From positions 62,001 to 126,000 of the forward strand of contig CM022378.1 of the NCBI GenBank assembly GCA_011800155.1: a DNA stretch of 64,000 nucleotides, given 5' to 3'. The notes under the pieces were generated by a model. The model did not search any database. It saw nothing but the letters and a program-made list of their open reading frames with translations, and was not told the origin of the DNA. How positions within the stretch are numbered: the first letter of the stretch is position 1; each line of letters starts with the position of its first letter. Below are positions 1-64,000 of this stretch, in pieces. Source of the stretch: Flammulina velutipes. Its lineage: Eukaryota > Basidiomycota > Agaricomycetes > Agaricales > Physalacriaceae. Made by a program: the position numbers and the translations under genes.

Positions 1-81
1 CAGAATATCGCAAGGTTTTCGACACCATTCATGTCTTTCTAATGTCCATACCACAGATACTTAGCTACAATATACATCGAT

Positions 82-2857
82 TCACAAGACCCCATAGCTC
101 TCATTATCCCGATTTCGACGCCACCCGACTCGCGCCAAAAACTTGCTCCCAGTCCGAGACATATTCGGACTCTCTGTACTCAGTGACATCGGCGACGCTG
201 TTTTTCGAGGAGAAGGTATCGCTTTCTCATGCATACCTTCCCGTTTCCCAAGAGCTTTGATATCACGAACAACCTGCAAGAACGTAGGTCGACGAGATGG
301 ATCGCAATCCCAGCATTGGTGGACTACGTCGTGCAGTCCGGGGAAGTCGAACGGAGCACATGGAATGGGAGGACGTGCGTTTTCATCTGAACGATTGATT
401 CGTTAGCATGCCTGCTTTAGGAATGTGCGTCACGTACTGAGAACATAATTCCGCACGGTAATATCGTCTGCAAGGGGCCAAGGTACTTTCCCCATTGACA
501 ATATCTCGACACAACATATGGCAAATGCGTAAACGTCGATTTTGGTTGTCAGATGGCTGACACCTGACATAAGTTCGGGAGCTTGCCAACGTAGAGTTCC
601 GTCTACAAATCGTAGGTGAGATTAGTCTTGCAACGAGTCAATGACAAGCAGACATACGAGGAAGAGGCGTTCCACTGAGCCTGTACGCTTCAGACCTCAT
701 ATCGCTTTGGCCAAAATCCGTAATAACACAGTTACATCGATCCGTTACCAGAAGATTCGACGCCTAAGCTTATATTAGACGATCGACTATGAATACAAGG
801 AGAGCGCACCTTCAAATCCCCGTGTATGATATTAAGGCTATGTAGGTATGACATCCCCTTTGCAATATCAGACATCAATTCCACTGAGTCGCATCCTGTT
901 TAAAGAGTTCATTAGCGACGGCATTTCCCAATCACAAGCGGGTTACAACCCACCATGTAAGCCCAACCTATCGTCTGTGTCTCCCATACCGGTGGCGTTC
1001 AATTTATCTCTAGCCTCTGCCCTCCTCAGAAACTCCACAAGGGAGCCTTCTTTCATATACGGACTGACAAAAAACCATGGCGGGTCCCCACTAGTGCTCG
1101 ACGCGCCATACAACTCCAAGACGTTCGGATGTCCACCTCTTTAACGAACAAGTCCTTCGGCGTCGTCTGGGCAAGAACTTTGATGGCGACCGTTCTGCTG
1201 CGCCACATCCCTTTGTACACGTCAGAGAAGTAGCCCAACCCAATTTTACGCGTAAACTCCACTTCGAATCTGAATCATTTTGAGAGTATGAAATACCAAG
1301 AAGCGACGGACTTACTTCGTGATAGTCCAGCTCGGTAAGTTCGAAGCAACTTCGGGGTCCTCGCTCATTCTTCTGAGTGCGCCAATACCGCTTTCCAAAA
1401 ACTCTCGATCAATCCTGTTCGCCTCCTCCTTATCCCTAGCAGAGTCCAACGACGAGGAAGATTGCATTGGGGCCATATTGTTCGGCCTGTGGGGCAAGTA
1501 TCTGAGAAACCTGGCCCTTGGAGAACGCGGGTTGAGGAACGAGACATTAGCGGGGGGCTCACTCTCTGTTTGGCGAGGGATAATCCGCTCCAAGGCGCGT
1601 TCTAGAGTCTTGATGGCCTCAGCTATCTCATTCCGCTCCACACCAAGTGTCTCTACCATGACAAGGTCGTTTCCTGCTGCAACAGTGCGCTTCAACACAT
1701 TTCTAAGCATTGCAGCGTCAACAGCAGCGTCGATGGAGTTTTGCGTCGCCACTAGCTCGTCGAAAGGGGATGAGGATACGCTGATCTGTTTCGACACCTC
1801 TGGGTCACTGAGTATTGGAGCAGGAAAAGGTTTTGGTAGACGATCTTCCTGGCGAGATGACGAAGCATGTCCAAGAGCCTCAAGAATCGTCTTCGCCTCT
1901 TTTTCTTGACGAACATTCAACACTTGCACTTGCTTCAGAATTCTGATCTGAATGGAAAACTTGGTGGATGTGAATAAAATGAATGTTATGAAGCACACCG
2001 CACATACTGAGAACATTCCAAGAGCCTCGTGTAAGCTCTGGTGACATTCCTCGATTTCTCTTTGTACATCGTCCCTCTTTAAATATCGCTGCAAAAATAG
2101 TCGACAAGTCTGCTTCTGAAGAAATACGAAAACGTCTCGAAAAGATCTAGAAGGCCGATGCTTAGCTATGTGGTTGTTTAACGTGCATGGCATCGTGTAC
2201 GCACTGAGAAAGCTTCTGGATCGGAAACTTGAGTTCCTCTCCGACCAAACCCCCGGCATCTTCGATCTCTTGACGGACAGAAAGCAGGATATAAGCACAT
2301 CTTTCAGTAAGATGAAGGCATTGGAGATGACATATCTACATAGCCGTGAGATCAGAGACGGAAGAGTATAACGGTGAAGCACGTACATCTACGTCCTCAA
2401 GTGAATCCCATATATGTAACAACGTCTTCGCTATATCTTGTAGTCCGGGTATCGGAGCAAGCTCAAGGAGCTCCGTGCTAAGAACCAGTGCCTCGTGCGT
2501 GACATCCAACGTGGTACCAAGAATAGATGAAGCAGCTTGCATGACGCGCTACGATGAGCGGTAAGTTGAGTCAAGGTAGAATTGGTATGAAGGCCGAACC
2601 TGTTTCGTATTTTCCCAACCTTCTTGTTGTGCAGGTGGAATCTCCTTTCGTTTCGTCAAACTCGATCCACAAAACCCGGTCCTCCACGCCTGATCAACTG
2701 TCGTTTGAGACGAAGTGAAAGGAAACCGTGAAGACGAGTCCTGCACCGTCAAGGATGCGGATGGGTCAAGCGTCGTTGTCCCATGCCGACGAACATCTGG
2801 TTTGACGGCTGATAGACTCGACGAAGACGAGACACAGAGAGAAGACGTCCACACCAT
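82..2857 (-). CDS. TKL-type protein kinase with N-terminal MLKL-NTD-like adaptor domain
   Basis: Multi-exon gene read right to left. After a short N-terminus (ATG at 2857) comes a helical region (about 2540-1900) with landmarks of the MLKL-NTD-like domain often attached to mushroom kinases: LLELAPIPGLQDIAKTLLHI, then ILLSVRQEIEDAGG in another frame, then RYLKRDDVQREIEECHQSL and IQIRILKQVQ. Splicing at short GT-AG introns joins these frames, for example one ending about 2552. The kinase domain starts near 1240: glycine loop IGLGYFSDVYKG, VAIK lysine, HGDLK catalytic loop, DFG, a QAPEL activation-segment end and DPSRRPT in the C-lobe; all key residues are present. A tyrosine-kinase-like enzyme with an adaptor of this fold could act in regulated cell death or membrane signalling, but that role is inferred only from the animal and plant domain. 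It is divergent to the kinase at 3527. Confidence in the kinase is high; exon ends are approximate. Confidence 0.88.
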
Positions 2858-3526
2858 CGCACCGTACTCCTGAGAACTTGTCGAACAGCTATGTGTCGGT
2901 GATGACAGCAGGAGTTACGATGATGACAAGTAGGCTAGCACTTGTCACAGCATTAAGCTCGGCAATCGCTCCATGCCTGCTTCCTTCAGCGTCTCTTCAT
3001 GTCGAAAAGATATCGGATGAGTCCGAGTGGTCGTTTCGGACCTGGCAAGAACGGAGGAGGATCGCCATTTCTAGACTGAACATATTATGAACGTAGCCGA
3101 TACGAAGGCATCTGGCGGTGTGCAATGTGCGCTGTTGGCTTTGGAGTTGTAAGCTTTGTCGTTGCAGAAAGAAGAAATTAGAAACGTGTCATTGATTACT
3201 TGCCATCACGGTGATTTCCGGCTTGCGGATACGCCACAATGACAATGACACACATTACTTATCCACTCGAGGCTGAGCTCGCTATTGTCTTCTATGCAAT
3301 GATTATGGGGTTGGAATTACACAGCCCATCATGAGAAGGGAAGGAAACAAGCGCACGGACAAGAATAGGAACAAGGACAAGAACAAGAGACAAGAACAAG
3401 GTGTGTGTATTGTTATCATCTCTGAAGGCTGTATATGAAAACCTCCACTCAATACAGTGGCTAAACAGCACACACTTTTCCATACCCCATCAAATATCCT
3501 CGGTACCCCATCCTCATTCATCTGAC
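2858..3526. promoter_or_regulatory. Shared intergenic region of two divergent kinases
   Basis: 669 bp between the two divergent start codons, so it must hold both promoters. A purine-rich simple stretch built from repeats of ACAAGAACAAG lies at about 3357-3402. No convincing TATA box or other named element was recognised. Confidence 0.45.
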
Positions 3527-5187
3527 ATGACCAACGACACCCGACCCATAACGCTCCGGGAGTTTCTACTCATTGTGTCTCTCTTCTTGAGCCTTGACGA
3601 CAAGATTGCGTGTCCCTCTCATCTCCTAGTATACACTGCACTCTCCGTGGCTTACATGTTCTGGAACAGCCCTGCACCTACGTCTCCCGGGCCTTCAGCC
3701 TCTACCATCGACCTTCCTCCTGACGACTCAGACAAGATCAACGATCCTACATTCAACCAGTATCCACCGGAAGTATTAGGATCGCCCTCTACCGCAGAGA
3801 CGCCGACCGTTGCGCCACATCCCGGACCCGTTGAAGTTGTACAGCCCCCACCTAGAATTCGAGGCCAAGTCCCAGAGTGCATAGCTGTCAACGGACTGGA
3901 GTTCTTCAACCTGAGGACTCTATCATCATACCGCAACATTCACCTGGTAACGGGGTTCTACAACGTCGGTGGTAACCATTTCAGTGGCGCGGTCAAAGCA
4001 ATCAAGCATCTACACAGGGGTTATGGCAAACTAGACATATTACAAGCACTTGTGGATACCCATCGAGAAGTTTCCGTCATGAGGAGGTGCGCGCAGTCTG
4101 ATTCACCGTTCTTGGGCGAGATGCTGTATGTGGCGCATGATCAAGAGTTTACCTACATCTTTATGGTGGGTCTTATTCTCCAAGTATAGAGTTATATCTA
4201 ACCATCTCAATTAGCCTCTATACACCCAAACACTCGAGGCATATATCGAGGCTACCAATGTGGTACGCAATCGCCGTATCGCACGTGACATCAGCAGGAT
4301 CGCAGCGGAAATTGTGAGCGTGGCATCTACTTTAACGTGACTGGGAGCTCATTCTACCGAAGCTATCCGGTCTATCAGCACTACATGAAATGGGGATCAT
4401 CCACGTCGACCTCAAGCCATCTAATATCCTACTTCACACGCGCCAGATGCACGTCCGAATTATTGACTTTGGCTCTGCTCGGGAGTTTAACAATCATTCC
4501 AACCCCAATGCGTCTTTGGCCGTAACAGACGTAGTATGTACCGCGGCGTACTGTGCTCCAGAAATGCAGGTTCAGGACAGCTGCCACGGACGCGCGATGG
4601 ATGTATTCGCATTTGGGTGTATTCTGTGGGAGTTGGCCCTTGAACATACCGCACACATGCGTTTTAACAATTCGGTGCGTCAAATATGACCACCACATAC
4701 TGATTTATTGACATCCATGTGTATAAGTTGAGACCCGGCTTCGACGAAGATATAGAATTGTTCGACTTTGAGTATCCGAATGATTGGAAGAGGATAAAGA
4801 AGACGCATAAGAAGAGCGGTTTGACCGGTCTGATTCACAAGGTATTGTGCATTAGCACCTTTCTTTCACCCGTCTCTGCTCTGATGAGTACCCCCAGATC
4901 ATTCAGAAAGATCCTAAGAAAAGATGGACTATCCCCCGCATACAGCGACACAGATTCTTTGCTCTCAACGGGCATGCAGATGTCAATGCTCTGAAGAAAA
5001 GGGCAATTGAAGGTAAACAACAGTGAACGTTCCATGACCATCTGGTTGACAATCGTTATCAGATGACCGGCAGAATGGTGGCGCAATGAGGAGAGAATTT
5101 TTACCTGCCCCCTTTAGAGCTGAGGCATCTCCAGATTGCGGTGAATTGTTCCCTGGATGGCATACTGGGCCCCCGCCGAATGTGTAA
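3527..5187 (+). CDS. Protein kinase with HVDLKPSN catalytic loop
   Basis: ATG at 3527 opens a hydrophobic N-terminal stretch (about residues 10-45, possible membrane segment), a proline-rich linker, then a kinase domain. Visible are AVKAIKH (candidate ATP-binding lysine), HVDLKPSNILL, IIDFGSAREF, AYCAPEM at the end of the activation segment, DVFAFGCILWEL and the C-lobe motif KDPKKRW. Exons join at short introns near 4165-4213, 4314-4359, 4675-4728, 4842-4898 and 5013-5062, and the frame closes at TAA 5185-5187. The catalytic arginine of HRD is valine here, which occurs in some active and some atypical kinases. The glycine loop is poorly conserved, so activity is uncertain. The overall kind is serine/threonine kinase; the substrate is unknown. 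Confidence 0.83.
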
Positions 5188-5665
5188 ATGTATTCCTAGG
5201 AAGCCTAGGCCTTCAATTGTACCTTGTCAAGTATATACAAGCTAGTTGGGAACTTGAACGCGTCTCGTGAGACCAGTGCACACATCAAGTACGCAGTACT
5301 TAAGGCCTACCGAGTACATAGTAGACTTACTACGTATCCTACAACAGTTGTGAGAGCCGCAAAACTCTCGCGTAACATAGAGACGAACACCTGGCCAAGA
5401 TCGCGATCGTCTCAATGATTCAATATCAATACAAGGTGACCCAAATATGTATAGTAGGATCGGGCCGAATACTAATAACATGGGCATTCCTCGTAATAAT
5501 TTAAAATACAGGGCATCACCCACGGGTAACTACTGCCAGGACTGATACTGTTATCCACTGCCAGTGCTATATTCCTTACCTAGCTTAAGTGGGTGTCATA
5601 TCGATGGTGACGATTGGTCTTCCCCTCAAAAGGAACACGATTGGAACACAGACTACGCATTCGCC
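5188..5665. other. Intergenic, nothing recognised
   Basis: Only short ORFs without recognisable motifs or consistent splice structure. It probably holds the 3' end of the upstream kinase and the promoter of any following gene. Confidence 0.4.
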
Positions 5666-6207
5666 ATGCGTTTTCACAATTTCCTCGCCGCCGGTGCTTT
5701 GCTGACGCTTCCCGCACTACTCACCAACGCAGCGTACGCTATCATTCTCCCGTTGTATTCCCAGTCCCAACTATCATCAGTCCCAATATCGCCCAGCGTA
5801 CAATGAGTGAGCTCCCCGCTCAACGAGAGCTCCAATTGAACGTCTACGTTCGCGGATTCCAGAAGACCCTAGACCCCGTCAACGTCACTGAAGCGGCTGA
5901 GGACGAAGAGCTGAAGATTTACAACGTCGTAGGCGGGTGGAAGAGGACAAGTATAAGCAAAAGAATCCCTGCGTGCACATTTTTTCCGGAACGGTATTTA
6001 AAAAAATCGTCGCATATTGGGCTGACGGGGGAGACTAGTGACCAAGATAAAGGGCGGGAAGATGCAGGACACGATAGATCAGGTGGAATTGGTATGTTTC
6101 ATACATCATGTCAAGGCTGTACTGCTGAACCATCGGACTTGCGTACTAGGAAGGACATCTCCTTGACCACGGTGACGACGACAGTGGGCGCTGGTGGATC
6201 GTGGTGA
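5666..6207 (+). CDS. Possible small secreted protein, uncertain model
   Basis: From ATG 5666 the first 25 or so residues are a good signal-peptide-like sequence (charged MRFHN, then a hydrophobic run ending NAAYA). The frame then meets a stop at 5806, while an overlapping frame stays open to 6207 and contains a charged segment beginning LQLNVYVRGF. A short intron ending at the CAG near 5779 could join the two, but the join is not certain and I do not recognise the family. It could equally be a decayed gene. Confidence 0.3.
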
Positions 6208-6428
6208 GGAAATCGTTGGGCCCAGCAAGTGATGCCATCGCCGCAATGAAGCTAGCGACATATTAGAAGCAATCACAATGTCGTCCATGTTACCACGCAT
6301 TCTTATTGGATTAGACACATGCACAAAAGAATCTTACATCCATTACCACCAAAAATTACCCTGTCAGATAAATAAAACGGATTGCGTCATTAAAGATAAA
6401 CAAAATCATGAACCCTCTACCGTACCGT

Positions 6429-7907
6429 CTACGATGAATTCTCTGGTGTATTCTTGTCTTCGACGTGCATGATCACGTCCCCATCGCCACCAACATGGCT
6501 GATGACCGTAGGTCCAGGTATAGCCTCGGTATCCATTATCCACGGGTTCGTATTGAAGCGATCCTCCTCTTCCTCCATCATCTCCATCCTGCTTCTCCGT
6601 CTGGAGGCAGACATATCGCGATGAACATCAGTCTCAACCTCGGTTTCCGCACCGGCGTCACGTTCTCGCTCACGTTCTCGTTCCTCCCGCTGTTCCTGCT
6701 TCGCCGCGACATCAGGAATGATAACCTTCTCCTTCCCGCTGTCATCATCCTCTGGCTCGCTCTCTTCGGCTACGTCGAGCTCGACTTCGACGTCCTCGTC
6801 CAGGTCAGCAAAGGTTCGACAGAGTGGGCAGGAAAAGGCTGGGTGGTGGCTTTCGAGGAGGGGACGGATGCACTTGTAGTGGAACGTGTGGGAGCATGGG
6901 GCAATGAAGAGCGCTTGACGGATCGTTACAGCGAACAGGCCTGATATCCATCAGCACATGGGTCGAACAAGAATAGGAGAGACGTACAAATACAGCAGTC
7001 GGGAATGTTGTTGGATTTGCCAGACTTGCTGGGTGTTATTGGTGTCGCGAGAGATTTGAGATTCTTCAGGGCGCTTGTGCTAGTGGTGGCGGATCAGTCA
7101 AGGTCAAGAAAATTGAAATTGGACATACTTGAAGACGTTCTTGTGACCTTGCCATTCGCGACCGACTTCGATTCGGATCTTGACGCTCTTGTAGATATCC
7201 TCTGTGCCCCCTTGATAGTCGACGCCGAGCTGAAGAATATCCCCGTCCCGCACGGGGCGAGCTGCGCTTTCGGTGTTGGCAGGGCTCAAACGGACGTGGT
7301 TGAGGAATGTCCCGCTGCTGCTCTTGGTATCGCGAACATAGAACTTGCCGCCAGCTTCAACCCAGACTTGGGCGTGTGCGCGAGAAACGACTTTGGACTT
7401 GAATGCGACCTTGCCTGCAGTAGTGGCATTGGCATGAGCTGCTGAAGCGGGATTACGTTCGGTGAAGCGGCCAATACGGACAGGCTGGTCGCCTTCACGC
7501 ATGTCGCGGGTAATGGCGTCGAACTTGAGAGAGCGTCGGGTGTCGAGATGGGGAACAAGGCGTATGCGATGTGTCACGCCGGACGAGGGCGCTGGGCAAG
7601 ATGTGAGTGCGATGCTACCATTGGGCTGGTGAATGGGAGCAGACGCCGTTGTCGGAGACGGCGCTGGTGCTGCTGCCACTGGTGATGGTTGTGCTGCCCC
7701 GCCAGCTCCTCCTCCAACGCCACCACTTCTGCGTCGACGTAGCATCTGCGAAAATCCTCCTCCTGCACCTTGGGGCATCATTGGACTGGGCGGATCTGGC
7801 GAAGTTTCGCGTTCGTGACTTTGAGACTGTCGTCGTCCTCGGAGCAAGTTACCAAGGATGGTGCTTCGTACAGGAGGCGATTCGCTGCCTTGCTGGTGAA
7901 CGTCCAT
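6429..7907 (-). CDS. dma1: FHA-RING ubiquitin ligase, Dma1/Dma2-like
   Basis: Three exons. The first (7907 to about 7127) encodes a low-complexity N-terminus and an FHA domain containing RIGRFTERN, SRAHAQVWVE and SSSGTFLNHVRLS, the phosphothreonine-binding core. After an intron starting GTATGT and a second one of about 60 nt, the frame enters a RING-H2 finger: CCIC at the exon junction, then APCSHTFHYKCI and CPLCR. A long acidic and arginine-rich tail ends at 6429. The order FHA then RING is diagnostic of the yeast Dma/human CHFR-RNF8 type of E3 ligase, which works in mitotic checkpoint and septin or spindle control. Length and motifs look intact. Confidence 0.9.
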
Positions 7908-9077
7908 TTAGGTAGCGCCAGAATAGAGATAACTGTAAACAGCCTTCAGCGCTGATGGAAAAGTAGAGCTTCGGTGACGGACGGACTACAGCGATTGGTT
8001 GCTCCGATTTCCTGGTAAACGCGAGAGCTAATTGCGCGCAACGTCGTCCTCGCCGTCGGTCGTAAATTGCAGACCGTGAACGATTGCAATGAAGGCGATT
8101 TGGTGGCTGAACTTGGAGATGATGGTGGTAAGAGGACAAGTGCCAGATGGCTGACCTAATCATAATTCACAGCGTTAATTCCGTAAACTCCGTTCACATT
8201 TCTTCCATTGATTCGACGTACAGTACGCTCTCAGTCTAGACCTGCACATTTTACACACTATCTGGAGAATTCTCCTGATATCTAATTCCCCGACCTCGGT
8301 TCCCGAAATCAATTCACGTTATTCGAAGCCCATCGATCGTTGACAAGCGTTGCGATGTCTTCTTCCTGCTCTACGAGTCAGGATTCTCTACAATTGTATT
8401 ATTGACTATCCAGGACGCTATCATTGACGAAGGCTGTGAAAACTAACCCCCCTGTGATCTTGAACGCATGGGCAAACCAGGTCGAGCTTGCACGTAATAC
8501 TATACACCTTCGAGAACTCAATCTATTCGACATCTAACCATCCCAGGAGCTCTGGGAAATGGACGTTAATCTTCGGAGAATCATTTCGGTTGGTCATTGG
8601 AAACTATGATGGTAGGCAGATGGTAGGTTAGGACTATGGAATATGTGCCAGCACAATTTTTGTCAAATATGAATCCTTAGTCCAAGCAACGGCTAACGGG
8701 ACGGTCTGACTGGCCAATTCCAAGCCCGTCGTTTCTCTAAGTAGATATTATCTCCATCTTATTACCGGTACACGTCTTTGGTTGCTACTACGGTAGAACT
8801 ACAGTCGCCGCTCAATTTGAATTAAAGGGATCCCAACTTACTTTCACCTTTCCATTGCTTTGTATGACAGGCGCACCATTTGCCATCATATTTACAAATA
8901 GAAGGACTCTGGACGGATCCTGAATATGTCGTAACACGGTTCACAGTCGAAGACAAGGCGTCACCAAATCATCAAACAGTCGCCATGCTCTAGCGGATGC
9001 TCAAGAGGGCCAATATTACCGGTTTGTGTCACGAGACAGAAGTTACATGTCGTATTGAAGGCAACATCACATCTAAT
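7908..9077. other. Intergenic, no gene seen
   Basis: About 1.2 kb without a supported gene. ORFs are short and their translations are not protein-like. The part next to 7907 is presumably promoter and 5' leader of the FHA-RING gene; the rest may contain the 3' region of the small gene that ends at 9078. Confidence 0.4.
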
Positions 9078-9328
9078 TTAACTAAGTCCCAACTTCTTCT
9101 TCTCAGCGTCTGGAAACTCGGCGCTTGGCCCATGGAGATCTTTGAGATCAACCTCTCCCTTGGGAAAATTCTTGCACGACAGTCCGGCGTGCGTCTTGAC
9201 GTATTTAAGGTTCTTTAGCGCGGTCGTTTTAAGAACAGCATATTGCCAAAATCCGGGAGTGATGTCTAGTACGGCCATGAGAAAACGTCAAGACAGAGAG
9301 TAGCGCACATACCTGTGACCGGCATCAT
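9078..9328 (-). CDS. Small conserved-looking protein of unknown function
   Basis: A 16-nt first exon (9328-9313) starts with two ATG codons and encodes MMPVT. A 47-nt intron (GTATGT to TAG) follows, and the second exon runs from 9265 to 9078, giving about 67 residues. The splice is phase-consistent. The product is a short, lysine-rich protein with one hydrophobic patch near its start (ITPGFWQYAVLKTT) followed by KNLKYVKTH. The size and composition would suit a small mitochondrial inner-membrane subunit, but I do not recognise the family and this is a guess. Confidence 0.55.
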
Positions 9329-11256
9329 TGGACTTACCAGCAATTGTTAGTGCAAATCGAAGGTTAGTGTAATGACGACGTACACTAGGGGAAACAAAGC
9401 ATATTTTGACCTCAAAAAGTGCTAAAAGTATGTAAAGTTTTTTTAGTGATTTTTCGGTCACTTTTACCTAAAAATATAGAAGAAATATCCTAAAAATATA
9501 CTAAATAAAGGAGAAAAGTATGCTGTAAACATTGAATGAATTTTATTGAAACAAGTCTAAGATTCTTACTGTATCTTATGCATTTTTTCACTATTTTTTA
9601 ACCAATATAACCAAAACATTTCTAATCGAATAACAAATTACAGACAGTCAAAATCTTAATAAGAATATTCTGAAAGGATAGTTTGAATATGGAAAAAAAA
9701 TTCAGGATATTTCTAAGGCAAAATCATGAGTATTTTTAGCGCACTTTTATTGATTCAGCTGTGGTGGAAAACACTGATTTTGTTACTATATATTCTAAAT
9801 CCACCTATGCCTCAAAGGCTAAAGGTAAGCCACCAGCGGACCACACAAAGCACGTAGAAGGTTACAGCAGCTAAGAAAGAGCATATATTGAGTGCATGTC
9901 CAACTATATCCTGCAACAAAACTGAGATCTGCTGACTAACCCGACCCACAAAAGGAAATGGTGCGGCGGCACATGAAAACGGTACAGTGGTGGCGACGTG
10001 GCACAAGGTGAATAGGGCACTGGAAGAAGTCTGTAAATGCTGTGGGTTGCCTGAATGAATGTACTGTTGAGCTGGTGAAGACGAGAGATGGGTTGGGTGT
10101 GAATGAACAGATGTGGATGACGTAGTTGCACGATAAAGTTGGTAGAGCGAACCTTCGACCAGGCTTTGTCAGGCCAGATAAGGGAAGGAAAAGAGGATTG
10201 AGGGAAGTGAGCTGCTAGTGCATTTTCCAACACAAAAACGAGTGCAGGAACCGCGACTAGTAGAATCGGGAAATTGTGTTGGGTGTCTCTGTGTGTCCGG
10301 GATGTGACAGAGCAGGGCAAGAGATTGGTCCGGAGGCATCGAGGGTGTCAAAAATGCTGGTGCCTTAGAATATGTTAGATGAAAGAGGTAGTGTACGAAA
10401 AGGTGGAAGTTTGTCCACAGCAAGTATATGCAGCTGTGCACGTCCTGACAGGAGCGGCGGGCAGGTGGCGTAAAGCACAGCTACATGAATGTCTGAGCAC
10501 AGTGGACTGACAATCGGGTGGATGCAGAGGCAAGCATCTAGGAGAGTGGTGCAGAGAAAGCAGTATCATCTGTATGACGACGGCACAGGTGAAAGTGCAC
10601 CTGCAACGTAGCTGTAGTAGAGGCAGACACCGCACAGAGCACGCCGCACAAAGGTGGTGCATCACGTAGGGAACAGAGGAGGATGAGGGTGTATCCGTAT
10701 TTGGGAGAAGTAATACAAAGAAGAGAAGGAAAAACGGACCAGGATCTTGAGATATGGGCAAATCAAACTGCCATCAGCTGTCGCAAAATCTTCAAGGGCA
10801 GGCGCAAAGCTTAATCCATGTACAGTAAACATTGGGCAGGCGGTGTGGTAGGAGAGCAAGAAATGTTCATATTGCCTGATAGGGCCCCCCAAATTGGGTA
10901 ACTCAGTGCATCCGCTACATCCCCGACATAGGTTGGCCTGGGGAAGGGTTGCCCATTGGTATGTAGATGACAGGGTTCATACAGGTGAAAGGAAAAAGTA
11001 TATCCTCACAATGTGTGGCCAGAAATGGCTTGAAAAAGTTGAAAAGTACATTTTTTGAAACAGCTTATTCTGCCCTTAGGGATGAGAATTTTTCCATTGT
11101 TCTTATATCCATCTAAATATTTGATTTCCTTGAACTTTGTAAATGTGGCGGCATCAGGAAACTACTGGCGAGTCACGACATGTCGGTATTTATGGTCATG
11201 CCTAGGTATGGCACTGCATGTCATGTGTCATGCATATGACCATGGCATTGCACTGC
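9329..11256. other. Gene-poor stretch with AT-rich block
   Basis: About 9380-9800 is markedly AT-rich with runs of A and T, unlike its neighbours, and may be a transposon relic. From 9800 to 10900 there are several open frames on the minus strand, but their translations are compositionally odd and show no domain. The region just before 11257 contains diverged versions of the minisatellite unit. The missing 5' exon of the rhodanese gene at 16535 was looked for here and not found. Confidence 0.45.
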
Positions 11257-14200
11257 GCAGTTTGCTAGCAAGGTCTGGTACTGCACGCCATGACATGCCA
11301 TCCACACTTCACTAGGACTGTTCAATTTGCTGGCAAGGTCTGGCACCACACGCCATGACATCTACGCTTCACTAGGACTGCTCAGCTGACTGTTCAGTCT
11401 GCTGGCAGGGTCTGGCACTGGACGCTATGACATCTACGCTTCACTAGGACTGCTCAGCTGAGTTTTCAGTCTGCTGGCAAGGTCTGGCACCGCACGCCAT
11501 GACATCTGCGCTTCACTAGGACTGCTCAGCTGAGTGTTCAGTTTGCTGGCAGGGTCTGGTACTGCACGCCATGACATGCCATCCACACTTCACTAGGACT
11601 GTTCAGTTTGCTGGCAAGGTCTGGCACCACACGCCACGACATCTACGCTTCACTAGGACTGCTCAGCTGAGTGTTCAGTTTGCTGGCAGGGTCTGGCACT
11701 GGACGCCATGACATCTGCGCTTCACTAGGACTGCTCAGCTGACTGTTCAGTCTGCTGGCAGGGTCTGGCACTGGACGCCATGACATCTGCGCTTCACTAG
11801 GACTGCTCAGCTGAGTGTTCAGTTTGCTGGCAAGGTCTGGCACCGCACGCCATGACATCTGCGCTTCACTAGGACTGCTCAGCTGAGTTTTCAGTCTGCT
11901 GGCAAGGTCTGGCACCGCACGCCATGACATCTGCGCTTCACTAGGACTGCTCAGCTGAGTGTTCAGTTTGCTGGCAAGGTCTGGCACCGCACGCCATGAC
12001 ATCTACGCTTCACTAGGACTGCTCAGCTGAGTGTTCAGTTTGCTGGCAGGGTCTGGTACTGCACGCCATGACATGCCATCCACACTTCACTAGGACTGTT
12101 CAGTTTGCTGGCAAGGTCTGGCACCACACGCCACGACATCTACGCTTCACTAGGACTGCTCAGCTGAGTGTTCAGTTTGCTGGCAGGGTCTGGCACTGGA
12201 CGCCATGACATCTGCGCTTCACTAGGACTGCTCAGCTGACTGTTCAGTCTGCTGGCAGGGTCTGGCACTGGACGCCATGACATCTGCGCTTCACTAGGAC
12301 TGCTCAGCTGAGTGTTCAGTTTGCTGGCAAGGTCTGGCACCGCACGCCATGACATCTACGCTTCACTAGGACTGCTCAGCTGAGTGTTCAGTTTGCTGGC
12401 AAGGTCTGGCACCGCACGCCATGACATCTGCGCTTCACTAGGACTGCTCAGCTGAGTTTTCAGTCTGCTGGCAAGGTCTGGCACCGCACGCCATGACATC
12501 TGCGCTTCACTAGGACTGCTCAGCTGAGTGTTCAGTTTGCTGGCAAGGTCTGGCACCGCACGCCATGACATCTACGCTTCACTAGGACTGCTCAGCTGAG
12601 TGTTCAGTTTGCTGGCAGGGTCTGGTACTGCACGCCATGACATGCCATCCACACTTCACTAGGACTGTTCAGTTTGCTGGCAAGGTCTGGCACCACACGC
12701 CATGACATCTACGCTTCACTAGGACTGCTCAGCTGAGTGTTCAGTTTGCTGGCAGGGTCTGGCACTGGACGCCATGACATCTACGCTTCACTAGGACTGC
12801 TCAGCTGAGTGTTCAGTCTGCTGGCAGGGTCTGGCACTGGACGCCATGACATCTGCGCTTCACTAGGACTGCTCAGCTGAGTGTTCAGTTTGCTGGCAGG
12901 GTCTGGCACTGGACGCCATGACATGTCATCCACACTTCACTAGGACTGTTCAGTTTGCTGGCAAGGTCTGGCACCACACGCCATGACATCTACGCTTCAC
13001 TAGGACTGCTCAGCTGAGTGTTCAGTTTGCTGGCAGGGTCTGGTACTGCACGCCATGACATGCCATCCACACTTCACTAGGACTGTTCAGTTTGCTGGCA
13101 AGGTCTGGCACCACACGCCATGACATCTACGCTTCACTAGGACTGCTCAGCTGAGTGTTCAGTTTGCTGGCAGGGTCTGGCACTGGACGCCATGACATCT
13201 GCGCTTCACTAGGACTGCTCAGCTGACTGTTCAGTTTGCTGGCAGGGTCTGGTACTGCACGCCATGACATGCCATCCACACTTCACTAGGACTGTTCAGT
13301 CTGCTGGCAAGGTCTGGCACCGCACGCCATGACATCTACGCTTCACTAGGACTGCTCAGCTGAGTGTTCAGTTTGCTGGCAGGGTCTGGTACTGCACGCC
13401 ATGACATGCCATCCACACTTCACTAGGACTGTTCAGTTTGCTGGCAAGGTCTGGCACCACATGCCATGACATCTACGCTTCACTAGGACTGCTCAGCTGA
13501 GTGTTCAGTTTGCTGGCAGGGTCTGGCACTGGACGCCATGACATCTGCGCTTCACTAGGACTGCTCAGCTGAGTTTTCAGTCTGCTGGCAAGGTCTGGCA
13601 CCGCACGCCATGACATCTACGCTTCACTAGGACTGCTCAGCTGAGTGTTCAGTTTGCTGGCAGGGTCTGGTACTGCACGTCATGACATGCCATCCACACT
13701 TCACTAGGACTGTTCAGTTTGCTGGCAAGGTCTGGCACCACACGCCATGACATCTGCGCTTCACTAGGACTGCTCAGCTGACTGTTCAGTCTGCTGGCAG
13801 GGTCTGGCACTGGACGCCATGACATCTGCGCTTCACTAGGACTGCTCAGCTGACTGTTCAGTCTGCTGGCAGGGTCTGGCACTGGACGCCATGACATCTG
13901 TGCTTCACTAGGACTGCTCAGCTGAGTTTTCAGTCTGCTGGCAAGGTCTGGCACCGCACGCCATGACATCTGCGCTTCACTAGGACTGCTCAGCTGAGTG
14001 TTCAGTTTGCTGGCAAGGTCTGGCACCGCACGCCATGACATCTACGCTTCACTAGGACTGCTCAGCTGAGTGTTCAGTTTGCTGGCAAGGTCTGGCACCG
14101 CACGCCATGACATCTGCGCTTCACTAGGACTGCTCAGCTGAGTTTTCAGTCTGCTGGCAAGGTCTGGCACCGCACGCCACGACATCTACGCTTCACTAGG

Positions 14201-16534
14201 ACTGCTCAGCTGAGTGTTCAGTTTGCTGGCAGGGTCTGGCACTGGACGCCATGACATCTGCGCTTCACTAGGACTGCTCAGCTGACTGTTCAGTCTGCTG
14301 GCAGGGTCTGGCACTGGACGCCATGACATCTGCGCTTCACTAGGACTGCTCAGCTGAGTGTTCAGTTTGCTGGCAAGGTCTGGCACCGCACGCCATGACA
14401 TCTACGCTTCACTAGGACTGCTCAGCTGAGTGTTCAGTTTGCTGGCAGGGTCTGGTACTGCACGCCATGACATGCCATCCACACTTCACTAGGACTGTTC
14501 AGTTTGCTGGCAAGGTCTGGCACCACACGCCATGACATCTACGCTTCACTAGGACTGCTCAGCTGAGTGTTCAGTTTGCTGGCAGGGTCTGGTACTGCAC
14601 GCCATGACATGCCATCCACACTTCACTAGGACTGTTCAGTTTGCTGGCAAGGTCTGGCACCACACGCCATGACATCTACGCTTCACTAGGACTGCTCAGC
14701 TGAGTGTTCAGTTTGCTGGCAGGGTCTGGCACTGGACGCCATGACATCTACGCTTCACTAGGACTGCTCAGCTGAGTGTTCAGTTTGCTGGCAGGGTCTG
14801 GCACTGGACGCCATGACATCTGCGCTTCACTAGGACTGCTCAGCTGAGTGTTCAGTTTGCTGGCAGGGTCTGGTACTGCACGCCATGACATGCCATCCAC
14901 ACTTCACTAGGACTGTTCAGTTTGCTGGCAAGGTCTGGCACCACACGCCATGACATCTACGCTTCACTAGGACTGCTCAGCTGAGTGTTCAGTTTGCTGG
15001 CAGGGTCTGGCACTGGACGCCATGACATCTGCGCTTCACTAGGACTGCTCAGCTGAGTGTTCAGTTTGCTGGCAGGGTCTGGTACTGCACGCCATGACAT
15101 GCCATCCACACTTCACTAGGACTGTTCAGTCTGCTGGCAAGGTCTGGCACCGCACGCCATGACATCTACGCTTCACTAGGACTGCTCAGCTGAGTGTTCA
15201 GTTTGCTGGCAGGGTCTGGTACTGCACACCATGACATGCCATCCACACTTCACTAGGACTGTTCAGTTTGCTGGCAAGGTCTGGCACCACACGCCATGAC
15301 ATCTACGCTTCACTAGGACTGCTCAGCTGAGTGTTCAGTTTGCTGGCAGGGTCTGGCACTGGACGCCATGACATCTGCGCTTCACTAGGACTGCTCAGCT
15401 GAGTGTTCAGTTTGCTAGCAAGGTCTGGCACCGCACGCCATGACATGCCATCCACACTTCACTAGGACTGTTCAGTTTGCTGGCAAGGTCTGGCACCACA
15501 CGCCATGACATCTACGCTTCACTAGGACTGCTCAGCTGAGTGTTCAGTTTGCTGGCAGGGTCTGGCACTGGACGCCATGACATCTGCGCTTCACTAGGAC
15601 TGCTCAGCTGACTGTTCAGTTTGCTGGCAGGGTCTGGTACTGCACGCCATGACATGCCATCCACACTTCACTAGGACTGTTCAGTCTGCTGGCAAGGTCT
15701 GGCACCGCACGCCATGACATCTACGCTTCACTAGGACTGCTCAGCTGAGTGTTCAGTTTGCTGGCAGGGTCTGGTACTGCACGCCATGACATGCCATCCA
15801 CACTTCACTAGGACTGTTCAGTTTGCTGGCAAGGTCTGGCACCACATGCCATGACATCTACGCTTCACTAGGACTGCTCAGCTGAGTGTTCAGTTTGCTG
15901 GCAGGGTCTGGCACTGGACGCCATGACATCTGCGCTTCACTAGGACTGCTCAGCTGAGTTTTCAGTCTGCTGGCAAGGTCTGGCACCGCACGCCATGACA
16001 TCTACGCTTCACTAGGACTGCTCAGCTGAGTGTTCAGTTTGCTGGCAGGGTCTGGTACTGCACGTCATGACATGCCATCCACACTTCACTAGGACTGTTC
16101 AGTTTGCTGGCAAGGTCTGGCACCACACGCCATGACATCTGCGCTTCACTAGGACTGCTCAGCTGACTGTTCAGTCTGCTGGCAGGGTCTGGCACTGGAC
16201 GCCATGACATCTGCGCTTCACTAGGACTGCTCAGCTGACTGTTCAGTCTGCTGGCAGGGTCTGGCACTGGACGCCATGACATCTGTGCTTCACTAGGACT
16301 GCTCAGCTGAGTTTTCAGTCTGCTGGCAAGGTCTGGCACCGCACGCCATGACATCTGCGCTTCACTAGGACTGCTCAGCTGACTGTTCAGTCTGCTGGCA
16401 GGGTCTGGCACTGGACGCCATGACATCTGCGCTTCACTAGGACTGCTCAGCTGAGTTTTCAGTCTGCTGGCAAGGTCTGGCACCGCACGCCATGACATCT
16501 GCGCTTCACTAGGACTGCTCAGCTGACTGTTCAG
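11257..16534. repeat. 5.3-kb minisatellite of 72-bp units with 77- and 60-bp variants
   Basis: Tandem array whose basic unit runs CTTCACTAGGACTGCTCAGC... to ...GACATCTGCG, 72 bp. A second pattern pairs a 77-bp unit (ending ATGCCATCCACA) with a 60-bp unit lacking the 12-bp CTCAGCTGAGTG portion. Roughly 70 units are present and differ at a few diagnostic sites. Three private variants (CACGTCATGA at 13676 and 16061, a CTGTGCTTC unit at about 13897 and 16282, ACCACATGCC at about 13456 and 15841) recur at the same 2385-bp offset, showing a large internal duplication. The last unit ends in CTGACTGTTCAG directly before the rhodanese exon. Confidence 0.95.
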
Positions 16535-16911
16535 TACTGAGAAATCTATCACAGAATAGCTATCTTATTGATGTACGCGAACCGGACGAAGTAGCCCAAG
16601 GGATGATTCCATCCGCCGTCAACCTCCCTCTATCTACTTTGGGATATGCTTTGAACCTCAACGACGCCGATTTTAAGAAGACATACGGATTTGACAAGCC
16701 CAAAAGGCACCAGGAAGTGACCTTTTATTGTCGAAGTGGCAAACGTAGTTCCACCGCGAGCGATGTTGCTGAACGGAACGGGTATACAAGGTGAGTGCAA
16801 CTATAGGGAAAGTGTGGTATGGACTCATCAAGTACTAGGGTTCTCAATTACAAGGGATCGTGGCTTGAATGGACCAAGAATGAGGTTGAAGGAGCTGAGA
16901 AAACACAATGA
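16535..16911 (+). CDS. Rhodanese-domain sulfurtransferase, 3' exons only
   Basis: The exon at 16535-16790 encodes YLIDVREPDEV, IPSAVNLPLSTL and the active-site loop FYCRSGKRS, with the catalytic cysteine in place. A 48-nt intron (16791-16838) leads to a last exon with NYKGSWLEWTKNE and stop at 16909-16911. This is a single-domain thiosulfate:cyanide sulfurtransferase of the small, often mitochondrial, fungal type. Its first exon is not visible: the coding frame begins directly after the CAG that ends the minisatellite. Either the array lies in a very long first intron or the gene's 5' end has been lost. What remains carries the whole catalytic half. Confidence 0.8.
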
Positions 16912-16981
16912 CGATCTTGAGGTTGGCTATCCGACGCGACCGGCGATAAAGAAACAGTGATTGGGAATACATTGTACAAGC

Positions 16982-17804
16982 TTAATCCATTCTACCCTTG
17001 AGCGTACGCGTAATGATCTTGCCCTTCGTTCTGCGCGACTTGTCAGCAACATGCTGAGAAAGATATGGAACAGAAACGTACATAACATGCACCATGCACC
17101 CCCAACCAGAGTACGCGTCTCTGTCCACGGCGTTCATGATCGTTTGCGAGATCGTCTCAAACAAATCTTCAGGCTCCAAATCAGGCTCCCAGAGTCCTTC
17201 AGCAACACCGTACAGCTTTGAGCTTGCTGTCCCCGCGACAACAAAATCTTTGGCAAAGTTCAGGCAGCCGATGAGATCTGTCGCCGCAATGAAAGGTTTG
17301 AGGGCGCCAGACGGTGTCTTGGAAAGGCCAGCCATGACTGGCTCAATGAAATATGGACCGAATCGGTGCTCATATAATGTCGAGGACACAAGATGAGCAA
17401 AGGTTTCTGGTTCAATTTCGCGTTCCTCTTTGATCGTGTACATGTTGACACGGTAGCGAAAGCGTTCCCGTCTAGTAGTTGGTGAGTATAGCTAGAAATT
17501 AGGTGTAGTGATACTTACAAAGTCGTAACGTCTGTAGCAAGTCCAGGAAGGCCCACAAGTATCCGATCTGTTACAGGAAATATCTAGCGAAGATCGGTAA
17601 GCAGGCAGCCCAGTGGATAGAGGAGACGTACCTTTTCGAACTTTGAAGAAATACCCAAAGCTTGGTTTCCGAGGCGCAAGTCGCAGGCGATGGCCACACA
17701 TTCCTTGCCCACCATGGCCACCACCGAGCCGCCGTTGTATTCCATTATTGACTGTGCGTATCTGAGGATCCATTAATTGTAGAGATTGTCGCGACACTTA
17801 CCAT
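16982..17804 (-). CDS. PUP3: 20S proteasome subunit beta-3 (PUP3/PSMB3)
   Basis: Five coding exons. The first holds only the start codon ATG (17804-17802); exon 2 (17751 to about 17632) continues SIMEYNGGSVVAM and ACDLRLGNQALGI; exon 3 (17583-17519) has IFPVTDRILVGLPGLATDV; exon 4 (from 17471) has YTIKEEREIEPETF, LYEHRFGPYFIEPV, DLIGCLNFAKDFVVAGT and LFETISQTIMNAVDRDA; the last ends KIITRTLKGRMD at 16982. Beta-3 is a non-catalytic ring subunit that starts near its methionine and lacks the catalytic threonine, as here. All frames join cleanly, so the gene looks functional. It lies 73 bp downstream of the Ies4-like gene in the same orientation. Confidence 0.93.
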
Positions 17805-17877
17805 GCTGGGCAAGATACGAGCAGTACAGTCAGTGGTAAGAGAGATGGAAGACGCGTCACCGCAATGAACGCGCAAG

Positions 17878-19151
17878 TCACCATGTCACACGGGTGCACA
17901 GCCACCCAAAAGAAGGTGCGAATGGAAGCCGCATGGCCGTCCGCATTTTTGTGAGATTGCGCGCCGGAGGTATACCATCGGTCGCCACAGATTGCGACCG
18001 TGAAGACAGAGCTGTTGCACCCGCAGACTTTGACGCCGCCTTCCCCTTCCCCTTGGCTGACAATAGCGTAGGTAACTTCGAAAATAGCTAATGACGCTTC
18101 CGCCGCCGCCAGCTTGTTACCAGAAAACTGGCTGTTCTTGTCGCTCACCCACGAACGGGCAAGCCATCGGCCTCCAGCGATACCTCTGATTTCACGGCGA
18201 GCTACATGCCATTTACGGACAGGTTCCCTGCTTGAAAGTTCCAGTGGTCGGGCGGTGGCGTATCCTACGGGGAGTTTAGGTGCCTGTTGAACAGAAAACG
18301 GTTTGGTAGGTAGGGGATAGATGGGTACGGCGACAGTAGAAAGGTCGATTTTCTCTTCTTCCCTTCAAAGTTGGCTTCAGAAGGTGCCATATCTGGGTCT
18401 GGGCTGTGCATGGTGGCAGTCGACGAGGCAGCTGTAGCCGTGAAGCCTAGGAAATAATTATAGCATTCCGCAGGAACGAGGAGAGTGGATTTACCCTCGC
18501 TTAAAGCACCAGAATCATCGGCGAGTTGTGACAAGACTGTTTTGAGCCTAGATAAAAGAGTTTAGATTACCTGTCATGTGCTAAGAAATATACACGTACT
18601 TTGGGGTGTGTGCTTTACCACCCTAGGGGATGCGACAGACGCAGCTGCCTTTCGTGGGTTTGCCTTCTTTTTCTTAGGCGGGGGAGGTGCGCTGATAGAC
18701 TCGGAGACCGCCACAGTTAATGATATGTGATTTGGGTCGAACGCCGTAGATTCAGGGGCTAAAACGGACGTGTCAACGCGTCACAATCGGGCGCTGAGGG
18801 AAGAGAGAAGCACCTGGAGCGTCTGCAGTCTCGTTTTTCTTGGATTTACGTTTGACTTCCGTTTCGGAGCAGGCGCCTGGGGCTCGGTGGGTTACACAGG
18901 GGCCGAAGCACTCGCGGGAGCGCCATCGTCGTCATCATCGATGAGCTGGTCCTCCTGGTCATCGTCGTCGTCGTCGTCTGAGCGGGGACGTTTGGCGGAT
19001 ACAGCCGTTTTCGGTGTCCCCTGCTCCTGGATACGACGAGCTTGACACGTAACTTGCTGGGAGTCGACGTGGCAGCGCTGAGTGACGGCGGCGGAGTCGC
19101 CTCTTCCTGAGTGGAAATCTGGGGAGCCTCCATGTCGACGTCGTCGCCCAT
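17878..19151 (-). CDS. Probable INO80 chromatin-remodelling subunit, Ies4-like
   Basis: The N-terminus from ATG 19151 is acidic and then basic (PSKLRVKLVV), followed by KTAVSAKRPRSDDDDDDD and EDQLIDDDDDG, then a basic segment KKKKANPRK. The C-terminal exon has VRKWHVARREIRGIAGGRW, resembling the RKW...G..W signature of Ies4-type INO80 subunits. A 65-nt intron (GTAACA to CAG) links this to a tail rich in KGKGKAASK that stops at 17878. The assignment rests on this pattern and on memory, so it is tentative. The first exon is awkward: the plausible coding pieces near 19050, 18950 and 18850 lie in different frames without clear introns, so it may carry frameshifts. Confidence 0.5.
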
Positions 19152-19280
19152 TGCGAACCAATGGCTGGTTGTGATCGCTGTTCAGGTCGGAGTTACTCTC
19201 CCACGTGGCCCAATTCGGCGTGCTATGTATGAACTGACGTAATGATCTGAACCCTGAAATCAATTGTCCAAGCCTGACCG

Positions 19281-20366
19281 TTGACCGTCATGCATTCATG
19301 GGTAGTATCAAGTAAGTACTTCACTAGCAAACGGCATTGTGCTCATATAAATTCAGAACGATACGATACCGAAGAAACAGCAGCACTACTGGACTCTCGC
19401 TCTACCTCGAATGTCAGCACCCGACGGACGCTTTCAGCCAGAAAGGCTCCGTCCATTGTAATCTTCGCTCCTGTCGTCCTGGCGATGATGCTCGTTGCAT
19501 TCTTCTTCTATACAAAGCCCAACCCTTCTCGACTTGTACCTTCGCCTGCCAATCACGAAGTCGGACGGCTACCATGTTCGTACTAATTCACGCTTCAGCC
19601 GTACTTGGGACTCATGTGAACCTTGCGTAATTCTAGTTATGGGATATAACAGTAGGTCAGCTCATCCTAAAAAATTCACGCCCTCAGATTACTAGCCTGG
19701 AACGCCTACTTGTGTAATATCGACGAAAAGCTCATCTTGGAAACGTCTAAACTCTTGGTGTCTCTCGGCCTCGCTGTAAGTCAACCACTATAATTCTTGC
19801 AGTCAAACTATCAATACCTGATTATAGGACATCGGATACAAGCACATGAACGTCGATGACTGCTACTCTGAGAAAAAGAGGAATGACGCCAGCATGTCGA
19901 TATCACCACTGGTCGCTTCCACCTGAATCCGATGGGGCATTAACGTGAGTTTCTCCAGAGCTCTTGGGCATAAGTATTCTGAATTCCGGAAGCCGAACTT
20001 TTCGTTCAACTCGATGCATCCGGCTCAATATTGGAGTGGGCGAAGTCAGAACGGGACCATATTCATGTCGGTGAGTAGAATAAAAGCAAACTTCACCCCT
20101 TGCCTTGGCTCACTCCGGCTGCGAAGATCAATACATTGGATGAACACGCCGACATGTTCTTCAGCTTCACTGAATCACCGTGGACACGGTCTGGTGCTAA
20201 GTATGCCATCCGGGTAAGTGCTCACAGTATTCATTTAAGGTTCTAATATCGATTTCTATGAAATCTGTAGGATCTTTTGACGCATACAGATAACGGGACC
20301 CACATTCGCAATTTTACGGCTCGCGCGGTCCCTCCTCATGGTTCTGGTAGTTTTGCTATTGAATGA
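19281..20366 (+). pseudogene. Alpha-galactosidase (GH27)-like gene, internally deleted
   Basis: An early segment (about 19350-19560) has a hydrophobic membrane-anchor-like run, VIFAPVVLAMMLVAFFF. From 19690 the family start is recognisable: AWNAYLCNIDEKLILET, then after an intron DIGYKHMNVDDCYSEKK, matching the NxDDCW region of GH27 alpha-galactosidases. The 3' end encodes the beta-sandwich tail, SGAKYAIR joined over an intron to DLLTHTDNGTHIRNFTARAV, with stop at 20364-20366. Between them only about 350 bp remain, in changing frames, and the YLKYDNC catalytic strand is absent. The gene therefore keeps both ends of the protein but has lost the active-site core, so it should be inactive. Confidence 0.7.
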
Positions 20367-20690
20367 TATCGAGAACGAGCCAGCTACGTTTGAGCCTAGA
20401 TGCGCCGCGTATGAGCCATGGTCGGATAATTGGTGTATCGACCAAAATGGGACTCATGTTCCTTGGAACAAGTCCTAGATGATTTGCTTTGAAGGTGTGC
20501 TTCGATTGTATTGCCGTCACACCTCTTGTGGTAGATGCCTTGAATTTGTATTAATTGAATTGCGAAGGAAAAGTAAAATCCCCGACTACGCCACCATTGA
20601 TAGAACACTTACCATCATCCCTTTCCCGTTCCCTTAGGGATAGATGCGAGCTACTCGGTTCTCTAATGAATTCTCTATCTAAATCTAAAT
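20367..20690. other. Short intergenic region between convergent relics
   Basis: 324 bp between the end of the alpha-galactosidase relic and the 3' end of the inositol monophosphatase gene. Contains a repeated AATCTAAATCTAG-like sequence near 20680 and no recognisable gene. Confidence 0.4.
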
Positions 20691-21794
20691 CTAGTTAGAT
20701 ACGTTGTAATCTTCTACAGTTTCGTAGTACTCTCCAATGATCCTCTTTTGCGCATCGATACCCTTTTCAGTCTCGGAATCACCAATAGCACGAACAACGA
20801 TATACTTCCTTCCCGTCAGGAAGGCCTCACCAACGTCACCGAACGAAGAAGAGTCCTTTGTCTCTGCTTACGTCTGGTGAAAACCAGTAACCAGACATCC
20901 CGCCTCTTGCGCAATAAATAACACCAGCGCTAACGTCCCAAGGCCAGCAGCCAATTTCCCTACATCTTGGTCAGTGAGAACGAAGGTAGATTTAACGGAG
21001 ACATACCAATACAAGTCCAGTCCGCCTTGGGCCACAGTAGCAAAGTTCATCGCTGAACTCCCAAGGGAGCGCAAAGCATGGACCATCTTCCCGCCTTCCA
21101 CTGATTCGTCCAGCAAGCCTGTGAAAGCTCCTGAAGCGCGAAGTGAGGACCGCAAGCGAACGGTCGTTGCCCCATTCCACGGCAATTTGAGCGTGGTTGA
21201 GCGTGGTGAGAGGTTTGGGAGATTTGGCGAAGGGGAGCTGGCGACGGACGCCTGCACGGGTGAGGGATCCTAGACCTTTCGCACCGGTGTAGAAGTAGTC
21301 GATGAATGAGTTGTAGATGACACCGAGAACTGAGTGACGCTTGTGAATAAGCCCAAGGGAGATGCAGACCCAGGGGAAGTCATGCTCAAAGTTGGTCGTT
21401 CCGCCTGGGTGGGTGTTAGTTTGGATGTTATTGTAGTATGGGGAATGCATTCTCGCCAATGGGATCGACACAGAATGTTGGCTCACCAGTCCAGTCAGGG
21501 CGCGACCCAGCAGCGTACGACTCTTCTCCGATGCTACGTCGAGTGTAAGGAGTATAGTTTTTGAAATTGGAGGCAACGTACAATTTGAAGTTCGGATACG
21601 CCTCAGCAATGCGTTTCTTGACCAGTTCCTCTACTTTGACGCTCTGTGACCAGGTCGACTGAATTCTTCTTCTCGTCGACGTTGGAGCCGGTGCTTTGGA
21701 TAGCCTCGGAGCCAGCGAGAATTACTTTCCCAGCCTCGTATGCTAGGGAGACGGTGAAGTCGAGGATCGATTGTAGGCCAAGCTCGTCGGACAT
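20691..21794 (-). pseudogene. Inositol monophosphatase, decaying copy
   Basis: Starts at ATG 21794 with LQSILDFTVSLAYEAGKVI and KKNSVDLVTE. The family order then follows: ELVKKRIAEAYPNF, GEESYAAG, GTTNFEHDFPWVCISLGLIH, VLGVIYNSFIDYFYTGAKG, MVHALRSLGSSAMNFATVAQ, EIGCWPWDVSAG, and a tail RKYIVVRAIGD ending at 20691. Damage is visible. The frame shifts after VDLVTE (about 21650) and again after WPWDVSAG (about 20930). The metal-binding DPIDG loop reads DPI then G-G-T-T-N-F across the exon junction, because the second aspartate codon is replaced, and the adjoining intron starts GC instead of GT. Loss of that aspartate should abolish Mg2+-dependent catalysis. Assembly errors could explain the frameshifts but not easily all three changes. 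Confidence 0.78.
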
Positions 21795-22074
21795 GGTTAG
21801 GTGGAGAGAATTTGCAATCGCGCCATTTGTGTTCGATCTGACAACCCAGTGACAACCCGGAAGTTAACGAATGTGTGCACTTGGTGTACACGTTCGTCTC
21901 CAAACCCAACTCTCGACGGAATAAAAAGTGTTGGAAAACAATCATGATGGACGGGAACCAAAGAGCGTTAGCGCTGAATTTAAATAGGCGCATAGTTGTA
22001 CGACATGGTAACGGGGCCTCTAGATAGTCATCTACTCTATCACTCCGGACTCTGATGAGCACGCTGCCCCTCAC

Positions 22075-22589
22075 TGAACCCGCCTTAACGGTCTCCATAC
22101 CAGACTCAACTTCTCCAAAAACGACCGAATAAGTTAAATGTAAAAGGAAGTGGAGAGCGGACTTACCCATGGGTGAGGAGAGTAGTGATGAAGAACCAAA
22201 CAGTGATCAATCAATGTTATTTTCGCGAGAGTATTCTAACGCACCTGAGAGCCGTTCGTGTTAAGTAGGACCAGCATTCGCCATAGACAGAAGACCAGGG
22301 CGGTCATGCTTGAAGTTGAAGTCCTCGTCCTTGAACTTGTCGCCGTAAATTGACTTGCCCTCGGTTCCGTTGTGGCGAGTAAAGTCACCTCCCTGAAGCA
22401 TGAATCATGAACTATAGGTATCCTTGAGTACATGGATTTCAAATGGGAGGAGGGGAGACATACGCCAGGGATGATTCGGTGGAAGCTGGAGCCAGCAAAG
22501 CCGAAGCTATGCTCGCCAGTCGCAAGTTCACTGTCGCAAAGGGCCAGTTGCAATTGAAGGGATGGTACTAGTAGTTTTTTTGAACGCAC
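22075..22589 (-). pseudogene. Cyclophilin (peptidyl-prolyl isomerase) fragment
   Basis: Recognisable pieces in order on the minus strand are FGFAGSSFHRIIPG, then [17 protein letters not shown] and [14 protein letters not shown], then NTNGSQ, FFITTLLTHG and VVFGEVESGMETVKA. Together they cover the catalytic core of a cyclophilin. After the MANAGP motif one extra base brings a TAA into frame. The first strand and helix (the family's NFRALCTG start) and the C-terminal strand are missing. The 5' side ends at a foldback transposon, whose boundary is at 22604, so the gene is both truncated and frameshifted. Confidence 0.75.
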
Positions 22590-22596
22590 ATGTCGG

Positions 22597-22603
22597 CAGG
22601 TGC
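22597..22603. repeat. Target site duplication, left, foldback copy 1
   Basis: CAGGTGC abuts the left end of the element and is repeated exactly at its right end. Confidence 0.85.
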
Positions 22604-25397
22604 CACCCTATGCTATACAGATAACTAGTTAAGAGGCCTTAGTGGCGGGGCCAAATAACTAGTTGCTGACCGATGCTATAGGGCCATATTTTGGCTGGTA
22701 GAAATGGCTGGCTGGCGGGCTGGGGCGGGCTGGGATGGGGCGGGATGGGTCCCAAATATGGATAGGAATTGATGGGAGCATGTAGGGATTGATGGACAGG
22801 GGGAGGGGGAGCAGGGGATGAGGAAATGTGGCCACACATAAATCCGGACCTAGGGATTGATGGGTACTGATGTCATTGATTGACCAGGGGGATGGGGGAT
22901 GGGGATAGCAATTGTGGCACCAGGAAAATCCGGACCTAGGGTTTGATGGGGGCAGGGGATGGGGGATGGGGGCAGGGGAAATGTGGCCACAGGAAAATCC
23001 GGACCTAGGAATTGATGGGAACTGATGGGATTGATGGGGGAGGGGATGAGGGATGGGGGATGGGGGCAGGGTACAATTGTGGCACCAGGATAAATACTGG
23101 GCTATTGCCAGGGTATGAGGAGGGTATGGGAGGGATGATTGTAGGTTGAAAAATAAAATTCTTTCTAACTATCAGAAACATGAATGGGGATGTGGCAGCT
23201 ACTGAAACCAATAATAAAACGATGTGTGGCGCATTTTTAATCGAGGAGCACATACCTCGGATCGACCTGGGGGTGCTCTAGATGTCTTCCTATTGAAAAA
23301 TGGATGTGTGCAGCACAAAGAACCATGTAAAAACACGAAGATTTGGCTGAGAAACAAGGAGAACATTATTGAAAATCCATTAAAAAGCACCAAAAAGGGA
23401 GCAGCACTTTGCCCTCGTTTGGGGGTGACCTGGAACCACTTGTAGGTCGTCCAGACACCTTTGGGGCATTGTATATGTCACTCAGTTAGGTCCCCAGGTC
23501 AACAGAACCCTTGGATATGATCAAAATGCCAAAAACCCGGACCACACAGCTTTGGGCCACACTATCAACTTGCCATGACCTGGGGACACCTTATATTCAA
23601 AGATATATGTATATATTGCTCTAATCATGAGTTAGATGAAGTCTGGAGTGTGAAAAATGCGGTCAAAACCTTGGATATACCCCAAATAATGTTCCTCAGG
23701 AAAGCACACATACCATCAACTTCCCCTGACCTCTGGGTCGTTCCAATGTGTTCTATTATCATTATAGATGATGTATTAACACTCCAGAGGTCCCCCCAGT
23801 GTGGCAAAATGTGAATATTCATGATAATAGGTGAACCCTTATTCACCCTTCCTCCTCAAGTACACCCATTGGTTCGCATATCTACATCTTTAGGACTGTT
23901 CTAATAGTCATTTGACATCATATAGATGATATCTTGGGGCCCAGGTCATAGGTAGACCTCGAAGATACACCCCTTTGGTACATGGTGAGGATATGATCTT
24001 TGTACTAATTCTCAAATGTCCATGCTCTATATTGAAGGGTGTTCAACCTGGGACATATTCTGGGAAGCTAAAAACACATTGTATGTTGTTAAAATCAATA
24101 GTCCACCACTCAGATGTATGATAGTTGGGGTGGTTCTTGCTGTAGAAGGAGGGGATATAAATTATTGTACCATTTATATTCGCATTTTGACAGACTGGGG
24201 ACACCTCTGGGGTGTTAATACATCATCTATAATGTTAATAGAACACATTGGGACGACCCAGAGGTCAGGGGAAGTTGATGGTATGTGTGCTTTCCTGGGG
24301 GACATTATTTGGGTATATTCAAGGTTTTGACCGCATTTTTCACACTCCAGACTTCATCTAACTCATGATTAGAGCAATATATACATATATCTTCGAATAT
24401 AAGGTGTCCCCAGGTCATGGCAAGTTGATAGTGTGGCCCAAAGCTGAGTGGTCCGGGTTTTTGGCATTTTGATCATATCCAAGGGTTCTGTTGACCTGGG
24501 GACCTAACTGAGTGACATATACAATGCCCCAAAGGTGTCTGGACGACCTACAAGTGGTTCCAGGTCACCCCCAAAAGAGGGCAAAGTGCTGCTCCCTTTT
24601 TGGTACTTTTTGATGGATTTTCAATAATGTTCTGCCTGTTTCTCAGCCAAATCTTCGTGTTTTTACATGGTTCTTTGTGCTGCACACATCCATTTTTCAA
24701 TAGGAAGACATCTAGAGCACCCCCAGGTCGATCCGAGGTATGTGCTCCTCGATTAAAAATGCGCCACACATCGTTTTATTATTGGTTTCAGTAGCTGCCA
24801 CACCCCCATTCATGTTTCTGATAGTTAGAAAGAATTTTATTTTTCAACCTACAATCATCCTTCCCATACCCTCCTCATACCCTGGCAATAGCCCAGTATT
24901 TATCCTGGTGCCACAATTGTACCCTGCCCCCAATCCCCTTGCCCCCATCCCCCATCCCCTCCCCCATCAATCTCATCAGTTCCCATCAATTCATAGGTCC
25001 GGATTTTCCTGTGGCCACATTTCCCCTGCCCCCATTCCCCATCCTCTGCTCCCATCAAACCCTAGGTCCGGATTTTCCTGGTGCCACAATTGCTATCCCC
25101 ATCCCCCATCCCCCTGGACAATCAATGACATCAGTAGCCATCAATCCCTAGGTCCGGATTTATGTGTGGCCACATTTCCCCATTCCCTGCTCCCCCTCCC
25201 CCTGCCCATCAATCCCTACATGCTCCCATCAATTCCTATCCATATTTGGGACCCATCCCGCCCCATCCCAGCCCGCCCCAGCCCGCCAGCCAGCCATTTC
25301 TACCAGCCAAAATATGGCCCTATAGCATCGGTCAGCAACTAGTTATTTGGCCCCGCCACTAAGGCCTCTTAACTAGTTATCTGTATAGCATAGGGTG
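22604..25397. mobile_element. Foldback (palindromic) DNA transposon, copy 1
   Basis: 2794-bp element starting CACCCTATGCTATACAGAT and ending with its exact reverse complement. Both halves are near-complete inverted copies: arms of about 1.2 kb (22604 to about 23817 and about 24182 to 25397) around a non-palindromic centre of about 365 bp. The outer 700 bp of each arm carry several GATTGATGGG and TCCGGACCTAGG motifs, likely transposase-binding subterminal repeats. Open frames in one arm recur inverted in the other, as expected of a palindrome, and none resembles a transposase, so it is non-autonomous. A second copy is at 41622. The superfamily is not assigned. Confidence 0.93.
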
Positions 25398-25404
25398 CAG
25401 GTGC
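25398..25404. repeat. Target site duplication, right, foldback copy 1
   Basis: CAGGTGC, identical to the 7 bp at the left end; it marks a cut-and-paste insertion. Confidence 0.85.
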
Positions 25405-27490
25405 GTTGTTTCCGCGAGGTCAAGGCCGTGGGTCCCCCGTTCGTCTGGTCGAACACCACACTGCAACCGCAACATTGTCAGGTACTCGTCGAAGCTGTAC
25501 TGCTGCTTCTTGCTAATTCCATCGAGCATCGTCTGACGAACCGTCAGCCATATAACCAACAACCAAGTCCATGTTCAAGTTACCTGAGCCAACACAAAGA
25601 AAAGCGACTAATACGACTTTGCTCTCTGGAACTCGCTGTTCTTGTCATCGGTGATGGCCTCCGTCACATTTGGCTAGTTCTGCGTTCAGATCAACGATGT
25701 GAGGGTCTGTTTCACCAGCCTCTTGCTCCACGGAATAGTTTCCCTGCGCACAGTCAACAAAGATTTAGGACAGATAGAACCACCACGTACATAGCGCATG
25801 CACAAGCCAAGATAACGAATTGCCCGATACCGAATGTCGTGTACATGATGAGCTCGCCCAGTAATTCGTACGTCTCAAGCAAAGATTGAAATCGTCTATA
25901 CGGAACGTTAGACAAAGAAGGTCATCAAAGGTGCAGCTCGTACTCAGTCATATCTATGGTCAAAGGCAGATTCAGAGGCTCGTCCGCAGCAGCTGGAGAA
26001 GGGAACGCATCGAATGTAACATTCGACACCGCCGAAATTGGCTCCGTATTCTGTGGACTAGTTGGCTCCTCCGTATGCGATTTCAGCGAACTGATCCCCA
26101 ACGCAAACCAAGCCTGGAGCACACAAATCAGTGACCCGCACATCATAGCTCTGACCAGTATACGCACCAAACTCCGATACAAACTAGCAAGTGCCGCCGG
26201 ATTTCGCGTCGAAGGCAGGAGATGCTCCTTCTCAATAACATCTTGCCCTAAAAAGTCTATGATGCGGGCCAACCTTTGTCTTATCTCGCGTAAACCGCCC
26301 GTCGCGAAGGATTTCGTTGATCGAAGGTACAGGTATCCGACCAGATGCGACGGCAAGTGATTCCAGAACAGTCTCCATGTACAAGGAGTCGGCTTCAGGA
26401 TTTAATGAAGACAAGGAAGATGTGACATTTGTTACGGCGGGTGTCGATACATCCGGCTTCGCATTGGGATCGTCCATGTCGTGCGGGGGATCATTAGGAC
26501 GCAATGCCAGCTCATGGAGGTAACAAGCCAGACGTGATCGATACGGAGCGGCAGAGGATGGAGATTCGAAAGTTTGAATGGCAAGTGGCACGCCCTCGTT
26601 CTCAAATTCAAGCATTGGGACTGCAACAAACGATCAGCCTATAGTTATAAATCGGTCGAAATAACTTGCATGCACGCTGGTTGGGCATATACGCCGCCCA
26701 TCGAGAGTCGTAAAGTAGAGACTTGAGGTAGATATGATCATGGAGCTTATCTGCTAGAATTTCTCGTAGTGCGTGGTTAAAGCTGAGGATCTCATCAAAA
26801 CAAAGGTCAAAAAGGAAATACCGTCTCTTGGTTGACGAGGTAGCTCCGCGAGTCAGCCACGGCACCTATCTCCATCACCTCAGGTTTGTTGATAATCTTG
26901 AGGCTGCAGACTAGCATCACAGATGCTTGCAGTAACCTGTCTCTAACATGTCCGGTATGGATTTCAGATGTTCTCTGGGAGCCAGTCAGATTGGCATCGG
27001 TGCAAGGGAACAACAGAAAGAGCTCACATTTGGTCCAGCAACCTCATCATCTCTTCCAACGTTTGCCCCCTAGACCATAGTTGGACGAGATACGCATTGC
27101 TGATGATGTTACCGCAAAAAAGGAGGGCGGAACGCAGACCAATCTCGTCCCGTTTGTACCACTAAAGTTTTATTATAATTAGTATTCGAGATATGGCGGG
27201 ATGGGTGTCGCGTACGCACTTTGGAGAGCAAGAATAGCGATCCGGCTGCATGTTCACGTAGGGCAGAAGGACAGCATTGCTGCGAATTTCGGTAACGAGA
27301 ACAGGCTCCAGTTCGTGCAGGACTTGGGCGGTGCTAATTGTGGCGGCAATGGTGGATTGAAATGAAACAAGCAAGAGGGGTCAGGCTTGTACAGAATCTG
27401 CCGGACCGACATACACGCCTCGAGGGCTGATTTGAGGGCTTGTAGAAACGACCAGAAGAGCGACCAGTCGCAACCGCTCTCAACACGTTT
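25405..27490 (-). CDS. Unidentified multi-exon gene, 3' end hit by foldback element
   Basis: A series of open segments on the minus strand share consistent short introns: CDWSLFWSFLQALKSALEA near 27460, RDEIGLRSALLFCGNIIS near 27130, RLLQASVMLVCSLKI near 26930, REILADKLHDHIYLKSLLYD near 26740, a charged linker (26600-26240), RIIDFLGQDVIEKEHLLP near 26270, and a hydrophobic IMYTTFGIGQFVILACACAM near 25820 followed by IPWSKRLVKQ. It looks helical with one or two membrane segments. I do not recognise it. The last exon (LQCGVRPDER near 25460) runs into the transposon boundary at 25397, so the normal C-terminus is probably altered or lost. The start is not fixed. Confidence 0.45.
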
Positions 27491-27513
27491 CATGCTGTGG
27501 GACTTGTGAGTAA

Positions 27514-28560
27514 TTACTCACATTTCCAGTCATGAGACGTACAAAAGGTCGGATATCCGGAGGGTGTCAAAGTGTCGCGAGCACGAGCTTCCTTTTTCCT
27601 GTAATACTGCATAAAATCAAGATCCTCGAAGAAGATATCCGCGTGCCATGCATGGCTCAAGGTATGTTGTGAAAGCGCCTGGCTGCTTGAAACAACGTAT
27701 CGCGGTAGCGTCATATGCTTGCAGCATAGGAACAATGCCGTTGGGGAAGCCGACAGTTCCCGCAATGTATGAGCTGGGAAGACGAGATGGTTAGCGTGGA
27801 GAAGAGAAAGAAGAAAGAACTTACCCAGTCACACGAATGCTATGGATGCTGAGAACCATCTTGCTTATCATTTTGAGCGTGTGTCGTAGATACCCTCGAT
27901 AGAGGCAGATGGGCAAAAGCAGGAAGATATTTGAGAGTGGCATCGATGCGTGGGTGAATTACTTCTCAGACCTTAGATTGTAAGTCTGGAGGAAGTTGAA
28001 ATCGCGGTTGTAGATGATGATGGCTCCGCATTGGCTTTGACGGCCCCGTAAATTTATTTGAAGGTCATCCCGAAAGGCTCTCCGTTCTTGAGATTGACTA
28101 TGGTAACAATCAGATTCAAGATAATATAATTGGGAGTCAAGGTGTACCGTAGTTGTATAAATGTTCGATGACATGAGAGAAGACTTTCTAGTTTCCTTGT
28201 GGGGGCTGGATATCACGATACGGGCAGCGAGAGCAGTGTAATCAAGGTGTTTGGTAGTCAGATATGCGGCAGTCTCTGCTGCGATGTTCTGGGGAGAGGA
28301 GTCAGTCGAGGGACATACTGAGGAGAAGGAACGCACATCAAGTTCGACAAATCGTCACACCTCCGCATACACCTTGGACAGCCGTGTCTTGAAGGATGTC
28401 GGACGCGTCACCGGCGCGAGACTTACTCAACAGGATCCACATAGTTGGTGTCAATGCAGCTTGTCGATGTGCAACGTGATCTGCAATGCAGGAAGCTAGG
28501 GCGTCCACGACCAGGAATTCACCTTGTCAAATTGAATGCGCGCCTTCGTTCTGAGTAAGA
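27514..28560 (-). pseudogene. Ribonucleotide reductase large subunit, N-terminal relic
   Basis: Pieces of the class I large subunit appear in order on the minus strand: IQFDK, TNYVDPVE, AAETAAYLTTKHLDYTALAA with ARIVISSPHKET, HVIEHLYNYV, IIIYNRDFNF, YNLRSEK then a TAA, then FTHAS, IEGIYDT, SYIAGTVGFPNGIVPML, and finally a scrambled WHADIFFEDLDF with KKEARARD. These cover the ATP cone end, the activity-site region and the start of the barrel. Several frame changes and the stop before FTHAS show it is dead, and the catalytic cysteines and C-terminus are absent. A different, non-overlapping part of the same gene lies at 50555. Confidence 0.85.
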
Positions 28561-28713
28561 AAAAGAGGCAACGCGACCAGACGCGTAAAACGACGACCAC
28601 GAACCCGTCTGAAAAAAGTGACGGCAAACGGATGGGTGTAATCAGACCAGTGACAATCACAATACGTCACACATTGTCTTCTCTTCTCTCTGGACTAGCA
28701 ACATACGATCTCA

Positions 28714-30170
28714 ATGCCTAGCAGTAACGCCCCTGCTATCGACCCAAAATTATCGCGTTTCCGCGACCTCGATTCTGTCAACGATAAATTCCATCACTCA
28801 CTAATTCCAAAAGAAACACGTACCATTCTCACCGATGAAAACGGCCAGTTCGTCAAGGATGATACACCGCGCCCGTACTCTTTTGACTGTCTTCCAAGTT
28901 TGTGTCTCTATAGTCATATAAGCTATTTAATCACTGATATGTATCAGTATCTCTCTGGCCTGCGATAGGCTCTCTGAGCAATAAACTGTATCTACGCGAC
29001 AAAAGCAAGAATGTGCCCTGGGGACGCCATGAGTTCCGCAAATTTTTGAATCTCAGTTTCTGGATGGGCTCTTGCGATGTGAGCTGGCAGAAGGAGATCG
29101 TAATACGTACAATCGTTGAACGAATTGCGCAAGGGAAAATTGTCGTACGTCCTGTTTCAGTTCCTGGCTTAATCCTTGCTTGATTTGTGTTCAATTTAGA
29201 TGGCATCCCAAAAATGTGTCGTATGTGCGACTTGTCCCGACGATTCCATTCTTCTTGGTTTTTGTCTCCTCCCTCTTTATAACCTATCTCTTCCTTGCAT
29301 GTATTCAGAGCTCACGCATGTTGGTGCATCAGCCCACCCACGCAGAGACTCCGGTCAAATGCAACAACGCGTCAAGAATCCCGCTGGATTTCGCCTCCCC
29401 TCTCTGTGGTTCGGGAAATTCCCGATGTTTAAGGCCGACACCGTTTCGAACAGAAAAGAGCAAAGGGCTTTCCTCGCTGCGTTGCCAAATGTCGATAACC
29501 CGGAGACACCGTCGCACAAAAAGCCGACGGCAAAGAGACGGCGCCCCGACACTGCCAGACCACCACCCAGTCCCAGGCCACAATCCGAGTCTCCTACCCC
29601 CTCTGAGACGGCCAGAACATCACCCGCATCACCGACGCCTCCTAAAAAGACTTCAAAAAGACGTCGGCTCACGTCTCCCGTCCCTTGCATTCCAGCTACG
29701 TCTACTACACCCTCTCCTATGATATCATCCAAAACGGCACCATCCCATAATCATCAGGCTCAGCCGTCTAGTCGTAGCGACGGCGTCCTTGCCGCAGGTA
29801 CGTCAACCCTCTCTTATTCTAGTTCTACTCTCATCCTCCAGATGGCAAAGGATCGTCTAGCATCGAGACCGAGACCGAGAAGCAGCGTGCCTCCCGCATC
29901 GCTGCAGAACACGACAACTATGTCGCACAGCTGGAATCTGAGATCGAGCAGCTTCGCTGCCAAGCTGAAGGACACGCAAAGGAGATGGGTCGTATGGCAC
30001 GGCGCCATCAGAAGCTGACGACTGAACTCAAGCATGTTGACCAATTGTATGAGGTCCAATCATCTGCGAAGGATGCTGTGGAGAAAACACTCAAGGATTT
30101 GGAACGCGAGCTCAAAGATAGCTCACTTGTTCATGTTCTTCTCCACAAACATGTCGAGGATTCGAATTAG
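28714..30170 (+). CDS. Unnamed basidiomycete family, nuclear coiled-coil protein (paralogue A)
   Basis: ATG 28714 begins a hydrophilic N-terminus with TRTILTDENGQFV. Exons then give LSNKLYLRDKSKNVPWGRHE, FRKFLNLSFWMGSCDVSWQK and EIVIRTIVERIAQGKIV. An intron starting GTACGT near 29148 leads to ASQKCVVCATCPDDSILLGF, a cysteine-rich piece that may bind metal. A proline/serine-rich linker follows with two basic clusters (KKPTAKRRRP and KKTSKRRRL) typical of nuclear localisation signals. The last exons are heptad-like, from QRASRIAAEHDNYVAQLES, and end at 30170. The same architecture is encoded on the other strand at 44952-46568. Function is unknown; nuclear DNA- or chromatin-associated work is a guess from composition. 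Confidence 0.68.
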
Positions 30171-30547
30171 AAAGCAATCGTAGTCATTTCCTGCTCAGTA
30201 TATATTAAACTTGCTTTTTGAACAACTTGAGGTTAAGTGTGGGGAATGTTCGCAGACTAGGGTAGCGAAAAAATGGGTTGTTCTTTAACAAACCGTTTAC
30301 GGATTGTTTCTCATGGGCCTCCAATGTCCACGATTTTTTGACGTCATACTTTTACGTAATCCATCATGTGACATTCTCTTCCTTGCTTTCGCCATCGCGC
30401 TATGTCATTGTTAGTTGGCGCCTTCAGTCAACTGAAAACAGCCCGCCTGTCCGATATCTTGCCCCAAATAATTTCTCCGGAAGCTGTCAACGACTGCACT
30501 CGGAAAATTAGTCTAGTTTTCGACACATAAATCTTACCCTCGTCGAC
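30171..30547. other. Intergenic, nothing recognised
   Basis: 377 bp with no supported gene; TATATATT-like sequence near 30200 could belong to the 3' end of the upstream gene. Confidence 0.35.
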
Positions 30548-31080
30548 TTGTTTATAAATTATGACCGTCTCAGCCCCCCAGGGATGTCGATGATGGCCTG
30601 TTCGGTATCAGGTGTCGCGCCAGTGCGCGCCCTCACTGGTCGAAGCGATAACGCTGGAACCGTCTCTTCCGATGTCTCGGCAGAGTTAAGTAAATCTGTC
30701 GAATCCATGCCATTTCTTCTCTTATGGATTGCTCCTGGTTCCGGGCGGGGATTTGTCCAACTGGATTTGGTGAACTGCACGAGGGTTGAAAGTGAGTTGA
30801 TCTTGGGAAACCTTAGAGCCACTAGAGCTGGAGACGATATTGGTTCGGTGACTGCCAGAGAGCAGGAGCGGCGCGAAGGAATGAATTACGGAGACTTGGT
30901 TGATCGTCTTGTCCGTCTAGTCGGAATGCAGGACTGGGTGAACAGGATATGGTATGTGTTGTACGCAACTTTGTTTTCTTGCTTTGTTCTGACAATTCTT
31001 TAGGGAGACTATCAACAACCCGCATACACCGTCGATCAGTTTTGCGCCGTCGTTCGCTCGATCTAGGTCTCCCACCGTTC
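30548..31080 (+). pseudogene. Fragment resembling the PH-domain end of a larger fungal protein
   Basis: An open frame of about 150 codons includes MPFLLLWIAPGSGRGFVQLD, a run with DDIGSVTAREQERREG, and WVNRIW, followed across a likely intron by ETINNPHTPSISFAP and a serine-rich stretch. The pattern of beta strands then a C-terminal tryptophan helix recalls a pleckstrin-homology domain, as I remember it in large basidiomycete cortical proteins. No start region for such a large protein exists upstream, so it is probably a fragment. Confidence in this identity is low. Confidence 0.3.
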
Positions 31081-31365
31081 CGTTTGTACGATTATGTCCT
31101 TCGACAGTAGGAGCGGCCTTAGTTCCACGACCTTGCCTGGAACAGATTATTGCTCAACCGTCTACGTTACACCCATATCTGGGTGCCGGACATGGGATAC
31201 TCTTCGTCATCAGATAGTACCCCATCCAGATGCAACGTGTATAGTTCGAACATTAGTTCACTATACTAATCTTAGCGAGATTGATAGGATGTGTTTGGAT
31301 ACTCACTCTAGGATCGTTCTACTACACGCGCGCGGTCGACAACACTGTCATGGCTGGTGATGACT

Positions 31366-32472
31366 ATGTTTACAGAGGAGACCTCAGGGTCATCACTGGA
31401 GGTGCCAGACGGCGGGCTAGCACTCTTCTTCGACGATCTGGCTCCTCTTACTGATTTGGGCACAGAGTTCGCTTCAAACAGGTCATCAGTTACCACTTTG
31501 ACGAGGACAAGATCATGATTGCCAGTTCGCGACCAAGTTACCCAAATCATTGAACTGGCGCCGACTGTGCCAAGACTGCATACCCTCGCATCGTTGCTAA
31601 AGGGTAGCGAATATGACGAAACGTCTGCAGAGGAAGAGGACGACACCGAGACGAATGCAAGTCCCTTGAAAGAATCCCTATCGTGACGCGACCTGACGCG
31701 TATTCTGCAGCGAAAGAAAGTGTTTTACGATGATAAACGACGTGTTGTCCAGGCAAGTGACACAGAACTCAACCGCGGGCTGATCAACAGACATATTCTT
31801 GTCATAAACGGCAGGCCTCCCCATTATACTTCCTTTCTCTACTAACCTTGCCTCCAGGTGAACTACGTCCCATCGCGCCTTTGTACCTACGGAGTATTCT
31901 TGAAATTATCCTCAATTGTCTCATATCCCACTCCCTCCCCCACGATCGTGCCAGCGTCGAGCGCTTGTCCTCAGCACTCGTAGACGATCACGAGGTGCCG
32001 AGGTTGGTTTCAACGCAGGTCATGGCTTGGTTTGGGTCCATCAATAATGGCTTTTGGACTATGGACGTCAACGGTATCGTGCACCAGGTCGGTTTGAGCA
32101 TATTGAGGCCACACTCGGTACGTCCATTCATTTGCGAGTCTTTAGTTTCACTACTGATATCGTATTGTACAGAACAAACCAATCCCTATCAATGAACTGC
32201 TCAATACGTGGAAGGCAGCAGTCGGAGAAGCCTTTGAGATATCCGTTTCCGTGGATCTTCTCGCAGTCCGTGACAGTCTCGTAACCTCTATTCTGACCTA
32301 ACACACGCCACAGGGAAACTATCCAACCGAAACAGATGATACTGTATCCTATTTCCCCTCTGCGTCTCTTCCTGCGGATCCAGCTCGCCGCTTTTCCGAC
32401 CTTTTCCTTGTTCGAACACGAGCTAGTAGCTACAACACGCTCAGCGGAGAAGATGTTTCGCACTTCTTTTAG
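31366..32472 (+). pseudogene. DCC1: Dcc1 (sister-chromatid cohesion, alternative clamp loader) gene, probably decaying
   Basis: In the middle, VRDQVTQIIELAPTVPRLHT leads to an acidic linker, then DDKRRVVQASDTELNRGL and INRHILVINGELRPIAP. An intron leads to YLRSILEIILNCL, DDHEVPRLVSTQV, WFGSINNGFWTMDVNGI, then PINELLNTWKAAVGEAFEI and SYFPSASLPADPARRFSDLF, the known order of Dcc1, which with Ctf8 and Ctf18 loads PCNA. An in-frame TGA separates the acidic linker from RKKVFYDDK (about 31685) with no adequate intron to remove it, another TGA lies near 31528, and the C-terminus stops early at 32470-32472 without the usual basic end. These suggest decay, though a missed intron is possible. Confidence 0.65.
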
Positions 32473-32847
32473 GCAGACTTCAGTTCGCGTCCCAGTTTCC
32501 ACTCGACATCATCTTCCACTCGGACTGGTATCACTGGCGAGACACAGGACCCCGGAGAGCCAACCCAAATGTCGTTTCCCAAAATCGTCCGAAATCCATC
32601 TTTTCTTCCGCACAGGGAGACAGCTGTTATGAGCAAAATTCTTCCGCACATCGCCTCCGACCTGTCAAATTTTCCAAAATCTTCCGCACAGGGCACCAAA
32701 CATACCAAAAATTGCGAAAATTTCTTCAGGGAGCGCCACATTTAGTCTATAGCTCATTGCAGCATGTAATACAATGTAGTCTACTCCAAATCATCCTTTT
32801 TCCGTGACTTCAAGGCCTTCGCAACCTTAATAAGGTGCGGGACAAGC

Positions 32848-35800
32848 TCAAGTTGTGAGCCGAACAAATCTCTCCTGGTCAGAAGGTGATATAACAACAT
32901 TGCCTGCAGCACCTAAAGTGCTCGGGACTATGTCGAGCATGCAAAGAAACGAAGTTGAAGGCAGATGCACAAACCTCCGAGCTTGAAGACCCTGAAGCGC
33001 CACAGTAATAGCACGAAATTGTCGACCATGCGTGTGCTCAAAGGTTTGAACGACCATGTAGCTAACAGCTGTCAAGCTGGAGCATGTGCTCACGGAGGCG
33101 TGGTTGACACCCTTCCCCGCGGTTTTGGAATAGAGTGCGTCGACTGGAATTCATCAATATCATGGCAACAATGACTCGGGTCTCACTCACCTCGCGCAAC
33201 ATGGATCTTGCTCTCTAAGAAGACGAAGCCGAAAGCAGACGGCAATGTCTTGTCTGTAGATATGGGCTTCAGAGCGGTGATACGCCCAGTGAATAACTCC
33301 TCCGGTAAGCCATGCTTCCTCATGATAGTGGTGCGACGTGTAAGTGCCTATTGTTGTCATTAATAAAGAGTTGCCAAAGATGAGCTGAGATGAATACCCG
33401 TTTGGACTCATTCTCCGCAACGACGGCCGCGTTGGCTGCGTTCCCTGTGCTGCCTGCCACCGGCGCCGTTTTGTGGCGTTCACTACGAGCGAGGCCTGTA
33501 GCAACCCCCTTTTGTTCGTTATCAGTATTGGTTTGAGATCGGATTGCTTTGAGAATCGCTGCGTATGCACGTTCACGTTCTGACTGAGGGCGCGCGGATG
33601 GAGTCGGTGGCAAGGATTGGACCTGACGTGTACCCTGTGAGGCGTCTCGAGTTTGGTGACGGGTACGAAGTTGAACGAGAGTCTTGATGTCGGCGTCGTC
33701 CACACAAGGTGCTGTAAACGGACGGGCATCTGGTTCACCACTCTGAGCAGTAGATGGAAGGCTGTCGGCGAGAGCTTTCCCTATGGCCGCTGCGTCATCC
33801 GAATATGTTTCTGCAAGCACTGAACCTCGTATTTCGGGGAGTGCATCTCTACAGTGCGGATTAGAACACAATTACACTAGAAATAAAAACGAACATACAT
33901 TTCCATCTCCTCATCCATGCCAAGTGTAATGGCAGCGCATCGTAAACGCATGGCCTCCTTCTGTTGGAAGGGGCTGAGTTTTGCTGTCTCGAGCACCTCG
34001 AGTGCCTGAAGAACCTCCTGGCGGCAAGACAGCACTTCCTCCTCCTCCTCCTCCTCCTCCTCCTCCTCCTCCTCCGTGCCAGATTCATCCAACTCGGAGC
34101 GAGGATTCGAAAGCCAGGCGGAGATACTAGGAAACTGCTCTGGTGCACCAGACTTGAGTTGAGCGCCAGTGACACCAAGAAGGGCAAACATGCTTTCGGC
34201 CTCAGAATATGCACGTTCTGACGCGCGATCGATTTCCGTGTCAGTAGGATATGTAGCCAGTGCGACCAAGTCTATCCCTCGGGTGTCCGTATATGTGTGA
34301 TGGTAACCCGATGCTCGCGCCTTGCTGGAATCGTCGCTGAGTGAAAATAGGATCTCCCGGAAGCGAACCATTAGCTTTGGGATACTGTGATGCCAATCAT
34401 CAAGCTTGAAATCCGGGACAATTTCACGACTGAGTGAGAAAGAGTGTTCATCGGGTTCGGTGGAGAGGAGCCAGAAGAGAAGGGGATATCGGCTTTTGAG
34501 GTCGTCGCGATAGATGTAAACGGCCTCCATGAAACCACTGATTAACGTCTTGATTATGGCAGCATAGTCCTTCGATATGTAGTGTCGAAATTGAGAATAT
34601 CCAGCGCGTGCCAGGAACTTCTCCCAGAACTCGAAAAAGAAGTGGGTCCGGAGTACCATTTGGACACGTTCAACGATGGGAATAGACCTATTCTGGTATG
34701 CGTCGATAAGCTCGCCAACATTGAAGAGATAGATGATGGTTGCCCAAATGTTCGGGATGGTTCTCACAAAACCAATCCAACGTCGGACCGGACGTTAGGC
34801 GAGATGCAGCTCTGCCGTCCTGGCGATCTATCTTCTCAACATCTCGACGGAAAAGTGGGCCACCTTCGTCAACCAGCTGTTTGAGATGTGCATACAGTGC
34901 AACATGATTTGGGAAGGTAAGAACATGGCCGCCACTCATCAGATTGTTCCGACCTGTCTTCCTCCCATGTTTTCCGTCCTGCATGTTGACGATGGGTGTG
35001 TCCCCCTTCTCGCCGTGATAGTGCACATTAATCTTGATGCCGTTCGTGTCGGCGGGATGTTTGATTGCGTGGATAACTGTCCGAGTCGCACTCTCATCCA
35101 ACAGGACTTGAAGTGATCTCTCGACGGCGGTACCATCGCAAGCGTATGAGCGTACTTGTATGCCATGAGCAATTAGGCCATCAATGATCTGCTTGAGATA
35201 GACGAAAAGGCTAGGTGCGTCGAGGTTTGAAATGCCGATGCCAGCAAGAATAATAGGTGGAACTTTGGGTAGAGGAACCTGTAGAACAAACAAGCGCAGC
35301 TTGACATTGAAAGTCAACATTGATATTTGTTAGCTTCATGGATTGACGTACCTTGGTAGCTTTGGTGAGCCTGTGTTTCTTGATTGATTCCTCGAAGTCT
35401 TCGGGGTCAGCTAGGACGATTGGTTCGCCGCAAGCACCTAGGACGACATAACCGTGACGGTCTTCATCCCAGTATGGTCGGAACGATGCCAGGAGCTTCG
35501 TATCGTCACAACTGAGAGCAACCGGCCCGCCCTCATACTGGATCGAACGGATACGGTCTGCAGCGAGTTTGAATGTCCTGTCTGTAATGCCGACAGGAAA
35601 GCTGGGTTCTTTCGCGCGGTGAGCTCTAGATCATGGCTATGGTAAGATAACTGTTCCAGAGCGACAAGATATACGTACCACAGTGTTCGTTCAGCTGGAA
35701 GAGGTAAAACAGATTTCAAAAATCGATACGCGGCTGGACTGCGAGTCACAGCGATGTGTGCGAAATCCACAAGGTTGGGGGCATAACGAAAGCCTTGATT

Positions 35801-38597
35801 TCCGATACCTCGAGCTGCATTGTCACGTTTCAAGTTGGCTGCTTCGATAAACGAGAGCATCAGTTCATCTGTCTTGTCCTTGACAAATTCGCCGGACGCC
35901 AGTCCCTCTGCCAATCGAACACAAGGGGATTTGAGAGGATCCTATTGTCTATTAGCAATGCAGATATGTTCATAATCGGGGCTTACCTCGAGCTCGATTA
36001 TTTTTTCAATACCTTTACAGCGTGCATAACAGGCGGCGATGGCTGCGTTGCCTCTATGTGTGAATGGGATGAACTTGTAGTTTTGTGTAGGAGGCCTTGG
36101 CTTGGCGATAGCAGCCTTGAAGCGTCGCAAGTTGAGTAAAGACGCGCAATTGCTGCATAACGCCTGGCTCGTGTCACTGGATTCTGAGACTGTCACTTCT
36201 CTTGAGCAGCTCGTCGAGAATATAGCCAAGGAGGAGTGATCATTTCTCCACTTCCACTCGTGCATCTGAACGCGCTGGGCTTGCGTTTTGCGAGCACTGC
36301 TGAGTAGAACAAAGGCTTTGCGATAGAGCCTCTTCGCGATCGTAGTGACAGATGACGCGCCGCCTCCCAGAGCACCTGTTCGGTCAAGATACATCTGCAC
36401 GTTTGGATGGTTTGCCGGACGAATGCCGCCGCACAGAACTGTAACAGCACGATAGTTGGATGAGGAGGATTTGGGAAGTGCACTAGACGAGGGACCCAAT
36501 GTGTCCGCCGGTTTGGAAGGAGACGATACTGCTGTTTTGTCGACCTTTGGAAAGAACGAAAGGAGCGACTTCATACCCGCGCTCTTCTTCATCTTGGGCG
36601 CCTTGCTAAGACCCGCTGCGCCTGTAGCCTTCTTCTCTGCGCTCTCTGCCTTCCTCTTTTTCTCTGCCTTCAATTTCTCTGCGCATCCTTTGAAGTGAAC
36701 ACGAAAGACAGAGGTGCCGTACGGGGCTTTCATTGTGTATGACTGGTCACATTGAGCGCACCGCACATGCATTGAGTCCAAAACCTCCCCGTGTGATGAT
36801 ACACTCGCCACCGATGCTGCGAACTTCTGCAGTTTGGCATTGCCCATCTTCGTGCCCGTGACTTTCGCTTTCAGTGAGCGTAACCAGATACTCGATCGCG
36901 ACATTCCGAGAGGTCGAGGCTGAAATGCTGGCATAGCGCGCGCGGAGGCATTGGAATCATGGTCACTTTCCGAGAGGTTGGAAATTTGACTAGGAGAACG
37001 AGTGGTGGTAGCGTCAGAGTCATATTCGTCGGTAACGTAGTGGTGATCAACTTGGGATGGAAGAGCTGCCTTGATGACCTTGCTTGGTCGCGTTTGGCCA
37101 TCCGAACTGATGTCCTCGTCTCGCTCTCTCTTGCCACCAACTATGGACTCGTCGATGGCTTCTTCATCATCCATAGCATTGTCCAGGTGCAACTCCTCGA
37201 ATGGCACCTTTGAGGCTGGACTCGAGTTCGAACTTGAAACGACCATTGCCAGCGGAACAATTTCAACATCCTTCGAGTTGTCGGTGGATGAAAGCTCGTG
37301 TGAGCTAGTATCTGCAGGTATGGGCTAGTTCCTTCTTAAGCAATGCAGATACATAAAAATTGTTCACGTACAGATTTGTTTTGCGACTCGAGGCAAAAAC
37401 CATTCAACGCGATCAGCAACCTTCATCGAGTTATTCCATAGACGATCACCCAGCGCTTCAACGCCTAACGTATTCGCAGTGACAAATCCACAGTACTGAA
37501 AATTGTCCTGCTTGCCATGCTCAAGAAGGTCTCCGACGATGTTGAAAGTGCCTTCAAAATTCTCTCGCAGCCATTTCTGGGCGGGTAACAATTTCTTCTC
37601 TGGGCTACCAATTCCGTAATGCGAAAGTGAGTCTCCTAGACTCGTATTAAACGGTGTTTGCTAATTTGTGGAATAGTATATTCGTACCATATATGATCTC
37701 TGCCTTCGCTATGTCGACCTTCACACCCAGAAAGTGATGGATTTCCGCCCAGAAGAGCGGAAACAGGAGCGCCTCCTTCCCCGTGGATAGCAACGCCTTC
37801 AGACGCCGCAGATATCTTGGTGGTTTTCCGCCGCCATCTTTCTGTTTCGCCCACTTCTCCACCTCAAACATAAACTGCAGTGTTTCGATGGCATACACTT
37901 GGTCGCTCTCTGGTTGCGACTGGAGCCGTTCCATAAGATAAGCCATCATACAGTCTACCATCCCCGTTGAAATCCGACCATCCGATAGCAGCTGCACAAG
38001 AAACATGTTCGTTGCACCTTCTGGCGCTTCGGCGAGACGAACACGACAGCGCCATGACATTGATAGGAAGCGCCGGTGGCCTTCTTCGAACGTTGGCAGG
38101 CTCGCCGTTGGTTTTTTGTTGTGGCGAAACCATGCATCCGCCTCCTTCAAGGCGTCTCTTCTACCGCTAATGACACGCATTTCATTCCACCACGTCATCG
38201 CATACAGCGGCAGTCGGGTGTCGGGATGTCGGGGATCAATGAGGGAGTGTGACCCGTCGAGAATAGCCTGTCCGAAGGCAGCTTTGAGGTCGTCATGAAC
38301 GGGTTGGGATGGGATGGGATTCTTTGACAGGGATTGGACGACATCGGCGTTGGGGTGGAGTAGTGAAAATCAGGAGCGAGACTTTTTGTAGACGATGTCG
38401 TTAGAGAGGGCAGGTAGTGTCGCTTCCAAAAGGCATTTTACATCACTGTCCATAACGGGGCACAGCTCCTGTATGATTTTTGGCGGGACAGAAAGCAGCT
38501 GCTCGCAGTACAGCTCAAGATTGTGAGGCCAGGTTTTCTTGGTCCCCACCCACTGGGCTTCTACATATTGTAGTATTGCCTCAATGTCCTCCTCCAT
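32848..38597 (-). CDS. Giant Ulp1-protease / zinc-finger / RNase-H-like transposase protein
   Basis: One gene read right to left. After an N-terminal helical region (ATG 38597) comes an Ulp1-like cysteine protease segment: FWAEIHHFLGVKVDIAKAEI with the candidate histidine, then WLRENFEGTFNIVGDLLEHG and KQDNFQYCGF with the catalytic cysteine (about 37490). An intron near 37375-37321 joins this to an acidic linker, a zinc finger (CAQC...HFKGC, about 36765-36700) and a region starting LCGGIRPANHPNVQMYLD. Downstream, DDTKLLASFRPYW (about 35510), IQVRSYACDGTAVERS (35140) and MQDGKHGRKTGRNN (34975) resemble the D, D and DxxH positions of a P-element-type RNase-H fold. The C-terminus includes ALYSKTAGKGV and HTHGRQFR. 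A TGA at about 38370 lies in frame, so the first segment may be interrupted. Confidence 0.6.
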
Positions 38598-38712
38598 TTG
38601 GCCTGGGAGACTGCTGGATGAGCTTTAACTGGGAAAGGCAGGAAGGAAACGGGTTTAGGGTATTGCGTCGCATCGGACCGTCCAATTTGCAAAAAGACAC
38701 GCCAATAAAAAA

Positions 38713-38797
38713 AGACACGGGCAGGATTCGAACGAGGAGTACTACACACTTTAACCTTGGTGACGTCAAGCGCGTCACCCACTACACCACAAGGCTC
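38713..38797 (-). other. tRNA-like Pol III promoter sequence, possible SINE head
   Basis: On the minus strand, TGGTGTAGTGGGT fits an A box and GTTCGAATCC a B box, about 45 bp apart, followed shortly by a T run. A perfect 6-bp stem (GTGACG/CGTCAC) with a 7-nt loop CGCTTGA mimics an anticodon arm. The T stem and acceptor stem do not pair well and the variable region is too long, so this is not a normal tRNA gene; a tRNA-derived retroposon or degenerate tRNA is likelier. Confidence 0.4.
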
Positions 38798-38961
38798 TTA
38801 TTCCTCCGCACACTTGACGAGACATACCAGCTGGACGTCGAAATCTTCCGCGCAAATGGAACATACATTTTTCAAGAAATTGCTATTTTCTTCCGGATTC
38901 TGGCCTTAGATATTCGTCAAAATCTCAAAATTTCTTCCGCACAGGTAAACGACATTAAATC

Positions 38962-39590
38962 TTACCGATGGTCAATATCCTCGACAATCTCCAGGGCTCG
39001 TTTCTGGCCATGTACTTCGACTAGGTACTCCATGACCCATTCGACGAGATGGTCTTTGAATGTCCCTTTGAGGGATTGGTGTAGGAGGTCGGGCGAGATT
39101 AAAATTCGTAGATGTCGGCACGGGGAAATCCATCGGTGAATGGCTATTACAACATTAGACGAGCTCACTGTGCTATCCATGAGACATGCTTACCATGATA
39201 TTGTGCCGAATACCAAAATCATCCCACAGAGTGCCAGGATCGAAAACTCTGGTCAATATCTCTCTTTTCTTCTGTGTCCGGCGTCCACGAGGAGTATTAT
39301 CGAGGTCTTTAGGTTTTGCCTCGCATCTATAAATTAGCAATTAGTGTGGATATAATGAAGTTGGAATAGCACACTTACTTCGGGCACCAGCCAGACACAA
39401 TTGCCGTCAACCAAACTTGCTCGGGATGATCTGCGATGTATGGACCCAGCGCATAGATGACACGGCGATAGAACCCATCGGCGCAACGCACAATATCTGG
39501 TGTGGTCATGTACGGCTTGAGAGAGGCAAAAACGCGTGCAAGGCAGGCATGATATAGCTGTCGGCAGAATATTTGGTAGTCATCGCGCAT
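38962..39590 (-). pseudogene. Plavaka-type transposase fragment
   Basis: The minus strand encodes YQIFCRQLYHACLARVF, LKPYMTTPDIVRCADGFYR, RVIYALGPYIADHPEQVWL and WCPK. After short introns it continues with LISPDLLHQSLKGTFKDHLV and EWVMEYLVEVHGQKRALEI. These match the middle of Plavaka transposases, CACTA-related DDE enzymes common in basidiomycetes. Both the N-terminal zinc-finger part and the C-terminal catalytic remainder are absent: the left side stops at the putative end of the giant transposon, the right side at the start of the AT-hook gene. It cannot be active. Confidence 0.72.
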
Positions 39591-41614
39591 GGCGACCCTG
39601 ACGGTCAAGGCTTCGGAGCCTGAATCTCAACAAAGCAATACAACTGTTGAACAGAGTGCTGCAAAATCAAAGCGCATTCGTCGGCCAACAAACGCTCAGC
39701 CAACTAGACAGTCCAAGAGAGCCAAAGTCAGTCTTATACACACCAACAGCCCGATTTTAACATACTTACATGAACCTATTTGCAGAAGGACGGCACGGAT
39801 GTTTCCCCCAACGATGCAACCACATCGGACACTGTGAATGAGGTTAGCGAGCCTTCAAATTTTCACAGATAGCTTTCAAATACTTACCATTCTCATCACG
39901 CAAAGGTCCCAAATGGCACTGTCAATGTGGCAGTTGCAGTAGCTGTAATGACTTTGGGAACCTCTGAGGCAGACGAGATGGATGTTCAGAGTCATGTATC
40001 CGCAGCTGTCAAGGTACCTAGCCAACAAAACCTCTGCGTATTCTTCCAAATCGAGAGGCGAGACCGAAAGTACTGGATTATGATCGACCAGCTGCTCGCC
40101 GTACCACCAGCGAGATCCAAGCAGCGGAAGCAGAAATTCAAGCAGCTCAAGAACGTCTAGCTGCACTACGTGCAGAGCAAGAAACAAAGCTGGCTCTCCT
40201 CGAGCTGGAGGAAGATGAAGATAGTGGACTGGACTTGGCAGACCGAATAGATGTTAGCATCAAACCAGTCGACGAGGAAGAGAAAATCGACGCACCTATT
40301 CCTATTCCCAAGGCATGTTAAATCCCGTAGGGTGTGGTCCATCGTCAAACTGATATAAGTCTAGGTCGTCAAAGGGAAAGGGAAAGTGAAGCCCGCGGAC
40401 GTACGGGAAGCTGTGGAAAAGAAAAAGGCTGAGATCAAGGCGAATCGTGAGAAGAAAAAGACGATCCACGAGGACAATGCCATGTACGTACAATCTCTGT
40501 TCCCATCGTCTCATTCTGATTACCCTCAGCCCTTTCTCTGGATATCCTCCCCTTCGTACTGGAGGTCGAGAGGATACCAATGCCCTTGACAAGTTGGATT
40601 TTGGCGGACTCGAGGACGATGATATGGATGCCGCTCGGCCGTCAGAGTCAATGAAAACAAGCACGGTGTGTAACCATTATGAGACTTTAAATTTGAGAGA
40701 TTTTTAACGTCTTTTAGACTGTTGGAGTTGTCATAAACTCCTCTTCAGCCAATGTCACACCAACTCCTGCTCAACGCAAGCCTCGCGGGCGTCCCAAACG
40801 AGCATCTCAGACGGCAACACCAGCGCCGGCACCAGCGACTCCTACTCTTGTCAAACCGTTGGTCAAAAGCGAACCTTTGGAATCATCTGCCTCCGCCATG
40901 TCTGACATTCCTCTGTTTGCACAGGCGTTGTGGAAAACTAAGTTTGTACCATCGTTGTATGGCAAACTGTTTGCATCGGACGACCCCTTTGGTAAATTCA
41001 TCAAGAACACGGATTTTGTCAAAATCGTTCAAGAAGTACTGGACGACGTATACGATGGTCATTCTTATACGGCTACGCTAGGCGATGCATTGACTGCGAA
41101 GGTGTGTCACTGTTTCCTAGGTGGCTCCTACTTAATTGACATTGGATCCCTCAAGGCGTACAAAAGGATATGCGAGAAGCGCTCACAGTTTGGCCGTCGA
41201 GCTCTCGCCTTAGTCGTTGAGGCTTTGTTTTCAGAGAAGCCCATGGATGTCGATACTCCCGATCCTGAAATTGCCGCCTACGTCGCCTGGGCGCTGCGTC
41301 ACGATGGCCCTGCCCTATTCAAAGATCCTGGCCCGCCATCCAAATTTGCAGAGACAAACGAAGAAGCTGAGGTATGACGAGTTATGTTCGTATAGCCGTA
41401 CCTACTGATGTCGTTGTCTTTGAAGCGCCCATCGGGCCTTTTCGAGTCATATTTCTTCATCGGTGTAATCACGTTTGTCGTTGGTGATGCCTTGCGAAAC
41501 GCGGTCAAGCATTACGGGCACCCTCAAGGTGCAGTGGCTCTTACAGCATGTGCGGTACGTCCACACGCCAGAATTATTCGTACCCTTTCTAATCAGCCCT
41601 CGCAGATTGAGCGT

Positions 41615-41621
41615 GCATTTA
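41615..41621. repeat. Target site duplication, left, foldback copy 2
   Basis: GCATTTA immediately before the left terminus, identical to the 7 bp after the right terminus. Confidence 0.88.
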
Positions 41622-44423
41622 CACCCTATGCTATACAGATAACTAGTTAAGAGGCCTTAGTGGCGGGGCCAAATAACTAGTTGCTGGCCGATGCTATAGG
41701 GCCATATTTTGGCTGGTAGAAATGGCTGGCTGGCGGGCTGGGGCCGGCTGGGATGGGGCGGGATGGGTCCCAAATATGGATAGGAATTGATGGGAGCATG
41801 TAGGGATTGATGGGCAGGGGTAGGGGGAGCAGAGGATGGGGAAATGTGGCCACACATAAATCCGGACCTAGGGATTGATGGGTACTGATGTCATTGATTG
41901 CCCAGGGGGATGGGGATAGGGATAGGAATTGTGGCACCAGGAAAATCCGGACCTAGGGTTTGATGGGAGCAGGGGATGGGGGATGGGGGCAGGGGAAATG
42001 TGGCCACACAGGAATCCGGACCTAGGGATTGATGGGAACTGATGAGATTGATGGGGGAGGGAATGGGGGATGGGGGCAGGGGGATTGGAGGCAGGGGACA
42101 ATTGTGGCACCAGGATAAATACTGGGCTATTGCCAGGGTATGAGGAGGGTATGGGAGGGATGATTGTAGGTTGAAATATAAAATTCTTTCTAACTATCAG
42201 AAACATGAATGGGGATGTGGCAGCTACTGAAACCAATAATAAAACGATGTGTGGCGCATTTTTAATCGAGGAGCACATACCTCGGATCAACCTGGGGTTG
42301 TTCTAGATGTCTTCCTATTGAAAAATGGATGTGTGCAGCACAAAGAACCATGTAAAAACACGAAGATTTGGCTGAGAAACAAGCAGAACATTATTGAAAA
42401 TCCATCAAAAAGCACCAAAAAGGGAGCAGCACTTTGCCCTCGCATTGGGGTGACCTGGAACCACTTGTAGGTTGTCCAGACACCTTTGGGGCATTGTATA
42501 TGTCACTCAGTTAGGTCCCCAGGTCAACAGAACCCTTGGATATGGTCAAAATGCCAAAAACCCGGACCACTCAGCTTTGGGCCACACTATCAACTTGCCA
42601 TGGCCTGGGGACACCTTATATTCGAAGATATATGTATATAATGCTCTAATCATGAGTTAGATGAGGTCTGGAGTGTGAAAAATGCGGTCAAAACCTTGGA
42701 TATACCTCAAATAATGTCCCCTAAGAAAGCACACATACCATCAACTTCCCCTGACCTCTGAGTCGTCCCAATGTGTTCTATTATTATTATAGATGATGTA
42801 TTAGCACCCCAGAGGTCCCCCCAGTTTGTTAAAATGCAAACATTCATGATACTAGGTGAACCCTTATTCACCCTTCCTCCTCAAGTACACCCATTGGTTC
42901 GCATATCTACATCTTTAGGACTGTTCTAATAGTCATTTGACATTATATAGATGATATCTTGGGGCCCAGGTCATAGGTAGACCTCGAAGATACACCCCTT
43001 TGGTACATGGTGAGGATATGATCTTTGTACTAATTCTCAAATGTCCATGCTCTATATTGAAGGGTGTTCAACCTGGGACATATTCTGGGAAGCTAAAAAC
43101 ACATTGTATGATGTTAAAATCAATAGTCCACCACTCAGATGTGTGATAGTTGGGGTAGTTCTTGGTGTAGAAGGAGGGGATATAAATTATTGTACCATTT
43201 CTATTCGCATTTTGACAGATTAGGGACACCTCTGGGATGCTAATACATCATCTATAATGATAATAGAACACATTGGAACAACCCAGAGGTCAGGGGAAGT
43301 TGATGGTGTGTGTGCTTTCTTGGGGGACATTATTTAGGGTATATCCCAGGTTTTGACCGCATTTTTCACACTCCAGACTTCATCTAACTCATGATTAGAG
43401 CATTATATACATATATCTTCGAATATAAAGTGTCCCCAGGTCATGGCAAGTTGATAGTGTGGCCCAAACCTGTGTGGTCCGGGTTTTTGGCATTTTGATC
43501 ATATCCAAGGGTTCTGTTGACCTGGGGACCTAACTGAGTGACATATACAATGCCCCAAAGGTGTCTGGACAACCTACAAGTGGTTCCAGGTCACCCCAAT
43601 GCGAGGGCAAAGTGCTGCTCCCTTTTTGGTGCTTTTTGATGGATTTTCAATAATGTTCTGCTTGTTTCTCAGCCAAATCTTCGTGTTTTTACATGGTTCT
43701 TTGTGCTGCACACATCCATTTTTCAATAGGAAGACATCTAGAACAACCCCAGGTTGATCCGAGGTATGTGCTCCTCGATTAAAAATGCGCCACACATCGT
43801 TTTATTATTGGTTTCAGTAGCTGCCACATCCCCATTCATGTTTCTGATAGTTAGAAAGAATTTTATATTTCAACCTACAATCATCCCTCCCATACCCTCC
43901 TCATACCCTGGCAATAGCCCAGTATTTATCCTGGTGCCACAATTGTCCCCTGCCTCCAATCCCCCTGCCCCCATCCCCCATTCCCTCCCCCATCAATCTC
44001 ATCAGTTCCCATCAATCCCTAGGTCCGGATTCCTGTGTGGCCACATTTCCCCTGCCCCCATCCCCCATCCCCTGCTCCCATCAAACCCTAGGTCCGGATT
44101 TTCCTGGTGCCACAATTCCTATCCCTATCCCCCATCCCCCTGGGCAATCAATGACATCAGTACCCATCAATCCCTAGGTCCGGATTTATGTGTGGCCACA
44201 TTTCCCCATCCTCTGCTCCCCCTACCCCTGCCCATCAATCCCTACATGCTCCCATCAATTCCTATCCATATTTGGGACCCATCCCGCCCCATCCCAGCCG
44301 GCCCCAGCCCGCCAGCCAGCCATTTCTACCAGCCAAAATATGGCCCTATAGCATCGGCCAGCAACTAGTTATTTGGCCCCGCCACTAAGGCCTCTTAACT
44401 AGTTATCTGTATAGCATAGGGTG
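41622..44423. mobile_element. Foldback (palindromic) DNA transposon, copy 2
   Basis: 2802-bp copy almost identical to the one at 22604: same CACCCTATGC termini, arms of about 1.2 kb, a non-palindromic centre at about 42840-43205 and the same subterminal motifs. It sits inside a coding exon, with an exact 7-bp duplication at its ends. No transposase frame is present. Confidence 0.94.
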
Positions 44424-44430
44424 GCATTTA
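44424..44430. repeat. Target site duplication, right, foldback copy 2
   Basis: GCATTTA; removing one copy with the element restores an uninterrupted coding frame. Confidence 0.88.
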
Positions 44431-44951
44431 CGTTCTGTGCCAACGGCACTCGACCTCCCGGCACGATACCACAGTTCTCGCCCAGTGAGCCTGACATCAA
44501 GTGCCAGATTGAGGAGTATACGCAGTCGGCGCAGAAGCTTTCTGAGCGTCGTTGGGATAGGCTGGTCAACCGTATGGAAACTTGTGGACTCCGAGTCAAT
44601 TCGACCGTCGACACCTGTGGAAAGCTCTACGGTCGGTTCGTTTTCGTGTCTTCGGTGACGCCGTCTTGCTAAACTCCCTTCGTTCATGGTGCGTACCGTT
44701 ACCCTGGCGTCCAGTGAATGCTAGAGGACGGACGGCGCCTGAAATAGGTGGATACTCCGCCACATCAAGGAGCAGCAAGTAAAGTGTACATTACACTTCC
44801 TTCGCCCGCGTGCAGGCGGGTAATTGTCGACACTCGCTGATGCCCCCTCATTTCTGTGCATTATTCTCATATATTTATTCATCCCCCCCAAATCCTACCC
44901 AAGACCCAGAATATAGTAGACGTGTACGGATGTGACATTATATAGAGAAAG

Positions 44952-46568
44952 TCAAGTTTCTGCGGCATTCTGGACTAGTCTGAGAATGAGCTTGTCATCC
45001 TCTATCTGACGCTCCCATTTCCTGGCTATTTGATCCAACTTCTGCTTAGCTGCCCGCTCCATCTCAAACTCCTTTCTGATCCCACGACACTCGAGCATGA
45101 GCTCTTGCCAACGTTGATCCAGGTTTTTCATTTTCTCCGCATGTGCAGCAGACTGTGAATGTATATCTGCAAGCTCTTGCCCCAGAATTGTGATACGGGC
45201 GACACGTTCTGAGGCAATGCGAGCGGCAGATTGCTGCTGGGTCTCGGATTCGGGCGGTGGATTTCCGTCTGGCGAGGGGTCAATGATGTGTATCGAAAAA
45301 GGACCTTGACTTACTATCAACGTGGATATTGTCTGGATCACTGCTTAGGAGGCAATAGAGTCGTTCGTCGTACTCCGTCTCCAACTGTGAAGGGAAAGCA
45401 GGCGCGGTCGAGTCTCCTTGATACATGGTCGTTCCAAAAGCAGTGGTATCATTGCCAGGACCAGTGGATGCAGGAGAGCGAGATGGTGGTGTGGTAATCT
45501 TGCACCTTTTGGAGGGCAGAGATTCGCTATTGTGATGGGGGTCGTCATTGGGTGGGGATGGTGAAGAGCGGTTTGACTGTGTATGACTGGAATCAAGCAG
45601 TTGTGAAGGATCTGAGGGGAAATTGCGGCGTTTTCGTGCGGTTTGTTTCTTCTGAGGTGAATTGACAGAGTTCGTAGATGGAGTGGAGGTTTTTTGAATG
45701 CTAGGTAGTTGAGCAAGTTGGTTTTTTTGCTTGAGTCTATCTTCGGCGCAGTCCATTCTGTATACTGTGAACTTTGGACAGAATGATGTAGGAAGGCAGA
45801 ACCCAACGGGGTTTGCTACACGGGTTTGCATCACCCCCGAGTCCCTGCGAGAGTTCGCCTTTGCGCCGTAATGGGTAAGTTGAGCGTATATGCATGGAAG
45901 GGACACGTCGTGGATGGGAAGTAGACAGAACCCAAGGAGGACTGAGTCGACCGGACATATGGCGCATACGACGCACTTTTGGGAGGCTAGCTGACATAAA
46001 TATGGAGTTAGATCAGACGAGAAAATGAGAGCCAGACGCACCACAACCTCGCGGCGTGCGATACATTCGACGACGCTTCGGACTAGAATTTCCTTCTGCC
46101 ATTCGGCAAGATAATCCCGCGTCCATTCATTGAGCCGCAGGAACTTGTGGAAATCGTGGCGTCCCCAGGCTTTGCTGATGTCACGACCGCGTAAGTAGAG
46201 CTTGTCACTTAGTGAGCCGATGGCGGGCCAGAGGGTACCTGGTGGTTGTCAGCTAATATATATTCAGAAAATAGAGACATACAAGTGATATTGGCATATT
46301 TTTGTAGGGGAGATGGATCACCGTCTTGTATGTACTGGTACTGTGTCTCTGAGTCTGTCAGGACGGGACGTGCGTCAAGAGAAATCCGGGAGGCATGGTA
46401 CTCGTCGTCAATTGAGTCGTAGTCGTGTTTCCGCGGTAGATCTAAAGTTTCGTGTACCGACTGAGTTGGAGGAGCAGGCGGTGGTGGATTCGGAGAAGGG
46501 CTGGTACGCATCGTCGATGGTAAGTTGCCAAATGCCAATGAGGCGGGCCGGAAGGCCGAGTCGTCCAC
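44952..46568 (-). CDS. Unnamed basidiomycete family, nuclear coiled-coil protein (paralogue B)
   Basis: Paralogue of the gene at 28714 in the opposite orientation. From ATG 46568: ARPVLTDSETQYQYIQDGDP, then IGSLSDKLYLRGRDISKAWG, RHDFHKFLRLNEWT and EWQKEILVRSVVECIA. An intron (GTGCGT to CAG, 46044-45990) precedes LASQKCVVCAICPVDS and LLGFCLLP. Next come a serine/proline linker with KKQTARKRRNF, SKRCKI and finally a coiled coil (SAARIASERVARITILGQEL...) ending at 44952. The cysteine motif KCVVCAxCP and the block order are the same in both copies, while linkers have diverged. Function unknown. Confidence 0.7.
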
Positions 46569-46894
46569 GTGACTCCTATTTCTTGCTTACCTCAGCCTGC
46601 CAGTGCCACGTCAATCTGTAGCAGATCAACGCCCAAAAGCCTACACAGAGTCGGGACATAGAGGTAATTTTTTTTCTAGATATCACATCAGCTAACATGT
46701 GTATAATAACAGGCCTTTTCACAGAGACAAACATTCTTTGTTAGTAGCGACATATAAAGAGGCCAGCAATGTGCCGCACATCCGGTTAGGTCTGTTATGT
46801 CCACCACTTCCATGAATCACTCTCGTGCCCCCGCCACTCATTTAAGGGGTCGAACGTTATTCTCAGAGGCTGAGATCCTTGCCGCCTTTGAAAA

Positions 46895-47398
46895 ATGTGG
46901 GTGAGGTCTGAAAGGTTGTTTAACGATTTACTAATACCGATGCCAGACACCGCCCAGAGGGTCTCCGAGCACAGCAAAGAGCACAGTGCTGATGCACCCC
47001 CCCGTATGTTGACCCTTTCAACTACAATAAACTTCGCTTACTTGAACAGCAGCCGGCGCCCATGCTTTCAAAGATATCCTTCATGTAAAAAAAGAACCTG
47101 GGACGGAGGCTCACAGTTCCGCCAAAAGAGCCCGCGACGACGGCGATTCCATCAGTGGAGGGGCGGTGACGAAGAAGGCGCGGAAAGGCGATATCGTCCA
47201 GGGTGCAACCCACAAGGCCTCCAAGTACGTCTATCATCGTTTGCTGAACCACACAGCTAATCCCCAAGAAGGGTCTGTTCGAACTGTGGGCAGAGGGGGC
47301 ACAACAAAAAGACCTGCGGGCGTGTGACGAAGCCGAAAGGAAGGGACGGCGACGACGATGAATTCTGCAGGACTACCGTTGAGCCAGAGGATATTTAG
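46895..47398 (+). CDS. CCHC zinc-knuckle protein fragment
   Basis: Exon-like pieces encode FNDLLIPMPDTAQRVSEHSK, then KKEPGTEAHSSAKRARDDGD and GGAVTKKARKGDIVQ. After an intron near 47227 comes CSNCGQRGHNKKTCGRV, a classic C-x2-C-x4-H-x4-C knuckle, ending with an acidic tail at 47396-47398. Such a terminal knuckle with basic flanks occurs in MULE-type transposases and in nucleic-acid-binding host proteins. No transposase core is visible upstream, so I cannot decide between a TE remnant and a host gene. Confidence 0.45.
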
Positions 47399-48238
47399 AA
47401 TGTATGACTATCAGCGTAGTCTGTAAGGTTCCGAGTAGATGGTCTGACTGAACGGTTGAACATGGTAACACAGATACGCAGATGATAGAAGACCACGTGC
47501 TCGTTTCACCATTTCTCCTCCATTCAAGTCAGTACATACATGTCTCTGTTTGACGGGTAAGTCAAAGCTGTCGGGACGTTCAAAGACGTACCTATAATTT
47601 CAATGGCAGGTCGAAAACCCTAGCAAATGTTGGTTCGTCGTCGAGACAAGAACGAGTGCAATAACGAAGATGCGCGAGTAACATAGCAGTATAGTCCAGA
47701 ACAAGCACCCGCTCATGTACGGTAGAAATGAACATCAGTAAGTAGAAGTATCACGCAGCGTAGTTAGTAGAAACTCCAATACAAACTACTTACACGCAGC
47801 AAACATACATATTGCAACCCATCCTACCTCGGAATAGGCAAGGTCGATACCCTCCTCGAGAATAGATCATCGAAATGGAACGGGCACCGCCAATATTCTA
47901 CTGATAACTCGTTAGGCCAAATGTCAAGAATTTCCGTAATGAGACAATAGACACACCATGCTCAAGCAATGGGATAAAACCAAATCGTCATCTCGACGAA
48001 CGAAAGCATTGACTTCCATTAACACCAACACAGCATGGCCAACACCATCCTTAGGGATGGCTCGTCGGTATACCGACGTGGCCCATGCTGCTCAGAAACT
48101 CGTAATATATTATACCCGCTCGCAAACGGACGGTTGGCGACCCAACCATCCGCGCGAATAGCAACACCTCAGGGGTTGATGGTGGGGCTACATATCTGTC
48201 AGCGAAAGAAACATAGGCTAACAAAGAAGAGGTACCTT
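47399..48238. other. Intergenic, nothing recognised
   Basis: 840 bp with only short, unconvincing ORFs and no repeats or RNA genes seen. Confidence 0.4.
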
Positions 48239-49080
48239 CTACGGCTTCGTACTGTCCGGTGTTTCATTGAGTTCTGTCATGGATGCGGGTAAGAATGATA
48301 GCACATGTTTGACAGCGAAGGGGAACATACCAATAGCGAACTTGGCCAAGTCGCGAGTCCCATGGTCGAGAATGTGGTCCCTATGGCTAAGTTTAGCAAG
48401 CAAATCGAAAAGGGACTCAATAGTGGACATACCTGAGTTTGTTTCGGGGAAGGATGGCGCCGTACGAAATTAGGGCCCCTTGTTTTTCATCATCATGATA
48501 ATGCCGTGTTCGAGGTGGTCGGAGACTGCCTTGCAATAGCCGAATTCTGCGGAGTCTGCGTCAATACAATAAGTAGATTAACTGTAAGGATACGCACTCG
48601 ATATCTCCAGACATTGAGTGCCGTGTGCACTAGCCAACAAACCCGTAGGTTCTTCAAGTCGTCGCTCCCATAGACAAATGCGAATACACCGTGATGTGGC
48701 TGCCTGATATGCAAGGTTCGGTTATGACAAAGGCTGTGGATTGCAAAGAAAATACTGACCTGATCAAGCATCCTGGGCGCCGTATTGGAGGGCTATATTG
48801 GACTTGGCGCGAGATCAGGCGCCTTTGAAAGCATCCATTAATGTTGAGAGGTGCACGATAGAAGCAGAAAGCATACCGTATGGACGACGTTGGCCACGTT
48901 GCAGGAGATGCTGCAAGCCGTGACTCGATTCTGGCGCTGGATGCCAAACATCAACGTGTGCGAGATCTTGACTGAGAGGGTGCAAAGCTAGTCTAAGCGC
49001 CAGACACTGTCGTGCTGGGTGGGCCGTACGGTTAGTCACTCGACACAAAACGGTTGAGTGTCGACACATTGTACGCAGAC
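48239..49080 (-). CDS. Unidentified multi-exon gene, 3' part
   Basis: Frame-consistent exons on the minus strand give LWERRLEEPTGLLASAHGTQ, then after an intron EFGYCKAVSDHLEHGIIMMM and KNKGALISYGAILPRNKL. After another intron (GTATGT to TTAG, 48430-48386) comes HRDHILDHGTRDLAKFAI, and a last exon ELNETPDSTKP ends at 48239. Upstream of 48800 the frame contains stops, so the 5' end is either decayed or not resolved. I recognise no domain. Confidence 0.4.
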
Positions 49081-50554
49081 GAGAAGATAATCAGCGGAGA
49101 GTGTTTGAATCCAGAATGCAAGAGGACTACAGAGGTCAGAAAACCCGAAAGATAAGGAAGGGCATGAAGACATACCTTGACTTGTCCATAGATGTCTGCT
49201 AATCATAACTACCCATGATGTTGCTCGATTATATCACTTAAAGAGACTATGTTCATCGGGAGTAAAGGATAGGCCGTAGAATCAAGGGATCATACGCACC
49301 ATATACTAAGCGCTGGACTTGCGTTCTGGTGACTCGCGGGGTTGAAGTTGAATTAGCTGCCTCCTTTGCAATGGGTGAGCGTTAAGAATGAGATGGAAGA
49401 TACGAACGCACCATGCCTTAGCAGAATGGTGTTCAAATCGACTTAATTGGTTGCGGGAACGCGTAGCAATTTGGTAGACAAACAAATTTGCGAGCGACGA
49501 GAAGGTAATGTAGCAGAAAGAAGCAAATACCGTGAGCGTATTGGAGTCGTCGCAAATTCCTGGCAAAGAGGTCCAAGAATGGTCGTCCTGGTGAAAGGTA
49601 GAGGCGCGTGGGAAATAAACTTGCCCGCTCTGATCGCTGTTGCATTCTATGATTGTGACTAAGTTACAGAACACAGTGATACAGGGATCCGACTTTTGAA
49701 GATTGTTAACGTCGTCAAACGTAAATGTGTTCACCTTCGTAAGTCGCATCCATTCACAAAAGCCTATATCTATCGCTATTCTGATGCAATTTGAGCGCCT
49801 TAGCGCCCATTTTTGAGGCGGGGCGCTTTTGAGAACGCAAACTGTACACCTTCCTGGAGCCTGCGCGCAATAATACCCTACGACCACAATTAGCAAGTCG
49901 CGACCAAGAGAACGACGTGGCACACCTACTTAACCCTCTTTTTCTCTGATTGGGACACAGTTACAGCGTTCAAGATGTCCTTCTCGTGCGCAGGTCGACT
50001 CGCCGACGACGGCATGCATGGCGCCAGCATCCGCCACCCGACCATCTTTTGGCCTTCCTTCGCACTTCCTCAAGACAAGATTTCCTCCATTTTCAGTGCC
50101 ATCCTCAACATCAAATGTCTCTATTACCCATCCACCCCGCTCGATCGTGGCCCAAGGATTATTGTCAACCTCTTGAGATTCTCTCCAATGCACAAGAATC
50201 AGAGGACTTGGAATCATGCGAACCTCGTTGAAGCTCCTTTCGGCACACTTGGACGGAAGCCCGGGAGGAATTTTATGGGACGGAGAGGGGGTGAAGGTCT
50301 GACCGAAGTAGAAGCTCGGTGGCTCAATCTGACTTCATTTGGGAAGAAATCCGCAAGCAGCAATGAACGGGCACGTTCCGCTCAGAAAAATTGTGTCGTC
50401 GTGGTCCAGGCGATCGTTGCGGGCTTCGGATGAACAAGGAACTTATATTGCGAACAGATACTGCATAAGCTCCAGTTAGTGATGATGAGACATCCACTGC
50501 AACACGATGTCTGCATCGTCAACGGGCATTGATTGGTGTGATGGCGCTAAGAAC
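49081..50554. other. Gene-poor region with unconvincing ORFs
   Basis: Contains one long minus frame (49306-49923) and overlapping frames on both strands at 49930-50433. None shows a domain, credible start context or splice support. An S/T-rich or relic gene cannot be excluded. Confidence 0.35.
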
Positions 50555-50890
50555 ATGCATCCGAGTCAGAAATCGAGCCACAAGACGAGGCAGACGTACA
50601 ATACACCAACACCGATGGGACAGTGGCGAAAGTTGGAACGACGAGTCTTAGGCGTGGGGTAATAGTTGACGTCGATAACACGGTTGAGATTGAAGGGTGC
50701 GACCTTGGTGACATCGTGGAGCTTCTGGAAGTCGTATGTCCCGTTGGAACAAAGGCAGGTAGCGCAACCGAGGCAAGATTGCAGACGGCAATCTCGTCAG
50801 GCGAGGAGGACTCAATGAACTCGGCACACAAGTTCGAGATCCCGATGGTCTCGAGGTTCTTCTGGTTGGATTTGGCTATCGACTTGTCAC
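50555..50890 (-). pseudogene. Ribonucleotide reductase large subunit, internal fragment
   Basis: The minus strand reads [20 protein letters not shown], then [20 protein letters not shown], then in a shifted frame [15 protein letters not shown] and [20 protein letters not shown] followed by PIGVG. This is the catalytic barrel segment around the active-site cysteine and the NLCTE/NLASIAL motifs of class I ribonucleotide reductase. The segments before and after it are missing on both sides. It does not overlap the N-terminal relic at 27514-28560. Confidence 0.85.
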
Positions 50891-51888
50891 TATGAGAGCG
50901 AAAAGTTAGCAACGCAATGACGAACCATCCCAAGTATCCTTATGAACATAACTTGCTCACGAGCGATCCGTCAGAAAGTTTCGGAAGCAGCGAGACTGAA
51001 TTCGGTGCAAGATGAACCAAACGAGCATCCCTACGACTGATTCGAGGTCATGAAGGTATTGGTTTTTGAATCGCTCTACTTGGGGCACGAGGCGCTTCTT
51101 GGGGCGGCCTAGGAAGATGTATTTCTCGCTTTAGGCTTCGACTGCCATGAATTCTGCCGTACCCTGCGAAGTAGACATCAAGACCACGTAGTAAGCAAAA
51201 CACGATCACTTGCAGTCCTCACATCGTGCATTGAGACATTCCATAGCACTCCGAACGCTCCAGATCGGTGATAATAACTCGCCCCTCGAAGTAGAGACAA
51301 CTCCCAGGGCTTATGCGATGAACCTGATGTGTGAGGCGCAGGAAGAATAGGCCTTGGAAGTAGTCTTTAGTTCACTGTACGCTGACTAAGCAAAGCACAT
51401 ATGTTTTGTGACTAGCGCAATGCACTGAACATAGGATGTCGATTCGATATGTTGCAAAGAAATGTTTCAAAGAACGGTGAGCAGTATCAACGATCCTTCC
51501 GTCGTATTCATCTTCGCAATGGTCATATTCGCATCTATGCTAGGTCAATGGTATGTAGGAATGAATGGACGCAGATGTACCGGAACGAGCTCACTGACAT
51601 TGGTCGCATGGAAAAACACCTCCGTGATCATTGTTCTGACCTCGCGCATTGTACGCCCGTAGCGATGATGGAGAATCCAAGAAGCGCCGCGAAGACGTCT
51701 GTCGAGAAAACCGCGGCGATGGTTTCCATTGTAGAAAAGTATGCCAGTGGTGGGTGCGCGAAGCGAGAAGGACGAGCCAGCCTCATGGAACGACTGGCAT
51801 AGTTAGAGTTACGCCGGACTTTACATATTTGATCGTTGGCAGTCTTATCTCCGCCCAGCGGGTTATGAGTTATGGTCGTGGGGTGCAT
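50891..51888. other. No gene recognised; missing Vps39 3' half would lie here
   Basis: About 1 kb directly downstream of the truncated Vps39 gene. The clathrin-repeat and zinc-binding C-terminal part expected of Vps39 was sought on the minus strand and not seen. Small plus-strand frames at 51449-51906 look non-coding. Confidence 0.4.
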
Positions 51889-53162
51889 TCATGGTGCTCG
51901 AATTGATACCGGCGGTGGCATTCTGGTAGCATTATGTGGGGTTGGCGATGCTGAAGAGAGAAATGGGAAAGGCAGCGCCTGAGCCTGCTGAAGAGATATC
52001 GAGGAGCGGATTTGGAGGACGGATGTAGGATGGAAAGTTCCTTCACCAGAGGCAACCGTTCCAGCAGGGAGCACGGAAAACAAGTAGGGCTTGACGAACG
52101 CGACATCCTCGGGAAGAGAAGGCCAGTCAATGGAGGCCGGCCGTGATTCCGTGCCATCTGGCGCAATGATGATACCCTCCTCTATCGTCTAGTCAGCACA
52201 TAACGGATAATCTTCAAACAACCAACGTACGGTCTCTGACCACCAGCGTCTCGTTGTCGTTGATTTGGACAGCTACAGGCTTGGTCTTTGCTCCCAATCC
52301 TAGAGTCATGTATCCAGTTAAGCCAGTGAAGGCGCTCATTCCAGTTCCTGCTGCGACTGATGGCACAGGCAGAATTACGTCCGTCGCAGTCATCGTGTTC
52401 AAGTCGAACGTAGCAAAGTGACCCTCGTAGGCAAAGCACATGCGATCCGGTTTCATGAAGGTGATAACTCTTGGAGAATGGGCAAGTGGAGATTCCTGCC
52501 TAATGTTAGACGCGACCACACGTTTCATAGGGAAATGTTACCTTGATTTCTTGGGCTTCGCCGTCCTTCCAAGTGTATATGACAACCTTGCGTCTGCATC
52601 CAACGACCAGATACGTGATGAGGGTTGGTATAGGCTTAGCATCTGACTGCTCAAAGGTACCCTCGGAAGATATATGTTGAATGTGGCTGAACACGGTGAA
52701 AGAGAACGCGGCTTTCGCGTTGCTGAGGGCCGTCGGCTGTGCAAATGTTGGGAGAGGATACAATGTAACATTCATTTCTAGCGAATGTTAGCAAGAGTAC
52801 AATTGAGCAACGAAGAGCATACCTGAGAGCACGACAAGCGAGTTTATATCGCGAATGAAGCCCAGTTGCTCGATGGATCGTCTAGCAAGTCCCTTCTTCA
52901 CCTCGACCAAGCTGGCAATATCTTCCTCTGGGCCTGTGCGCAGTCAGATACAGCCTTTATTCCACTGTATACACGCACCTGCATCGTCGTTAATAGCATA
53001 GATATGCAGATTTCCAACTGCCGTTCCCAAATACAATCTGTCGCCTGGAATGTGTTCCGGAGGTTGACAGCGAGCTCAAGCGTACATACCTTGGACGAGC
53101 ACGGCGTCAACCTTTTCTTTAAGGCCTGTTATCACTGTTCTTGGCTCGTAGAATGGCGGCAT
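51889..53162 (-). CDS. VPS39: Vps39/Vam6 N-terminal CNH domain, truncated
   Basis: ATG at 53162 begins MPPFYEP, then TGLKEKVDAVLVQ, RLYLGTAVGNLHIYAINDD, SIEQLGFIRDINSLVVLSE, LITYLVVGCRRKVVIYTWKD, SPLAHSPRVITFMKP, CFAYEGHFATFDLNTMTATD and LTGYMTLGLGAKTKPVAV. The order and spacing are those of the citron-homology domain of Vps39/Vam6, the HOPS subunit that binds the Rab7-type GTPase at the vacuole. The frame continues to FSVLPAGTVASGEG and IRSSISLQQAQALPFPF, then stops at 51889. A full protein should have several hundred more residues of clathrin-heavy-chain repeat. The gene is thus cut in half, or reduced to a CNH-only protein. Confidence 0.8.
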
Positions 53163-53263
53163 CGCGACGCGGCGGCGACGACGCGCAACGTGATGGGGGA
53201 AGGGCAAGATGCGTTCGGCGTTTGCCTGGCTGGATTGCATCTCTGTCTTTTACCACCAACACG
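53163..53263. promoter_or_regulatory. 101-bp divergent promoter gap
   Basis: Only 101 bp separate the Vps39 start codon from that of the DUF6535 gene, so promoters and leaders must overlap. GC-rich, with several CGNCG repeats; no TATA box. Confidence 0.4.
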
Positions 53264-56238
53264 ATGTCGGGAAATTATTCTCGTCGTCGTTCACGCTCTC
53301 CTCGAGCTCGAAGATCCAGTCCTCCAGCATCCTCCTTGCTCAGCGCTGGTTCAGACAGTGTCCAAGTTCCTCGTCGTCGTGCACAAAGTCCCTCACGTCG
53401 TCCGGCGGCGAAACGATTCGGTTTGACGGTCCCGCTAAATGAACGAAAACATGTAGGTGAGTCTCTGCTCGCTGTATAAGAGATTGCTTTGAACACATAG
53501 AGACAGGCCCGTTCGATTTCGAAGAGAAATATCCCGAAGATGCGACCTACGATGAACTAGGACCTAATGCGCGCGCCTGGCGAGCAAACATGGACGAATG
53601 TGAAGTATTCGACAACGACATGGTCACCGAAGCTCGCGATGGTCTCGATTTACTGCTTGTTTTTGTGCGTAACTCATCTCTTCGTTCAAACTGTCTGCTA
53701 AATGGTCTTCAGGCCGGTTTATTCTCAGCTGTGCTCACTACTTTCGTCGCCCAGACATCGCAGTCACTGTCCAACAATTTCTCTGCCGTCTCCACGTCAC
53801 TTTTGCTCGAAATAGTCACTATTCAACGCGCACAGGTCAATGGTGCATCCATCGACAATATTCCCCTCAGCGAAATGACCTCCGGACCGTCCAGCTTTGA
53901 CGTGTGGGTCAACGCGCTCTGGTTCAGCAGCCTTGCGCTCAGCTTGGGCACAGCGCTAATGGCCGTCCTCGTCAAACAATGGCTTTATCAGTACATGGCA
54001 ATGTCATCTGGCACTGCTCGAGACCGTAGCCTCATTCGCCACTATCGCTTCACTGGACTGAAGAAATGGCGCGTCCTTACCATCATTAGCATCCTCCCCA
54101 TCATCCTTCATGTAGCGCTGGGCGTCTTTCTGGCCGGCATAGTCGTCTTCCTCATACCACTCAATGTTCCCCTGGCAAGTGTTATTGGCTTGATTACCCT
54201 CGTCTTCTACTCCATGTATGCCATATCGAACATTCTTCCCCTCGTTTACGCCCAGTGTCCTTATCGAACACCATTTTCGGACGTCCTCAGTGTCTTGATA
54301 TCTTCTGGCGGAGCGCTGCTAGCGCGCATATTCAACCATGCATCCACCGCGCGTTCCGCGACCAGACATGCTTTCATGACGCTGAAGGAAGCCGAGCGCC
54401 TCGCTGCCACAAACAGCAAAGTCGCAGAAGACATTGCCTGCGATGCTTTGCTTTGGCTATATCAAATGACGTCCAACCCACCGACTAAGAGTGTCGTACT
54501 ACAATCCATAGGATGCCTTTCCAACAAGGTTTCCGACAGATTGGTCATGGTCATGCCAGACTTACAGGAGACCTTAGAAGAATCTCTTGAGAGCTTCGAA
54601 ATTGTTTGGTCGATCATATCGGGTCACGAAAGTCGTGTAGAGAGGCTTCTACGCGCCGAGATGCACTTTGACCACCTGCGATCATCCCGTCTCTTCTGGC
54701 GTTTGAACCCAGAGGCGTTCGAGCCACCGTTCCGGTGCATGACTTCGATTCTAACCCGATCACGGGGAGTGGGCTACGTGGATTCGGCGGACTCAACGAT
54801 CAGGTGGCGGTGTCAAGATCTGCTCGCGCACATAGTTCAAGAGTACGACGCCAAGAAGCCCGTCCTTCTACCCCCCGTACTTTGGCGACAGTTATTGTCC
54901 CAGGATGATGTTGTCCTATCCAGTCCTGATAACCCACTGCCTAAATCATACGACGACACATACATCTCCCTCTGCCGACTTGCCCTTCAGAACTTGACTA
55001 ATGACGAGAGGGAAGATGTACCGTTTTCCGGAGGGGTACCCATCACCCATGGCACTGTTCCGCTGCTACAGCTCGTCAGTGACATTGTCCTTCATTCGAC
55101 GAGCCGAAACCAGCCTCTCGAATCTGAGCCACTCCAACGCTTGCTCACGATCAACGACTTTATCACCTCGTATCTAACCTCGAGTGGTTCGTACGCACTC
55201 ACGGCAGTCGATGCCATGTCCGTCCTGCGTGACGTATGGATACACATTCAGAGCATCCCCATTCGCTCTCCAAATGATTCCCAAGCCCTTCGTCGTCGCG
55301 CGGAAAGTGTCGCACTGAAAGTCTTTGCTGATGGATGGCTGGACGCGCATAACCAGAGCGAAGCATATGCCGCAGTCTTGGAGGAAACCTACTCCCGTTA
55401 TGTGGACGGATACCACTCCGTCCCCAGCCCAGAGCTCTTCACCAAGTTACTTGCGGACTTGTATATGTCGCTCGGGAGCATATCCAGATTCGGTCGATTT
55501 GCCTCCCTCGTTTTGTCGACAGCGTTTCACTCCCGCGGTGATATGGACGAACAGACGATCTACTATACCCTCTTTTGCGAATCTTCGCTTTTTTCCACTC
55601 GAACGACGGTTTCAGCGTCTGCTTGCCAGAAAAGCCTTTACCGCGTTGCGGACGCGTTCGTAACTGGCCTCGCTACTCTATCCCCGGACATCGTTCTCCG
55701 ATGTATGGAATACCTTAGCAGCGAGCCGGATCGTATATATACCATCTGTCGGATCCTTGCTCTGGGAGGCCCAAGATATCTCTTTTCGGGAGAGCACAGC
55801 AGGCAGAAACTAGTGGCTTTCGCCCGTCTTGATCCCAGGAGCCCAGTCTGGAAGGACCGTGCACGTTTCATGGGCGCCGATCCTCGAGACTGGACGAGGA
55901 GCTGGATAACGAAAAACTCCTTTCCGCTATCAAGGCCAAAGTTCAGGCCGGGCTTGGGGTTCTGGATGAGTTCTTTGCTTCACTCGATGATGTGTGTTTG
56001 TTTTGCTTTAGCGTGCGGATTTTTGAGATCTGATACTCTTCTCTAGGCGTCTCCTTCGTTTGTAGAAACGGCTCCTCCACCACCACTGGTGCAGCAGAAT
56101 GAGGGAATCTCCCCGTGGACGCGGGTCAGACAAGCCATTTCGGTCGTCGGAGCTTTCAGGACATCTTCGCCCAGAGGAAGGGCAGACGCAGAAGACCGTA
56201 TCGAACTGGGTTTACAGCCCATACCTACTTACGCTTGA
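53264..56238 (+). CDS. DUF6535-family membrane protein
   Basis: Exon 1 (53264-53456) encodes an arginine/serine-rich N-terminus (RRRSRSPRARRSS). A 44-nt intron gives ETGPFDFEEKYPEDA in exon 2, then a third exon from 53713. The domain reads DMVTEARDGLDLLLVF, AGLFSAVLTTFVAQTSQSL, VWVNALWFSSLALSLG, VLVKQWLYQYMAMSSGTARD, and two membrane segments (ILPIILHVALGVFLAGIVVF; VIGLITLVFYSMYAI). This is the DUF6535 signature of agaricomycete proteins, typically with 3-4 membrane helices near the N-terminus and a long helical cytoplasmic tail. Near 55890 the apparent frame shifts to LDEELDNEKLLSAIKAKVQA, and a last exon from 56047 ends at 56238. The shift may be a real lesion or an unseen intron. Function unknown. 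Confidence 0.8.
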
Positions 56239-56253
56239 GCCTGGGACGGCCAG

Positions 56254-57420
56254 TTGATGATTTTCCCCCCTACTTTCGCAATACATCCCTCCATATTTAC
56301 TCGCATAATAGATGTCTTAGCTTGTGCTGCCATCACTGCCCCGGGCCAGGTGGCCACCGCTGTGGTATCGATCAAGGGCACCAGCACGCTGGAAACCACT
56401 ATCTATATATCGTTCAACCAAGGCGCCCTTCCCCAGTCAGACGTCGCAAGCCATATCGAGAGTCTTTTTTCCACCCTCCGCGGTATAATCGTCAGTCCTG
56501 AAACTGTCAACACGCCCGGTATCAAATCAACTTTCTCTCAACTAGCGCAGTTGATGTACAAGTTCGGGTGGAAACTCTGGGAGTATTATCTTTTCAAGTG
56601 GATGATGTATATCCCATCAGCCCAAGCGGTCGTGGCCCAAGCAAAGAAGGATGCGCTGAGTGGGGCGGAAACGGCTCTGACTGTGGACCAGTGCGAAACT
56701 CTTTCTTCTCTACTAAAGGACATCTCGGACATAGGAGAGTATATGTCTGTTGCCTCGAAGGAGAACGTGATTCGTGCGATGACAGCTATCGGCGACAAGT
56801 GGCGGAATGCGGGTTACATTGACGCCGAGTTAAAGAATATGGTAGGGGAAGTCATTCCTAGAGCGAGCATTCTCATCGAGCTGGAGCGGCTCATCGCCAA
56901 AAGGGGCAAGTATTTCCCCCTGCAGCACTGGATAAACAAGATTGCATCGTTCCATGTCCATGGCCTCATCCTACTCGAGCTCCAGCTCGTACACTCCAAA
57001 CGGCTGAAACCCTTTCTATCTGGATCTTTCACCGTCGTGGTCGTCCCTTCCCCTCCACCTCACCCTGGCCTTGGTATTCGACTCAACCGCGAGACCTTCA
57101 CCCATATCGTCACTGCCATCAGAGAGGAATTCAGCGACAAACCGATCAAAAGTAACGTCCTACTCGGGAACCCACTTCTTGACGAGATGACGAACAATTT
57201 TATCGTTTCCGTTCTACCCTCAAGCGGGGAAGCCGCCCACGCTCATCCTTATGTGCACTCTGAACTCACAATGCTACAGTATTTGGTAGCGCATGGCATC
57301 GACTTTCTATCCTACTTTGGGGTCTCCAAGCTCCCATGCACAAGCTGCGAACTCTACTTGGACGCATTCGGTGAGGTTACCGGGCGCTTTATTTGCACTC
57401 ATGGTACCCTACGTCGATAA
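56254..57420 (+). CDS. OTT_1508-like deaminase-fold protein
   Basis: A 388-codon frame. The N-terminal 330 residues are mostly helical and unrecognised. The C-terminus carries a cytidine-deaminase-type zinc site: HSELTMLQYL (His335, Glu337) followed by YFGVSKLPCTSCELYLDAF (Cys362, Cys365). H-x-E plus P-C-x2-C with the phrase GVSKLPC is characteristic of the OTT_1508-like deaminase clade, which in bacteria occurs as toxin modules and in fungi as large lineage-specific families of unknown substrate. Cytidine or nucleic-acid deamination is inferred from the fold only. The start is 15 bp after the stop of the DUF6535 gene in the same orientation, so the two may be a single spliced transcript or fusion. 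Confidence 0.68.
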   Translation: MMIFPPTFAIHPSIFTRIIDVLACAAITAPGQVATAVVSIKGTSTLETTIYISFNQGALPQSDVASHIESLFSTLRGIIVSPETVNTPGIKSTFSQLAQLMYKFGWKLWEYYLFKWMMYIPSAQAVVAQAKKDALSGAETALTVDQCETLSSLLKDISDIGEYMSVASKENVIRAMTAIGDKWRNAGYIDAELKNMVGEVIPRASILIELERLIAKRGKYFPLQHWINKIASFHVHGLILLELQLVHSKRLKPFLSGSFTVVVVPSPPPHPGLGIRLNRETFTHIVTAIREEFSDKPIKSNVLLGNPLLDEMTNNFIVSVLPSSGEAAHAHPYVHSELTMLQYLVAHGIDFLSYFGVSKLPCTSCELYLDAFGEVTGRFICTHGTLRR

Positions 57421-58051
57421 GAAGAGTGATATAAGTACAATGGTAATGCATTCAATGTCAAAAAGAGACGTACTCGTTCCACGCTCACTCAATTTGGTGC
57501 CTCTTCCCTTGGCTGAACATATCGCGGGTGGTTTGTGAGATGAAAGTGCGCAGCAGCGAGCAATTATAAACTTCAGAAGACAGGTTGACCCAAGTACAAT
57601 CAGGTGCAAGCCTAGGCTTAGGCTACTTATCAAACGGTCCACGTGCCGTCGGGACTCGGCCTTGGGGCAATCTCTCGTCTAATTTCTTCCTCGCCTTGCC
57701 CTCATCATCAACTTCTCCTCGTATTCACTATAGTGGCGCTAGAACGAGATATACGAGGTAGATTGAATGTCGCAGCGAATGGGACAGCAGATGCGCGATA
57801 TCACAATGGACTATTTTCCCGCCTGCCATCGAGGATGCTGAGCCGAACTGTGACATTCTCAGGTAACACACTTGCACCACCACCTGCTTCTCAAGCGATA
57901 TCAAAAGTACAAGTAGGCAGCGACCTCGTCCGAGTTCATATGATAAGATGGGATAGAAGATAAACATTCATGATAAGATGGCCTTAGCCTGATGAAGAAC
58001 ACATTCAGTCAAAGCGTTGCGTATAGCTGTGAGTCGACTTTCCCTGGCCGT
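57421..58051. other. Intergenic between convergent genes
   Basis: 631 bp between convergent gene ends. Short frames on both strands, no domain and no repeat recognised. Confidence 0.4.
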
Positions 58052-61000
58052 CTATATTCCGCAGCTACGTCCAGATATCTCTAATCTCAGAAAACCGGCC
58101 TGCTCGAACCAGCTCGGATATACTGCATCTTGGTAAGAAAATAGTAATGGGCCAGCATTTTGCTTCACTAACCGTAAGATTGGCGGGGGGTATTTCAGCC
58201 TGTCCAGGTCCACCAGAGGCTGTAGCCTCAACACCTTCACCGAGAAGTTTTTGCTGAATTTCCTTAAGTAGCGGTCGGCGAAGAAGTTGGCTGGCAGGCC
58301 AGTAGGGGGACGACTGTCATGGTCTTTTCGTTTCAGAGAACGATCACGCGCCTCGGGCATATGACCTTGTGTTGCTGTGGCTTTGGCGTCTTGGTGATGA
58401 CGGACGGCGAGGTGAAGGTCGTCCAATACACGAAAGAACTCCGTTACTCGGGCGTCCTTATTACGCCAATTGGGTTCCAGAACAATGAGCCTGTCACCCA
58501 GGCGTGCATCTCGCTCGTCGTCGCTGTCAGCGAGATATGTTGTGGCCTCTAGGATCTCTGCATGGAACTCCAATCCGGGAAATAATTTGGCCACCTTCAT
58601 CCGTCGACAGTGACACTAGAAGCAATGTATGTTCAGAGAGTGACCGAAAGTACAGGATTCAACGTACCGAGCGCCGCCTCTGTGTCGTGCTACTTTCCTT
58701 CCGCTTTTCCAATGTTTGGAGTTCGTTATTTTCTTCCGTCCGGAGTGCTTTTGAGAATGAGGCTCGTCTATAACTGTAGTGCGTCCTGACGAGATCAGAT
58801 AGCGCCTTGCGTTTCCATTTACCATAGAAGGCTGTGTCAAATTCAGAATCGGATAAGATCTGCGTCACAATGTCGTCGACGGCCTTACGCGACCAGTTGG
58901 ATGACATGTCTCCTACCATGTCGAAAGCAAGACACCTAGGCTCGGGGCCACCGATTCCTTTCTCGTTGAATCGAGCGACTTCACGGCTTGGGGCCTCGGA
59001 CTGGGCCCAATCACGTATAAACTCGCGAATGAATCGCTACATTAGCACGTCAGTATACACGGTCTTGGTAGTTGCAGGTCTTTACCTGTGTTATTGTCTT
59101 GAAAGGATTGTATGGCTTCTTGTGCTGAGAAGATGGCTCAGGTTCCCCGTCAGATTCCTCATCAGCCTCGGCTCCTGGTTCAACGTCTTGGTCAAAATCA
59201 TCGTCTACTCGCATGTTAGACTTTGACGCAGTAGAACATGTTGGCTGAGTAGGAATATCCTCCTCGTGATGCCTTGAAGCGGATCTATGATGGATTCCTG
59301 GCGGTCCTACGTTCTTATTAATTCTGTCGTGATTGTGGAATGAGATATGCAGACCTTGACGGCTCGTCGCCCTTTCACCACGAGGCAGGTTTCTACCTAA
59401 GGGCGGAAACGGCAGTTGAGAAGCCCCGTATTGAGAGGCGAGGCATGGCGCGTTGACATCTACAGGACAGCGATGAGGTATAGTCCAAGAATTGACGAGA
59501 TTGACACACCGCTGGGCAGATTGGTATTGCTGGGTATGATAGGATACATTCTATGCTTTTCTTTGGCAACATCAGGCCCTGGTAAGTCACGAGGAGTTGC
59601 GCGCATTTGATTGGTGTCTACAGATCAGTTGTAATTGAGATACCATTGATAAATCATGAGAGCAACGTACCACAAGGTTTGCTGGCACGCGTGCTTGAGG
59701 GCATCTTTGACTTTCCTTTGGCAGTATCACGCCCAGGTTCAGGATGAGATGGCTTAGGCGTGACGGTCGGGCGTCGTTGATTGGCGTCTATCAAGCAGTC
59801 ATCAGCGAGATATTGATAGGATTCATGAGGGACGTACCACTAGGCTGGCTGGCATGCGTGCTTGAGGGCACCTTTGGCTTTCCTTTGGCAGTATCACGCC
59901 CAGGTTCAGGATGAGATGACTTAGGCATGACGGTCGGGCGTCGTTGATTGGCGTCTATCAAGCAGTCATCAGCGAGATATTGATAGGATTCATGAGGGAC
60001 GTACCACTAGGCTGGCTGGCATGCGTGCTTGAGGGCACCTTTGGCTTTCCTTTGGCAGTATCACGCCCAGGTTCAGGATGAGATGACTTAGGCATGACGG
60101 TCGGGCGTCGTTGATTGGCGTCTATCAAGCAGTCATCAGCGAGATATTGATGAAATTCATGAGGGACGTACCACTAGGCTGGCTGGCATGCGTGCTTGAG
60201 GGCACCTTTGGCTTTCCTTTGGCAGTATCACGCCCAGGTTCAGGATGAGATGACTTAGGCATGACGGTCGGGCGTCGTTGATTGGCGTCTATCAAGCAGT
60301 CATCAGCGAGATATTGATGAAATTCATGAGGGACGTACCACTAGGCTGGCTGGCATGCGTGCTTGAGGGCACCTTTGGCTTTCCTTTGGCAGTATCACGC
60401 CCAGGTTCAGGATGACATGGCTTAGGCGTGACGGTCGGGCGTCGTTGATTGGCATCTACAGGGCGGATTATAGTAAGATAGGGTTGGTAACTGAGAGAAA
60501 GATATACTAGAAATTGGATTTGCTGTGCGCGGTGGTGGGACCAGGTAGTCAGAGTCAGAATCGGATCGAGCTTCGTCAACAGTAGACAGAACATTTGTAT
60601 GTATTGTAGGCTGAAAGTGACGGGGGGTGGGCATCGGGGTATGAAGCTGGTTACTTGTCGGGCGAGAATTAACATGCGTAGATTTCGTTGGCACCGGTTT
60701 CATCAATCTGGCGTAACCGAAGGGGTTGGCAGCTAGTGATGTAAATCCTGGAGCAACTAAAGCAAGAGTGAGAAAAAAAATTACACAGGTGAAAAAAAGG
60801 ATACCTCGTTTAGGGGGAGTGGATACTGGAGTAGGGAGGCTGGATGGTCGGCTGCCGATGGGTGATCGCACCTGCATCTCATCCTCGTCATCACTGGAGC
60901 CTGGAAATGGGGTCAGCAGCTGTAGCTGTGTGGACGAAAGAAACAAACGAGGGATTGGCGAGCCTAGTACTGCCACTGGGTGATTTATATCAGATGCTGC

Positions 61001-64000
61001 AATAAAATTTCATGAGAGAACAGCGGCGTCCAGCAGAGCGACATTGCTCACCGTCGCCTGGTACTATGGCATCGGAACAATATGCTGTCAGACTGTGAGG
61101 GTGGAGATATAATATGGCCTACGAGAGACGTACGTTCTGGCACATAACCTTCGTCGCCCATGGATGAGTCCACCTGCATTGTTTCCTCGTCGTCACTCGA
61201 GCCGGGAGATGAAGTAAATGTTGGCAGCATCGAGGATGGAAGCGACAAACCCGTCACCTCTCTGCGGCTGGCAAATAGCGAGCCCCGCTCTGCTGTTGGG
61301 TGAATTTGGTCAGATGCTACAGCAAGAGCTGATTAGCCCGAAGCAGCGACCTGGCTATACGACATTGCTTACTGCCATCCGGTACTGAAGTGTCGATGTG
61401 AAATGCTGCCCAGTTGTCAGAGCCGAGATATGCAGCGCCGTGCGAGAGACGTACGTTCCGGCAGTTCATCTTCACTGCCCATGGGCGATCCCACCTGCAT
61501 TTCATCCCCATCCTCAACTGAGCCTAGTGATGTTGTCAATTCCCGTAACATGGTCAGTCGCGGGGGACGAACTAGAGGTCTCTTCATCGTCAGCTAGTGG
61601 GGAGCCGTACACCAGTTCGGGATCATCATGGTCGGATGCTGTGATAGGAGATTATTGGAGGTACTAGCAATGCGATGTTGCTTACCATCGTCTGGTACTA
61701 TAGCGTCGATGTGAAATGCTGCCCAGTTGTCAGAGTCGAGATATGCAGCGCCGTGCGAGAGACGTACGTTCCGGCAGTTCATCTTCACTGCCCATGGGCG
61801 ATCCCACCTGCATTTCATCCCCATCCTCAACTGAGCCTAGTGATGTTGTCAATTCCCGTAACATGGTCAGTCGCGGGGGACGAACTAGAGGTCTCTTCAT
61901 CGTCAGCTAGTGGGGAGCCGTACACCGGTTCGGGATCATCTTGGTCGGATGCTGTGATAGGAGATTATTGGAGGTACTAGCAATACGATGTTGCTTACCA
62001 TCGTCTGGTACTATAGCGTCGATGTGAAATGCTGCCCAGTTGTCAGAGTCGAGATATGCAGCGCCATGCGGGAGACGTACGTTCCGGCAGTTCATCTTCA
62101 CTGCCCATGGGCGATCCCACCTGCATTTCATCCCCATCCTCAACTGAGCCTAGTGATGTTGTCAATTCCCGTAACATGGTCAGTCGCGGGGGACGAACTA
62201 GAGGTCTCTTCATCGTCAGCTAGTGGGGAGCCGTACACCGGTTCGGGATCATCTTGGTCGGATGCTGTGATAGGAGATTATTGGAGGTACTAGCAATACG
62301 ATGTTGCTTACCATCGTCTGGTACTATAGCGTCGATGTGAAATGCTGCCCAGTTGTCAGAGTCGAGATATGCAGCGCCATGCGGGAGACGTACGTTCCGG
62401 CAGTTCATCTTCACTGCCCATGGGCGATCCCACCTGCATTTCATCCCCATCCTCAACTGAGCCTAGTGATGTTGTCAATTCCCGTAACATGGTCAGTCGC
62501 GGGGGACGAACTAGAGGTCTCTTCATCGTCAGCTAGTGGGGAGCCGTACACCGGTTCGGGATCATCTTGGTCGGATGCTGTGATAGGAGATTATTGGAGG
62601 TACTAGCAATGCGATGTTGCTTACCATCGTCTGGTACTATAGCGTCGATGTGAAATGCTGCCCAGTTGTCAGAGTCGAGATATGCAGCGCCGTGCGAGAG
62701 ACGTACATTCCGGCAGTTCATCTTCACTGCCCATGGGCGATCCCACCTGCATTTCATCCCCATCTTCAACTGAGCCTAGTGATGTTGTCAATTCCCGTAA
62801 CATGGTCAGTCACGGGGGACGAACTAGAGGTCTCTTCATCGTCAGCTAGTGGGGAGCCGTACACCGGTTCGGGATCATCATGGTCGGATGCTGTGATAGG
62901 AGATTATTGGAGGTACTAGCAATGCGATGTTGCTTACCATCGTCTGGTACTATAGCGTCGATGTGAAATGCTGCCCAGTTGTCAGAGTCGAGATATGCAG
63001 CGCCATGCGGGAGACGTACGTTCCGGCAGTTCATCTTCACTGCCCATGGGCGATCCCACCTGCATTTCATCCCCATCCTCAACTGAGCCTAGTGATGTTG
63101 TCAATTCCCGTAACATGGTCAGTCGCGGGGGACGAACTAGAGGTCTCTTCATCGTCAGCTAGTGGGGAGCCGTACACCGGTTCGGGATCATCATGGTCGG
63201 ATGCTGTGATAGGAGATTATTGGAGGTACTAGCAATGCGATATTGCTTACCATCGTCTGGTACTATAGCGTCGATGTGAAATGCTGCCCAGTTGTCAGAG
63301 TCGAGATATGCAGCGCCATGCGGGAGACGTACGTTCCGGCAGTTCATCTTCACTGCCCATGGGCGATCCCACCTGCATTTCATCCCCATCCTCAACTGAG
63401 CCTAGTGATGTTGTCAATTCCCGTAACATGGTCAGTCGCGGGGGACGAACTAGAGGTCTCTTCATCGTCAGCTAGTGGGGAGCCGTACACCGGTTCGGGA
63501 TCATCATGGTCGGATGCTGTGATAGGAGATTATTGGAGGTACTAGCAATGCGATGTTGCTTACCATCGTCTGGTACTATAGCGTCGATGTGAAATGCTGC
63601 CCAGTTGTCAGAGTCGAGATATGCAGCGCCATGCGGGAGACGTACGTTCCGGCAGTTCATCTTCACTGCCCATGGGCGATCCCACCTGCATTTCATCCCC
63701 ATCCTCAACTGAGCCTAGTGATGTTGTCAATTCCCGTAACATGGTCAGTCGCGGGGGACGAACTAGAGGTCTCTTCATCGTCAGCTAGTGGGGAGCCGTA
63801 CACCGGTTCGGGATCATCTTGGTCAGATGCTGTGATAGGAGATTATTGGAGGTACTAGCAATACGATGTTGCTTACCATCGTCTGGTACTATAGCGTCGA
63901 TGTGAAATGCTGCCCAGTTGTCAGAGTCGAGATATGCAGCGCCGTGCGAGAGACGTACGTTCCGGCAGTTCATCTTCACTGCCCATGGGCGATCCCACCT
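58052..64000 (-). CDS. Exon-array gene with tandem 39- and 56-residue repeats, 5' end outside window
   Basis: The gene runs leftwards from beyond 64000. Its first visible part is a tandem array of three-exon units (61524-64000), followed by diverged units (to about 60880), an array of five single-exon units (59671-60455), and then unique exons: an acidic linker with DDDFDQDVEPGAEADEESD, RFIREFIRDWAQSEAPSREV, FNEKGIGGPEPRCLAFDMVG, SRKAVDDIVTQILSDSEFD, KWKRKALSDLVRTHYSYRRA, and finally FHAEILEATTYLADSDDERD, ending near 58052. Repeats are serine-, acidic- and proline-rich and probably disordered; the C-terminal half looks globular and helical. I do not recognise the family, though the C-terminal part seems conserved-type. 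All inspected introns are about 47-50 nt with GT-AG ends. Confidence 0.65.
59671..60455 (-). repeat. 167-bp exon-intron tandem repeat (5 exons of 117 nt)
   Basis: Five exons end exactly 167 bp apart: 59671-59787, 59838-59954, 60005-60121, 60172-60288, 60339-60455. Each is 117 nt (39 codons), enters and leaves in phase 1, and is separated by a 50-nt intron GTACGTCCCTCATGAA...TGATAG. The encoded unit contains HPEPGRDTAKGKPKVPSS and HASQPS. A decayed sixth copy follows below 59620 (PGPDVAKEKH). Confidence 0.9.
60456..61523 (-). repeat. Diverged older units of the three-exon repeat
   Basis: Exon-A-like sequences recur at about 60902 (SSDDEDEMQVRSPIGS), 61203 (SSDDEETMQVDSSMGDEG) and 61523 (EDGDEMQVGSPMGSEDE), spaced about 300-320 bp, with substitutions and indels relative to the homogeneous array. 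They look like older members outside the recently amplified block. Confidence 0.75.
61524..64000 (-). repeat. 313-bp tandem unit containing three exons and three introns
   Basis: Seven full units (boundaries at 61836, 62149, 62462, 62775, 63088, 63401, 63714) and a partial eighth that runs off the window. In the unit ending at 61836, exon A is 61768-61836 (69 nt), intron 49 nt, exon B 61686-61718 (33 nt), intron 47 nt, exon C 61573-61638 (66 nt), intron 49 nt. The sum is 313 bp, with 168 exonic nt (56 codons). All introns are phase 1 with GT and AG ends. Units are nearly identical, differing at a few sites. Confidence 0.95.

Follow-up and report, generated by a model that had tools for sequence, protein, structure and literature searches.

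A predicted fungal gene with two tandem arrays of whole exon-intron modules

Gene model and the two arrays

The window analysed here comprises 64,000 nucleotides (bases 62001-126000 of contig 13, abbreviated C13) of a 38.1 Mb assembly in 23 contigs, and positions below refer to this window unless another sequence is named. Its last part carries, on the minus strand, a predicted gene defined by a manual model together with a blind parse, with an in-window portion at 58052..64000 and a continuation to 64748 (C13:126748). Two neighbouring open reading frames are found on the plus strand, one assigned to DUF6535 (53461-56046) and one with an OTT_1508-like deaminase domain (56239-57420). DUF6535 is an agaricomycete family, and the genome holds at least 147 matches to it, with the best candidates only being scored.

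The manual model runs on the minus strand from 64748 to 58052, where the stop codon ends, and has 45 exons and 44 introns, giving 1,503 codons without an internal stop. The introns are 47-58 nt long and are delimited by GT and by CAG or TAG; introns 1-42 are all in phase 1, the last two (43-44) are in phase 0, and every one of exons 2-42 has a length divisible by three. Since the lengths of 41 of the 44 introns are not multiples of three, their removal is needed for the frame to hold. Introns 5, 34, and 35, of 48 nt each, leave the frame open even when retained, which means that more than one model is possible at these places. The start of the model is a putative ATG at 64748, and at least 50 codons upstream of it are open, with no other in-frame ATG among them, which makes the start uncertain and a further 5' exon possible.

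The first array of the gene (array 1; 61381..64000, minus strand) consists of near-identical 313-bp units and was reported by Tandem Repeats Finder at 61381-64000 with a period of 313, 8.4 copies, and 98% matches. It extends beyond the window end, to about 64011-64027, and in the assembly it totals eight full units and the first part of a ninth. The order within a unit is exon A (69 nt), an intron of 49 nt, exon B (33 nt), an intron of 47 nt, exon C (66 nt), and an intron of 49 nt; in unit 8, for example, exon A is at 61768..61836 (phase 1), exon B at 61686..61718, and exon C at 61573..61638, all on the minus strand. The eight full units all have predicted introns with GT..AG ends and junctions in phase 1. 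The predicted exons of one unit sum to 168 nt (56 residues) between phase-1 borders, so that gain or loss of a unit is frame-neutral. The earlier note on this DNA had described seven full units and a partial one in the window, with these exon and intron lengths, this phase, and this neutrality to the frame, all of which were found again; counted from exon A, the full units in the window occupy 63714-61524, with the partial one above them. Its figure of 21 or more micro-exons in a row is right about the existence of the run, and the count can now be given as 26 (A, B, and C exons, model exons 6-31, the last of them partly alike). In a search of the whole assembly, no further copies of array 1 were found, its units being present at this locus only.

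The array described in the earlier note is real, but its scope was wider than supposed, as it passes the window end and shares its gene with a second exon-intron array. Array 2 (59618..60455, minus strand) lies 3' of array 1 in the same predicted gene and is built from an unrelated module with a unit of 167 bp. It has five phase-1 exons of 117 nt (39 codons each), each then followed by an intron of 50-53 nt, and with this exon length a change in unit number preserves the frame. A diverged sixth unit (59460..59617, minus strand) follows, with an exon of 108 nt (model exon 42) and an intron of 50 nt. No other site with the array 2 repeat was found in a whole-genome search. The gene ends in a unique C-terminal part formed by exons 43-45 (374, 369, and 564 nt; 58052..59459, minus strand), which amounts to about 435 codons and contains the last two introns, those in phase 0.

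Exchange among units and drift at the array edges

Units 6 and 7 of array 1 are identical across 313 bp, and the 21 pairs among units 2-8 show a mean of 3.4 differences per 313 sites; the variation within these units affects 4 of the 168 exon sites and 5 of the 145 intron sites. Four unit sites are informative, and four of the six pairs of such sites show all four combinations, with the four-gamete violations lying between unit sites 78/83 and 164/208. The unit variants thus occur in recombinant combinations, which calls for exchange or recurrent mutation within array 1, and the exchange among units suspected in the earlier note is supported by these violations as well as by the identical pair. 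The near-identity stops within exon A of unit 1 and within exon B of unit 9, as would be expected of unequal exchange taking place inside a gene.

Diverged copies flank the near-identical units on both sides. Unit 10 (60901..61202, minus strand), with exons of 69, 33, and 48 nt and introns of 49, 55, and 48 nt, keeps GT..AG in all three introns despite its divergence. Its exon C is 18 nt shorter, a multiple of three, and two of its introns have changed in length by +8 and -1 nt. Identity in its exons A, B, and C is 48/69, 23/33, and 27/48 (98 of 150 aligned positions in sum), and in its introns 32/49, 31/46, and 26/48 (89 of 143 aligned positions), and of the 22 codons that are changed in its exons A and B, 15 encode another residue. 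The residue-level constraint on array 1 appears to be weak, with exons and introns diverging at similar rates. In array 2, unit 5 is identical at 109/117 exon and 37/48 intron positions, and unit 6, with an exon shorter by 9 nt, at 74/99 and 32/45, about equal likeness in the two compartments.

On the other side, the relic above unit 1 has an exon C of 45 nt (21 nt shorter) and keeps the ends of its intron 3. The one loss of a splice site is found in unit 9, where the acceptor of intron 3 has CG in place of AG and where exon C is accordingly fused to exon A of unit 10 in the model as exon 32 (183 nt; 61134..61316, minus strand). The remnant (61203-61316) is in frame and stop-free, so its retention keeps the frame; this copy of intron 3 looks exonised and may be a case of intron loss by splice-site decay. 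With this exception, the diverged units keep their splice sites, and their exon lengths shift by multiples of three, both of which would fit a coding and spliced array.

Here it is proposed, with a probability of about three in four, that the locus is a protein-coding gene, that it belongs to an agaricomycete-like fungus, and that it became longer as entire exon-intron modules were duplicated in tandem. Any module lying between phase-1 introns could be duplicated or deleted by unequal exchange without harm to the frame or to the pairing of splice sites. Two modules would have been duplicated separately, one with three exons (313 bp, 56 residues) and one with a single exon (167 bp, 39 residues), and exchange or conversion would keep the central copies alike while the edge copies drift. 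The transcript of such a gene would be spliced as drawn, its protein would be made, and the number of units would be expected to vary.

The low residue-level constraint and the lost acceptor of unit 9 would also suit a different origin, with the array as a minisatellite, non-coding or pseudogenic, that captured a piece of a former gene and whose frame is open only because the units are recent copies. Another array on the contig lends some weight to this, since it has intron-like motifs without an open spliced frame. It lies outside the window (C13:140745-146034, that is, L010:7745-10000 + L015:1-3034), measures 5.3 kb, and is a mixture of 166- and 144-bp units, with 34 copies of an intron-like element (GTGAGT...ATTGCAG) between segments of 113 and 90 nt; once it is spliced, between 27 and 47 stops interrupt each of the six frames. 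In the predicted gene, by contrast, the open frame extends across the diverged units on either side, array 2, and about 435 unique codons, and the diverged units retain the frame and, bar one, the splice sites, which makes a minisatellite origin improbable.

Chance expectations, strand and splicing

A circular parse of the 313-bp unit was made under a relaxed branch-site rule, and random segments for comparison were taken from the same 291 kb of contig 13 that were scanned for nearby arrays. A stricter branch-site rule, the first to be tried, rejected intron 2 and left the unit unparsed, and the rule was loosened after that. Under the relaxed rule, a circular parse with three introns and without stops exists for the minus strand of the unit; the plus strand has none. 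A three-intron parse was obtained for 0 of 3000 dinucleotide shuffles of the unit and for 22 of 3000 random segments, and a parse of any kind for 27 of 3000 and 196 of 3000, respectively. For the 167-bp unit of array 2, some parse was found in 130 of 3000 shuffles and in 266 of 3000 genomic segments; such parses are common by chance, and that of array 2 is therefore not striking by itself.

The scan for nearby arrays covered the 291 kb on both strands with consensus units of period 110-560 in at least 2.4 copies. Besides the two arrays of this gene, parses were returned for a 144-bp row at C13:144820 and for 144/284-bp rows at C13:207654-208373. Neither was kept as an exon-intron array, the former being part of the 5.3-kb array that is stop-rich once spliced and the latter lying just past the end of an open reading frame, judged by eye to be outside a gene.

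The whole gene was also parsed blindly by dynamic programming under the relaxed branch-site rule, with the donor rule relaxed in addition, as it was for the antisense parse described below. This gave 37 minus-strand introns, 36 of them identical to introns among the 44 of the manual model, with 35 introns in phase 1 followed by two in phase 0, and a score of 3275; the best of 40 shuffles run with this penalty reached 1004. Introns 1-5, 31, 34, and 35 of the manual model were missed, and one intron was placed differently. With strict donors, 28 introns were obtained and the score was 1899 against a maximum of 857 in 30 shuffles (penalty 20). Shuffled tandem units matched the score of array 1 in 4 of 300 cases at a penalty of 20, 3 of 300 at 40, and 90 of 300 at 60; repeated parses come readily from tandem DNA, so array 1 alone is weak evidence, and the argument is carried by the way the frame goes on into the diverged units, array 2, and the unique C-terminal part. 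A score above 3275 was reached by four of 70 other strand-stretches, which had 0, 0, 0, and 2 introns, and since stretches with few introns outscore the locus, the parse score reflects coding length and not architecture. The minus strand from C13:140001 gave a parse of 31 introns with a score of 1169.

Coding by the opposite strand is very unlikely. Relaxed donors do allow a plus-strand parse with 8 introns, 2,276 coding nt, and a score of 2036, and most units contain a plus-strand open reading frame of 110 aa; however, the introns of this antisense gene would measure 59-61 nt, seven of the eight would begin with the donor GTACAC, its parse ends near the array edges (61337-64098), and the plus strand of the unit cannot be parsed when the donor rule is stricter.

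Of the 903 joins between a donor and a later acceptor that exons 1-43 allow, 902 preserve the frame and create no stop at the junction, the sole failing join being that of exon 1 to exon 3, which makes TGA. Loss or gain of a unit or skipping of an exon would thus rarely break the frame. The same openness could be taken to mean that the introns are real, but that units are skipped freely in the RNA, or junctions other than those drawn are used, with no single protein as the result. This reading is compatible with the proposed gene and, taken for itself, is doubtful. It gains from the identity of units 6 and 7, which leaves little local sequence by which the spliceosome could tell them apart, and from a parse with an intron 3 of 55 nt that is also open. 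Set against it are the introns of 47-58 nt, which on general knowledge suit intron definition; this mode is usual in fungi and favours the joining of neighbours. For the gene grown by module duplication, it is suggested, tentatively, that it may be indifferent to errors of recombination and splicing, because 42 consecutive introns share phase 1 and 902 of 903 joins are open; one locus could then give graded proteins, with the lengths of their acidic and basic arms varying at both the DNA and the RNA level.

Predicted protein, relatives and known systems

The predicted product of array 1 has 448 residues, with no K/R and 152 D/E (19 D/E per unit), and that of array 2 has 195 residues, with 37 K/R and 14 D/E. 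The first 100 predicted residues include 23 K/R and 9 D/E, the N-terminus being basic (MQKNKKHKSRVRD...) if the start codon, a guess, is right. A surface protein, one of two roles mentioned in the earlier note, is not favoured by this basic N-terminus, the lack of a signal peptide evident by eye in it, and the purely acidic array 1. The composition looks more like that of a regulatory protein of nuclear or chromatin type. As a hypothesis from composition, the product may be a nuclear regulatory protein in which the number of units would tune the length and charge of its arms, each 56-residue unit adding about 19 negative charges to an acidic arm and each 39-residue unit several positive ones to a basic linker.

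No Pfam family matched the predicted protein, including its unique C-terminal part, no solved structure matched, and no paralogues were found in the genome, for the C-terminal part even at E values up to 10. An AlphaFold model of exon 45 alone has a mean pLDDT of 37 and was set aside. The C-terminal part presumably resembles unnamed agaricomycete hypothetical proteins. The sole public relative found is a protein of 182 aa (P0001), identical at 181 of 182 positions to the last exon (58052-58615); as this match comes from another data set, the 3' end is no invention of the assembly. P0001 starts at a Met inside the last exon, as would be expected of a protein taken from unspliced DNA. It carries the precomputed label PF26792.1, and it matched no Pfam family in a searched set that was without PF26792.1; a search of open-licence papers for this label found nothing either. 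Two further protein searches scored no other public relative, whether a spliced version or an annotated one; the database seems to be poor in fungal proteins, so this absence says little.

Excerpts of published work describe several systems of related organisation. In human LPA, the kringle IV type 2 VNTR consists of tandem whole exon-intron units, which make up to 70% of the coding sequence; each unit measures about 5.6 kb and combines an intron of mostly 4 kb with a pair of kringle-encoding exons, mostly of 160 and 182 bp (PMC11201333). The present arrays are like it in having near-identical tandem units of whole, here predicted, exons and introns, and unlike it, as far as the excerpt goes, in their unit of 313 bp with three micro-exons, introns below 60 nt, low-complexity acidic peptide, and second independent array. 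In Tetrahymena, LRR genes contain arrays of 90-bp exons with an extreme bias to a single phase, in thousands of genes, and exon duplication and unequal crossing over are among the causes given for them (PMC6564038). Tandem exons of fixed length and one intron phase are common to both; however, those described in this excerpt are in phase 2 and encode leucine-rich repeats, whereas here there is phase 1, exons of 69/33/66 and 117 nt, no LRR, and one gene.

In Schistosoma, tandemly repeated exons of 81 bases are reported, along with micro-exon genes whose proteins are secreted and whose introns measure 100 to almost 5000 bp (PMC10526429). The predicted gene resembles those micro-exon genes, as excerpted, in its many short exons, mostly multiples of three, and differs in its introns of 47-58 nt and in having no signal peptide evident by eye. 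The aphid bicycle and megacycle genes, a fast-evolving family of putative effectors, have many small internal exons nearly all in phase 2 (PMC9168663); small internal exons of one phase are shared, in phase 1 here, and the excerpt does not describe the aphid genes as a near-identical DNA array, in contrast to the near-identical units here. Internal tandem repeats that change the structure of human genes are, by its excerpt, the subject of PMC2812944. No fungal precedent was found in open-licence papers among the matches listed. LPA, the LRR genes of Tetrahymena, and schistosomes already illustrate the principle, from which the predicted gene departs in its scale, its acidic and basic peptides, its phase, and its two independent arrays.

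If the gene is real, fungal introns can border a coding minisatellite, and two unrelated modules bounded by phase-1 introns have been amplified separately in one gene. The locus would then offer a compact setting in which to ask if intron phase allows an array to grow, if charge is tuned by the number of units, and how the spliceosome copes with a row of some 26 small exons that are nearly identical. Loci of this kind may defeat automatic gene models.

The same contig also carries two large arrays of related 72-bp units in opposite orientation, one in the window (11258-16535), in which no coding parse was found, and the other at L009:8015-10000.
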